This document shows, piece by piece, positions 1 to 64,000 of a DNA stretch of 64,000 nucleotides. Under the pieces are notes generated by a model. It searched no databases. It saw nothing but the letters and a program-made list of their open reading frames with translations, and had not been told where the DNA came from. Made by a program: the position numbers and the translations under genes. This DNA comes from Opeltia flavorubescens. Its lineage: Eukaryota > Ascomycota > Lecanoromycetes > Teloschistales > Teloschistaceae. Every line of letters starts with the position of its first letter. Positions within the stretch are counted from its first letter, which is position 1. The stretch is from contig KE546980.1 in assembly GCA_000442125.1 (NCBI GenBank), positions 620,001 to 684,000 on the forward strand, in the 5' to 3' direction.

Positions 1-38
1 ACTGTCAATCACACAGGATGGGAGAAATCACCACCTAC

Positions 39-511
39 CATGTATTTCTGCTAATGTCGGCGTTTTAGTGTTGTGTATCCAGTGCCTGCCATCGACTAGA
101 ATGGTCGATTCAAGCAGTTGAAAAAATTCTCTCATGTGAGTCAGCGCTTCAAGTCTGCCTTTGCTCATGTCTGACTTTGTGAAGCTTCTCCCTGAATAAT
201 CTGCTCGATCCTTGATAAATTTTGGATCCTTCATTAAAGGTAATTCCGGAGGAATTAATTGAGCAGTTCTGTCGAAAACACCTCCGCTGATAATCCATTG
301 CTCCAGTAGTTTTTCAAGAGCCTGTTGGTCTGGTTGGGTAGCGCCTAATCGGCCAGACGGAAACTTCTCCTCTAGCTTTTGGAGAATGAGGCGAGTATCA
401 CAATAAATGTCTCGACCAATAGACATGATAGGGATTCGCCGGTACTTGACGCCTAAGGCGTTGATATCCTCTCGAGGAAGGGTGACCGGTTGAATCTTCG
501 CCAGATAAGCG
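39..511 (-). CDS. Glutathione S-transferase-like protein (partial)
   Basis: The reading frame gives LPREDINALGVKYRRIPIMS followed by IGRDIYCDTRLILQKLEEKFP. This matches the end of the thioredoxin-fold N-terminal domain of a fungal glutathione S-transferase family with conserved RRIPI and YxDxRLI motifs. The following residues to about 39 begin the helical C-terminal domain. The exon appears to end at 39, where a GTAGGT donor follows LAEIHG, so the rest of the gene lies beyond the left edge. The frame is open back to about 529; an acceptor near 512 is the likely exon start, and I could not resolve the upstream exon(s) or the true start codon. The family conjugates or reduces small electrophiles using glutathione, probably in the cytosol. 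The family call is fairly safe; the exact substrate is unknown. Confidence 0.6.
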
Positions 512-1047
512 CTCGTCGTTGGTTGTCATTCATTCCGGATAGCTTACGCATTCCGCGTATTCTATACCTCGAAGCTTCAGATACCATACCACCTAGGAAA
601 TATTGATCAGAAAATTGGCAAGGATGTTGGCTCTACCACACGAACCCTTCTTGCATATGGAGAAAAGGAGTAATGGAAGAGAATAATATCATTATGCGGC
701 GCCATGATATTCGAAGACAGATATGTATTTATGTATCAATAACAATCTCTTATAAACATAGACATGACCCAGCTAAAGCTCGATTGTAGAAGACAGCAAT
801 CTACGCCGTGACTTGAGGAGAACAGAAGACGCATGTCATATTGTATGCACGTCATATGCCATTCAGCCGAAGTTCAATCGCATGGAGATTGCGGACGTAA
901 CGGGCCGTGTACGGGTAGATTGAGCTCTATGCGGTCACGATATCCTTTTTCGATCTCCATCAAGGCTTCTTTTCATCTCTTGCTCGCTTTGCGTAATACT
1001 CGGCGCTGATTTCATTAGCCGTGACACTCGTGGATAGGAATTGAGTC
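512..1047. other. Intergenic region left of small membrane gene
   Basis: This stretch probably holds the unresolved first exon(s) and promoter of the glutathione S-transferase-like gene on the minus strand, then the 3' flank of the small minus-strand gene at 1048. I see no other convincing reading frame, repeat or RNA gene. Confidence 0.4.
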
Positions 1048-1278
1048 TTACGTCTTCTTTCCTCGATCAGCCTCGGTCCCTTTTCCCTCCAACCGATCCA
1101 GACTCTCCTCGATCAAGCCGATGTGTCCTCGCAACGTACCCTCGATCTCATCCATACGAGCGTCAAATTCTCCTAGGTTGTAGACATGATGTGATCGGAG
1201 GTAGACTGTGGCGCTGCCGATGGACACTAGATTCAGTGCAGCAACGATAGCTGGGGGACTTCTCCACATTGGGGCCAT
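1048..1278 (-). CDS. Small conserved-looking one-helix membrane protein
   Basis: A 76-residue single-exon frame starts MAPMWRSPPAIVAALN. Residues about 8-28 form one hydrophobic helix. A heptad-like acidic and basic segment follows (DEIEGTLRGHIGLIEESLDR, about 42-64), probably a short coiled coil, and the tail is Lys/Arg rich. I do not recognise the family. The clean helix plus coiled-coil layout and lack of low-complexity noise suggest a real small organellar or ER membrane protein. It lies 300 bp upstream of and divergent from the polymerase eta gene, so the two may share a promoter region. Confidence 0.6.
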   Translation of the reverse strand: MAPMWRSPPAIVAALNLVSIGSATVYLRSHHVYNLGEFDARMDEIEGTLRGHIGLIEESLDRLEGKGTEADRGKKT

Positions 1279-1583
1279 GATTAAACGATTGGAGAATTCT
1301 GAGTAGCTAGAACTTAGTTCGCGTCTCTCTAGCAGTATGAAGCTGGCCAGCTCTTATGCATCAACAGGTGCGGGGCTCGGACAGTTGATATACCGGTGCT
1401 TAAGTGCTATGCGCCGGGCACGGTCAAAGAAGGATGTGATCAAGGCGATCTTATCGTAAAGGGACAGTTGTAGTGGTCGAGACCTCAGGAGGCTTGCCAA
1501 TCCTGGAAACTCGTTAGGACAGTGCACATGCATGTTCCTTCGATGACGCCATACCCTAATGCCCAAAAAGAGCGAGAACGCGT

Positions 1584-3715
1584 TTGAACCCACGGTCAAT
1601 GTCTTCTTCGCAGCCTTTCGTTCCTTCGTCGCCAATATCACCTTCGGCCGGTCATCTCAGGAAATCCCGATTCACCTACAAGCATCTTTCTCAGCTTGCC
1701 CTTTCGTCCACCGCTAGTCCCCTTCGAGTTGTCGCACACGTTGATCTTGACGCTTTTTACGCCCAATGTGAAGGTGTCCGTCTGGGTATAGCAGAAGACC
1801 AACCACTTGCTGTTCAGGTATTTCCACAGCACAACCGATACCAAGCTTACTTGACTTCTTACGCTGACTCTACGTTCAGCAATGGCAAGGTTTGATTGCG
1901 ATCAATTATCCGGCCCGCAAATTCGGTCTGACCAGGTTTATCACTATCAGCGAGGCGAAGAAGCTATGCCCAAACTTGATCATGCAACATGTGGCGACAT
2001 GGAGAGAAGGCGATGCGAAGTGGGCATACCACGAAGACGCTTTCGCCCACATTGCTACCCACAAGGTATCACTTGATCCATATCGCCTGGAGTCACGACG
2101 CATATTGGCTTGTATCAAGGACGTCTTACCCGCGCCTCCTGTCCAAAGAGTTGAAAAAGCAAGCGTTGATGAGGTGTTCCTTGATCTCTCAGCCCAGATA
2201 CATTCGATTCTGCTAGAAAGATACCCGGAACTGCGTGGTCCGGCACCATATGACGACCCTACTGAATGTCTGCCGCGACCTCCAACAACAGCCCTGGATT
2301 GGAATACTGACGCGCTAATCGACCTCGACAACAATGAAACCGAGGATGATGATCCCGACTGGGACGACGTCGGTATGCTGATAGGGTCGGAAATTGTCCG
2401 TTCAGTACGTGCTGCGATTCTGGAACGTCTAAAGTACACATGTTCTGCTGGCATTGCCCGTAATAAGATGATTGCAAAATTGGGATCAGCGCACAAGAAA
2501 CCCAACCAACAAACAATTGTTAGGAATCGAGCGGTTCAGCAATTTATGGGAGGCTTCAAATTCACAAAGATAAGGAATCTGGGGGGCAAATTAGGGGAAG
2601 ATATAGTTTCCAAGTTTGGGACGGAGCAAGTCAAGGATCTCTTAGAAGTATCAATGGGCCAGCTAAAGTCGAAACTTGGGGATGACACTGGATCATGGGT
2701 TCATGAGATTATACGAGGCGACGATACAAGTGAGGTTAATTCGCGAACACAGATCAAATCAATGCTCTCAGCCAAGTCTTTCCGGCCCACGATCAACTCA
2801 TACGACCAGGCAGCTAAATGGCTACGCATTTTTTCGGCTGACATATTCTCAAGATTAGTTGAGGAGGGTGTTCTCGAAAATAAACGGAGACCTAAAACCG
2901 TCAATCTACACCACAGGCACGGTGGACAAATGCGATCGCGGCAGGCTCCTATACCATCTGGCAGAGCCATCGACGAGAGTGTCCTGTTTGAGATAGCCAA
3001 AAGCCTCCTGGGACAAATCATTGTGGAGGGTCGAGCGTGGCCGTGCGCCAATCTGCAGCTAAGTGTTGGAGGATTCGAAGAAGGTCCTACTGGCAATCGA
3101 GGTATCGGAGGCTTCCTGGTCCGCGGGGACGAGGCAAAAGCAGTAAAACACCTTCTGCCCGATACTCATGGGCTTTTCCCTGACCGCCTCGATTCACGGC
3201 CGGGGAAGCGACCTAAGAGCGAGCATGGCGCTCTTCAGAGGTTTCTTTCCCGTCAAGGAACGAGCCATGAAGAAAGTGACGAGGACGTTTCGTCTCCCCA
3301 CTCGGACATCGACCAATTACAAGGCTCCTCGTCTCCACTTAATGCGGTCAAAGATGTACCACAGCTCGAGGGTAATCATTCTCCGCCATGCCCAATCCTA
3401 GGCGGAAGACTTGCCAGCCTTGGCGGCAGTGACAGTGAAACTCCTAAGAATGGTCTGGGATTGGCTAGCAATGATGCAGAAACCTACACTTGCTTAGAAT
3501 GTGGTCAAGGTATGCGAAGTGAATCCAAAGAAGAACATCAGGATTGGCATTTCGCCAAATCTCTCGCAGCCGCCGATAGAGGAAGAGGTCCACAGTCAGC
3601 AACGAACACGGGACGAAATGGTTCTAAAGCCCCGAGAAAGACCGTGATGAATAAGGTTACTTCCCAAACGCAGAAAAAGATGGAAAGGGGTCAAAGTCGC
3701 CTTCCCTTTGGCTGA
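1584..3715 (+). CDS. RAD30: DNA polymerase eta (Y-family translesion polymerase)
   Basis: There are two exons, 1584..1817 and 1880..3715, joined across a 62-bp intron (GTATTT...CAG), giving PLAVQ then QWQGLIAINYPARKFGL. The protein is about 689 residues. Catalytic carboxylates are visible in HVDLDAFYAQCE and SVDEVFLDLS, and the palm and fingers segment YTCSAGIARNKMIAKLGS is typical. Helix-hairpin-helix-like residues (KIRNLGGKLG) precede the little-finger domain. Near the C terminus, CLECGQ with a spaced His pair (HQDWH) is a ubiquitin-binding UBZ-type zinc finger, and the extreme end may be a degenerate PCNA-binding tail. The enzyme bypasses UV dimers in the nucleus. The start could also be the Met at 1599; the first 48 residues are Ser/Pro rich and weakly conserved. 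Confidence 0.93.
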
Positions 3716-5038
3716 AGTTGAAGCCTCCACCTACGCGTTGACGTGACAGGGTACTATTTTCCCATGTACAGACGCTGTTGGCAGCAACCAAACATACATG
3801 ACCACGGTGGAGCTATCTGTCAACGTTGACAAAAGTTACTCTCCACATTGGCAGATAAGACCCGATTGAGTACATGTACATTAACCATCGGCACGGGTTG
3901 CTCCGAGTACTCATGAGCGCGGTTGTCTTGTGGATAAGATGAATGCAGTGTGCAAGAGGGCTCTTTCATCATGGCACACTCAGAAATTGGGGTCCGAAGC
4001 CGTCACTGGTCTATTGATGCAGTAGTGTCTGGCTTCTGGACATGAAGGAATCAGATAGATCGCAGCCTCAAGCATAATGCAGGCTGTTCCTGTCCCTGAA
4101 AATGCCTATCCCGCAACCATGGACTGCCAGTGGACAGTGTGTTCTAGCCTGCCGCTGCTGCTGCATTGACTACTACTCCTAGGACAAGGCAGCGACATTT
4201 AGTAAGGAGCAATTGGATGAGAACGGGCAGAAAGCGGAGTGGAGATTTGGCCACCGCTGATCGTGGCGAGTCCTAGAAGGGACTTAATTGACTGCTGCCT
4301 TAAGCGAGCAGGACGAGGATTGCTGCCCAACGCATGGACGACTCACATCTCTAGATTAGAATGCTGCTGGAAGCACATGGGCTGAAACAAATTACACTGC
4401 TTGTGTACTACGGCAAGAATCATTCGTCCCATACGTACAATTCCCACGACAATAAAGTGTACGCCCTGTTTGTGTGGGCCGACGTGATCGAGGTCGTTTT
4501 CCTCTGCATGCGATCGTCGTATCTGTTGTCGAATCATAATGCGTATGGGCCTTGGGATGATTGCAGCAGCGCTGGCACTTGTCCAGAAACGGTGACCGCT
4601 GCAGCACCGCCGGTTAAAGAGCCTTTCTCCCCTCCATTCTCCGCCTGTCGCTGTCATCCACGTCAAAGTGAAAGGCTTTTCCCCTTCCTACCTCCATCCC
4701 ACCCATTTCTTTGGCTTTTCATCGCAAAAAACATCTCCCTTCGGATCCATTTGAGGTTCGGCCATCCTTCGTTGCGTATCAGAAACCGGCTGGCTCTGGT
4801 GTGAGGCTCCCGGTGACTGCTAGACTTGGAATACTTGATCAGGCTCCTCCTCTTTGTCGCTCCGTCTCCACTTCCCTGGTTCTCATATAGTACAGTCTCC
4901 TGGGCGTAGCCTTGCTGGCACTTGGACAAGGACTGGACCTTTGTGACCGTGCTTGACTGTATTCTTTCATCTTCCTGTGCTCGGATTTGCTTGCGCCTCT
5001 CCTGCAAAGGATTGTATACCCTCAAATCTATCCTGGAA
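3716..5038. other. Long intergenic region with probable 5' leader
   Basis: About 1.3 kb lies between the RAD30 stop and the next start codon. The last 700 bases, pyrimidine rich in places, look like promoter and 5' leader of the gene at 5039. Open frames here (for example 4361-4804) show no domain and no splice continuity. I see no RNA gene or element. Confidence 0.4.
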
Positions 5039-6289
5039 ATGGCCCATCGCGAGCGAGGAGTTGGCCGTGAACGAGAAAGGGAAAGAGACGTGGACGAATA
5101 CCGTCGTAGAGAGCGAGAACCACCCCGGGAACGCGAGCGCGAATATGTTTCTTCTAGCAGAGGAGCTCCATTGAACGAATTCTTCGTTGATGGCGAAGGA
5201 ATCCATCGTGAGGTCATGCAGAGGGAAATCTGCAAATACCTCGGGCAAGACGCTTTATCAAGACCTGGAACCTACAATGTTCGACTGACTGGTGACATCT
5301 GCTCTATGTTTTTGTACTGACCTGTTTTCCTCAGGGCAAAAAGGGCTTTTTCGTGACTGCTCTTCGCCCATTCACTTCTGTATGTCCATTTGTCTTGAGC
5401 TATCACGAAAAAAAGGCTCATAACTGTGTTTTAGAAAATGGTCGAGGATCTCCAGATTCTTTCTCAAAAGTACGAGAGAGAAAGGCGTGAAGCGAGTTCG
5501 AGAGGCTATCGAGGTAGTCCGGTGCAAGCTTTGTCTCCAGCTTCGTCGCCTGACCAGTCTCTAGATTTGCCGTACTCGGCTTCCAAGGCTGCTGCCACCC
5601 ATGAGGCCGCAGATCCATACGAGGGAGACCGATACATTCCCCAGGGAAGACATTCAGAGATGTATCCAGAAATGCATCCTGAGCCATATTCCGATAGGTA
5701 CATTGTAAGGGATTCCGAGGGTGCATATCCGCCAGGGTATGCTCTGCAAAGTGGATACCCCCCAGGACCAAACTACGCCTCGTCACAGGCACCTGGATAC
5801 CCGCCGGTTTCTGGATACCCACCGGCTTCTAGCTATCCTGCCGGTTCAGCTTATCCACAGAGTGCAAATTATCCCTCAACGTCCGGTTACCCTCCCTCCT
5901 CAGGATTCGCTGCTCCCGGGTATGCATCCACCAGTGGAATTCCAGGGGCCCGTGGTGAACCCAACTACATCTATACTAATCCACCGGATGAATACCAATC
6001 TTCCGGGTACCCATATCAACAGTCTAGTATGTATCCTGGTGCACCCCAAACAAACCCTAGGACCGGTGCCGGTTATCCTTATGTGACTTCCCCGCCGGAT
6101 TCTACATTACGTGGTGTACCAATGGATGACCAAGGATATAGTCCATACGGCCAACAAATGTCCATGCAGTCTGGCCGCAGTGGATTTCCCGCCCCGTCTA
6201 GGGGAACCCCGACGCATTTTGATCCTCCACAGCCAAGGGATGCCTTTCCTAGAGCTGATGCAGCGAGGGATGACCGACGGCGAAGATAA
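5039..6289 (+). CDS. Arg-rich N terminus, conserved core, Tyr/Pro/Gly-rich tail protein
   Basis: Three exons (5039..5278, 5335..5379, 5435..6289) encode about 379 residues. Residues 1-45 are an Arg/Glu repeat (RERERERD type). A compact conserved-looking core follows (PLNEFFVDGEGIHREVMQRE, then a segment spanning both introns GTYN-GKKGFFVTALRPFTS-KMVEDL). The remainder is a long Tyr/Pro/Gly/Ser-rich region with many GYPP, GYPS and SGYPP units, resembling a prion-like or phase-separating tail. I recall similar uncharacterised fungal proteins but no function. The first donor is GTTCGA, chosen because it keeps the core in frame; it has a good TACTGAC branch point. The start at 5039 is preferred over an upstream Met at 4922 because the Arg repeat begins there. 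Mixed-charge Arg repeats suggest RNA association in the nucleus, which is inference. Confidence 0.75.
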
Positions 6290-7931
6290 CATTACTGTCC
6301 ATTGTTTCCCCTATCATGGAATGGGTTTTCCTGCTGTGATTACGGACCGCTGTCTTTCCCCCCAGAAGCTCATTAAACAAGGTATTTCTCATCAAGGGAC
6401 TCGGGACTTCCTTCGTGCCATTTTTGAGCTGGTCTGGACGACTGTGGCTCAATTCGATAATTGCGCGAGATGATCCGGTGACTCTTGCTTCCTGGAGCGT
6501 TCCGAATCGATTTCTATACCTACCGCAATGGGAAATCTATAGACCATCGTAATGATTATAGATAGCGATTACTGACATCAACTGGAATGCCACCTTCACT
6601 GGACTCCGGCCCCTGTTACAGCTCCGTGCACCGCTCTACAATACTGGTCGGCACCGCGGACGATTTTTCTTTTTCTTCTTCATGAGCATTTCAGCGTTGT
6701 CTCGCGGTTGTACAGCTGCAATGCAGCAAGTATGTGCGTTTTACAATTTTTATACGTTTTGGTATGGAGCATGTCGGCGAGCGAAGCACTGCGAAGGTTA
6801 TAGGCCCGACACCAGGCGGACTATCTCGGCTGTACATTATGCCATAGAATGGCGTTACGACGGAGGATGTTTTGAATTTGAGAGTATCCCTGCTGGGTAT
6901 GAAGGTTTTGGCCGCAGTCTACGCTGTCTATTTGCATGAGTGTGGCATTGGTTTGGTTTACTGCAAGTTGCAATCTATACACCATTTGACCCCGACACAA
7001 CTATGGTCATGGATTCATCAATGACATTCTTTGCTGCCGATGGATCATTGTGCATTCCAACGGGTTGCTGATTGTTTTTGTAACAGGAAGGACCCAAACT
7101 GGACCAAAAAGCATGGTAATTTCCCTTTCGGTCACACGGGCCCAATCCCGGTAGCACTCACTCTGAGACATATCTTGTCCCTCTACTAATATTATACCAC
7201 TCAAACCTTTGGCGCCCATTGTCTTTTCCCTGAGAAGTTATCCAACTTATGTACACCAGCAGAACTATGTATGAAAGCATGAGGAAGGGGACTCAGGCCG
7301 ACCTTTCTTTCTGGAGCCGTGGTATTGCCATCCGTGTTGATAACAGGTGGAGCTTTCAGTAATAAAACATTTTTGCTCCAGCTCAGATACTCGAGTGTGC
7401 TTCCCAATCAGCACATCGGTCTTCCACTGAAATGCAGTCTGGATTTTCGGTGTACTACAGAATTCACGAAGAGTCAGCACAGCTCATTGGTCCGTCACAA
7501 GATAGAAATCTGAATGCATAAAGTACCGATTATGGCGTCAGCATGTGACAATGATTCGGTGGTGACAGCTCAGCGTACTTAAAATCGTAGCCTGCATATT
7601 GATTTTAGATATCATCTACCCTGCGATGTAGTAATAGACTATCATCCTCTCCAAGTGCCTCATCCATGCCATCTTATCATTCGTCTATTGACGCCTCATC
7701 CAACTGACTTCGCCCCCACCAGCGAACCTGACACTGTCTAACAACTCCACGCCCTAGCAGCCGCTCAACACGGCCCTTCCCGAATGACCGGCAACTAACA
7801 AAGGCCACGCACACTGTTCTTCACCCCTTCAATTATTGAACCTTTACGAGCATTCGAAATACTTCTGGTGTGGTCTTCCTTGACTGTAAGACGTCACCTG
7901 GCCTAGGGTATCTTCATCACCCCACTCTACC
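6290..7931. other. Intergenic region without a supported gene
   Basis: About 1.6 kb lies between two plus-strand genes. Short frames on both strands lack domain features. The last 300 bases before 7932 are C/T rich and look like the promoter and leader of the DUF8035 gene. Confidence 0.4.
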
Positions 7932-10295
7932 ATGTCACGGCGGGGCTATGCTTCAAGTGAGCTCTATGAACAAAGAGAACGAGATCGTGACTACTATCCT
8001 CCCCGAGACCGGGGTGGCAGAACGGTCGAGTACGATGAAGTCGACATTCGAGAGCGTAGACGGACCTCGGCACGTGAACCCGATTTTCTTCGTGAGGACT
8101 ACGGCCGAAGTGCTGCTGGTCCCCTAGTCATTCGAGATGACAAACGAGATAGAGAGAGCGAGTATCGTCCACGGCCTCGTGATCGAACTCGGGAAGTGGA
8201 GGAGAGGGACATAATTGTTTCTAAAGGTCCTCGTTCCGAGCGCACAAGCGGCGACCGCGACATCAATTATGAGCGTGAAGAGTTGGTTTACCGCTCGAGA
8301 GAACCTGAACGGCCACGAACAAGAGAGATCAACATCGAGCGAGATGACATTGTCTATCAGCCTCGTCCTAGGGAGCCTGAACCACAGCAAATCCGAAGAG
8401 TGAGAGAAGATTGGGAGTATCGAAGACCTCGTGAGCCCGAGGTTGAAAGGGAGGTCATTGATATAAGAGAGCGAGAGCGAGAGCGGCCACGCGAAAGAGA
8501 CACCAAGGACGAGGAGATCATCATACGGCGTCGCTCTAGATCAATAGAAAGAGAGCGTCCTCGCGAGAGGGAATACAAAGATCAAGAGATCGTTATTCGG
8601 CGGAGCTCAAGGTCTAGGGAGCGAGAACGGCCACGGCAAAGTGACTTCCGTGAAGAGGACATAATCATCAGGAGGAACGAAAGGGAGAGAGAAAGACCAC
8701 GAGAGCGTGAGCGAGACCGCGGATACGAACAGGACGAGATCATCATTCGACGAGACGAAGGGAACCGGCCAAGAACAAGAGCATCAAGCTTCGACAGAGA
8801 GACTATCAAACTCCGGGTGGATGAGAAAGAGCCTCGACGTGCTCGCTCCCGAGCTGACTTCCGCGAGGAAGATATAACCATTCGTCGTGAAGAGCGAGAG
8901 CGACCTTCAAGAGATTTTCGTGAGGAGGACCTCATCATTCGACGCCGAGATGCATCAAGGGAGACTCGACGAACCATGAGGTCGAGGTCGAGATCAAGGG
9001 ACCGCGAAGACATAACCATCCGTCATGATGATAGAGGCGGAAGACATCGGGATGAAATCATCATTAGACGCGATGAGAAGTCACCGTCGCCAGAGCCTGT
9101 CTACGCTCCACCTCTACCACCTCCTGAGCCTGAGCCGATCAGGGCTCCGCCAATACATCAAGAAATCATCACTCATCACCGTCACATTGATCATGGTAAG
9201 TATACAATTTCTAGAGCTAAACATCAAATTAACTTCTCAAAGGCTTCGAGACTCGGGCCCCAGCGCCTCTCCCAGCTCCAGCCCCAGCTCCTCCACGGCC
9301 AAGATCGCCATCACCACAGAAGAGTACATATGACGAAATCGAAATCCGTCGCCAGTACGTAGATTCAAGGAACCCAATCCACAGGTCTTGCTAATCAAAG
9401 ATTGCAGCTCATCCCGCAACGGACGTCACTATGACGAGGATCTCATCATTACTGAGCGTGAGCGCGAACGTGATGGTGGTCGTCGCCGTCGCGAAGAAGA
9501 CCACACACCACGTCGTCGTCGTTCACCCAGTTTTCACGATACCCGCTCTCGCGCACCATACAGTACCCGAGACGAGCTGGACATCGCCGAAGAAGCCGAT
9601 TACTACAATTCCCGCGCCGCCGAACGTTCATACTTAGGCGAAGGCTATCACGGAGCGAACAAAGACTGGGCCATCGTCGACGTTCCACCCGGAACCAAAC
9701 GAGTGCAGATGGAAGGTATAGGTGGTGCCAAAGAAGAAATCACGTGGCAGCGCTACAACGGCGTCCGGCGAAGCAAGTTCATCGCCGAAGAAGAAGAATA
9801 CAGAGGCGGCGGGGAGTTGATGGCGCCGAGAGAAGTCGAAACCATCCACCAGGGAAGGAGGTACGTGGGCGAGAAAGACAAGAAGGAAAAGATGTGGACG
9901 GAAATCACAAAGGATCTGGTCACAGAGGAGGCCATCAAGCAGATGGGGTACGACTTCGAAGAAACGGAATTCTTCTACTACATCATGACATATTTAAAAT
10001 ACGTGAGTTCATTCGATTACCATTCCTTTTTCCTCTCACCTTCTACAACAGAGGTATATGGCAATGGAGGTTTCGGCTAATTTGACGACAGGAGGATGTC
10101 CTTCGCCTCGTCGAAGTCTCGGAAGATATTAAGCGCGATCGCCGTGAACGCATTCGCGAGATCGAATGGGAGCAACGTCAGTCTCTCGCGCCGAAACCAC
10201 GACTTGCCCTTGCCGGCCGCCCATGGGATGAGGAGCGGATCGTGGAGCGCGAGGTCATCTACGAGGGCACGCCGCCACCGAGAAGATATCGATGA
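7932..10295 (+). CDS. DUF8035-type protein with Arg/Glu-rich IIIRR repeats
   Basis: Four exons (7932..9195, 9243..9354, 9408..10002, 10092..10295) encode about 724 residues. Residues 1-420 are a mixed-charge Arg/Glu/Asp region with about ten degenerate copies of an acidic pair followed by IIIRR (EEDIIIRR, QDEIIIRR and so on). A Pro/Ala-rich linker spans exon 2. The C-terminal 180 residues form the conserved part: DWAIVDVPPGTKRVQMEG, then MWTEITKDLVTEEAIKQMGY, then a Glu-rich helix ending in EDVLRLVEVSEDIKRDRR. I recognise this as the fungal DUF8035 domain; its function is not known. The last intron splits YLKY from EDVL. The start sits in a good context (accATGtca). Mixed-charge domains often drive nuclear speckle localisation, which is inference here. 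Confidence 0.87.
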
Positions 10296-10574
10296 ATGGA
10301 TTAGACTACCCATGAGCTTGTGGAGGGTTTGCGTCAGGTACATTTGAAGGCACAGATTGAAATGGCATATATCACGGACTTTCTTCATGATGGATGGATT
10401 GAAACGACAAAGGGAAGATGATGGCTGGACATTTAACGATGACATGGCAAGGGCGTTGAGCATGTGGGATGCTGAATCACGGTCCTTTTTTTGTCTCTCT
10501 GCTTTTTGAGCGTTCATGTAGCTAGTTCGATGACGAATTAATGAAAATACTTTGACACATGCAGAGTCTCATGC

Positions 10575-13500
10575 CTATCTTTCAAATTCTACAATCTTCC
10601 CCTCCGCGTTCCTCTCCACATCGTCGCCTATCTCTGCCCCAGCATCAATTAATTGTCCCTCTCGCTCCTTCCCTGCGCTACCACTACTACCATGTGGCTC
10701 GACCATCGCCTCTGCCCCTTCAAGTAAATCCCGATCCCTGTCCATCACGCTCCTCCTCTCTGCATCCCCTCTGTAATCGCCTTTCTCCTTCGCCTCCTCA
10801 TCCTCCTCGTCTTCGTCACCAGGCCTCTGCACAGCACTCCTCTCCAGCTCCCTCTGCGCTTCATCCATCCTCTTCCTCACCTCCTGCGCGACCCTCATGC
10901 CATCGCTGACTATGTTGTCGAGGACGCCCCGGAGGCCTTTGTTCCCTGGTGGAACAACCGTGGCTACACGATTGTCTGGGACGGGGAGGAGATGTGAAGC
11001 AGGCGTAGAGAATGTGGTGAGAGTCTGGGTAGATGAGCGTTGTCGAATGGTAGGGGCAAGGTGGACGGAGGCAGGGAAGGAGTATTCGAAGAATTGCTGG
11101 AGGAGTTCATCGGCGAGGATGACCATGCGGAAGGTGGGGAGAGTAATGTGTAGGGGATTAGCAGGATCGAGGGCGAGGTTCGCAGAAGCAACCCGAGAAG
11201 TTTGATTATTGCTGGTAGGATGTGGGTGGAGAGCAGGAGAAATGGGAGATGGCGAAGCAGTGGAAGGTGATTGGGTGGGAGTGGGTTTATCGAGTTCGAG
11301 GAGGTCCTCCTCATCGTCGTCGCCGTCGTCGCCGATGCTGAACTTATCTATGCTCGCTGCTACCTGAACTTCATTGATACTTTGGTTGTTCTTCTGATTT
11401 TGAGGATGATCCGGATCCGCGTATTCAAAACACCTTCGGATAAAGGCACTGACACTGCTGAGGAATCTCTCGTTGGTACTGCTACTCTTCTCATCGGCTC
11501 CAGACTCGTGGTCCAATGCATTCGGAGGGGACGAGACCATTTCATTGTCTAATCCTCTGCGACTGAGGAATAAAAGTGCTTCCGATATGCGTAGAATCCC
11601 TTCGCGATCAACTTTGCCATCATTGTCGTCATCGTAGAGCTCGAAGAAGTAGCTAATGCTGCTCATGATATCTGTGGTCCTTTTCACATGAGCCATGCCG
11701 GATACCACATCCTGTAGACTTAAGCCATCGTTATCACCCTTGTTCCAACGACCATACAGCCGTTGCATGAAGTCATGGTCCGCGGGTTCTGGATTACCGG
11801 CGCCCCATGGGGGTATGGAGGCTGTAGAATTCCTCCGGACACTACCGCCAAAAAAGCCGTTTTCTTTTTCGGATGTGGAATCTTTGCGAGGTGACGTAGG
11901 GGAATCTGTGATTGCCCAGCGTGTTATACTTGCAAGGAATTCGCGGAAGCCGTCGTAGTTCATTAACGTCTGGTTCGGCCCCATTCCTACCCGACCCATT
12001 TCGATGCTGGAATTGCCTGCAATGCCAGTCACAACTTCCGTCGCTTTGACCTTGCCAGCCTTGGCTCGTTTCTGGGCTTCCTCGCGCAGCATGTGCATCC
12101 GCTGCTCCCTCTCGTACAGGATACCATAGAAACGGTCGTAGAGGAAGCCAAGATCATCGGGACTTAGCCGTTTGCTGTCAGGACCGAGGTTTCGTATTGA
12201 AGTCCGTTTTGCAAACGTTTCTATGTTGTCCAAAACGGCGTCTTTGTGCTTGGCTCGTTGCTCTGAAATGGTACTTTGGGTGATCTGGGAAAATTCTCTG
12301 AAGGCCACGACCATCAGTTCCTGGAAACGGGTTACATTTCGATATTTTTCATTTTCAGATTTTGGATGAGCAGACTCGTGTAGATGTGAGAAGTACTCTT
12401 TCAAGATCTGTATAAAAGTCCCATCGTCGGTGACATCCAAGAGTTCTTCACCATTCATTCGAAGTATTGCCAAACCGACCTGGAATAGTACTTTTGGTCC
12501 CTCTAGGAAAAAGACGTCCAATACGCGAACAGCGAATACGAGCGGCATTGAATTGATATAAAGAGAGAGAAACCAAGGCAAAGAGACAACTGAGAGCTGG
12601 ACGTCGGATTTGACAAGGTGGTTCCAGAGTATAGGCATCGTTTTCTCGACTAACGATTCAAATACTCTCTGATCCAGAAGTGTACCGTACATGGTCGTCG
12701 AGTAATAGCCAGGCAGCAGGCGGTCGCACAGGATGGACAGAAGGGAGAAGGCTTGTGGTTCAGACATGAATCTGACAACGGTCAGCAAAACCTTTTGAAT
12801 GGATGTTGAAAGTTCTACATTAGTAATGCTGCGACAACGATATTCATAGCTTGGCAGTAGCCGACTTCTTCATTGACCCAGCTATATGCCGTCAGAACTC
12901 GTCGCAGTCGGCCAATCCCTTCCTGGCTTTGGAAGCCAGCATATTCTGGTAAGCTTCTGTTGAGGTCTTTCTCTATCTCATCAATAGCAAGAGACTCGCG
13001 ACCATTAAACTTGGTAAGAGTATCGGTGTAAAGCGATGGTTTCTGCAATCTCAAGAATAAGGATCCCGAGGTCAGCTCCCATAGCTCCCCTCGAAGCCGA
13101 TTTGGAAGCCCCACTCGAAAGAGCCGAGCGAAAGTAGGCTGCCTGACGAGGGTAAGATTCCGCCCATTCTCTTCTCGGCCATTAGAGAGTCATATATAAG
13201 CGCATCGAGCTGTGCGATGACCCACCTCGTAGATATTCAGCCCAAAGTCTCATCTTACTTTTGTCCCTTGTCTTCTTTGCGTCTCCTGGATATCTGAACA
13301 GCAAGCCGAGTCCCACATCCGGAGGACCTCGTGATATCGCATCCGGCTTCTCTGGGCTTTTGGGCATCTTCTCACTCAAAAGGTGCTCGGAGTAGCACTG
13401 GGTAACAATGGCTTTGAGATGGCCTGCATCTTTCGTAGCCTCCCTTAAACCTCGCTTTAAGACATCACAGAACCTTTCGCAAGCCTGTCTACTGCCAGCA

Positions 13501-14036
13501 AGCTGTACAGTGAACTTCTGCACGGGATTACCGCCGGAGCTGCCAGTTGGAACGACGAAACCGTTAGATGTGGTTATGCTCAAGGCAAAAAGAGAGTTCT
13601 GTGTCTGAAGCCTCTCAACGCGGCGGATGGCAACCAAGGGTAGGGTGAAGCCATTGCCCGCCGGGCCAGAACCATACGTTTGGCCGTTAAAGGCAGTTGA
13701 AGCTTGGAGGCTTGCAGTTGGGTGGAAGCTGGTCGGTTGGGTGGTGAAGCATAGGTAGCTTTCGCTCAAATGTAGCTTCCCTACGTAGGCTGGGCTTCGA
13801 TCATGCGACTTGGATTTGTTGTCATCAGCCTGAGCTTGACCTCGTGCGGCCAAAGCGGACGCAAAGGAGAACTCAGCAGTGATTTCATGGAGGGGTGACT
13901 GTGAATCGGGCAAGCGGAATTGAAGGCGGAAGAGAACGGCTTTAGAAGGGTGGACATCGGAGAGCTTGGTGGTAGGAGAGGCGTTGGGATCAATCAATGA
14001 TTGGGCTTTTTGGACAAGTGTGTTAAGATTGAACAT
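10575..14036 (-). CDS. GYP2: GRAM-TBC-EF-hand Rab GTPase-activating protein
   Basis: Three exons (14036..13226, 13170..12819, 12771..10575) encode about 1119 residues. The N terminus holds a GRAM/PH-like domain ([20 protein letters not shown] near 180). The TBC domain follows: [16 protein letters not shown], the arginine-finger motif [11 protein letters not shown] and the glutamine-finger motif YCQAMNI, then [23 protein letters not shown] degenerate and a canonical EF-hand loop ([13 protein letters not shown], near residue 770) lie after the TBC domain, and the tail is Pro/Ser-rich with a final Arg/Glu helix. This architecture is that of yeast Gyp2 (Mdr1) and animal TBC1D8/9, which stimulate GTP hydrolysis by Rab proteins in recycling traffic. 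The Met at 14036 is preferred over 14093 because [12 protein letters not shown] begins the family-like sequence. Confidence 0.9.
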
Positions 14037-15277
14037 GACTGAGCCATGAGAGAAGAGCTGAACATCAAAATACTCTGAAATGGAGCAGGTCAAGTAATGT
14101 CTGCCATGATGCTTGATGCCAATCCACCTTCTGGTGCAGGATTCAGCGCCTTCATGTAGATTCAGTCATGTACAAAATAGATCGAGTTCACAAGCTCTAT
14201 GACAGGAGTCCAACAATTAGTCGTTCCATCCCACCGGCGCCGGAATGATCCCTGCCGCTCGCGCGTATCCTCTACACGCCTTTCCTATCTCGACCTTCAA
14301 ACCTCAAACTTTGTTGATTCCTGACAAGGAGGGTGAATAGACGAGCCCAGGCTTGGTATGCGAACACGACTACAGCCATGGATACACAAGTCATGCATCA
14401 GATACCTCGATTACCTTGAGATCTTTGATGAAGAGTTTGAGCTATACCATTAGAAGGTCCGTCTGAGCTACTTGTGCAGCTTTCTATACCATAATCGGTG
14501 ACTCCTGGCTGGGAATTGCGTTGTCCTGTTCGCTTGTATTCACATTCTATCACCCGAGGGCTTGGTCATCTCGGTCTTCCGACCGCCCGGTAGACTTCAG
14601 CTGATACATGAGACATCAGTAACAAAGCGAGATGGAACGCTTCACGGACTCATATCTGAGCCATGACCCTTATCAGTGTGAGCTTGCTGGTCTCGTCGTA
14701 CACGAAATCCAAGCAAGACAAAGTCCAATACCATTGAATCTGAATGCGTGTCTCAACATGACCTTGATGATCAACGATACTCTACTTCCCACACATCTAA
14801 CAATTCGTCTGCCAGACGGTAATCATTTGAGCTGTACTATAGTCGATACACCGATTTGCTCGATCAAAGTATTTAAAAACGCAGAATCAAAAGATGATTT
14901 GATCAGGATCTTAACCTTTGTGATGTGATGAATTGCTATTAGACATGAGGTTTCCTATCTTGATCTCATTGCTGTGTCTCAATCGAATTACTTTCTTTAC
15001 TCATTCATTGAAAGTCAACATCTGGCACGATCACCAAGTAGATCATTGTAAACATAAATTTACTTCTCTCACTTAACCCCTCTGCTTCTTACACCTCTCG
15101 ATTTCCACCAACTCGATAGCAAACTCATAACCAGATTTGATTCAGCTTCTGACCACTCCTGAATTGCATCTACTTCGTTGCCAGTCCACCTACGATTCCC
15201 AACCCTCTTTTTGCCGAACACGGTTTGTGAGTGAGCTGAACATCACTTAGCCCGCAGAAACCTCCTCTCACCAGACC
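14037..15277. other. Divergent intergenic region
   Basis: About 1.2 kb separates the minus-strand Rab GAP gene and the plus-strand coiled-coil gene and should contain both promoters. A 98-codon frame at 14632-14928 shows no recognisable domain. CT-rich leader sequence occupies about 15060-15270. Confidence 0.4.
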
Positions 15278-18145
15278 ATGTCGACCATCGTCCCCGGCCT
15301 CGGTGCCCCGGGAAAACATCCGGCGAAGTCTCTGTTCTCACCACCCCACTCTCCAGATGACCCCACTGTGGATTATGGCGACAACGAAGATTCCTTGCTC
15401 AATAATGGCCAAAGTGACGATAAGGAAGACACCTCTTTCGAATCAGAAATGGAATCTACGCTGAATGAGGCCGAGACCTCTTCGCAATTGGAAATGGAAG
15501 CTAAGAAGAACGAAGCTGCCCTCCAATGGGAAAACGACAACAAATCATACCTTGATCTCTGTGCGGAAAGCAAAAAGCACTTCGAACAATTCCACGTGGA
15601 AAAGAAGAAGAATGCTACGTTACGAGCTTTGATTGACAAAATCAATGTTGATCGTGGCCTGGACAAATTTGTGCACAAGCAATCTGTTATCGGTTTCAAG
15701 GATGATATCGAGGAACTTGAAGCTGAGATCGAAGATCTAAAGAAGAAACTGGAAGAAAAGGAAAATACTGGCGCCGCTGGATCAGACAAAGAGTTCGAAG
15801 CGTTAAGTGCAGACGCCGCGGAAGAGATTGAATTCCACCAACAAGCACTTGAGGATACACGAGAAGACCTGGACGATGCAAATAGGACCATCAGATTGTT
15901 GGAAGGAGAAGTAAATCTCAAGGACAACCTGCTCGCTGACCTCATGGCTAAAAATGGCGACCTTTCACCAGAGGAGTACGAGGCTCGGAAGACAGTGATA
16001 GCAGCGATCTGGCAGAAAAACACAGTCGAAGCTTGGAAGAGTCAAAAGGCAGAGGCCTGTCAAGCATATGAAATGAGGATCCAAGAGTTGACTAACCAAG
16101 TGTCAAACAAAAACATGGCAATTGATACACTTCGAGAGAGAGAAAGAGACCAAGATCAGAGGATCGCTCAACTCAATGCCCAACGCGGTGGCAATGCATC
16201 GGTCGGACATGGCAACCTGGCAGAAGCAAACAAAGCACATGAAAATACGATTCACGAATTGAGGAAGGAACTGGCGAGCAAGATCTTAGCGATTGATGAA
16301 CATCACAGTAGAGAGCAAGCCAAAGATCGAGGTATCGATCAGCTTACATTAGAACGCAATGATGCGTTACTATGCATTCAACACAAAGATCAAGAGATTG
16401 CCCAGCTCAAAGCCGACCATGAGGCTTGGAAGACGCATGCGGAAGTGTTGAATACTGAACTTCGAGGCAAAGAGCAAGTGAACAATCGAGGTATCGATCA
16501 GCTTGTAACAGAACGTGACGGTGCGCTACTATCCGTTCAATACAAAGAAAAAGAGATTGCGCAGCTCAAAGCCGACCATGGTGGCGTTACTGAGGCTTGG
16601 AAGACGCATGCGGAAGCGCTGAACATAGCAGTCAATGAGCTTCAAGGCAGAGAACAAGTCAAGGATCAGCAGATCGCTCAGCTTGTAGGAGAACGTGATG
16701 CTGCGTTACTATTCGCACAACAAGGCAAATATATGGAGCAAGGTGAAGAAATCGCTCGGTTAGAAAAGAAGCGTGACAATGCCCAGGAGACCATTCGACA
16801 TCGCGACCAGGAAATCGATGAGCAAAAGAAGAAGATAGATAAATTGGGGAGAGACTGGGATGAAGATCGTGGGAAGTTACAAACGCAAGAGCAAGAACTC
16901 TCCGAGCTCAAGAAGAAGATACATGAGGCTGAAGGTAAATCCAAGGAGTTGGACCAAACGAAGAATGAATTGGATGAGCATATCGATGATCAAGATCAGA
17001 CAATCAAAACCAAAGATAAAATCATCGATGATCTTCGTCGGAAGATTCGGGATCTTACGACACAGTTCAACGACCTCAAGATTGAGAGAGATGACATTTC
17101 AGAGGGATTGAAGGGTAGTCGGTCAGACGGCGTTGGCAACCTTGCAAAGCGCATTGAACGACAGAAGGCATCCCATGAGAAGGAACTCTCGGAGATACGG
17201 GAAAAGTTCAAGCAAGAGTGTAAGAACTACAACGAAGCTGCCGATCGAGAGTTTGCGAAGCTCCAGGACTCTATGGACGGACTTCAAAATGACATCGACG
17301 GCCTGACACGCTCAGTCGAGGAATCGAGGCAGAAGTCCAATGACATGCAAGATGAGGTGAAGGCGGCGATTAAGAAGAGTAATGAGACGCAGACAGAGGC
17401 AGCGACTGAAGTAGCTGAAACACAAACAACAGCATCTACCATGGTGGATGCTGCAACTAAGGTGAAGGATGTTGACGAGGAGAAGCGCCACGGAAACGAA
17501 TTGCAGCAATTCTCGCCTCCGTTATCACCTGCCCGAAAACATTCACCAGTCCGCAAGAACCCACGAGTCCCACGAGTCCGCAAACCATCGCCGGCCTTTT
17601 ATTCAAGCCCGGACAGCGAGAAGGAGGAGAAGCAGCCACAGAAGCCTGTGCAGAGAGGCCGCCGCCGCGGCAAGTCAAGCAGTCCGATCGCGCTCATGCG
17701 GACGAGCAAGATTGCACCCACGGAAACCGATGACCAGCCTGAAGCCTCGCAAACATTGGCTCAGCGAACGATGGTCGTAAAGTCAGAGACTTCAGGCATG
17801 GGAATGCAAATACGCGGCGAGAGGAAGCAAGCAACCGTCACTCAGGAGACACAAACCGACCCCATCCAGCCTTCATCTGCTATCACCGGGGCTGTTACAA
17901 GCCCACAAACTTCTTCGTGGCGGAACGTGCCCTGGTGGCTTCTCTTGATAGTGTTAGCATTGCTCCTGCTTGCAGCTGCGTCGGGCATATCAGCGCATCG
18001 CGAACGAATGATTTGGCTGGCTGCCAATGACTCCACTCGGAGAGCAGTGATTTCGGTGCGTCATGGAGGTGGGACGGGCACTTGGGTGCCGGCATGGCTG
18101 TGGAGGGAACCGTTGGTCACTTTGACCAATCCATACTATCTTTGA
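15278..18145 (+). CDS. Long coiled-coil protein with C-terminal membrane anchor
   Basis: A single exon encodes 955 residues. After a short acidic N terminus, residues about 50-700 are almost continuous heptad-rich coiled coil (Glu, Lys, Gln and Leu rich, no proline). Part of it is an internal duplication with the units REQVKDRGIDQL and EIAQLKADHEAWKTHAE. Residues about 730-880 are basic and Pro/Ser-rich. One hydrophobic helix follows (WWLLLIVLALLLLAAASGI, near 888-906), then about 48 residues to the end. The arrangement suggests a tethering or organelle-shape protein held in a membrane by its C terminus, with the coiled coil in the cytosol. I do not recognise an orthologue. The start codon context (accATGtcg) is good. 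Confidence 0.85.
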   Translation: MSTIVPGLGAPGKHPAKSLFSPPHSPDDPTVDYGDNEDSLLNNGQSDDKEDTSFESEMESTLNEAETSSQLEMEAKKNEAALQWENDNKSYLDLCAESKKHFEQFHVEKKKNATLRALIDKINVDRGLDKFVHKQSVIGFKDDIEELEAEIEDLKKKLEEKENTGAAGSDKEFEALSADAAEEIEFHQQALEDTREDLDDANRTIRLLEGEVNLKDNLLADLMAKNGDLSPEEYEARKTVIAAIWQKNTVEAWKSQKAEACQAYEMRIQELTNQVSNKNMAIDTLRERERDQDQRIAQLNAQRGGNASVGHGNLAEANKAHENTIHELRKELASKILAIDEHHSREQAKDRGIDQLTLERNDALLCIQHKDQEIAQLKADHEAWKTHAEVLNTELRGKEQVNNRGIDQLVTERDGALLSVQYKEKEIAQLKADHGGVTEAWKTHAEALNIAVNELQGREQVKDQQIAQLVGERDAALLFAQQGKYMEQGEEIARLEKKRDNAQETIRHRDQEIDEQKKKIDKLGRDWDEDRGKLQTQEQELSELKKKIHEAEGKSKELDQTKNELDEHIDDQDQTIKTKDKIIDDLRRKIRDLTTQFNDLKIERDDISEGLKGSRSDGVGNLAKRIERQKASHEKELSEIREKFKQECKNYNEAADREFAKLQDSMDGLQNDIDGLTRSVEESRQKSNDMQDEVKAAIKKSNETQTEAATEVAETQTTASTMVDAATKVKDVDEEKRHGNELQQFSPPLSPARKHSPVRKNPRVPRVRKPSPAFYSSPDSEKEEKQPQKPVQRGRRRGKSSSPIALMRTSKIAPTETDDQPEASQTLAQRTMVVKSETSGMGMQIRGERKQATVTQETQTDPIQPSSAITGAVTSPQTSSWRNVPWWLLLIVLALLLLAAASGISAHRERMIWLAANDSTRRAVISVRHGGGTGTWVPAWLWREPLVTLTNPYYL
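16311..16735 (+). repeat. In-frame tandem duplication inside coiled-coil gene
   Basis: Two adjacent copies of about 159 and 180 bp (starting near 16311 and 16470) share long identical stretches such as GGTATCGATCAGCTT, CAGCTCAAAGCCGACCATG and GCTTGGAAGACGCATGCGGAA. The second copy carries a short in-frame insertion. A third, partial and more diverged copy starts near 16650. The reading frame is kept throughout. Confidence 0.8.
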
Positions 18146-20401
18146 CTCGGTCGCATCTGCTTGCTCTTACGTTCATGTTTATATGTGTGTCCTCTTATGA
18201 ATGATATTTACGCGTTCCGTTTCTGTACATAGTTGATATTTGAGTGTGCCCTTCTTGCTCTCGTTCTTAATGATATTCAAGCGTTTGTTTTTTGTAAGCT
18301 ATGTTTCCTTCCTGCATGCATCTGCGCGAGGTCGGCAGTGGTAAAACGCGCAGTCGGAGGTAATGGGGAACTTCTGACAATGACTGATCTTTGGTACCTT
18401 ACCTCTGATGTATGTCTTCCGGAACCAACCCGAAATTGGCTGACTGTGGGCTCGTCTTGGTCGTAGTTGGCATGGGGACCTCTGGCATTGACTGACCCTT
18501 TTGGGTGAATGTCTGCCAAGGAGAAGCTTTTCGGTGAAGGCCAGGTTGGCGCCACCGTTGGTCGAGTTGAGACTGCAGTGGGCCGGGGCTGGCATTGAAC
18601 TTTATGTATGTAGGTCAGAGACGAGCATTATTAGGTACGTAGCATGACGAATGAAGACGGACCAATCAACGGTCTTTTCCAGAGCCTCCACATTCCGTTA
18701 TTTCTAGGGCGCTGCCGTTTCCGGCAATTCCAGCCAGGGCAGACTCAATTTGATAACGCCTCCTTTTCCCCCATGTTTTCTCCTTCCCATAAACGGGCCA
18801 TAGTGAATTATTTTGTTGGCATGTGAGTATTGCACGTCATTGAGAGCTGGAAACGTCACTCGAAATCCAGGATCACTCAACGGGGCATTGAATCCATTCC
18901 TAGGACAGCGCCGCTGCGGACCGAGTGTGAAGCGGAATGTACGTCTCCCATATTTCGAGTACGCCGGGCGTTGGAATCAAACGCAATCTTGGGTGTATGG
19001 CTCCGATTGGACACAGTCATGATCTTCTGGAGTCGCTATCTCTGTTTTACAGCGCTGTTATCAGTGACCAGACGTCAAAAGTCGGGCTTAGGACAGCAGG
19101 ACGCCAAATGTCATTCGCGTGCTGAAGAGATATTGGTACAACGACAATTCCTGTGTCCCGTCAGAACGTTTGTATTTTGTCTCTACTTCTGTAACAATGT
19201 GCCATTAGTCTATCTCAACTAGTCTATCAAGCAAGCGCCTTTCATAGCCTTCCGACCGCTTATTGGTTATGAGATCACTCAAGCCGTCCGACTACATGCA
19301 TTGGAGCAATATGTCAAGCGCGAATGCAACATCGCATGCTATCTCGAACTTATCTAATCGTCCGAGACAGACAGTCCACCGTCCTGCTGGTTGCCTTCTC
19401 TACTGTCATTGGTCTGGGGCGAAAAGGCATCTGTCACTAAATCCAAGATGCGGGTCAGATAAATGCAAAACGTCCGTTGCAAACCTCGAGCCAATCCCCA
19501 TTGTCGCTTCTTCTTCCACCAGCACCGTCTTGGAGAAGGCGTACATATCCTCCCCTAAGCTGTCTCATCGTCATACTTATTGACCTGACCGTGACCGACG
19601 AACAAAGGACGGCCAATACAATGGATCACACGGTGCAGTCAGCGACTTGCACCTTCTCCATTAATTTCTATTCCAGCATCAATCATTTGAGGATGTGCAG
19701 GACGCCCTTCTCTGAGAAGAAGGGCTGGCAAGCGCCCACGGATCTAGCCCAACCGAGGAAGGACTCGTCCGATTCGTACAATGACGTCCTCCCTACAGTG
19801 TTGTGGTATTTGCTTGCCAAAAGAGCTGTCAAGCTGTAGCAAGGAGAGCTATCACTCATGTCACTCTTTTTGAAGAAACCAGTGGTTCTCCGTGAATTCA
19901 GATATTCCCTTGGACGCTCCGCCCTTTTGCTCGCTTTACGTTTGACGAATGCTTCACTGTACCGCCTTTCAAGCGGACCACGAGACCAAAAGAGTGGAGC
20001 GAGTTGGATTTAGGCCCTCAGGCCTTTGCCAATTATTTTCATTGCGTGTTGTCCTCCGGCTCCTTGACCACGATCTTTCCTCTCCTTCATCTCGATCATT
20101 TGCTGCTTCACAACAATTTCCTACTGTCATACGTGGATTTCTATCCCATCATATCAATGTAAATTGTCCTTCCCTTGAGCCTCGAGCAGAGGACTCTTCT
20201 CTTCAATCCCAAGATAAAAGGCCTCTTCCCTTTGTTGAGTAGGCGTGCTTCATCAACTCTTCAATCCATTTTACCTTGTCTAAAGAGCTATTCTCAAAAT
20301 CCAGCTATCCAAAAAGTCTGAAGATATCCTCCTCAATCTCTAATCATCTCAACAATATCATAAACGCATTACCTTACCAGAACATCAGCGCCTTACCAAT
20401 C
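18146..20401. other. Large gene-poor intergenic region
   Basis: About 2.25 kb follows the coiled-coil gene. Open frames are short and lack domain features on either strand. The last 200 bases before 20402 look like a 5' leader with many short pyrimidine tracts. No terminal repeats or transposase remnants were seen. Confidence 0.4.
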
Positions 20402-20716
20402 ATGTCCACCAACGATACCTGGACCTGCCATCTATGTGGCAGCAACAACACCACAGCCAATTCCCCGGAACAATGCCCCTTATGCCCCCATAAGAAATGT
20501 TCCGAGTGCAAGGTCGGTCGACCAAAAGCCCTCACCTTCCTCCACGGCCATCATTCCTTACCAAGAAACGTGGATCTCGGCATCAAGAAAGTGATTGGTG
20601 TTAACGATGAGGAAGACTTGGGTCTCGACGTGAGTGTTTATGGTAACGATGCATTGGTGCATGTTGTCAAGAACGGAGTGGAGCACTTGGGCGAGGAGGA
20701 GACATCGGACGAATAG
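20402..20716 (+). CDS. Small cysteine-ribbon protein, copy A
   Basis: A 104-residue single-exon frame starts at MSTNDTWTCHLCGS. The first 40 residues carry six cysteines in the pattern WxCxxC...CPLCPHKKCSEC, which looks like a treble-clef or RanBP2-like zinc ribbon. The rest is acidic and basic mixed with no further motif and ends in EEETSDE. The start at 20402 is chosen over an upstream Met at 20276 because the upstream part is Ser/Asn-rich leader-like sequence. It shares the WxC(x)nCxxCxHxKCxxC plan with the genes at 24472 and 26732, and half of it with the gene at 28505. It is probably a zinc-binding nuclear or cytosolic adaptor; the function is unknown. Confidence 0.7.
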   Translation: MSTNDTWTCHLCGSNNTTANSPEQCPLCPHKKCSECKVGRPKALTFLHGHHSLPRNVDLGIKKVIGVNDEEDLGLDVSVYGNDALVHVVKNGVEHLGEEETSDE

Positions 20717-21238
20717 GAGCTGGAAAATAAATTTTACATGTCATGGTACATGTCGTTGGATATGATGGGAAAGGGGTTCGGGACAGCAGTATTTCCATTC
20801 TTTTCATTGTCATTATTACCTTTCCATTTTGGGCGATGCTTTGTGGAGGCTGTTGGGGTTCTGTTGAACCGTGGTGAACCGATGGTGGCGCTTGCAGAGG
20901 AGGATCATTCGCTTCTTGTCCATTGTTTTATTAAAAAAGCATTTGCCTCAAGGCATTGACGGTAGACTTAGATATCACGACAGCAGTAGCAGCAGCAATG
21001 CTATGACACATCTCGCGATTCTAAGGACAGCGGTGTATGCAAATCGGACTCGTATTGAATCCCTAATTAAACGTCTATCGCTAATACAACCACTGATGAT
21101 ACGGTTCCGATGTAGACCTCGTTTGCTTATGCTTTAGGAAAGGCTTGATGAGTAATCCCATATTAAAGTAATTGTATATGTGCTATGATATAGGAACGCC
21201 GAGCCCCATGTTGCAATCTACCGATCCCGCTATGCTGC
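20717..21238. other. Convergent 3' flank
   Basis: About 520 bp lies between the 3' ends of the cysteine-ribbon gene (plus strand) and PFA5 (minus strand). It is AT richer near 20930-21180. No supported gene. Confidence 0.4.
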
Positions 21239-22964
21239 TCAATGCCGTCTATGTCGTCGTTTCTTCTTCTCGCTATATGCTACATTTTCTTCCGCTGCCG
21301 ATTCTGCTGATCGTGGATGCGTGCTCCGTCTACGTCTTCTCCGCCTATGTCGTCGTGGCTTCTCCTCCGTGTCAGTATGAAGTGGAGGAATAATACCTGC
21401 TTCGCGCTTCATGCGCTCAACAACCGGACCTGTCTCAAATTCGCAATCAAGTCTGTCATGCCTTGCGCATGGCGACCGCTTGATCGGTAGGATCCAATCG
21501 TACCAATAATCGCCCATGACGGACTTAAAATTGCGGAAGGGGCCAAGATCCCAGGGATTTTCACCGGGTCTACTGTGCAATATGGCGAATGTTCTATAAT
21601 TCGAAGGCTGCACGGTTGGCGTGGGATTCGATGATTCCGACGGAGGCTGGCCGTAAGTGACGGTGCGAAATGGTGGCGGATCTATACCTTGAGGTGGATT
21701 TGGCATGTAGATAGCTAGTTGCCAGACTTTTGTTCTGCGAGAAAGGTTTTCTATGGTCGTGGTGTTTTGAAAAACGAATTGGAGCGAGCTGCCGCTCATG
21801 CCCATTAGGAAGAGAGAAAAGAGAGCAGCGCTGTTATGACATTAGGTTTGATACAAGGACGGGATGCAAGGAAGGTTACAGAGCAAGAACGACAATCCAA
21901 TGAATGTTGGGGCCAGCATGCTAGAAGTAAGGCAAGTCAGCGGACCACACTTTGTCGTTGAAGTAAGCTTTCACGGCTTATGAAGACGGTAGATTGATCT
22001 CCGACAGCTACAGCCAAGAACAGGGATCTCCCCTGCCTACCTCAACGCCTGAAGGCAGGGGAGATGTAGGCAATGGGCCGCGACCAGGCCAGGCTGAATT
22101 TGAATGGATTGACTTACACGTCTCTCGGCTACAAATTTAGCCATGAAAATCAAGTTGAACAGACAATACGCGGCTCCCCAGCTCACAAATTGAACGAAAA
22201 ATTTCTGACTGGTCTCTGACACGATACCACCGACCCTAACAAGAGGTTTAGATACCTAAAGGAAAGATAAGGGGCTCTGAGGGAAGGTATACCATGGACA
22301 AAAATGGTCCATCTTCCGAACGCATCTTGCCACTTCACGGCAGTGGTGAGCTCTGTCAAGTTTCCAGTTCAGACATGTAGAACACCAAATTGGTCGTCCA
22401 TCACTCTCACAGGTGAAGACATCTCGCATGTAAAAATCCTGAAGACTTGGCATGGGGATATCATCAGCTGGCCCAAATGCGGAAGGTACATTGGCAGAAC
22501 GTGAAGGTGGCGATTCTCCAGGTGGTGCCGCTGAGTTATTGTATGCCCCATTCTGCTTCTCCAAATCGCGAAGGCCTGGCTTTACTGGTCTTGAGCGACT
22601 ATGCCTCCTCTTTCCGGCATTCTGAGCATGCCACTGCGGGCCTCGTGGAGTATACCCAGGATTCGTAACAACAGTATGGACGAGTCGAAAATATGTAATA
22701 GCCAGCAGAAGTAGTAGCGAAGTATATATGGTAATGATAGCGATGGCAGCACCGCGACGTGGTTCTCGTACAGTAGAGGCAGGTTTCAGGAGATAGTCAA
22801 CTGGTGTCCGGTCAGGGTAAATGGCGGGGTGGAACAAGTTCGAGGTACTGACCGCAGACAAGAACTACGACGACCCAAGTTGCGTAACCGACGATCCCAA
22901 CAAGGAAAACGGGGATCACACGGGCTACCCAGCGGTTGGCAACTTTTTGATCTATTGAAGTCAT
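21239..22964 (-). CDS. PFA5: Palmitoyltransferase PFA5 (DHHC family, DHFC variant)
   Basis: Five exons (22964..22853, 22800..22293, 22235..22118, 21920..21880, 21830..21239) encode about 456 residues with all phases consistent. Transmembrane helices are at about 12-37 and 52-75, then the cysteine-rich domain ([32 protein letters not shown]), then two more helices. The catalytic motif reads DHFC rather than DHHC. I recall DHYC or DHFC variants as usual for fungal Pfa5. The family S-acylates membrane proteins. The C terminus is Arg/Lys/His rich. The third intron is long (197 bp) and contains a perfect hairpin (separate entry). The start at 22964 gives [20 protein letters not shown]. Confidence 0.9.
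22026..22065. repeat. Perfect 13-bp inverted repeat in PFA5 intron 3
   Basis: ATCTCCCCTGCCT at 22026-22038 is followed, after a 14-base loop, by its exact reverse complement AGGCAGGGGAGAT at 22053-22065. It lies inside the unusually long third intron of PFA5, so the transcript could form a GC-rich stem-loop there. Confidence 0.75.
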
Positions 22965-23121
22965 CCGATGTTGGCGGAGAATGGGCGACCCTCGGATGGG
23001 TATGTGCGCCCTCAACAAGTCATCTCTATGACTCGTATAGGCTGGATGCTAACAGTAAGAAGTTGTGCCTACATTAGGCGTTTAAGTAGGAGCTGTGTAA
23101 AGATATATTCAGCCAATAACG

Positions 23122-23790
23122 ATGATTCTCGGTCAAGTCGCGCAGCAATGTCAAGATGCATCCAAAACCGGGTTAGTATTTGTCTTGGCATCAACCAGCC
23201 AACCCGGTCCAGTTTATTGCTCCTTCCTTGCCAACGTCGATCTTCTACAACGTCTCATTTCTCTACGAACTAACCTTGCCTTTCGCTCCCAATGGATCTC
23301 GTGTGGGGCCTCATGAGAAACCAGAAATGTTCTGTGCACAACACATTTACTTGACTAAATCCAGTTCACTGCCACTTCAGGCAGATTTTTCGGGCGTCAC
23401 TCCATGGGTTGGAAGCCAAACTGACTGCGTCTCCATGGACTTTGGTGCCGCCTTCCTACTATCTACCGGACACGGAGGCTGCACCTCACTACCGCATCCG
23501 CGCTCGGCTATTCGACCGCCGTCACAATGCTATCTCATCGGATCGTGAGCAAGGCTTAGATTGGAGCAACCCTGATTGGCAGCCTCCTGATTCGTACATC
23601 TGACTGTCCTTCCGGACCTCTCTATCAACCTTACTCCAAAGCAGATCTGTGCCCATCTCCTTGCTGCGCAAAGAAGAAATGATGGTGAAGCGTTCGAGCT
23701 GCCAGGACTCTTGCGATGGGATCTCCTATTTGGGCCTTTTCCCGTATTTGAAAGCATCCTACAGCGTAGTTTGGGGTGAAACCGGAGACA
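23122..23790 (+). pseudogene. Likely remnant of a host protein-coding gene
   Basis: Three protein-like stretches follow one another in different plus-strand frames with no splice sites that would join them. They are about 23180-23470 (with LPLQADFSGVTPWVGSQTDC), 23430-23603 (with YYLPDTEAAPHYRIRARLFD and LDWSNPDWQPPDSY) and 23600-23785 (with LSINLTPKQICAHLLAAQRR and LLRWDLLFGPFPVFESILQR). Each has a coding-like composition. At least two frame changes separate them. I do not recognise the family. It could instead be a real gene with assembly errors or missed introns, so confidence is low. Confidence 0.35.
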
Positions 23791-24471
23791 ATGAATATCA
23801 TGAGGATCAAAGATAATTTCGTGCTTCAACCTTCGGCAATGTGGCGGTGAATCTCCAGTCCAGACACCGGGATATTGCTTCCTGGCAATGATCGAGTTGG
23901 CTAGCTCGCCCTCTCCGACCACCAATCCCGAGCCTTGACCTGCTGACTGTTGTTCCATCTAAGCCCTCGCAGGAGGATGACGTTTGTACTGGTTGCGTGC
24001 AAATTCGTCCCAAGAGCAGCAACAACAATGAGATTACATACCTACCGGTCCGACTGTCGTTGTGAGCGGCAGGGTTGGTCAGATCCTGTGATCAATGGGA
24101 TTCCAGCTTTTTGTCAAGGATGAGGAAATCATCTCGATTGCCTCGTTTTCTATCCGCACCGGCCATCTGTCTCATCACTCAATCGCATCCTTTCTCTTGA
24201 CGACTCCTTTTTATGATCTGAATACTCATGAATGGCTCCCTGGTAATTTCCTGTCGCATGTTCATTTTTGATGCTGTGGCTGAGCTTGTCTTTATTCCAT
24301 GGACGAGCCTGGCCTTTCGAATAGAGTCTCTAGATCTTATATATCTGCTGTATGCATTTGTTCTGTGTATACGTTTTGTCTCGAAGTATCCTTGATTCTT
24401 AATTGACTACACTTCGAGTCACATCACACAGAAGCTCTAAGAGAATTAATCTCTTCTGGATCTTTTGAATA
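23791..24471. other. Intergenic region upstream of ribbon gene B
   Basis: About 680 bp holds no supported gene. The last 250 bases are T-rich and are the likely promoter of the gene at 24472. Confidence 0.4.
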
Positions 24472-25149
24472 ATGGCATCCGTATGCACTGCCCAATTTGG
24501 CTCCTTCATGAAATGCTGACTTTGACCAGAACGGATATTATCCATATGGCCGACAGTATGATCAACTCGTTGCGACCGGGCTTTGATATATCTGACACGC
24601 TTCCCTAGATACCAGGGATCTACGAGGAATGAATCCCCTGTTTACTTGATGTATCCTCCAGACTCGTGTGGAAGGCAGCCGAACGAGCATGCACGTCTTC
24701 AGTATGCGAATGAAGCCCAACGAGAGGCCTATGAACAATTTCAAACGACACAACGAAATCAAGCAGCTGCTACGCATCAGGGTAATCAGCCCGCCCACAG
24801 CGTTGGACCGCCGCTCTACAATAATGCCGGTCCAAGACGAACAAGCGGTGCTCCTACAACAATGATGAGTAGTTACGAGCCGACTTACATCACAAGGGTG
24901 GGCGATAACACCTCTTCCGAAAGCAGCAGTGGGAGTAATTCCAGACCGCGGACGGAACGAACATTGACCAGATATTGGTATTGCTGCAATCATGGCTGTC
25001 CCAACAACGGCCCTTACATTGAGTCAATCTATAGCGATTGTGCTCTTGGTTGCGGACATGTTAAATGTCGCCGTTGCCGACGTGAGATCGTATCATTACG
25101 TGATCGACCACCGGCTGAGGTTCCTTCCCGGCCAAGCTATCGCTCTTGA
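24472..25149 (+). CDS. Small cysteine-ribbon protein, copy B
   Basis: Three exons (24472..24480, 24530..24555, 24609..25149) encode about 191 residues, starting MASNGYYPYGRQYQGSTRNE. The first exon has only nine coding bases and the second 26. The structure rests on good donors (GTATGC, GTATGA) and phase agreement. The first 130 residues are Gln/Ser/Thr/Asn-rich and look disordered. The C-terminal part is a cysteine ribbon: RYWYCCNHGC, a short loop with NNGPY, then CALGCGHVKCRRC, giving the plan WYC...C...GPY...C...CGHxKCxxC. It shares this plan most closely with the gene at 26732. The role is unknown; zinc binding is inferred. Confidence 0.7.
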
Positions 25150-26731
25150 ATACTCCCAAGCATCCAAAATGCATTTCTGGCGTTACAACTAAACCACGGG
25201 CTTGGGGGGCGTAGAGTATGTCAATGAAAATCTGTGAGTGTGGATTCAAGTCTCCGGTTGGCATCATAGTGGAAAATATGGAGGGATGGCGGGCGTCAAA
25301 GAATATGTTCGTGGGGGACGTCTGTAGGGTAGACTTTTAGCGCATTGCATCGGTGATCTGTTCGATTGTATTTCTGCATTTTATTCGTTCCTGTTTCTTT
25401 AATAAATACTTTCTGTCAATTCAATTGCTGTGACAGATTCAACCTATTTTGTGCCTAATGAATGGTATCTGGTTTGATTTGCACAAATAATACTTCACTC
25501 TGTAAGTACCTTCAACTACCATTACATGGAAGCATACATCAGGACATCAGCTGACTATCGAAAAGTCTACTATAATTGTAGTGCACACTCGTCCGACGTA
25601 GCATAGCCCAGCCCCCAAGTTTTCAACAGCCTCTGTATAATTGACTGAATTGACCTTGCCTGGAAGAAGACAAAGGTCCGTGAATTCGAGTTTCGAGGAA
25701 ATCCTTGTGCTACCTGTCGGCTTATTTGCAAACGACCGCTGCATTAGTTCATGGCGTATATTCTCAAGATCTGACCTGGTAAATAGCTAAGTGCATGTCA
25801 ACAATCAGATACTTCTTCATGCAGGGTATGCGCTGACGGAGGTTCACATCCATGCAGAAAACGTGTCATGTATGCATATATTAGGTCAGGTACGCGGGAA
25901 AGCCACGAGCGTGGGGGAACAAGGCAAACAGTCGTAAGCAGTATCTGACCTCCGATTTGCACGCTCAACGTTAAAGTATCTCCAACCATCGACTTCATGG
26001 AGGGTTCAAAGCGACGAGAGGTGTGCAGGCTCAGCCTCGGGGATCTTTCTCCAGCGATTGCCGCCGTACCGATCCTTGCTTCACTAATGTTGAATCAAAG
26101 AGCCTTTCAATTGTACACATCTGACGGAGGCTTCACTCCAAAAGCGCGAGCGACTACCGAATTCCCTGACGGACCAATCGTGGGTTTTCGGAAAGCATGT
26201 GCAGTGGCGTCAATAGAACTGACAAAGTCCGCATAGCCCAGCAGATGTCAAACCGGATGTCTCCCCTTGTTTTGGCTGGCTTCCTCAAGCGGCCAGCTTC
26301 GCTTGATTGTGATTGACCGTGAAGCGGCTCACAGGCTGGGGCTAGAGAAAGATGTCATCCTTCGGGACGTTTCTTCTTTTCCGCCTTGATGACTGAAGAT
26401 CATCGAAGATACGGATCGTTCCCGCTTCTCAGGTCGATTTTGACGGTTTCGAATCGGTTGCCTTTTTGACAGGGTGTGTCATGCCATCAGCGTGCGAGTC
26501 AGGACCCTAAGGATGCGGTCATTCTCCCTGGGGTGGACGATGAGAGAGTGCTCCAATCGTGAGCATAGCCCAAGGACGGCTCTCTCACGGTGATCCTTCA
26601 AATCAGCGTATAAAGGAGAGTTCCATAACGAAAGCACCCAGATACTCATCGACCTTCAGATTCGTTGTACAGGTCCCTGTTGCTATACTATTGAAGACTC
26701 CCGAGCCTTTAAAGTCCAGTAAACTTTCCAA
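25150..26731. other. Gene-poor region between ribbon genes B and C
   Basis: About 1.6 kb with short frames only, none with a domain. The final 200 bases hold a probable promoter and leader for the gene at 26732. Confidence 0.4.
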
Positions 26732-27069
26732 ATGCCTACCTCTGACCCGTACGAAGAGGCAACGTCTGAGCCAAGCATCACCACATCAACCATGGTATCA
26801 TTATTTCCAATGGAGGGAGGCTGTCTTCAGGGTATCGGCAGATTTTTGACCTCATTCCTAAATTCCGATGGGCATCTTGGTGGCCACCCGAGCATTCCTA
26901 TACACACGACAGCAGGTTACTGGTACTGTTGCCAATGGTTTGTTCTCCGTCTCCATATCCGCTGGAATTCGACTGATTTTGTAGCCGTGATGGGCCATAT
27001 AATGGCAGCGTTGTGGTGAAATGCGTTAAGTGTGAGCACGCTAAATGCAACCGATGCCGGATTGCATGA
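26732..27069 (+). CDS. Small cysteine-ribbon protein, copy C
   Basis: Two exons (26732..26937 and 26985..27069, 47-bp intron GTTTGT...TAG) encode about 96 residues. The intron splits the ribbon: TAGYWYCCQ before it, CRDGPYNGSVVVKCVKCEHA then KCNRCRIA after it. All six or seven cysteines and the CEHAKC core match copy B (CGHVKC) and copy A (CPHKKC). The first 65 residues are Ser/Thr/Gly-rich without motifs. The protein ends three residues after the last cysteine. Without the intron the frame runs into unrelated sequence and loses the ribbon, which is why I accept the splice. Confidence 0.65.
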
Positions 27070-28504
27070 GAGTAGGATTGGGTGTGCAGGGAAGAATCAA
27101 AAGCAACTCCAGGTATTCGGTCGTTGTGAGGGTTTGCAGCCTGGAACTTAGCGGACGAAAAACATATCAAACATCGTCATATGGGAGATTTATTTCCTTA
27201 CTAGAGCTATTTGATTTTCATTTGGCCTTCTCGCCTTGATGCCTCCCTTATAATCGCTCCTTCCAAGTTTTCTTCCCCAAATTTAACGAGTTTCATTCAC
27301 ATCTTTACTCTTCCTAGTAGTGGCAAGTGCGGGCTTGGCATGAATGCAATTCCATTAGACCCGTCTTTACTTCTTCTGCAACCTATGTACCTTATTCAAG
27401 TTTGAACTTTAAAACAATCATCATTCTTATCACAATGGCATGAAAACTTTTGGCTTCGACCTGGAGTCAGCCTGCGTCATACTTCGTTTTGCTTGATGGA
27501 AAGTAATTAACCCCAGCGGAAAGTTTTTCTTTTGTCAAAGGCTGACAGATTATGTTCACGTGTACGAAACATTCAGACTACCCTTCTCGCACATTTGTCT
27601 CATGGAAGTTCAAGAAGGGCTAGGATGAGGCTTGAATTCGCCCAATTTGATGCCTGGAAGAGTCTATATGGGGCTACTCATCCTGCTACACTTGCCGCTT
27701 TCGTCCCACCGGTGTATCCCTCAACTTCATCAGCCACGACGTATTTCATTCTAAGATCCGACTTGACAGCTACACTCACCGGCCCGACTTGCTGTGCCAC
27801 GCTTATTGGTAGGATCAACTACGTCCGCTCTTCAAGAAGCGTTTTTGCAGCATCGGCCTACCTGAGTCTCTTCACAAGCTTACTAATTTTCATCGCTTGT
27901 ACAGCCACCGTACGCCTGATATGCTCCTGGGATACTCCTTCTGACTACCTCGGGGGATACGACTGGAGTGTGTCCGGACATGATCGCACTATGCCTACGG
28001 ACTCGCCCTCGCCCTTCCCGATCACTACCCCTGAAACAAAGATATCATGCAGTGGATTTGGTTGACAAAATGTCGCTTCTACTTACAAGGCCATGGCTCC
28101 GCCCAGGGAGAAGTGGATCCGTTCGCCACACTCGGTATTCCTCAATCTGGCTTTGATGCTTCACTTTCAAGTATACTTTGGTTCCTATGGGGCCGCTGCG
28201 AGAACTGCCAGTCATTAAAGGAGGCTTATGTTTCAATTTCCCACAATTGGTCCAAGAGGAACGATTGGGAAAATACCACCTCCTTGGCAGCCAAAGGTCT
28301 GACTGTCGTAGCAGATATTGAACAGGGGTTTAAAAACACATAAAAAGCTGTCTCTCTCTTCGTCTATCAGGGATTCAATATAGACACATATCAACACAAA
28401 AACCTACCTCAGCTTGAAGCTACCGCGCACGCAATTCAGCAACTTTTCCAAATTCAATCTTCTACAGCAAAGCAAATATTCCATTTTCCCTTCTTTGTAT
28501 CATC
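27070..28504. other. Gene-poor region between ribbon genes C and D
   Basis: About 1.4 kb. A 177-codon frame at 27532-28065 has one hydrophobic stretch but no recognisable family and no obvious start context, so it is not called. The last 150 bases before 28505 look like a leader. Confidence 0.35.
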
Positions 28505-28651
28505 ATGCCGTCGAGCTGGGATCTCTGGTATTGCGGGTGGTGCAAAAAGGGCCCGATGTGGGTCAATCTGCAGGACTTCTGTATATTCTGTAGCAGAAAG
28601 AGGGACACCTACGCTACTTATGCGTCTTCCAACGTCCCTCGCAACCGTTGA
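28505..28651 (+). CDS. Very small cysteine-ribbon protein, copy D
   Basis: A 48-codon frame reads MPSSWDLWYCGWCKKGPM, then a short spacer, then CIFCSRKRDTY and a Ser/Asn/Arg tail. It keeps the WYCxxC...GP...CxxC half of the ribbon seen in copies B and C, including the Gly-Pro after the first cysteine pair, but lacks the final CxxC. It may be a truncated paralogue or a complete four-cysteine mini-ribbon. The similarity to its neighbours is the main evidence; the length is at the limit of what can be called by eye. Confidence 0.5.
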   Translation: MPSSWDLWYCGWCKKGPMWVNLQDFCIFCSRKRDTYATYASSNVPRNR

Positions 28652-30239
28652 ACAATGCTACTCGAAGCGCGATCTCGACGGCCAACATAAGGTAGTACCA
28701 CACAACTTACCCACTACCATTACGAGCAAATGATAGCTAATACTTGCCTATCACTAGTATCTTGTCTCGCTCAAAAATGGTGGGAACATGTACTGTCAAA
28801 TTCGGGTACTCCTTCAAATCGCATGTCTTTTCTAAGTTGTCTTAAGCGGCATTGGCATTGATAATCGGGATCGATCATTTCACTTTTGGGCAAGATAAAG
28901 CGACTCTGTTGTACGATATTTGTGATGTATGTTTAGCTTTGGATGGGTTCTCCTTTGCATCCACTGTATTATCAGACACTTGCATACTAGATCCTTCGGC
29001 TCAGCGCCTCAATCGAAAGACTTGATTTGACACGTATGTTACCTGTTTGCTTCCGAGAAGGAATGGGATGATTAGAGATCTGACATGACAATATTGCTGG
29101 CCGGCAGGATAATCATCGTCATCCTCCCGCTAGAACATCAAACTCTTCCGGTTCGGGGCTAAGAATCCCTCAGCTAAGCTTCGACTCCACTTAGTACGTA
29201 AGAAAGGATGATTTGAAGAATGATGAAGGAGATGGCCACGTCAATGGTTGCTGGTGGTCTTAAGTAAACGGTCAAAAACAAGGCAACTGCAGCCTTGTCT
29301 TTTAGGCAGCTACTTCGCCCTTTCTAGAAATCAGCCTGAAGAAGCATAGCGGAAAAGCCGGTCAAGTCGCCTATGATGACTCCCATCATAGCTCGAAGAA
29401 TGATACATGGCTGAGGACAGCAGACGCTGACAAAAGAAAAGGAGTTTCCAGGGCTGACGAAGACAAGGCTCCCAACTGCAAACAATTGCCGAATTCTCGT
29501 TCCGACGCCGACTGCTCCTCCATGATCTTGAGTAAAGATGAGGAAAGAGTGGAGAATTATCTCGCTGCCTCATTCATGCATGTTTTGCGTGATGTGAGGA
29601 TTGCCGAAGTGACTGTCAACGGCTGTACTGAAGATGTCATCAGAGGAGGTCGATTTAAGGTGGCCGTTAGCATTTGAAACCCACATCGCTGGTCCTCTCA
29701 CCCCTTTTGTGTGGCACACCATTTCCAGCCCAGGCACATGGCCCAATCATGCAGGATGAAGAATGACGGACATGGAAGCTAGGATCGAAGGATCCCTACA
29801 TCCGATGCAGCACCTCAGGCTTGTCGCAGGAGCTGTCGAGCACGGGATCAGGATGTGGTGACACGGCAGATCAACGTGGTAACAACCAGGAGCCTGGGGC
29901 AGAAACAGGGGGCAGGGTATGGGAGTGATAGGCGATACTTGGACACCCTTATGTCGATCTCTTCATCTCATGGTAACGTTGCATGCGTAACATGTGGAAT
30001 GTACTTCTGTGTAACGCTGCTCGGCAGCACCGGTCTATTCATTCGTCTTTTCGCGAGTGCACCCGCACAGCAGATTCTTCTATATGCAAGATCGTTCCTC
30101 TCATATGTCATGACCGCAGAACACCCAAGAGAGATCCGTAGCCCACGCTATGCAAAATATGTTCAATGCCAATCGGATCATAGCAGAGCAAAGCAAAGCG
30201 AAGCCCCCTTTTCACCAAGCACAATCCCACCTTTCCGCC
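28652..30239. other. Gene-poor intergenic region
   Basis: About 1.6 kb between the last ribbon gene and the 3' end of SQT1. Several short frames on both strands have no domains. No repeats or RNA genes recognised. Confidence 0.4.
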
Positions 30240-31811
30240 TTATGATGCGAACACCAAGCTCACCCCATCGTCTCCAGCCGTAACCACGTTCCCATTTCCA
30301 AGCATCACATACCCCAAGACCCCCCCACCTTCCCCTTCCCCCCTGTGCCCTCTCCACTCTTTTGACAAGCCTTGCTGATGCTGGCTCGTTAATCCTGCGC
30401 CTGCACCAGCACCAGCACCACCCCTACAATCCCATCGTCTGACTACCCCGTCCATACCGCAGCTCGTCAATAGCCATGCTTCCTCGGCCGACGAGGCGCC
30501 AAACGCAACTTGCACGACCGCAAACGCATCTTCATGCGCCTCCTTAATATGTCTCCGGACCGTAAATCGATGCGACGTGTCAAAGAGGCAGATACTGCCG
30601 TCCACACTACCTGCCGCGAGCAGAGCATGATGTGGGCTGAATGCCAAGGTCTCGATACTCTCGGATTGCACCTGGAGGGATGCGAGGATGGCGCCTGCTT
30701 GACCGCTGCTACCGCTACCACCACCGGAACTTATGTCGGTGGGTCTTGAGGCTTTTCTACCTCCCCCGCTTTTGTTCTTCGGTCCGCCGCCGCCGGCGGC
30801 TTTGAGAGATTGGGATGCTGATGCTGATGTCGATGAAAGACGAGGCAGGCCGATTACACGGATGACACCATGTGCACCGCCCACTGCTGCGAATGCGCCC
30901 GAGGGTGCGATTGCGACGCTGAAAAGCCCATCTTCGACGGCGAAGCGTTGATCCGCAGTTGTTAAGCCCACGATGGCTGACTGTCCAGATGAAGGAGAAG
31001 AAGCGTTCGTCACCCCAGCTGTGGCGGCCTCGCCGAAGGGATCCCAAAGGTAGAAGCTCCCATCTTCGGAGACCGTTGCAAGGAGTTTCCCGTCCGGTGT
31101 CCAGGCGCCGGCGGTGCAGGATTCAGTGTGCAGGTAGTAGGCTTGAAGGACTTGGAGCGGTGTGGATGGGTCGGAGGCATCGATGGTGTAGATCCAGACG
31201 CTGCCGTCGGAGGCACCAAGGGCGAAGGTGTTGGGATGAGAGGGGTGAGGAGACGGGGTTAGGAAGTTGACTTCGGGGACTTCTTGGGCGGAGGAGAGGA
31301 GAGGGTAAGGTGCTGAAGGTGTGGTTGTGGTTGAGTGAATGCGGATTTGACCATCAAGACCGCCAGTGACTAGGTATTCCCCGGAAGGAAGTGTGTAAGT
31401 CAGGGCGTTTATTGAGTCGGTGTGGCCGGTTAATTTTGCAATGGGCTGGAGGGAGGAGCGGGATGTGGAGGGATTGGATTCGTAAGATGGTGGAAGGACG
31501 GGGGAGGGGACGTCGGCGCTGAAGACGTAAGTTGTGTCGTCACCGCCACCGGTAGCTACAGTGGCAGGATGGAGCGGGTGATTGGCGATGCAGAAGATGG
31601 AGTCGGTGTGGAGGTCGAAGTATGCTAATGAGTCGTTTTGTAATTGGATTTCTTCTTGTGCTTCTCCGTCGGCTTGAATGTCCTCGTCGTCCGAATCCAT
31701 TGGGTGGTCCGGATCATCGGGGACGATCTCCGCGGCCTCAGAGGGATCGAGGAGATCTTCATGGTCTGGAGGCCCGTTGCCCGTATCGTGATTGTTCGTC
31801 GATTCTGCCAT
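30240..31811 (-). CDS. SQT1: WD40-repeat ribosome assembly protein, SQT1-like
   Basis: A single exon encodes 523 residues. An acidic N terminus is followed by WD40 blades: LHTDSIFCIANHPLHPATVA, LTGHTDSINALTYTLPSGEY, then SCTAGAWTPDGKLLATVSED, and further blades to the C terminus (ETLAFSPHHALLAAGSVDGS). The order and the opening NDSLAYFDLHTDSIF match the AAMP/Sqt1 family. Sqt1 escorts ribosomal protein uL16 (Rpl10) and is needed for late 60S subunit assembly in the cytoplasm. A low-complexity Gly/Ser/Lys insert (about residues 330-370) interrupts the propeller in a loop, and a second Gly/Ala patch lies near the end. The family call is good; the insert is lineage specific. Confidence 0.88.
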   Translation of the reverse strand: MAESTNNHDTGNGPPDHEDLLDPSEAAEIVPDDPDHPMDSDDEDIQADGEAQEEIQLQNDSLAYFDLHTDSIFCIANHPLHPATVATGGGDDTTYVFSADVPSPVLPPSYESNPSTSRSSLQPIAKLTGHTDSINALTYTLPSGEYLVTGGLDGQIRIHSTTTTPSAPYPLLSSAQEVPEVNFLTPSPHPSHPNTFALGASDGSVWIYTIDASDPSTPLQVLQAYYLHTESCTAGAWTPDGKLLATVSEDGSFYLWDPFGEAATAGVTNASSPSSGQSAIVGLTTADQRFAVEDGLFSVAIAPSGAFAAVGGAHGVIRVIGLPRLSSTSASASQSLKAAGGGGPKNKSGGGRKASRPTDISSGGGSGSSGQAGAILASLQVQSESIETLAFSPHHALLAAGSVDGSICLFDTSHRFTVRRHIKEAHEDAFAVVQVAFGASSAEEAWLLTSCGMDGVVRRWDCRGGAGAGAGAGLTSQHQQGLSKEWRGHRGEGEGGGVLGYVMLGNGNVVTAGDDGVSLVFAS

Positions 31812-32364
31812 GCTCGATTGACAGTGTGATTGTAGGAAGTATTTGCGATTATTGGGAGACTTGCGTTATCAGCCTTTTTCTGAACATTCCCATAATGATA
31901 ATGAAACAGTTTGCGCCTAATTTCCACGCCAGTCAACCTGATTTCTCAGCGGGTCCGCTTACAAACCGAAGCTCAAGAAAAAACCACTGATTTCGGATAA
32001 ATTTCGTCATCGCCAAGCCGAAGAAGAGACAGGGGGCCCGGAGGTTTTTGGATCGAGGCTCTGAGTTCGCTTACAGTGCTCATCGTTCCTCGGAACACTG
32101 GCACGATACTGCAATCTCAAGGACTAATCCATCGGCGATAGACCCGCAGCAGTTAGGGCTTCCATATTCTTCAGACTCTGAGATCTTGCACATTTAAATT
32201 ACACTGGTTTCTACGAAGGCACATTGCAACAGACCCTTACGATTACATTCAATCAAGTCTTCGGATCATCATCAACTTAGCCCCTTACATCCATCAATTT
32301 TCACCACCCAAAGATTCGTGGGCATCGCCTACCAAACTCCCTGAAAAAAAACGGCATCCCATCA
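31812..32364. other. Intergenic region
   Basis: About 550 bp between the SQT1 start and the 3' end of the CoA-ligase gene, both on the minus strand. It should hold the SQT1 promoter and the ligase 3' flank. Nothing else seen. Confidence 0.4.
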
Positions 32365-34620
32365 TCACAGCTTCGGTCCTTGCTGTCTCCTGAGTTCCTT
32401 GTCCTTGTCCTTCAACATCCTCCGCAGTATTTTTCCGCTGGGACTCTTCGGAATCTTAAGCAAAATTAAGAGTCAGCATTTCCTCATGGAGTAAACAAAG
32501 AAAGCAAGCAAGACTCATCCGACACTTTACTTTGGGGAACTGTCGCTCGGAGCATTACTCACCTCTGGCACAAACGTAATGCCACCCTTGAGCCACTTGT
32601 GTCTCGCCTTATGATTCTCAACATGCCTTTGGATGTTGCGCGTGAGCATCCTGTCGTTCTCCTCGAGTCCTACGGAAGATGATTTGACCACAAATGCCTT
32701 CGGAAGTTCCCCTGCTGCCTCGTCAGGGACGGGTATGACGGCACAGTCGGCGACTGCTGGATGAGTGAGGAGATGTGCCTCAAGTTCGGCAGGCGCCACT
32801 TGCATTCCCTAAATGGAGGTCAGGACTGCTGAACTTCGACCCGTGCTCTATGAACGTTGGGGCTTTGTGAGGAAATGGATACGTACCTTCACTTTGATGA
32901 GTTCTTTGAGGCGATCCACAATGAAGCAGTGCTCCGTGCCTTTGGGACCCTTCCGGATCATCGCTACATCGCCTGTATGCATCCAACCATCTTGGAAGGT
33001 GTCCCTATTTGCCTCGTCGTTGTTGAGGTAACCCAGCACGACGCTAGGAGATCTTACGACCAATTCTCCCGGTTGATCGTAATCTGTAATCTCGGTGCCC
33101 TCGACAGACATGATACGAGCTTCGACCATTGGGAGAAAGCAGCCAGAAGAACCAAACCAGATGTCGTCCGCTGCGGTGGAGCAGACAACGGTACTTGTCT
33201 CGGTCAGTCCTGTGAGACACCATCTGTCAGCGGCACCGAGGTTGACTTTGAGAAGGAGACATACCATAGCCCTGTCTAATGTTCCATTTGGGGTACTGTT
33301 TTTGGAATTCCACGGCTGTTTCTTCACCAAGAGGTGCGGCGCCAGTGAAGAGGCCTCTAACGGAGCTCAAATCGTAATTCTTACATGTTTGCTCCTGCTT
33401 CAACATCGTTATGACTATGGGCGGTACCTGGCAAAAATGAGCCAAGAGAACTAGAGTAATGAATCATGCGGACTGGCAAGCCAACAGCAGGACCACGCGG
33501 TCTCTTGTACATACCACGTATAAGCCATTGATTTGGAATCTCTGGATCGCATTGAGATACGAATGGAGCTCGAATTTCGGAAGATTGATGACCTGATCAC
33601 CCCGGTATAGAGAACAATGGCACACGACAACGAGCCCATAGATATGGCTTTGCGGTAGTAAACCGAGAACGACTTCTGAGGGAGTCCCCTTGTCTCCTGG
33701 CTTCCGGCGACGCTCTCGACCGGGGTTTTCATACGTACACATTTGAAGGGTGTTGGCTATAACGTTGCGGTGTGAGATCATTACACCTTTCTATAACATA
33801 ACAATGTTTCAGCAGGTCCCCCATCAAATTCTACCGATATAACTTACAGGCAAACCCGAAGTCCCACTAGAATAACACAGGAAAGCGGTTTGCCTTGCTC
33901 CTTGACCCTTATTCCACTTGAGCCCCTCTAAAGCAGGTAAGCGCGCTCCCTCTTCAATCAACTGATTTACTGTCTTGAGTCCTTTCGGTAAAGTCTGGCC
34001 TCCGGTAAGTTCTTTGGGTACTTCAAGCACAAAGATCCTGCTCCTCGGTATATTGCATTTTGAAGCAGCTTCGAGCGCTAGCGCGAGGAGTGGTTGGCAA
34101 GTGAAGAGAACGGTCGATCCAGATGATCGTAATTGATGTTCTAGCTCAGCCAACGAGTATGCAGCGTTGGCAGGAGAGGAGATTCCAGATAGCCGGTGAA
34201 TCTGCTCTTCAAGATCAGGACAAGCTCTACCATATAAGATTATAGAAGCCTTTTACATACAGCCCAGGAGAGAGTGATCGTATCAATCTATACAAAGCCC
34301 CGTTAATGATTGTTGGGTCATGACCGATATGATAAACGAACAGTATTGACACTAAAGACACCAGCTACTTTATCCCATTCTGTCCCCTTATTTGGCTCCC
34401 ATCCTAGCTCCTTTGACAGCGCTTTTGCGAGCTTGTCGACTCGATCTTTCACTTCAAGTGCAGAGTATCCGACGCCCGACAGGCCACATGTGAATGGAGG
34501 TCTTGAAATGCTCAACGGGTGCCGCCCATACCGCTCATCGAGCATGAAGTCGCATATTGGGATCGAGTCTGGAGGATCGAACGGAAGCTTTGGCACGGAC
34601 GGCGGCGTCGTGAACACCAT
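32365..34620 (-). CDS. 4-coumarate-CoA ligase-like acyl-CoA synthetase
   Basis: Eight exons (34620..34342, 34287..34261, 34201..33848, 33790..33515, 33427..33265, 33209..32887, 32808..32563, 32454..32365) encode about 585 residues. The ATP-binding core is YSSGTSGLP-KGVMISH, split by an intron. Further ANL-superfamily motifs are LLPQSHIYGL, GAAPLGEET, GYGLTETST, DGWMHTGDVA and the C-terminal catalytic lysine region IPKSPSGKILRR. The enzyme forms an acyl-AMP and then an acyl-CoA, probably from an aromatic or fatty acid. It ends in PKL, a plausible peroxisomal targeting signal. The first donor is GTTCGT. It is far from the isocyanide locus and no link is implied. Confidence 0.88.
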
Positions 34621-36794
34621 CTTAGACTATTTTGATGCGCAGATAGCTGCTTTGGATAGCACACTCAAGCTTGATCGCAATGTTTGAGGCCTACAGATAT
34701 ACCTCGGTATAATCATATGCAAACCCCACATTGAACGACGGGATCCTGCCGTGCCTCATGCGGCGTAATCAAACTAAGATTTGTCGGAAGCAAAATTCAG
34801 ATCTCATAATGACAGGTCGATAACTGCAACAGAAATCTGGAACTTGCCTTTCGGTGTTTGGGGAAAATATTACTGCGTACGGCACATGAAGCAGCGGTTC
34901 CGAGGAGTTGAGGAATTACAGCGGAGAATCGTCAAAAAGAATGAGAAGCAATTGAAAGGGCACCCCACCAAACCATCAACTCTAATATTATGGAATAGGA
35001 AAGCTATCAAATTTAATTATTTGCATATGTGCCCTGGCCAAGGTTCTGGACAATAACAGATGGAGAACCTTGCTATTGGAATTCGGAACTGCCTACTACG
35101 ACATGACTAAGCGGGCTTGGCCTATCTTCATTTCGAAGAGTTTTGGTCCAGATTATGACAATATCCGTTGATGGCCGTCAACGTAGGTATCAACTCACGA
35201 GTAGACGCATGAAATCCACAACAAGTAAAAGGTCCTGATAATGCATGTATCCATTCTATTGGGATGGGAAATGGCTGGTGGCGATGCGAGTGGTCATGAA
35301 TCCGAGAATGTGCAAGCAGGTTCAAGATTTCAGTACAATGGTTGAGAAGTGTTTTTCCACCTGCGGTGGGGAAATTCGACATGATAAGCCATATGCTGAG
35401 GTGGCATTTCATACTGAGCCTGGATTCTTGACTCAAAACGTGTACATGGATAAGAAGGATATCCTTTCGTATGCAGCGCAGCGCAGACGGTCATATTGAT
35501 GGCTCCAACGCCTCCATAAAGAGTTGTAAGTACGTCTTCCTTTGATTCTGAAATAGCTGGAGGCGAGTACCATTGTAGCTTCGTTTTACCGCCTTGTCCT
35601 AGTACTTATCGTGGACCGGTGATGTGTAATGTACGGGATCTGTGTTCTGTTTCATCTTCTGACCTGTTGGGGCCTGTCTCTCGACTGCCTGACTTATCGC
35701 TCTTGCAGTTCCCGTTGTGTGAGATCTCTGTTTGTACATCAACGAGCCGTAGCTGGATTTCTCCTGCCACTCTCCTTTTCACGCAAGTCCACTCAACATA
35801 GATATATTCTTTGCTTTATATGAGCTTAACACTATTTCAAATCGCTTGGTTGACGAAAGCTCGATCACTTGAGTCCATGAGATGTTTTCTGCTATTCTTT
35901 TCTGGCGTGTCCCGAAAAGCGCACCTTGCTTCAGTATGGATGCATCACATTGACCGTTCTTGACGAGGGTAAGTCAACCTGAACAGGGCTCCAATGAATT
36001 AGCTGCCAAGAATAAGCTTGATAGGGGAAATCTACTGCTTCTTGCTGATTCATCAGATCAGATCCCTGGGACAGGTTCGAAGCTATATGGCAGAAAAGTC
36101 AGTACGGAGCTTTTCAGCAGACTGGAATACTGGATTAGCTGAACATGAAAACGGTAGTCGCATTTGGGGCACAAAGGATGACATATTCACTTGGATTGTA
36201 ATTGGGATAACAAGTGAGTGAAGGATAATTAGTTTGGCCACGATCACCAATCAAGTATCGGCTTAACGTACTTCCGGCATTACTACCCTTGGAATACATG
36301 GTGAAGCTACCGGTGCTTGAAGTTATAAAGGATTGAAGTGGAATCCTCTTAAGATGAATGCTTGGCATAGTAGTCCAAGGTCGAACGGGAGACTTTTCGA
36401 GGGGTATTTAATACAGCCTTTAATGCTCGTCTTCTTTTACTCTCGTCTTCCTTAATCCTCTCACTTCTGCTGTTGATCTTAACTTTAATAGCCATTTTAA
36501 ATTTTTCAGTCACTCACGCCATCTTGAATCAATTACCTCTTCCTCCGCGACGTCCATGGTCGTCAGCCTTGTTCCTTGATCCATTGTGACTAACAATAGT
36601 TCCTGATTTTACAATCACCCTGATGGCTCAGATTCTACTGCTTGTGTTTGGCCTCCCATCTATGTCAAGCTTCTCATTTTGCGATCGAGACCAGTGGCAG
36701 CTCATGTCCTGTTTTGAGCTACTATCTCATTGAACGCACCGTATGTTGATATTCATACTACTGCCAGACCATGCTAACATCTCGGGTCAGCAAA
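34621..36794. other. Large gene-poor intergenic region
   Basis: About 2.2 kb of divergent space. Frames at 34781-35056 and 35245-35499 look protein-like in places but show no family and no splice continuity. The T-rich stretch from about 36420 to 36790 is probably the promoter and leader of the dioxygenase gene. Confidence 0.4.
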
Positions 36795-39195
36795 ATGGTG
36801 CGAACGAGGGCCGCTGCAAAACGCGAAGCTCGGCCAAAAGCCCCAAGAGGCAGACCTTCAGCGGAGCAGCCCTCGAGTAGAACGGCCGATGTCACGAAGC
36901 GGACAACCAAGAAGCGTAGTTTTGAAGAGATAGAAGATGACAACCGTCCTCCGCCACAGGGAACCCCTCCGGTGTATGCGACGGTAAGCTGGAAACTCTA
37001 TATACGATACTGAACTCCAACTAATGGCCATTCACAGAAACGCGGCGATATGTGCGAAACCCTTAGCTATTTCCGCCAGTATCAAGGGGGTATCTACACA
37101 GGTGATGGCTTCATACAAGGCTCGCTCTTGGCTCAAGACAACGGAGAGCGACCTTATGTTGATGATGAGCTGGTTCTTACCCGAGCGTAAGTCTGGTCTT
37201 TCTCGATCAATTTCTATCACTAACAGTATTTCTTAGCGGTGGTGGTATGGGTATCGGGAGTGACGAGGATGAATCTGGTGCTCTATTGAGACAGATTAAA
37301 GATCATGATCCTGAGAGTGCCTGTATAACAGGCTTCCTCAATAACGTCGAATATAAGATTGCAGCCCCTATTATCCTTGGTTTGTAGCCATGACACTGAC
37401 CGCAAACCCTACTGACATTCTTCTAAGGACAAGAATGCAAGCATTGTCCAGCGAAACCGGCATATCCTTATTCTGTCATGACCCATTTCAAGGCCGTTTA
37501 TCTCTGGTGGGAGAAGAGTAATAACAAGAAAGTTGCCCGATTCAGATACGAAAAATTGTATTTGGATGAACAATCATGGTGGGTTCCCGAAGGTTTTCAG
37601 ACCAGGAATGGACCTCCAGATTATCACATCAAAGCGAAGCGTCAAATTTGCAAGAGCTGCAAGGAAGAACACCCCTTGATATTCAACGAGGGTTTCGTAT
37701 GTGTCAATCACACATGCAAACAATTCTGGATGCTGGGGAGAACCGCATTGACCAACGAAGTCACCCTAACCTACAACCCAGTATGGCTTTCAGAGCGTAC
37801 TGAGTGGCCGGCGGAAATCAAACCCCCTTTCGCATTACGACCAAAATTACTACCTTCGGACGAGATCAAAGATCCGTTATTCACCACTATGCGTGCATCC
37901 TTAAAAGGGACTGTTTGCCCAAAGTGTCACTGTTGTATTCCTAGGAAGGATTTTCTAGGGTGGTCCTGTGAGATAGAAGGCTGTGGGTTTTCTCACGAGC
38001 TTCCGCGCATAAAAGTCACCATCGAGTCCCTTCAATCCACTCACGCGACACAATTCCACGGACATGCCATCCCACGCTCGAAATTTCTGCAGCCTTTTCA
38101 GCGTCGCGCCTCAGTATTGGACGGACCTTGGCGTGTTGAGACGTACGATGTGCTTCCCGGCTGTCTTGTGAAACAGTTCCACTCGAACATGGCAATCAAC
38201 GAGGTTCCCGGTGGTGCTGATGATATGCTTGGGGAGATGACCCGTGCTGATCTCGGGTTGAAACGCCGCCCCATGACCCAGTCAGTCCGTATGTGCAGAC
38301 AAGTATCCCGACATGACTAGACGGGTGCTGACGAATCCTCAGTTGCAGGGCAATTGACAGGCCACTACTCAGCCAACTATGTGAGTCCACAGCTATCTTT
38401 CTGCTCACATGGCATCTGACTGTCTAGGGGATGCCATACAAGTTCAGCGCCGAAGTGGAAACGACACCTTTCAGCGGGGCTCCGGACGTCATCATGAAAG
38501 CTCTACATCGAATGATCTGGGCTGGCAACAAGGNATCAGAGGATGCGCCTTTAATGAAGCTCAACGAAGTTCTTGTCCTCGGTTATTTCAAAGACCAGCA
38601 GATCGGCGTACGTTGGATACGACTATTGCTATCCAATAGGTGCAACGCTGATGTCAATTAGTTCCATGACGATGGGGAGAAGGAAGCGGGGCCTACCGTT
38701 GTCACATTTTCCCTTGGCTCCAGTGCCAGAATGTTGATGCGGATGAAGCCTAAGTTCTTCTTCGGCTGCAGAAGCAATACGCCTTCGTCAAAGTCATACG
38801 ATATCAATCAGAAGATCCTCCCGGGCTGTTGGAAGCCTGAGGAGCGGCGACGGCTCAATAAAAATTGGTCAAAATGGACTATTGCCCGACAAGCGACTGA
38901 GTTTAGGGCATTCAAAGACTCCTTCAAGGGGAAGAAGCCCCCAATTTCATTGGACACGGAACTTCGACACGGGGATTTCATCGTCATGCAAGGTGACGAT
39001 TCCCAGCGATGTTTTGAGCACCAGATATCAAACCTGGGCGACGTGCGCTTCGCATTGACAGCGCGTCACGTCCGGCCTGATGTGCTGGTGGCAGATGGGT
39101 ACAGCAGCGTGGATTTGCAAGGTGGAGAGTATGTGACATCTGAATCAGATGTTTATTCAGGTGATATGAATGCCTTCGACGGTCGGCGGGACTGA
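36795..39195 (+). CDS. AlkB-type 2-oxoglutarate dioxygenase with zinc ribbons and SRA-like front half
   Basis: Seven exons (36795..36983, 37038..37186, 37237..37379, 37428..38288, 38343..38380, 38428..38607, 38662..39195) encode about 697 residues in consistent phase. Residues 1-60 are basic with an AT-hook-like APRGRPSAEQ. Residues about 64-220 (ETLSYFRQYQGGIYTGDG, RPYVDDELVLTRAGGG, KAVYLWWEKSN, VARFRYEKL) resemble the general plan of SRA/YDG modified-DNA-binding domains, which is an inference. Two cysteine ribbons follow (CKSCKEEHP...CVNHTC and CPKCHCC...CEIEGC). The C-terminal third is AlkB-like: the iron site FHDDGE, a later His in CFEHQI, and Arg in FALTARHVRP for 2-oxoglutarate. AlkB enzymes oxidatively demethylate DNA, RNA or protein. 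One ambiguous base at 38534 leaves one residue unknown. Confidence 0.85.
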
Positions 39196-39475
39196 CTGTT
39201 GCAACTAAAGCCGTAATTGGATAAGTCGGTATATCTACTACACGATAAATGATTACGGATGCAATGACGTTTCAGGTTCTGGGTTCGCAATTGCGTTTTC
39301 GATGGTTAATAGCATGTGGTTGAGGAGGCAGGGGATGATCATTTTCACGACTTTTCATGATCCGAGGGATCATACAAGAACACGACACGATTTTTGGATA
39401 GCTAATGACTGCTCTTTCCTTCTTGCAACTATCTAGCTAGCGCAGATACCTACATATCGAGAGTAAATCTGAGAA

Positions 39476-40584
39476 TCATTTGGCTACAATCCCTTGTCCC
39501 CAATTGCCTGAACTGAGCATCTCCATGATCTCGTCATTGACAATATCCTTCTTGCTTACAGTAGTCCCAGCACCGTGGGGCCCTTCATCGTTGAACTGCT
39601 CCACTTTCCGCACGCGAGACTTGCTGACTTCCAATATCAAGCCCCCTTCGACCTTAACTTTGCGTGTCCCCTCTCTACCATCAGCTCTCCCAGCGGAAGG
39701 GCAAACAACATCGACTTCCTCCCTTCCATCAACAAGAGAGCCCATCACCTCTGCTACGTCCTCTGCAGTAACCCATTCATCGCTTGAATCATCCACCAGC
39801 CGCAACTTCTCAAGATTGTCTCTCCAAAGAGGTGTATCGATCACTCCAGGGGCAACAGCCGTGACGCGGATTCTGTGAGAGGGATTGTCCAGAGGAGCCA
39901 TAGTACGAACGAAGCCAGAGAGGCCATGCTTGGTAGCATTATAAATGGGGGCCAGAAGAGGGCTGACCTGGGCAGCAATGGAAGATATATGGATGATGTG
40001 CTTGGTTGTTGTCGCCGAACTGCGGTGGGAGAGAAAGTACGCGATTGCAAGTTGAGTCGTGCGGATGGGGTGGGAGAGATTGATGTCTATGGAGGCGTAA
40101 CGCGAGGACGAAGGAGGGTCTCTCGAGGCTGGTGAGCCTGGTGGATGCCAGAAGGAGGAGAAGGGCTAAGTGAACTATATATTAGCAGGTAAGGGAAGGG
40201 GGAAGGAACAAAGTTAAGTACAGGTTCGTAAACGCCAGCGCCTGGACAGACTATGTCCACGCCACCGAACTCTCTGCTAGCGGTATCGAACATGCGTTCT
40301 AGCTGCGACCAATCCCGGACATCGGTCTCTTGAAAGACAGCCCGTGGTGAGGAACCGGAAAGGGAGGAATGTGCATCGACAACTTCTTTCGCCTCGGGGC
40401 GGAGGGCAAGGTCGGCAATGAGAACGTTGCATTGCTTAGCTAGGAGGAGACGAGCGAAGGCAAGATTGATGCCTGAACATCCTTCTATCAGCTTCTGTTT
40501 TCAGAATGGGAGCACAAAAGGGATGAACAGACCTGAGCCTGCGCCTGTGACAATAGCTGTCTTGCCTGACAATGAGGTTGCCAT
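39476..40584 (-). CDS. Short-chain dehydrogenase/reductase
   Basis: Three exons (40584..40533, 40472..40222, 40165..39476) encode about 330 residues. The N terminus MATSLSGKTAIVTGAGSGIN carries the TGxxxGxx nucleotide-binding motif, split by the first intron. DTASREFGGVDIVCPGAG, the catalytic serine in HIISSIAA-type sequence (HIIHISSIAA) and YNATKHG (YxxxK) complete the classical SDR active site. AVAPGVIDTPLW is the usual post-catalytic segment. Acidic residues after the second strand suggest NAD rather than NADP. It resembles fungal proteins annotated as 15-hydroxyprostaglandin dehydrogenase-like; the substrate is unknown. Its 3' end is 280 bp from that of the convergent dioxygenase gene. 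Confidence 0.9.
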
Positions 40585-40968
40585 TCTTCGATATGGGCTG
40601 AGAGCTCTATGTTCGAAGGGTGAGTCGGATCTCCAAAGGAGACGTCCCACGACTTATATACCATTCTGATGTCTCTGAGATAGACGGCTGAAGAGAAGTA
40701 ATGAGGGGATGGAATCGACGTCAGAAGACCAAAGTGGTAAAGCCGTCAATGGCAAGTTTGCCGAGGATGCATATGGCAGGTATGCCGACACAATATTGCA
40801 GCGAATGACAGTAGTCCGTTATTTAGAACATTGTAAGAGGTAATGGGGTTAACAAAAGTGTTTTAGTCAGAATGGAGAAAATTACGTTGAGTTGGTTCAT
40901 GATAGCTGTACTTTCATAACGTCAAAACTACATACACCATGGGGCAACTGTGCCGAGACTTCATCCAC
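40585..40968. other. Intergenic region
   Basis: About 380 bp between the dehydrogenase start and the transaldolase stop. It is the probable dehydrogenase promoter. Nothing else seen. Confidence 0.4.
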
Positions 40969-42113
40969 CTAACCCTCAATCTTCTCCCGAAGGATGCCTT
41001 TCAGGGTGATTGCGTCTGCAGCAAACTTGGAGATCCCTTCCCGCAACTTCTCGACAGCCATGGCCTCTTCATTGAAGTCGAATCGGAACAATGCTTCGTC
41101 ATTAAGGTAAGATTTCTTAGGAATGTCTAGGCTGGACGCATCACTCGAGATCAGCTTCTGAGGCACCTTCTCCTGCGAACTGTACAGTTCTTCGAGAAGA
41201 TTTGGCTGTAAGATGTCAGTAAGGAGCAATGTCCCGCCAATAGAGGAGTCCACCATACCGAGATGGTCAGGTAATCACATCCCGCGAGCTCCGTGATTTC
41301 TCCCTTGTTCCGGAAACTGGCACCCATCACAATGGTCTTGTACCCATATTTCTTGTAGTAGTTGAAGATTGCTTGCACGCTCTTGACGCCGGGATCTTCT
41401 TGCGGGGAGAAGTCCTTTTTCATGGCAGCCTTGTACCAATCAAGAATTCGACCCACAAATGGAGAGATGAGGTAGGCACCAGCTTCAGCGGCGGCAATGG
41501 CCTGTGGGAGAGAAAACATGAGTGTCAGATTGCAATTGACTCCATGCTCGCTCTGCAGAGTTTTTGCAGCCTTGATGCCCTCCCACGTCGATGCTAGCTT
41601 GATCAAGATTCTTGACTTGTCAATACCAATGCTTTTATACAGCTGCATCCCATTAGCTTGTCGTCAGTGATGGACGGAAACGCTGAAGACGAACTTCGAT
41701 GATGTGCAGAGCTTTGTCGATGGAGGCCTGATAGTCGAAAGAAAAGCGCGCATCGACTTCGGTGGAAACTTTACCAGGGACAATCTGGAGGATTTCTTTG
41801 CCGAATTCGACGAGTAATCGGTCGAGGGTAGCATCGACTTTCTCCGCCATATCTTTGCCCTACCCTTAAGGTTCAGCTGCTACTCGTCTTGCTTATCCTT
41901 CTTTTAGCATTGGAAGCTTCTTACATGTTGCTTGCCGTAGTCTAATGCTATATTCATCAACTTCGCATACTCGGGTTTCTTGGAAGCAGCGAGAATAAGA
42001 GAAGGATTGGTGGTAGCATCTTGGGGTTTGTATTTGTCGATTGTTGCAAAGTCTCCAGAATCGCAGACGACCACTGTGCCGGTGGCCTTCAGTTGGTCTA
42101 AGGAGTTTGACAT
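40969..42113 (-). CDS. TAL1: Transaldolase
   Basis: Four exons (42113..41925, 41859..41695, 41642..41259, 41205..40969) encode 324 residues, the usual length. [20 protein letters not shown] opens the TIM barrel, followed by [14 protein letters not shown]. The Schiff-base lysine lies in [16 protein letters not shown], and [20 protein letters not shown] and [12 protein letters not shown] are family signatures. It transfers dihydroxyacetone units between sugar phosphates in the non-oxidative pentose phosphate pathway in the cytosol. The second intron uses donor GTTCGT; skipping it would replace the conserved HIIE-LYKSIGI junction. It is a housekeeping gene and nothing is missing. Confidence 0.95.
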
Positions 42114-42706
42114 GATTCCTTACGTATCCGAAAGAGATAGTTTCGATATCACAAAGGGTTGTGCTGGGAAGAAAAATAAAAGAACCGTTGAGGCTTTTCC
42201 GGATTGCCCCACTACATGACGATCCGCCATCCGTCAGATGCCGATCACCGGGCGATCAATGATACATAGCTGCTTATCCAATTCCAGACCCCTTTGAACC
42301 TGAAGGAACCAGCTTTTTCAATCTTGAGAATCTGCAGGTGGTGACTTTCATTGTTCGGATTGATTCTCCGCGAACGTACAACACCGGAACAGGAGTCATA
42401 ATCTGATGTAGGATCGATCTTATTCTCTTAGGCTATAAACACTTGTTTCTTTTGTAGTAACTGCTATTCATCTTCACTTTACAAGCACAACTTCGCCATA
42501 ATCTATGCTCTGTCCTTTGGAATAGTGTGATCTCCAGGTATCGTTATTTTCAATTCCCNCCCGCCACGGCTTCTCTCTTCTTGTTCTCGCAATGTAGCCT
42601 AAATTATCCGCTCCAAATTGATGCTTTTTGAAATCTTCCCTTGCTGGATATCCACATATGGTCGTTAGACGCCTTCTCAGTACTGTGCATCCAAGACCAT
42701 GCCAAG
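42114..42706. other. Intergenic region with one ambiguous base
   Basis: About 590 bp holds the transaldolase promoter and the 3' flank of the transcription factor gene. Base 42559 is ambiguous. No gene is supported. Confidence 0.4.
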
Positions 42707-44414
42707 CTATGCTGTTGGACGACATTCAAACCACATCCTTGCGTTTTCCCTCCAGGCATCTTCCGATGAACTGGGCGACATTTTGGGATGACCGATAGCT
42801 CTGAGACTTCCCAGGAAGGTTCCGAGCGACGGAGCTACCTCCGAGAGCCGCCCCATGATTGCGTTAAGCTTTTGGCGCTCCTCCTCGGCGCTTGGATCCT
42901 TACACCTCATCAAGTACATCAACGCTACCCCCATGGGAAAGGAAATCAATTGCGGTCCCAGTATACCCATCTCTGGTCGAACGAAATACCCTACCGAGCG
43001 TGCTATACTCGTGGCGGATCGAAGGGGGTCGATATGATCGGGGAGCTCCTGGGAGAACTCCGAGAGACCACTAGAAGAGAAGTATGCGTACGCCGTTCGA
43101 CACAAGCTATGGAGGAGATTGCACGTCGACCAGTAGAACGCCAGGATTGCCGCCAGCGCATAGTCGCTCTCTTGGAACGAGAAGAAGCGGTCGGCATCCG
43201 GGCTTGCCGTTCCCTTTTCTGGGATACCGATCTCCGATGGAAGGGGTTTGGAAATCCTTGCACTTAAGCTTGCGTACCATTGTCGGAGAGCTCGATCAGT
43301 CGCCCGTAATCGGTAGTAAAGCTGAACTGCACGTTGGTGAACATCTGCCGTGTCAGTACATCCTTGAAGCAGATCAAATTCCTGTAGAAGAAAAGGTAGA
43401 GTTGCCATTATATCAAAGAGGCCATCGGACAAGTCTCTTTCTTCATTCTCATGCGCAAGTGTTTGCCAAAGGGGAGTGGCGAAGAAGTTGGGTCTGCGTG
43501 AGATGATGGCGGCTATTATCTGCAAGCCATCAGCAACGCTCACGGATGAGGTAGGATTAGAAGACCTACGGCTGAAAGACGCGTGTCGAGGAACAGTATG
43601 TGAGCATCCTTGGAGGCACTTCGGCGAGGGCCCCGGATTTCCAGGAGCCTAATGACGCCTTCTGTATGATTCCGCCAATTGATGCCACGAGCTGCTGGCT
43701 CTGGGAGGGTGGAGCCATGGAACATCTGCGTCATTCAGTGCTGACCTTAGGCAGACACACATTTCATAGATTTGACTACCTCGTATCCTGCCATCAATTT
43801 GCCAGCTGCTAAAAGCTCGTCACTCTGCACCCGGTCTTGGTCCTGCAGCGCAACATGCATTTCTTTCAACGCAGTGCCGTAGAGCTTGATTGCTTGCTGG
43901 CTCACCGGGCGATCATTTTGACTCTCGCCGATCCTGGCCAAACAAAGAGCAAGCAAGGCCGGCCTCAAAGCGCTATCGGTCAAGTCGAGCATGCGCACGG
44001 CAAGAGTCCAGTTACAGAAATTGATGCCAACGTTCCGCGACTTCGACGAGGCACGCTCATTGGCAGGAAAGTACAAGTCCCAGAAGAGACTCATGGACTT
44101 GGCTTCGAAAGCAGTGCGGTTAAGCTCGTCGGGGAGAAATCTTAGGGGTGTGGACTTTGGGGGGTTCCTCTTGGCTACGACTGCAGTAGCATCTCCTCTC
44201 GTGACGGGTCCGTTCTCGACAAAGGTCCACTGCCGAGCGTATCCTTCGCAATGCAGACGGGCGCGAATGCAATTCCCGCAGGCGGGCCGTTGAAGATCGC
44301 ACTACTAGCATGTCAGAGGCCAATAGTGAATGCGCGAGGCCCCATGAACCATACACCCTTCTTCCTTCTTCGGCATGTCTTACAGCCTTCAGACCTCCCA
44401 GGTACTCCCACCAT
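42707..44414 (-). CDS. Zn2Cys6 fungal transcription factor
   Basis: Four exons (44414..44355, 44301..43780, 43725..43570, 43519..42707) encode about 516 residues. The first intron splits the zinc cluster: CKTCRRRKKG before it and CDLQRPACGNCIRARLHCEG after it give the exact CX2CX6CX6CX2CX6C spacing. The rest is helical (SLFWDLYFPANERASSKSRN, ALRPALLALCLARIGESQND and so on) and resembles the Fungal_trans_2 ligand or activation domain. It is a nuclear DNA-binding regulator, probably of CGG-type sites; its targets are unknown. It is divergent from SOD1 across 930 bp. The start at 44414 is supported because MVGVPGRSEG leads directly into the cluster. Confidence 0.88.
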
Positions 44415-45343
44415 CTCCGAAAAGGGATATAAGTTTCGAGCTGCTGGAACTAGGCAATACCACGAAACGTTTCCGTAGCACAAGCAGTCTTACATGCGTA
44501 TTTTGATATATTGTCCTCGGGAAAATGACAGACTGAGATACAAGAAGCGCGAATGGATTTTGACAGGCAGCAGAGACCCATTTTATCTCCTCTTCACACC
44601 GTAAAAGCATCTGATAGGATCTTCAAGGGATAGAAAGAGGCTTAGACTGACCTTCTTAAGCTTACCGGAAAAGGTTGTATTCTGCGCCATAAGGCTCTGG
44701 AGATGCACGCCACCAGCAGAACCTTGACAGAAACCACGTTGCAGCCACAAGAAAAGACGTATAACGATGTCTCGTCTCGTCGCTGCAGGACGCTATCTTG
44801 CATTGCCACCAACCTTCAGGCAGCGCTATATGCCCTGGTCTTGCAGAAACCGCGGTGTGGGCATTGGACGCTCATCTCAGTGAGGGTGTCTACTCCCAAT
44901 CACAGCACTCTATGGGTGCAATCACCACGTGTTGTACCACATTCATCACGAAACTGGTCTAACCATGAAACTTGGCTGGACTCGATTTGTTCGAATGATG
45001 GTAGGTCTTTCGAATTACGCATACACCACGTAGTCTGTAAACAAAGAACCCAGACCCTCATCACTTCAAGTCTTGGAGCGCGATAGCAGTTCACTTCAGT
45101 ATGGCAATGGTTTAGCAGTACAGATGAACGGTCCTCACAGACATTGCGGCCGTCGGGTTTTGCTCCGCGGAAGCACCGACGGTGACGTATTTGTGCCCCA
45201 CCTCGGGCTTCCTCGATTTATCTCCATTATTCAACTCCCCGCAACATTACGTTTCAAACCCATATTCTCTATTCGATCTTCATACCATTAAAGAATACCC
45301 GAGAAATTCAAATTAATTTCATTTACTTTATCAGAAATTCAAC
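44415..45343. other. Divergent promoter region of regulator and SOD1
   Basis: About 930 bp contains both promoters. A dyad at 45161-45175 (separate entry) lies about 170 bp upstream of the SOD1 start. Open frames here lack domains. Confidence 0.45.
45161..45175. promoter_or_regulatory. Imperfect palindrome upstream of SOD1
   Basis: TGCTCCGCGGAAGCA is a near-perfect dyad. It is preceded by TTT, so it contains TTTGCTC, the core bound by copper-sensing Mac1-type regulators in yeast. A site of this kind before Cu/Zn superoxide dismutase is suggestive, but a 7-base core is expected by chance at this scale. Function is inference. Confidence 0.25.
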
Positions 45344-46187
45344 ATGGTCAAAGCTGGTAAGTTGCGAGCCGCCGATCCTCACGTGGCAGATGTACCAGAT
45401 GTACCAGATGTAGGAACAGGCATGGCGTCGAGCAGGTTTGAGCACCTTGTTGGCAAGCATTGGCAATGACCAAACCAGCCTGCTCAATGATTCTACCTCT
45501 CAGCACCTGTTTGTTCTTGGAACACGGCATCCGGTCCGTTCCGACAATCGTTTTCCGTGCCGCTATACCGTCAACATGCGTTCAAGCTTCGAGAAAGGCT
45601 GACAGGAGACGTTGACATAGTCGCTGTCCTCCGTGGTGACTCTACTGTCAAAGGTACCGTTACCTTCAATCAGGAGTCCGATTCATCGCCTACGACCATT
45701 TCCTACGATATCCAAGGCAGCGACCCCTCAGCTAAGCGTGGCATGCACATTCATCAATTCGGTGACAACACAAACGGCTGCACGAGTGCCGGCCCTCATT
45801 GTAAGTCATACTCGTGCTTTTCAATGCACTTGATTGTTTCAATTCAAGCTCTACCTCGAATGTCACTCTATATCGCCTTTCGACCATTCCTTTAGCTTAC
45901 GATTCTGCGTCCCAGTCAACCCTTTCTCAAAAGAACACGGTGCCCCTTCGGACTCTGTCCGCCACGTCGGAGACCTCGGTAATTTCGAAACCGATGGCCA
46001 AGGCAATTCCAAAGGCCACATTTCCGATAATCTCGTCAAATTAATCGGACCCGAGAGTGTTCTTGGCCGTACTCTTGTCGTTCACGCCGGTACCGACGAT
46101 TTGGGAAAGGGCGGGCATGAACAAAGTAAGATTACAGGGAATGCTGGAGGTCGGCCTGCTTGTGGGGTCATCGGTATCGCATCCTGA
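45344..46187 (+). CDS. SOD1: Cu/Zn superoxide dismutase
   Basis: Three exons (45344..45356, 45621..45800, 45916..46187) encode 154 residues, the standard length. The first exon gives MVKA, and the frame continues [16 protein letters not shown]. Metal ligands are visible in [20 protein letters not shown] and [12 protein letters not shown], with the C-terminal [20 protein letters not shown], the active-site arginine in [15 protein letters not shown] and both disulphide cysteines. The enzyme dismutates superoxide in cytosol and mitochondrial intermembrane space. Intron 1 is long (264 bp) and contains a short tandem repeat. It lies downstream of a divergent Zn2Cys6 regulator. Confidence 0.96.
45388..45411 (+). 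repeat. Short tandem repeat in SOD1 intron 1
   Basis: Nearly three copies of the 9-base unit AGATGTACC occur in a row inside intron 1. It is a simple local duplication with no visible coding role. Confidence 0.6.
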
Positions 46188-46592
46188 TCTTCGAAAATGG
46201 AGGCACAGAACGAGATAGGCACAGTAGAGAGGTCAAGAAACTGTTAAAAGGCCATGTAGTAAGGAATTAGAAAAGCAGACAAAGTAGCCAGATGAATGCT
46301 GTCTTTACTTCCACTGCGAAGAATTGCTCACTACACAGAACGAGGCAGGTGCGCTTCCTGCCATTATGCTACCCATGAGATGACCTTCCCATTTTCTTCC
46401 GCGTGTATAATGCAGTATTTCGAAATCGAGGTCGTAGACAATTTACTCATTTACAATTCGCCTCCGAGTATCTTGGTCGTTGGCAGAATAAACCCGAGTA
46501 ATTTTGGTCGTTCCATCCAAAATCGGCAAATCCTTGTCCCTAGCGTCACGAACCATTATATCCTCTTATGCCGTAGGACTTATATATGTACT
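46188..46592. other. Convergent 3' flank of SOD1 and Tudor-SN genes
   Basis: About 405 bp between two gene ends. No gene, repeat or RNA seen. Confidence 0.4.
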
Positions 46593-49428
46593 TCAATCTT
46601 CTGTCAAATCACCATACTCCCACATCCCTCTTCGCTCCTCTTTCGCTGCCTCCTCCCGCTCCTTGAGCTTCTTTACTATATCCGCCTGGCCTTGCTCCCA
46701 CCCTTTCAGCTTCCTTGACACCATGGCCAGTCCTTCTGCTACGATTTCCTCATTGACATTGACTTCCTGACCTTCTCCCCGACCATTGGGATCGAAAATC
46801 GTAACCCACAGTAAGCCTTCCTGTCCGGTACCCGCACCCTTTTCTACAAAGTCCACCTTCGCAACCACCTGCTTCCCTTCGACGGTCTCCCTCAAAAAGG
46901 CCATGGCATCGCTCATGTATTCCTTGTTCACGGTTGGGAATTGGCAGAAACTCAATTGAGCGTCCGTCGCCTGTGCCTTCAGCTTCCCTATCCCAAATTT
47001 GTCGGCGGGGCCCAAGGGACGAATATCTTTCCAGCTGACCGATTCCGAGTTACCGTAATCAATGAAGAGCACTTCCGAGGTTTTGGCATCGCGATCGTTT
47101 CGTCGGACGCGGGACCGGTACCATTCTTTATCCTCGCTGAACCTGGCGGCTACAATCTCTCCAGTCTTGGGTGGGTTGGTAGAGGAAGATGCGTTGGAAG
47201 GGGATACGTGGAAGGTGCGGAAAGCGGACATGAGGTTTGTGAGAGCATGCGAGGCACCGGGAGAGATGTGTTGGATTTTGAGAGAGCAGTTTTCTGGGTC
47301 GATGTGTGTGATGATAACGTCGCGGTAGTCTTTCTTTGCTGAAGTACCATTCGTACTTGTTCCGTTGGTGTTCGATGCAGGGGAGGTCTCGAGTGTGGTG
47401 GAGGGGGCTTCGCCGTCTTGTTCTTCGGCGGCAGGGTCGTAGTCGTGCCAGATACCTTTTCGGGCTTCTTTGGCCTTTTGCTCTGCGGCGAAAAGTTCAT
47501 TGGCGTGGCCGGACTGTTCGGCGCTGTAGGCGTGAACAGTGGCGTAGCCTTCTTCGAGGAGCAGTTTGGCGAAATTTTCCCGGTTGATGTAAAGGACGCC
47601 AATGAAGCCCCCTTGTTTGTCGGTGGTCTCTACATCGATTTCAATGTCTCGTTGAAGGCAGCGACGGTTTGCGAAGTCATGTGCTTCTTGACCGAAGGGT
47701 TCGGCCTTCTCGTTAGGATTTCGAGCAGACCGTGGTGCGCGGATGCCAGAGAGGACAAAGGTGAGTTTGCCGTTCTCGCGAGGGATGAGGACCGTGAAGC
47801 GGGAACCCGATTTGACGTAGTCGACGACGGCAGGGATTTTCTTCTGGCGTTGGAGGACGGACGATTGGATCTTGGCTTTTTGTAGAGATTCGGAATAGTC
47901 CTGATAGGTCTTTGCGGCAGGAGCTTTGGAGGACCACATTCCTTTTTGTCCTGCCTGCGCAGTTTCTTCAGCCGCGATTAGATCGTCATAGTGAGGACTT
48001 CGATCGTCTGCAGAAAGTGCAATCAGTCTTCACTCTTTTCATGCCGCCTATGATGAGGAGATATGAGACATACTGTCATCCTTTCTATGGCGGATAACTG
48101 AAGCATAGCCAGCTTCGACTAGCATCAATGCAACATTCTTATTGTTCGCTATGATTGTAGCGACTTCTCGCTCCTCATATCCTTCGGAAGGTGGCTTAAC
48201 ACCATCGGTCGTTGCTCGGACATGTTTTCCTATCAGCTTCTTCCTCAGGAATTCTTTGGCCTCCGCTTCAAAAGGGCCTTGCTTGTCGTCTTTGGGTTTC
48301 GGTCCACGAATACTGCTGAGCTGAACGGTTTTCTCACTCCCAGACTTTGTTCTAATGATGATTGTGTCTGTTCGCACAATGCGTGCGACGGCAGCCTCGA
48401 CCTCGTTTCCCCCGGACACCCTGGTCTCTACATGTCCTTTGTAGAGTCCCAGCTGGTTATCCTTTGCGTGCTTCTCTGCCTGCCGCAGGGTCTTCATCTC
48501 AGTGCCTAACAAGGTTGAATGGAAGTCCGTACATTGCGCCAAGCCAGCCTTGAGGAGGAAATCCGCGATGCTGCCATTTGGGTGCTTGACCGTGCATATC
48601 AGCTGGTTTTGTGGAGTCAGGCCTAATATATTGACCTTCACATTACGCTGGAGGAGCCGCGACTCGACAAATTGGTGGGATTCATTTGCTAGCGGTTCAG
48701 CTGGCTGCTCCCGGCCTTCAGCAGTGTTTGCTCGCCTTGGCGCACGTATGCCAGCAACTGTAACGATGGTCTGCAGATGTTTAGAGGGAGAAAGGAAAAG
48801 ACGGAGGACCATGCGATCGCCGGCAAGGACACGCTCAACAATTGCATCAAGACTTTTACCCTGACTTTTCTCAACCAAGGTCTTCGCGTCTGGCAAGTCA
48901 TAAGAATTTTCGATTACTCCGCCTTGACCAGCCCAGAGACCTCTCCCGTCCGCTTTGGCCTTTGCTTCTTGAAGCTCAAGGTTATTCAAAAGGTTCTCGG
49001 ACTCCTCCGATAGATCTTTGCGGCGGGAATCATCTCGTAGCTTCGCCCAGCCTTCAGTGATACAAGCGTCTGGCAATCGCTCGCCTCCTTGCAGGATGAC
49101 AGCGCCGTAATCCTTCTTGGTACCGGTTGGAATGCTATATAAAACTCGAAATTGGATGACTTTTCCGACCGTCAATCGGCGCAAGAAGTCTCTGGATTGG
49201 AAGGCAAAGGGCTATCCGTAGAATCTGGTCAGTACCAATTGTGCTACTTCCCGATGTAGAGTTGCTGATTAGACAGCGGAAACCTACTTCTTCTCTGTCC
49301 CGCTGGAATCGCGGTGCGCTCACAAAAGCCAGGCTCAAGAGTCTTTCTTGACTCGGATTATTGACGCTTACAAGGACCAAGGTGTCCCCTGAGAGGACGC
49401 TCTTCACTTTAGCTTGGGAAACCGACAT
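46593..49428 (-). CDS. SND1: Tudor-staphylococcal nuclease (Tudor-SN, SND1/p100)
   Basis: Three exons (49428..49288, 49211..48074, 48007..46593) encode about 897 residues. Four staphylococcal-nuclease-like OB folds run from the N terminus (KVKSVLSGDTLVLVSVNNPS, VERVLAGDRMVLRLFLSPSK, VARIVRTDTIIIRTKSGSEK, VVDYVKSGSRFTVLIPRENG). A Tudor domain near residue 710 (GEIVAARFSEDKEWYRSRV, then VLFIDYGNSESV) is embedded in a fifth SN-like fold. The protein is a multifunctional RNA-binding nuclease and scaffold in the cytoplasm and in stress granules. Domain order and length match the family. Confidence 0.95.
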
Positions 49429-50070
49429 ACTGGCTTCAAGAATTAGAAAATCAATAGTACAATGAAGTGCGTAATATCAGTACATCATGGTCTCGACTCA
49501 AGCACAATATATGCGATATCAAAGATAAGAAGTGGAGTTGGAGTTTACAAGTATAAAGGATTGGCAGTACTGATCGTGAGAGCGTTGGACATGATACTCG
49601 AACGATTACACAATTCAATTTGAGAAGCACAATTCACGGAGAATTGAAAGAGGATTGGGAGGATGTTAATATACCTTTTTACTTCTAGACTTTCCTAGAT
49701 TAAGATGTGCAATCAGATATGTGCTCAAATTACTGGCAGATATATTTGTTGGTGAAATTGGGATCAAATGAGTGAAGCGGAGTTTACCCGAATTGAAGCT
49801 TTTGCTATGTCTACGTGCGCTTTGCCGTATCTGATCGCTTATCCCCCTGGCCTTCAGTACGACACAACACTGAGGCGTCGATTTCCACGAACCCTCAATT
49901 GGCTTTTTATGGGACATGGGTTTATTCTGAAGGTGATGGTGACACGTTAAGGGTGCGATAATACTTGCGATAAGTTGAATTCTGAACTGGACCGGGTATA
50001 CATGCAATTCACTCGAACGATTTCCTGTAATAGACAATCAATATCGCAGGATATAGTCATTTGCCCCTGG
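49429..50070. other. Intergenic region
   Basis: About 640 bp holds the Tudor-SN promoter and the VPS34 3' flank, both on the minus strand. It is AT rich near 49430-49780. Nothing else seen. Confidence 0.4.
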
Positions 50071-52918
50071 CTATGCTCTTAACCCTTGCATCAAGTCGTG
50101 AATCCGGTCAATGACCACCGCTCCTACACTGCCTACGCTCTCACTAACAACGGCCTCGAATCCTCGAATCGCTTCCTCTTCGCTAACACCCAAGGCGAAC
50201 CTCTCCCTCACCTTCAAGACTGCTTTATCTGGCTCCAGCCTGATGTCCTGAATGTTTGCATCAACCATGAGCGCGAAAAGATTCAGGATCAAGTTGCTCT
50301 GTTTTCGAAGCGTTGTGAATGCAGTATGGCAATATTGCTTGAAAGTTTTGGTAAACAGGGAAGACGAAGGGCCGCCCATCCCTTCGATCATTTCCCGGCA
50401 AAGCTTCATTGCGGGAGCAAAGGGCTTCGGATCCCGACCCAAAAGGTAACCGAAATCAATATGGAAGAAGTGACCATCGGGCGTTAGGAGGAGATTGTCA
50501 AGGTGGCGGTCACCGACCCCAAGAAGATAGGTGATGACACAGTATCCGGCACAGGATTTGACGTACGTGTCCATCGCCGCGGGACGGACACCATATTCCG
50601 CGGCTGAATCGGGGTTATTGGTACGCAGGTAGGCGAGGATGCTACCTTTGTGCTTCGCCCAGGCAGCAGCAAGGGAAATTGAAGGGATGAATTGGACGGC
50701 GCCAGCGGTCGGAGACGTGGCAAGGATCCGATATGGGGTCAATTTCAGGTCAAGGTTTTCTTTGCGGAGGAGGCGGTCCATAAGAGAAATGATCTGAATC
50801 ACAAGCTGATCTTGGCGGAGATCATCGCCCGTCTTGAACATGACGGGATACTTCTTGCCGTCGGACGTCTTGAAGTTGATGAGGAGCGGGAAGAGCGATG
50901 ATTTGAAAACCATAGAGTCGTCTGGATAGACGCTGACGACCGAAATGCTTGGGTCCAGGGGTAGAGGTAACGGGGGATCAAAGTTGGTCAGCTCATTCTT
51001 GGGGTCGGCAAGCATTTTCCGGAGACGTTGCGCTTTCTTGGGCCTATCCTCACGAGAGAAACGGACGTCTTTCGATATCTTGGAAAGGACGGTGATCAAC
51101 TCGCCCTGGCGTAAGAGCGTCCTCCGACGCTCAGGTCCATCTGCCACTTGCACAAGTTTGGCCATAAAGTCATATTCAACTTTCGCAAAGAGCTTTTGAT
51201 GATCTTTGCTTTGATCAGGGCTGCGGTCTTCGCATTCAACCATCAAATACCAGTGGAGATAGTTGCCGAGCATCAGATTCTGGGTCGCTCGAGATATGAG
51301 AAATGTAGCAAGTGAAGAATCCTGAGTGCTATCTTCGGGAGCTATCTTCTCAAACTTTAACGCTTGTACGAGTTGGAGGAGATAGAGCAGCAGCTCCTCG
51401 TCATCAGACTCTCGCAAGCGATCAACGGCATAAGCTCTCACAGCTGGATTGTCTAGCGAAGGACCAAGGAGCTCCAAAGCATCATCGATGTCAATTTCGG
51501 TCCATTTTGGCAGGATCTGTACGGCTTGCTTGGCTTCGTTTTGATCTTGCCAATTTACCGATTTGACGAATTTGGTTAACGCGCGTTTATCTTTGGTGAG
51601 ATGGTGTCGAAATTTCCAGACCAAGTCAACCTCCTCCCCTTTCAGCTCCTGGGTCGGGCCATACGACATGATAGTATTTAATTCGTCGCGAATCTTTGCA
51701 TTCGGCTTCAGATCACGATCCAGAATTCCTGTCCGATGACTCCGGACCAAGCGTCTGTGCTTGCTTTCCGCTGGGTTATCTTTCTGGCCCACTTCCGGAT
51801 CATAGATCGTGATCAGGGGCAGAGCATTGGCGTCATCGCCTTCAAATCCATTGGCCGTGCCGTTAATTCCAGGTCCAAGTTGAACCTCCGGCGGCGGTTT
51901 AAGATTTACGTTTCCAGTAGTCGGTGACGGATGAGCCATGAACGATACAGGTGTAGGTGAATATTCAAAATCCGTATAAACGATGGGGAAATTGAAACGT
52001 TGAAACTCAATAATCAACGTATGCTTACTTCCTTCCTCGTCTGATCCAATGCTGTTTTCCTCCTCGCCAGCATCCATGCCCAAATCATCACCACTCCTCA
52101 TATTCCGCGCAGTCCTTATGGCAAGCTTGGCTGAGGCTTCAACTTCTTGCCTCTTTTTCTCCACCGCTTTGAAGACCAATTTGTCAAGCCAGTCCACCCG
52201 GGGTATTTCACCCAGTTCATGCTTCTTAAAAAGCTTCTCCAATCTGTCCAGCTCTATCTCATCGGGTGATGGAACATGGTTGCTAGCTTTACCGCTACGG
52301 CTTCGGCTTCGTTTAGGTTGGGGAACGGAGGGAGTTTTTGTGGAAGAGTAAGGGTCTGCTTGTTTGTGGCGATAGATACGGCACCGCTGCTGCCCTTTTT
52401 GAAGCACGCCATCTTTGTCGAAGACAGGAATGGTAGTTCCGCCGAAGGGAATAGCGTGGCCTTTGGCACCGGGCCCTCCCGTAGGCGAAACGTCCCAAAC
52501 AGTGATGGCAAGCTGTGAGCTTTGCGGCAGTGTTGATATTCGTATAGGTAGTTCAAGCCATTCGTTCCAGATGCGCGCATTCTTGAAGGACTTGTACGCC
52601 GTCTGCACCGAGACAGTCCAGGGTTTTGAATCGGCCCATAATTGGACGGTAACGTAAAGGTCAGAGTGTGGACTAAAGGGTTAGATTAGCCCAAGTCGTC
52701 GAAGGAAATGATTAGCTCACCTGCCTCGTGTTCGATCCTATAAACCTAAGATCCGGTCTTTGCAACAAAGTGGATAAGGGGGGAGGGTCGTAAGGACCAT
52801 CCAGGCTCGCTCTAATTCTCTATCAGCGAGGAAAAGACTCAGGACGCGTTAGGACGAACATCCTTACATGGAGAGGTAAGTCGAGGTCAGTCGACTTGGC
52901 GAATGAGTACTCCTCCAT
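50071..52918 (-). CDS. VPS34: Phosphatidylinositol 3-kinase VPS34
   Basis: Three exons (52918..52868, 52819..52725, 52672..50071) encode about 915 residues. The C2 domain (SDLYVTVQLWADSKPWTV) is followed by the helical PIK domain (RRLVRSHRTGILDRDLKPNA) and the kinase domain with VMFKTGDDLRQDQLVIQII, the catalytic loop GVGDRHLDNLLL and HIDFGYLLGRDPKP. It makes PI3P for autophagy and endosomal traffic, bound to VPS15. The second intron fits only as GC-AG (AG|GCAGGT...TAG), giving GSNT-SPHSDLYVTV; a normal GT donor four bases on breaks the frame. The frame stays open upstream of the chosen Met at 52918, so a further 5' exon ending just before 52980 is possible. Confidence 0.93.
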
Positions 52919-53407
52919 TCCCACCGTAGCTGTAATGCTCTGGTTCACGTCGGATACTGCGGCGAGATTGAATCTATTAGCCTAAGGCGGCGTTAAGCGG
53001 TTTTAATAAGCTATGAGAAAGGGACCCTGGTTTACAAATTGATATGACGATTTGTGCTAGGCGCTTTTCATGTGTGTGAATGAATCATTCTAGAATATCT
53101 TATGATAGGTAAATGGGGTTTCGAAATAAGATAGTGGGATACGGCAGTCATGATGAGCTTTCCGTCAACTATTCGAAGGGTTAATGCATCAGACTATATC
53201 GATTGACTTTCTTTCCCTGAAGAACTCCGGCTCGACAGCCCCTTGTATTCAAATCTCTGGTCATTATCAGACATAACTCTCCTTTGGTAGCAACGATCAA
53301 TCTAGCTAAGAACATTGCGAGGTGTTCATGATCCTCGGTTCAAGAGCACGATGTGGTCACTTCTTTTCCTCATCGACCTTCCACTGTTCCAAAATCTCGT
53401 ACTAGGA
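52919..53407. other. Boundary between VPS34 and the isocyanide locus
   Basis: About 490 bp holds the VPS34 promoter and possibly an unresolved 5' exon near 52919-52980, then the 3' flank of the synthase-transporter gene. Nothing else seen. Confidence 0.4.
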
Positions 53408-56400
53408 TCACTCTTTATCCCTCTTTCCCTTTGGCACTCTGGCAAGCCAATAAAGCCAAACAGCCGCCGCGACGTTGAAGACCACATATATCAGGAATAT
53501 CCCAAAGTTCCTCCACCGATCTCCATACTCCGCACTCACGTCCCGTAAGAAGATATTAGTTTCGCTGCCACTACAGAATACACATTCTGTCGTCGACCTC
53601 ATGCTGTCAGGCTGGAGATAACCGCCAAATATTCCGATGTAAGAATCAAGGTAGTCTGAGCAGTTCAAAGGCGTGGGAGGAGAGAAATGTAGAAATTCTT
53701 CGGCGGAACAGGAGATATGCGCGTTGGCCAGCCCGACTGATAGCATCCCGGAGACTAGGTAGGTAAAGGGAGACACGCGGTACATGAATATCCAGAAGCC
53801 TGGGAGGGCGCTTGGTGTTGCTAGGACGCTGATGGGGTTATGTCAATACTGGTCTCCCACAAATGATGCCTGGCTTGAGGGAAAAGACGTGGAGCTAGCT
53901 GATACAATGGAGAGGTAAGGAGGTTGGTTTAACGTACCCGCAGAAGATCAAGGAAAGTGAAAACAATAGATTGGTAATATTGCCCGCCGCTTCAGCAGTC
54001 TCAATCCCAGCCACAACCATGTTCGTAAATGTCCCAGCAAAGGTCAAGAACGTCAGAATAAACAGGAACATCAGTGCTCCTCTTTCGGCCACCTGATCTG
54101 CCTCGACGGCGTTTTGGCGCAGTCCTATGGGGTAGTACCAACCCACAAAGACGAGCACAGCCATCAAAAAGTTCCAGGGGATCTCAACGAGGATGTTGGA
54201 TAGGATGAAGACTTTCCATGAATAGGTCTTGGATGGACGTTCTCGAACTTCATAGAGAGCCCGTTGGGTTATAAAATGGGGCATGATTTGTTGACAAAAA
54301 TTGGAGAAGATTGTGAGGAGCATGAAGACAGCGAAGAGTTGATTTTGCAATCCTTGGAGCGAGTTGGGCGTTTTCCAAAAGGAGAATCCAATGAACATCG
54401 CCTGGGGAAACGTTAGACAAGTGGTGTAGTGCTCTTGAAAGGTTTGGGACATACGCTGAAGAGACAGAGAGCGACTTTGGAGTACAGATACGAAGGTGTA
54501 CGCCAGTATTGCTGGAATACTCGCCTAAGCACAATCCAGAGCTGCGCAACTAACGGAGCTGCGAACGGCCGAAGTGCGTCTGGATCGTCCGTCGATATCG
54601 AGTGCTCCGAAAGTGTTTCTCTCATACTGGCAAGTTCGGCTTTGATGGTTTTACGTTCTTCTGATTTGTTCCAGATAGCTGGCCAGTCCTGGGTGGGTTC
54701 CGAGCCAGGGACTGCTCCGGTGACTTCAAACATCCATTCCGCGGGGTTTTCGTTGTGATGGCATGGCCTAGCTCCGTTGCGTCTGAAATAGTTGGTAAGC
54801 GTCTGTGAGGATTCACCAATCTCACCGAAATAGAGAGTCTTGCCTCCCATGGCGAGAAACAGCAGACGATCGAATTCTTGAAATAGAATGGCCGAGGGCT
54901 GGTGAATGGTGCAAAGGATGGCTTGGCCGTTGTCGGCGAGCTTTCGGAGAAGAACACAGATAGACCAAGCAGTCTGACTGTCAAGACCTGTATAGGGGTC
55001 AGCCAAACCACCACCGCCCATTTATGGAGGACCCGCTGCTTGGACATGAGGAGTTTACGGACCAGAAGTCGGCTCGTCAAGGAAGAGCAACAAAGCAGGT
55101 TTCGCAGCGAGTTCGACCCCAATGGTTAGGCGCTTTCGCTGTTCGACATTCAGACCTTGGTCGTCGTTAGAACATAACATTCCAAGCTGCAGTAGCAAGT
55201 TTAACACGGATACGTACCTTCTCCGGGTACCCCAACCACAGCATCAGCGTATGCTTCCATCTCGAGAACCTTGATGACTTCATCCACATATGCTACCTTG
55301 TCAGCGCGAGAGGTAGCCTTTGGCTGTCGTAGAAGAGCGCTGAAAGTCAATGCCTCTCGAACGGTGGAGGTGGCTAGATGTAAATCTTGTTGCTGGACAT
55401 ATCCGGTCTTCCGCTGGAAACCGGTATCTCGAAGTCGGCCATTGACCAGAATCTGGCCGCTGATGACACCCATCGTGAGTCGGTTAGCTAGTACATCAAG
55501 TAAGGTGGTTTTGCCGGCTCCGGTAACACCCTGTCGTATGTGTTAGCTATTTTGTCTTACTTCTTTCCATGGGAAAGGGAACATACCATTAGAGCTGTCA
55601 AAGTTCCAGGTACAACCCAACCATCTACCTCATCCAAGATTCTTCGCGGCTCTCCCTTGATCTTGATATCATAGTTGACGCTATCCCAATGAAATATTGC
55701 ACTCTGCTTCTGGATGCTGGCAGGGGCATCAGGCGCCGTTTTCTGCCGGGCTAACGTTTCCGTGTTGACTCTATCATCGGTATTGGCTTCCACATCGAGC
55801 TTCAGCTGTAAGTCTGGTACTCTACCTCGTTGAAACAATAGTACTTCGCCCTTGGACTTCTTTGCCGAGATGTACTCAGTCGCTAGAAGATAGACGAAGC
55901 AGCCAAAGATCATCAATGCAATCATGACGCCAAGATTCCTGTAAACGTCGTTCAGCAAAATCGGCCTCTGAGCTCAATATGTATGCTTCTAAAGAACTTT
56001 GGAGTAACACATACCTCCATAGGTGATCAGCATGATAATTGAAGTTGACACTCAAGTAAGTATCTCCATCGACAAAGTCTGCTCCTGCGGCAGCTCCGGT
56101 GGTTGCACAGATCTTCTCGTTGGAAAACACGTCGCCATATCCTGGTCCTTGAGGAACGTATTGTGTACAAGGTATTGCGCGGTCGTGGAACTGAAGCCCC
56201 GTCAGACATGGCAGATATATACAATTATGACGTTCGTACCTCATTAATCATCAGTGCTTCAAAAGCATAGCCGACCGGGTTTATATAGTTGATCCATCGG
56301 AACCAGGGGTGCATGTCCTGAATAGGAATTGTGAAACCTGTGTAGATGACCAGTGCTAGACTAAAGATCGAAGCTGGTGCCATAGCCTGAAAGGTCAGCA

Positions 56401-59400
56401 CGGAAGCGCAAGCGATGGAAAGATGGCTTTACCTGTGGAAATGTGCGGGATAGTGCGGCAATGCAACGGAAGTACATTGACATGGTGAGTGTACACGTGA
56501 ATGAGAAGAGAAGGAATACCATGAAGTGGCCAGGTGTGCGTCGCAGGTTGGTCATGAAGTAGAGGGTAAGATTGAAGCCAATCGCGGTAAGGATCTTATT
56601 GGGCAGATCACAGATCATGGAGGCTTCGATACGTCAGCTCAGGCAGTTCAACACGGTACTAGTAGTTTACCAATTGCTTCAGCAAATGGATGGTAGAAGG
56701 CATACTTGGATTGCTTCTCCACGATTGGCCGTTGGGCATATAGAGTCAAGATCTATCCATGTTAGCTGTACTCCATGAGCTTACGTACTCGGACGAACCT
56801 CCAAGGCACTGGCGAAAGCTGCCAACAAGATCGCGAAGAAGATTAAGGCGCCACGACCGTAGAGAGAGCCAGTGTTGTTTGGCAGGTTGTAAAAGACACT
56901 GCCAACAACGAGCGCCATTACTGAATTGAAAAGGACGCCGGTAATGACCAAAGCCATATCTCCTCGAAGTCTCTGGTAACCTCGTCGGACACACAACTTG
57001 ATCTGCATTGGAACCGAAAGAGTGTACGGCGATTGTATGCGTCTACATTTCAGTCAGTGTAAGCTTAAGTCAAGGTAAAGATTCACCCGACTGAGATCTC
57101 GCTTGCAGAGATTTCCGTGATTGTTTGAATGCATCAAGTGACGGTCCCCCTATTGGATACTGGCGATCGAAATCCTCAATCTCCTGGAGCAGACATGCGC
57201 GATCCTCGCTCTTATGCCATACCGCAGCAAATTCATCTGGTGTGTAGGGCGTCTTGCCTTCGAAGCCTTTACGAACTATCCTTTCGGCTGGATTGGTCAA
57301 TGATGTGAGGAAATCCGCCGTGGTCTGTCGTGGCGGGCATTCGAACCCTATATTGACGAAGAATGCCTTTGCCGCATGAATATCTCCAAAGTAGATCTGG
57401 CGGCCTTCATATAGCACAACGGCTTTGTCAAAGACCTTCACTGTTTAGTAAGGTGACGTTCCCTGATTGGTGAGACCTACATCATAAATGGACTGCGAGG
57501 CCTGGTAGAGTGTTACGATCGCCGTCGCTCCGGTCAATTCTGTTGAGATCCTAAGCGTTCGCACAAACTCAAGAGCCGTAGCGCTGTCAAGTCCACGGGT
57601 ACTATTATCCCAACATTGAAGAGGGCTGCCCGCGATAGCACTGCGCAAAAAATGCGTTAGCCACAAGATCATAGATACGCTGTCTTAGGGGCGAGTTACG
57701 CTTCAGCAATGCTAACACGTTTCCGTTCACCACCAGAGACTCCTCGAATAAAGTCGTTACCAACCTAATACCCAAGTCAATCAAAGCTAGGAAAGATGAT
57801 TAAGAGATTTCAGACCATTGTATTGACGGTATGGCCAAGACCAAAGATTGTCATGACCACATCTCGTAGATGTTTTGCGTACATCTACGGAGGCAATCAT
57901 TACAATGTCATTCACAATAACGCCTCTTGCAGAGAGAGTGGTTCATGGACACCCACATCTATGCTGATACCAGGCATGCGGTTGCGAGGAGCCTTGGAAG
58001 GGTTAGTCAAGCATTCACACATTAAGGAACTACACTCAACATACCCTAGCACGAGCAGCAAAATCGAGAGTCTGACCCACAGTTAACTGGGGGAAATGTA
58101 CATCGACCTCAGCCTGGTAAATGCATTCTCCTCGGAAGTCTCTGTGCATTATTTCCTTTGGAATGCCTTGATAATTCAGATAAGACCCCTCCGATACAAA
58201 GAACCCGTCAGTCTCGCCAGATATTGTCTTCACGAGCGTCGAACAACCACTACCCTTATTAGTATTGCTCTTCTTATCTGTTCGTGGTCACACTTGCCTT
58301 CCCGGCCGTCCCAATACCACAAGCATCTCTCCACTTTTGACCAAGCCATCGAAATTTTCCAATATCTGGATCCTGGTCTTCTTACCCATCCCAAGAAGCC
58401 TCTTCGCCAGGCTGAGTAACCTAAGAGGGTAATTCCCAAACGTCTTCTGATAGTCAGTCGGTTCTCCGAATCCATGAGCTGACAGGTTTTTGTAAGCTAC
58501 ACCAGCAACCCTCTTGGGATATCGTTCGGGATCCTTCGACGTAATGCTCATAAGCGTTTCAAGCCATGCCCTTGAGCTAAATTCCCGGGACTTCGGATCC
58601 AGCGAAGGATGCTCAGACCCAAAGAAAGGATTGATAAGTTCTCCTTTCTCATTCTTGATACCGGGATATGACAAAGTCCTCGCAAGCTCGACAATCTTTT
58701 CCTTTTCGCTTTTGTCCGTAAATGAGCTGACCGATGTGGATGATTGATGCTCAGGCTTCTCTTCCACTTGCTTTGTCGGTCTTTCGAGGGAAACTTCGGT
58801 GTTTGACACGAGACCGACAGGTTGCCCATTGAGCGATGACGTTCCTTGATAGCTACTCGACGGTTTCTCACCAACGACAGGTTCATTGACCTCGCACGCC
58901 TTCTTTTTGAAATAGCTGGGGCGGCCATCCTCATATATGATTTCCAGGGTAGTGTCTTTCTTAAAATCACCCATCGTCGCGCTAATCCACTCGCCATCGG
59001 CCATCAAGGCGACGCTACAGTGCCATGGAGTCGTGTACCCGCTTTTGGTGTTGAGGAGGCTCATAGAAACTTTGTGTTCGCCTGTAGATTGATGGATGGA
59101 AAGGCGTAAATGGTTTGGGAAGGCGGATTTGACCGCCCCTGCAAAAGCCTGCTCGCGAGATTATTAGCTACAGTAATCACCAAACATGCTCTGGCACTTG
59201 AGCTACACTTACGTATCCTCGGATTAGCATTTGTTTGGCGAGGTACTTCACGTCCTTCTTGTACGATTTGTTCGATCTACCGTTACCCAGTGGAAAGATA
59301 TATCGCAAATCTGACTCCAGGAATCTCCTGTATCCAAGATACGTCATCTGCGTATCCGGATTCGTGGCAATTTGATGATCGATGTCGAGGTTATCATCCC

Positions 59401-60077
59401 CATATTCGTTAAAGAGAAATCGACGAAAGTTAGTTGCGTTGGCAACGTAGCTGATCTCATCTAGCTTCTCTGGTAGAGGAAAGTTGACTAGGTCTTTAAG
59501 CCTAGAGAAATCAATGTGGCGAAATCTCTTCTGGACGGCCATCTTGCGCAGAGCCTCTCCGTAAGCCCAAGTATCGCGATCCGATATGCCCAATAAGTCT
59601 GTCGACACACAACGACAAATCAGCAAGCGTATCAAAGTAAGACTTGTCTTAGCTAGAGTGAGACGAACCATTGTAAACAAGACCGTCCGAGATGATAGTT
59701 AGCTTGGCTCCTGGTGAGTACACCCCTCCAATACGTATGCACATGGTATCCAGTCGACCGAGAGCTAATTCCTCAGCTTTATCTGGTAATGTCCCAAGCA
59801 CTTTGGAAACTTTATTTGCCGACTTGAACGGGAATGCTGGAAGGCACATTTCCACCATCGCACCCCCTTTCACGAACTGGTCGATGACTGATAAGAACTT
59901 GGGCCTACCAGCAGCTATTCTTTCGATAGAATCACCGAATTTGTTGAGAGCATAATCGAAAATAATGTCCAAGATCATATTTGCAGTCTCTGTCACATCC
60001 ACTGAGGCTTGCGATGAATTATCGTCATACGCAGCAATGCCTACATGGCCCGTCATGATTGGAGGAAGAGATTGCAT
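53408..60077 (-). CDS. Isocyanide synthase fused to PDR-type ABC transporter
   Basis: Twenty exons (ends: 60077-59669, 59598-59213, 59148-58298, 58249-58045, 57992-57957, 57884-57816, 57764-57700, 57640-57481, 57435-57092, 57042-56799, 56752-56671, 56623-56433, 56386-56240, 56190-56015, 55938-55587, 55530-55218, 55155-55063, 54987-54455, 54401-53938, 53828-53408) give about 1846 residues with every phase consistent. Residues 1-348 are a DIT1/PvcA isocyanide synthase ([53 protein letters not shown]), which turns an amino acid amine into an isonitrile. A Ser/Lys/Glu linker (about 349-415) leads into a full-size PDR transporter: NBD1 ([30 protein letters not shown]), six helices, NBD2 from 1240 ([28 protein letters not shown]), six helices, end GKRDKE. 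Both halves look intact. The NBD1 Walker A cysteine is normal for PDR proteins. Confidence 0.87.
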
Positions 60078-61622
60078 GGCAGGCAGAATAGATAGGTATA
60101 ATGGGAGAAAGGAGAGTGTTCAGCATTCAGTTCCAAATCGAAAGAAGGTTTGGCACAAGATCCACAGCAATGAAAGAGCCAGTGCATATAAGAAGTTGCC
60201 GCCCTCGTTTTAATATTACTATATGCTTTGACTCGATGAGACGGATAGGAAGTTTGATTTCATGGTAGCACAGCAACCTAGAAGATCGATACCTTCATTC
60301 AAGAGAATTCCGGGCCCCCCCCAAGAAAACTCCACCCCCACTTGATCATCCCGAGCACGCCATGACCTAGCTGTAGGTAGGACCAGCAGCCGAGTCTGGG
60401 GCTACGTGACATGGAGATTTAGACAACGTGGTTATGCGGGGTTGGAGGCTGGAAGGTTGATCGGGCTCCTGCGGTCATAAAGTTGGTGTCGTGGACAGCC
60501 TTTGGCGGGTCTTCAAGCCGCTCGTATTCATCCATCACCACGCCGACACTTCGGTTTCTTGTCGACAGATCCACTGGCAGCGGTATGAGAGTGGCACTCA
60601 AAGGAAGGATTGTTTCCCATTGGAATCTAGAGCCGAGCTGTGTAGATGTCTGGATCCAAGGTTACATGGACTAATCAACGGGAAATTGTTCCGGGAGGAT
60701 GAGGCATCTGGACTACAACGGATACGGAAGAAGATTTTCAATTTCTCGTTGATTGCCTGCAGGCATAGTGACCCACTCTCGTAATGTACTTAGTACGACG
60801 TTATTTCGTGATGTGCTTGCTGTCAAAACATTGATGATCGGATGTGGTTAGCACACGGGAACTAAGCTTGCAGAGGCGCCTTGGCGTCGCTCGAGCCGTT
60901 GTGGCTGCGTGAGTGGGGATAGCAAACAAAGTGCCGACATTGTGCGTCCGAGGGTTAATGACGATTGTTTTGTCCGATAGGACGCAAGTTCCCTCTACCA
61001 AATCCAGCAGGGTTCACTATGTGAAATCCAATTAATCTCACAGGACGTGAATATCTATATACCGATTGACGTCAAGGCCGCTCGAGCATTCCAATGGAGG
61101 AGCTATATGTATCCACAACGGCCTATTGCTATGCATCTACCCCGTATTGCTTCGTGTGAAGGGACATTCTATCACCTATCGGACAAAACTTCTATCTTCA
61201 ACCCTCGGTCCAACCAGAAGGATGACCACACAGAGGAGATTCCTTTGAAATCGAACTCGGCTCCACTTCCCACACAACGTGCACGCTAATCAGCGCCACA
61301 TGCTGTGTATCTCATCCAGATGCGCAAGTAATATAGTTTGCTTTCGAATTCGGGGGGCCAGAAAGTGCGACTGGCTGCCCGAAAGTCGCAAAGAAGCTGG
61401 CCTCGTTTACCACACCCACCTGCTGAGCTATCATGCCGAGATCGCGGGATGGGTTCAACGAGATTGTGCTCCTGCTCGAATGGGTGTACCGATATCTAGG
61501 TATGATGACTTAAGTAGGTGTAGCGTCCAAATTATCATTCAAACGCCAATGTTTCGGATTTCCTCCTTGAAGTGTATTGATTTGCTTCTCGCTTTTCCAA
61601 CATCCTCTTGTGAACTGTTGCA
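60078..61622. other. Divergent promoter region of the isocyanide locus
   Basis: About 1.55 kb separates the minus-strand synthase-transporter gene and the plus-strand NRPS-like gene, so both promoters must lie here. A run of eight C occurs near 60315. I could not find a convincing repeated or palindromic regulator site by eye; near matches to the copper-type TTTGCTC core near 61340 and 61575 carry a mismatch. Confidence 0.45.
60419..60601 (-). other. Possible small open frame upstream of the fusion gene
   Basis: A 60-codon minus-strand frame (MSATLIPLPVDLSTRNRSVG, ending PTPHNHVV) has protein-like composition and lies 340 bp before the synthase start on the same strand. It has no recognised domain. 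It may be an upstream open frame, an unlinked small gene, or chance. Confidence 0.2.
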
Positions 61623-64000
61623 ATGGAAGAATGTACCCCAACGGAATATGGCAAGAGACTTCTCCCTCAGATCTTGGACAACCTGGCTTCCACCGAGCCA
61701 GATCGTATCATATACTCCGTGGCAACCTTTCCCAACCTTTCCCTTGAGTTTCAGCACATATCTGCCTGCACTTTTGCGAAGGCAGTTGACAAAACTGCTT
61801 GGTGGCTCCATAACAACCTTCCAAAACCCGCGTCGGTCCAGACTGTTGGCTATATCGGCCCTCGTAAGTTAGCTGGAAACCTATGAGCACGGCATTGCTG
61901 TCTCGTTCCGTTGTGGCTAACCACATCAAGATGATATTCGACACATCCTGTTAACCTACGGCTGTATCAAGGCGGGCTACGCTGTAAGTATCAGCTACTC
62001 TATATCAATTTCATTGACCGCTCCGGCTGTTAGCATTGCTTACTTTTCGCTTTCGTGGAGGCCTTATTTCTTTCTCCCAAGAATAGTACTGGAGGGGCTT
62101 TAGCAGTCCTTGAAGCATCAAAATGCAATATTTGGGTCAAACCTTGCGAGCAGCCTCGTCTTCCTTTGGTGGAAAGCTTCCTACAGAATCGTCCAATGAA
62201 TGTTCTGGATCTCCCTACAATCGACGACCTTCTCGACGCTGAAACCGCCGAACCGTTCCCATACACCAAGACGTTCGATGAAGTTATCCAGGACCCATTC
62301 TGCATTCTGCACACGTCTGGAAGCACTGGAGTACCGAAGCCTATCTCATGGTCTCACGGTCTAGTCGGTACGATGGATGCAGTGCAGCTGCTTCCGCCGA
62401 CCGAGGGCGACGATGGGTTGGCCCCATGGACATCGCTATNGACGGAAGGCGATAGACTGTACTCGGCGTTTCCTATGAGCCACGTGCGTATACCGTACCC
62501 AACGGTCCTGGAAAGCCAGTGACTAACCGCATGAGGGCTTCGGTATACAGGGTGCTGGTGTTATTATGGACATCCTTTTGCCTTCCCTTCTCGGTTTGCA
62601 CTGTATATTGGGACCTGCAGGTGTTATACCCAACATGAATCTTGTGGAGAATCTTGCAGAACATGGGAAAATTGATATCTGGAGTCTGGTTCCATCGCTC
62701 GTTGATGAGCTGGGCGAGGACCCTGATATCTTGGCAAAATTCAAGCCGTCGAAGTTTATCTGTGCATCTGGTGGTACGCAAGATCTTTTCCTTACTCCAC
62801 GCTTTACGATAATGGCACTAATTTCCTTGCATTAAAGGTCCCGTCAGTCCAATCAGCGCAGGCAAAGTGAACGACGTAGTCAGAGTTCTCAACTTGACAG
62901 GTACGACAGAGGGTCTGTTCATAGGTAACCTTGTGGTAGAGAGAGAAGACTGGCTTTGGTTCGCCTTTCATCCCTTCTCCGGCTTCGAATTCAAAGAGAC
63001 AGAACCCGGTGTATATGAACATTGGGTGCACCGCAATGAGCACTGGCCATTATTTCAGGGCATTTTCCATACGTTTCCGACCGAGCAATCCATCAATTTC
63101 AAAGACTTATATGTCAAGCATCCTACCAAGCCAAATCTTTGGGCCTTCAGGGGAAGAAGCGATGATACGGTCGTCTTGTCCAACGGCTATAAGATATCTC
63201 CTTTAGAAACAGAGGCTTTTATTACTACAAACCCAACAATCAACGGCTGCTTGATAGTGAGTCAGCCCGTCCATATTCTCCCCAAGTCCAATCAAAGCAG
63301 CGCCCCCATAGCCAAAGTATTAACACTCCACAGATTGGGACTGGGAAACCTCAAGCAGGCCTACTCATTGAATTGAAAGACCCGTCATCTCGAAGCGATG
63401 AGCTCTTTGACAGCATATGGTCAACAGTAGAACAAGCCAACGCACTGTCTGTACATAGGAACCAGTTGCTGAAGGACTACATTACCTTTGCGGAGCCAGA
63501 CAAGCCCTTTGTCCGCACCGACAAGGGAACAGTGAAAAGACATGCCACCTTAGCACTATACGCCAATTACATTGACCGTTTCTATAGCTCACGAGATGAA
63601 GACTTGGATGTCGTCACGATTGATTCAAGCTCGGTTGCGTCAATCATCGATTCCATTCGCCACATTCTCGGCTCTTTATTGCCTGCGATTTACGAAGCTT
63701 CACCGGATACCGATGTCTTTAGTCTCGGGCTCGATTCTCTCCTTGTTTTTCGGGCTGTCAAGACTATTCGAGCTGCTATGGGGATCAAGGATCAGCTCGC
63801 TCCTCGTCACCTTTATGCAAATCCTACCCTCAATAAGTTCTCAGCCGTTCTTGTACGATTAGCGGCAGAGGCGAGAACGACAGGCGAAAAGGCTTCAGAC
63901 AACTTCGCTGATAACGAATCGGCCAAGATGAGAAGCATGATAGACAAGCACAAGGCGCGGCTATCATTCAAGTTGAACCCATTTGACTACGTGAACCCCA
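61623..64000 (+). CDS. NRPS-like enzyme, adenylation and carrier domains (partial, runs off window)
   Basis: Six exons are visible (61623..61863, 61931..61983, 62061..62483 with an alternative in-frame start at 62037, 62551..62773, 62838..63256, 63334..>64000). The adenylation domain has FCILHTSGSTGVPKPISWSH (A3 core), YSAFPMSH, NLTGTTEGL, LWAFRGRSDDTVVLSNG and the A10 lysine region RTDKGTVKRH. A carrier domain follows with the phosphopantetheine serine in FSLGLDSLL (about residue 588). The frame continues (RLSFKLNPFDYVNP) past the edge, so at least one more domain, perhaps a transferase, is expected. Such proteins activate a carboxylic acid as a thioester. Its head-to-head placement with the isocyanide synthase suggests it modifies or couples the isocyanide acid. 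One ambiguous base lies at 62440. Confidence 0.88.

Follow-up and report, generated by a model that had tools for sequence, protein, structure and literature searches.

A predicted isocyanide synthase encoded in frame with a full-size PDR exporter in the genome of Opeltia flavorubescens

Introduction

Fungal metabolite pathways usually encode the exporter as a separate gene, and the pairing of a pump with its product is often guessed. In MprF-type proteins a synthase and a flippase are carried in one chain, so that the product is made and moved by a single polypeptide; MprF resembles the protein described here in this respect and differs from it in belonging to unrelated protein families and in having a lipid product. 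Isocyanide synthases of the PvcA type use ribulose-5-phosphate together with an amino acid, while PDR proteins have a cytosolic N-terminus.

In the available text of Lim et al. 2018 (PMC5974471), the fungal synthases are described as lone enzymes, as dioxygenase-fused or as NRPS-fused. A survey preprint by Nickles et al. 2023 covers 3,800 clusters in 3,300 fungal genomes (PMC10153163), and in the available part of this text every synthase in its set fits one of three layouts, namely ICS, ICS-TauD or ICS-NRPS-like; genes of the MFS class are given as the commonest neighbours (about 60% of clusters), and the CrmA fusion is interpreted as a lone synthase that became linked with an NRPS-like gene next to it. 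The survey input, as described there, consisted of annotated genomes downloaded in September 2021, and later or unannotated genomes fall outside it (PMC10153163).

Here we describe a locus in a 64,000-nucleotide stretch of the Opeltia flavorubescens assembly GCA_000442125.1 (contig KE546980.1, positions 620,001 to 684,000; hereafter the window, in which all coordinates are given). The synthase encoded there shares the DIT1_PvcA domain and most conserved residues with other PF05141 synthases (PvcA, 3e59; fungal IcsA and XanB; yeast Dit1), which in the available text of both papers stand alone or carry a fused TauD dioxygenase (PMC5974471, PMC10153163), whereas the partner of the window synthase is a predicted transporter. 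Like the CrmA-type ICS-NRPS-like fusion it joins a fungal synthase to the product of another gene, and an NRPS-like gene adjoins it; unlike in CrmA, the NRPS-like part is encoded by a gene of its own, divergently oriented, and a PDR exporter takes its place in the fusion. By analogy, the ICS-PDR fusion would represent an event like that behind CrmA, with an exporter instead.

Results and Discussion

Gene model and domain organisation

The fusion gene was spliced by hand on the minus strand (60077..53408), which gave a model of 20 exons and 1846 amino acids, with a spliced reading frame that is divisible by three and has no internal stop. The 19 introns range from 45 to 109 nt, and 18 of them have GT-AG borders; the exception is intron 3 with GC-AG, and the donor of intron 9 (GTCGGG) is weak. 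Splice sites were picked by eye with the conserved PDR motifs used as a guide, and at the splice junctions (e.g. within the NBD1 Walker A) the residue-level sequence is in part an assumption. An earlier sequence-only reading of this DNA had given the same end coordinates, the same third exon (59148..58298) and 19 introns, all of which were reproduced by the hand-splicing with the frame kept.

Exon 3 (58298..59148, minus strand) is an unbroken stretch of 851 nt which carries the C-terminus of the synthase, the linker and the N-terminus of the PDR part. The junction between synthase and PDR homologies rests on no splice site; the earlier proposal that it lies inside a single open exon, independent of any splicing guess, was borne out, and the linker could be placed at 58899..58690. 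At the DNA level the fusion is confirmed.

Pfam searches placed DIT1_PvcA (PF05141) at amino acids 65-332 of the predicted protein (E 1.7e-99), the match covering profile positions 1-269 of 273 with 333 bits against a cut-off of 26.4, and so lying above the gathering score and near full length. ABC_trans_N (amino acids 419-504; 58432..58689, minus strand; Pfam 3.4e-22), two stretches of ABC_tran, two stretches of ABC2_membrane and PDR_CDR (amino acids 1075-1164) were found in the same chain and together form the set of a full-size fungal PDR/ABCG protein. The motifs of NBD1 lie at 57586..58311 and those of NBD2 at 54980..55530 (both minus strand). The sequence-only reading had suggested a Pfam search as a check, and DIT1_PvcA, ABC2_membrane and PDR_CDR were all recovered from a single predicted chain; its claim that one polypeptide would comprise both the synthase and a full-size PDR pump is supported by the spliced frame, by these domains and by the codon use of the linker (see below).

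The synthase and transporter halves

Synthase homology extends over 58900..59894 (minus strand; amino acids 62-348), is interrupted by introns 1 and 2, and is indicated by the Pfam domain, the match to PvcA and a set of conserved columns. The similarity to PvcA (3e59) has an E value of 3.9e-31, and two further PDB synthase sequences (9dhm and 9dh4) were also matched. The match extends to residue 320 of the 330 residues of PvcA, and the synthase therefore appears to be complete ahead of the linker. A prokaryote scan provided a bacterial set for comparison (65 synthase frames from 58 loci, partly redundant since 13 of the 58 loci are from Photorhabdus). At columns conserved in at least 90% of these frames the window synthase agrees in 35 of 39 cases, although seven of the 39 columns fall in the peptide patterns with which the bacterial frames had been retrieved (the other columns agree in 28 of 32 cases); the departures from the bacterial consensus are A87, Y135, S310 and S321. 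A decayed synthase was considered and rejected, given that 35 of the 39 conserved columns are kept. Against the L-tyrosine isonitrile synthase PvcA equivalog (NF045653) a score of 133.6 bits was obtained and the cut-off of 600 was not reached, so that by profile score the window synthase is related to this equivalog and is not a member of it. By homology, the N-terminal part is predicted to be an isocyanide synthase. The highest 19-residue hydropathy value in the first 418 amino acids is 1.18, while eleven peaks of at least 1.6 occur in the protein, the first at amino acid 871; from the low N-terminal hydropathy and the cytosolic N-terminus of PDR proteins, the synthase is predicted to be soluble and cytosolic.

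When the PDR part was aligned with CDR1 (9iuk), residues 23-1431 of the 1432 submitted were included with a score of 1567 bits, and a decayed pump was rejected in view of this near end-to-end alignment. Six ATP-site motifs were sought in the PDR part and all were present. The NBD1 Walker A is without its lysine, reading GRPGSGCST compared to GRPGAGCST in CDR1, and its second half hinges on the ends chosen for intron 3. Both CDR1 and 7p03, which we take to be Pdr5, share the full-size layout and the ATP-site motifs with the fusion, while fungal PDR/ABCG exporters differ from it in that the fusion carries an enzyme ahead of the usual N-terminal tail. The C-terminal part is accordingly assigned, by homology, as a putative full-size PDR/ABCG exporter, and both halves of the protein look intact at the level of sequence.

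Proposed function

We think it fairly probable that the gene encodes a bifunctional protein in which the synthase is tethered to a PDR exporter, with the isonitrile made at the membrane and either it or a derivative exported. A cytosolic N-terminal synthase would be joined by a 70-residue linker to the N-terminal end of a full-size PDR/ABCG exporter and, held at the inner side of the membrane, would turn an amino acid (together with ribulose-5-phosphate, as PvcA-type enzymes do) into an isonitrile. The attached pump would then export the isonitrile, or a derivative finished by other enzymes such as an NRPS-like one; the synthase product may be processed before export because an NRPS-like gene is adjacent. 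In this manner a reactive, metal-binding product would be cleared where it arises, with synthase and pump produced in a one-to-one ratio. The weakest step of the scheme is the direct hand-over of the isonitrile from synthase to pump, which we infer and consider plausible; a tether by itself is no demonstration of channelling. More tentatively, the protein could be a dedicated synthase-exporter, with the isonitrile made on the pump and leaving without a free cytosolic pool (self-protection by geometry in the setting of a fungal natural-product pathway), or it could by itself both make and export a metal-binding metabolite destined for secretion; this stronger form is possible but somewhat doubtful.

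An alternative which we regard as unlikely is that the fusion is real and has no functional coupling, being neutral and lineage-specific, with the two halves working independently or one of them being lost. The layout is absent from the available text of the fungal survey (PMC10153163), so the fusion may be a single recent event, as such a history would have it; however, most conserved residues have been kept in both halves and the 20-exon model remains in frame. If the tethered synthase-exporter is real, the covalent link would directly indicate what class of substrate a PDR transporter handles and give a route by which exported isonitriles could be looked for. It would also offer a natural test of whether enzyme-pump coupling protects the producer, and would bring the number of architectures described for fungal isocyanide synthases from three to four.

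One gene or two

Intron 3 (58250..58297, minus strand; 48 nt) lies within the NBD1 Walker A, and the open frame of exon 3 (58288..59160) reaches a stop inside it. The locus might on this account give two products, the full fusion and shorter forms such as a soluble synthase-linker stub arising through intron 3 retention, but retained introns that carry stops are often mere splicing noise and we consider such a dual output improbable.

Whether the single frame could conceal a gene boundary was judged from the linker itself (58690..58899, minus strand; amino acids 349-418), the 70 codons (210 nt) which separate the two homologies mid-way in the 851-nt exon. It contains no methionine and no stop, and the nearest in-frame methionines are at amino acid 324 (in the synthase) and amino acid 465 (in ABC_trans_N), with none between; a PDR start at M465 would truncate ABC_trans_N. 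A hidden boundary between two genes was considered as a candidate and is thought unlikely on these grounds. The linker is rich in serine, glutamate and valine (13 Ser, 10 Glu, 9 Val, 6 Lys and 5 Pro among the 70 residues), a predicted composition which suits a flexible tether.

Codon use was scored with eight long open frames of the window as the yardstick (taken as coding and scored leave-one-out), stop codons being excluded from the scoring. The linker gave 8.2 bits in frame, compared to a mean of 8.9 bits for 128 in-frame stretches of the same length, 62 of which scored no higher than the linker. Wrong-frame stretches had a mean of -10.7 bits (n = 256) and none was as high as the linker, nor was any of 25 overlapping stretches from two intergenic control regions. 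A second frame across the linker is likewise free of stops, so its openness alone says little and it is the codon use which carries weight.

Possible introns were scanned from 59212 to 58450, which gave 16 candidates; seven of these have a CTRAY branch motif, and every one of the seven overlaps the known intron 2. Within 59138-58450 there was no candidate with CTRAY, even among 118 obtained with relaxed settings (looser donor and acceptor), of which 16 have a looser branch motif. When the branch-motif requirement was dropped, five candidates were left in 59138-58450, one of which (58771-58727) would merely trim the linker by 15 codons. As a control, the strict filter recovers 10 of the 19 introns of the fusion gene itself, and 13 of 19 without the branch motif. 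CTRAY is present in 14 of these 19 introns and missing from the other five, and its absence in the linker is for this reason supporting and not conclusive. No AATAAA-type motif was found in 59000-58300. TATA-type motifs were also absent from this interval, yet the 423 nt ahead of the start of the fusion gene lack them too, and the TATA scan therefore says nothing on a boundary.

Judged from these features, 210 coding-like bases that contain neither a stop nor a start leave hardly any room for an ordinary fungal gene boundary. That two separate genes, or an assembly join, merely resemble one frame is very improbable: the evidence is a single sequence, with three ambiguous bases in the window (none of them in the fusion gene), and the relaxed candidates make introns possible around the junction, but the whole gap looks coding and offers neither a stop at which the synthase could end nor an in-frame start from which a full PDR protein could begin.

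Comparison with other synthases

The fusion as one synthase-exporter gene has an ICS-PDR layout which matches none of the three layouts in the available survey text (PMC10153163). The sequence-only reading had listed no transporter fusion among known fungal synthases, in agreement with the available text of both papers (PMC10153163, PMC5974471), and relative to that survey text ICS-PDR probably combines known parts in a new architecture. A synthase-ABC fusion was not named in titles or abstract starts among the open-access matches listed. The 10 longest of the 65 bacterial synthase frames were also searched with Pfam, and no ABC transporter domain was found in any of these 10; six carry TauD, one cNMP_binding and DUF924, one TetR_N and two the synthase alone, with the qualification that the frames run from stop to stop and some N-terminal parts are perhaps untranslated. 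The frame with additional domains other than TauD or TetR_N (L048:4660-7455) is a bacterial stop-to-stop frame in which cyclic-nucleotide-binding, DIT1_PvcA and DUF924 domains occur together. A search of viral contigs matched eight stretches, none of which is a relative.

Genomic neighbourhood

The NRPS-like gene (61623..64000, plus strand) starts 1.5 kb from the start of the fusion gene on the opposite strand, so that the two are divergent, and runs off the window. Hand-splicing gave 684 amino acids without a stop, with one ambiguous base at 62440, and Pfam searches on three pieces identified AMP-binding and PP-binding domains. The divergent synthase-exporter and NRPS-like pair resembles the left-hand border of a biosynthetic cluster running off the window. 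Between the divergent genes there is an open stretch of 80 amino acids (60419-60661, minus strand) with no Pfam match, which may be a gene remnant or due to chance.

The window was also scanned for a Mac1-type copper-starvation motif, of which 12 copies were found compared to about 8 expected (at equal base frequencies). None was located from 50422 to 64000, including the region between the fusion and the NRPS-like gene, and there is thus no sign of copper control there. No dit2-type P450, the mark of a dit superfamily cluster, was found beside the synthase among the 11 open frames, out of 69, that were scanned left of the fusion.

Frames left of the fusion matched a PI3-kinase, an SNase/Tudor protein, Cu/Zn superoxide dismutase, transaldolase and a short-chain dehydrogenase, along with a Zn2Cys6 factor and AMP-binding pieces. 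The piece of a transaldolase gene (41154-41663, minus strand) lies some 12 kb beyond the end of the fusion and belongs to the ribulose-5-phosphate pathway; most likely this is a housekeeping gene that is close by chance. A second AMP-binding enzyme gene was observed in pieces at 32851-34252 (minus strand), about 19 kb from the fusion.
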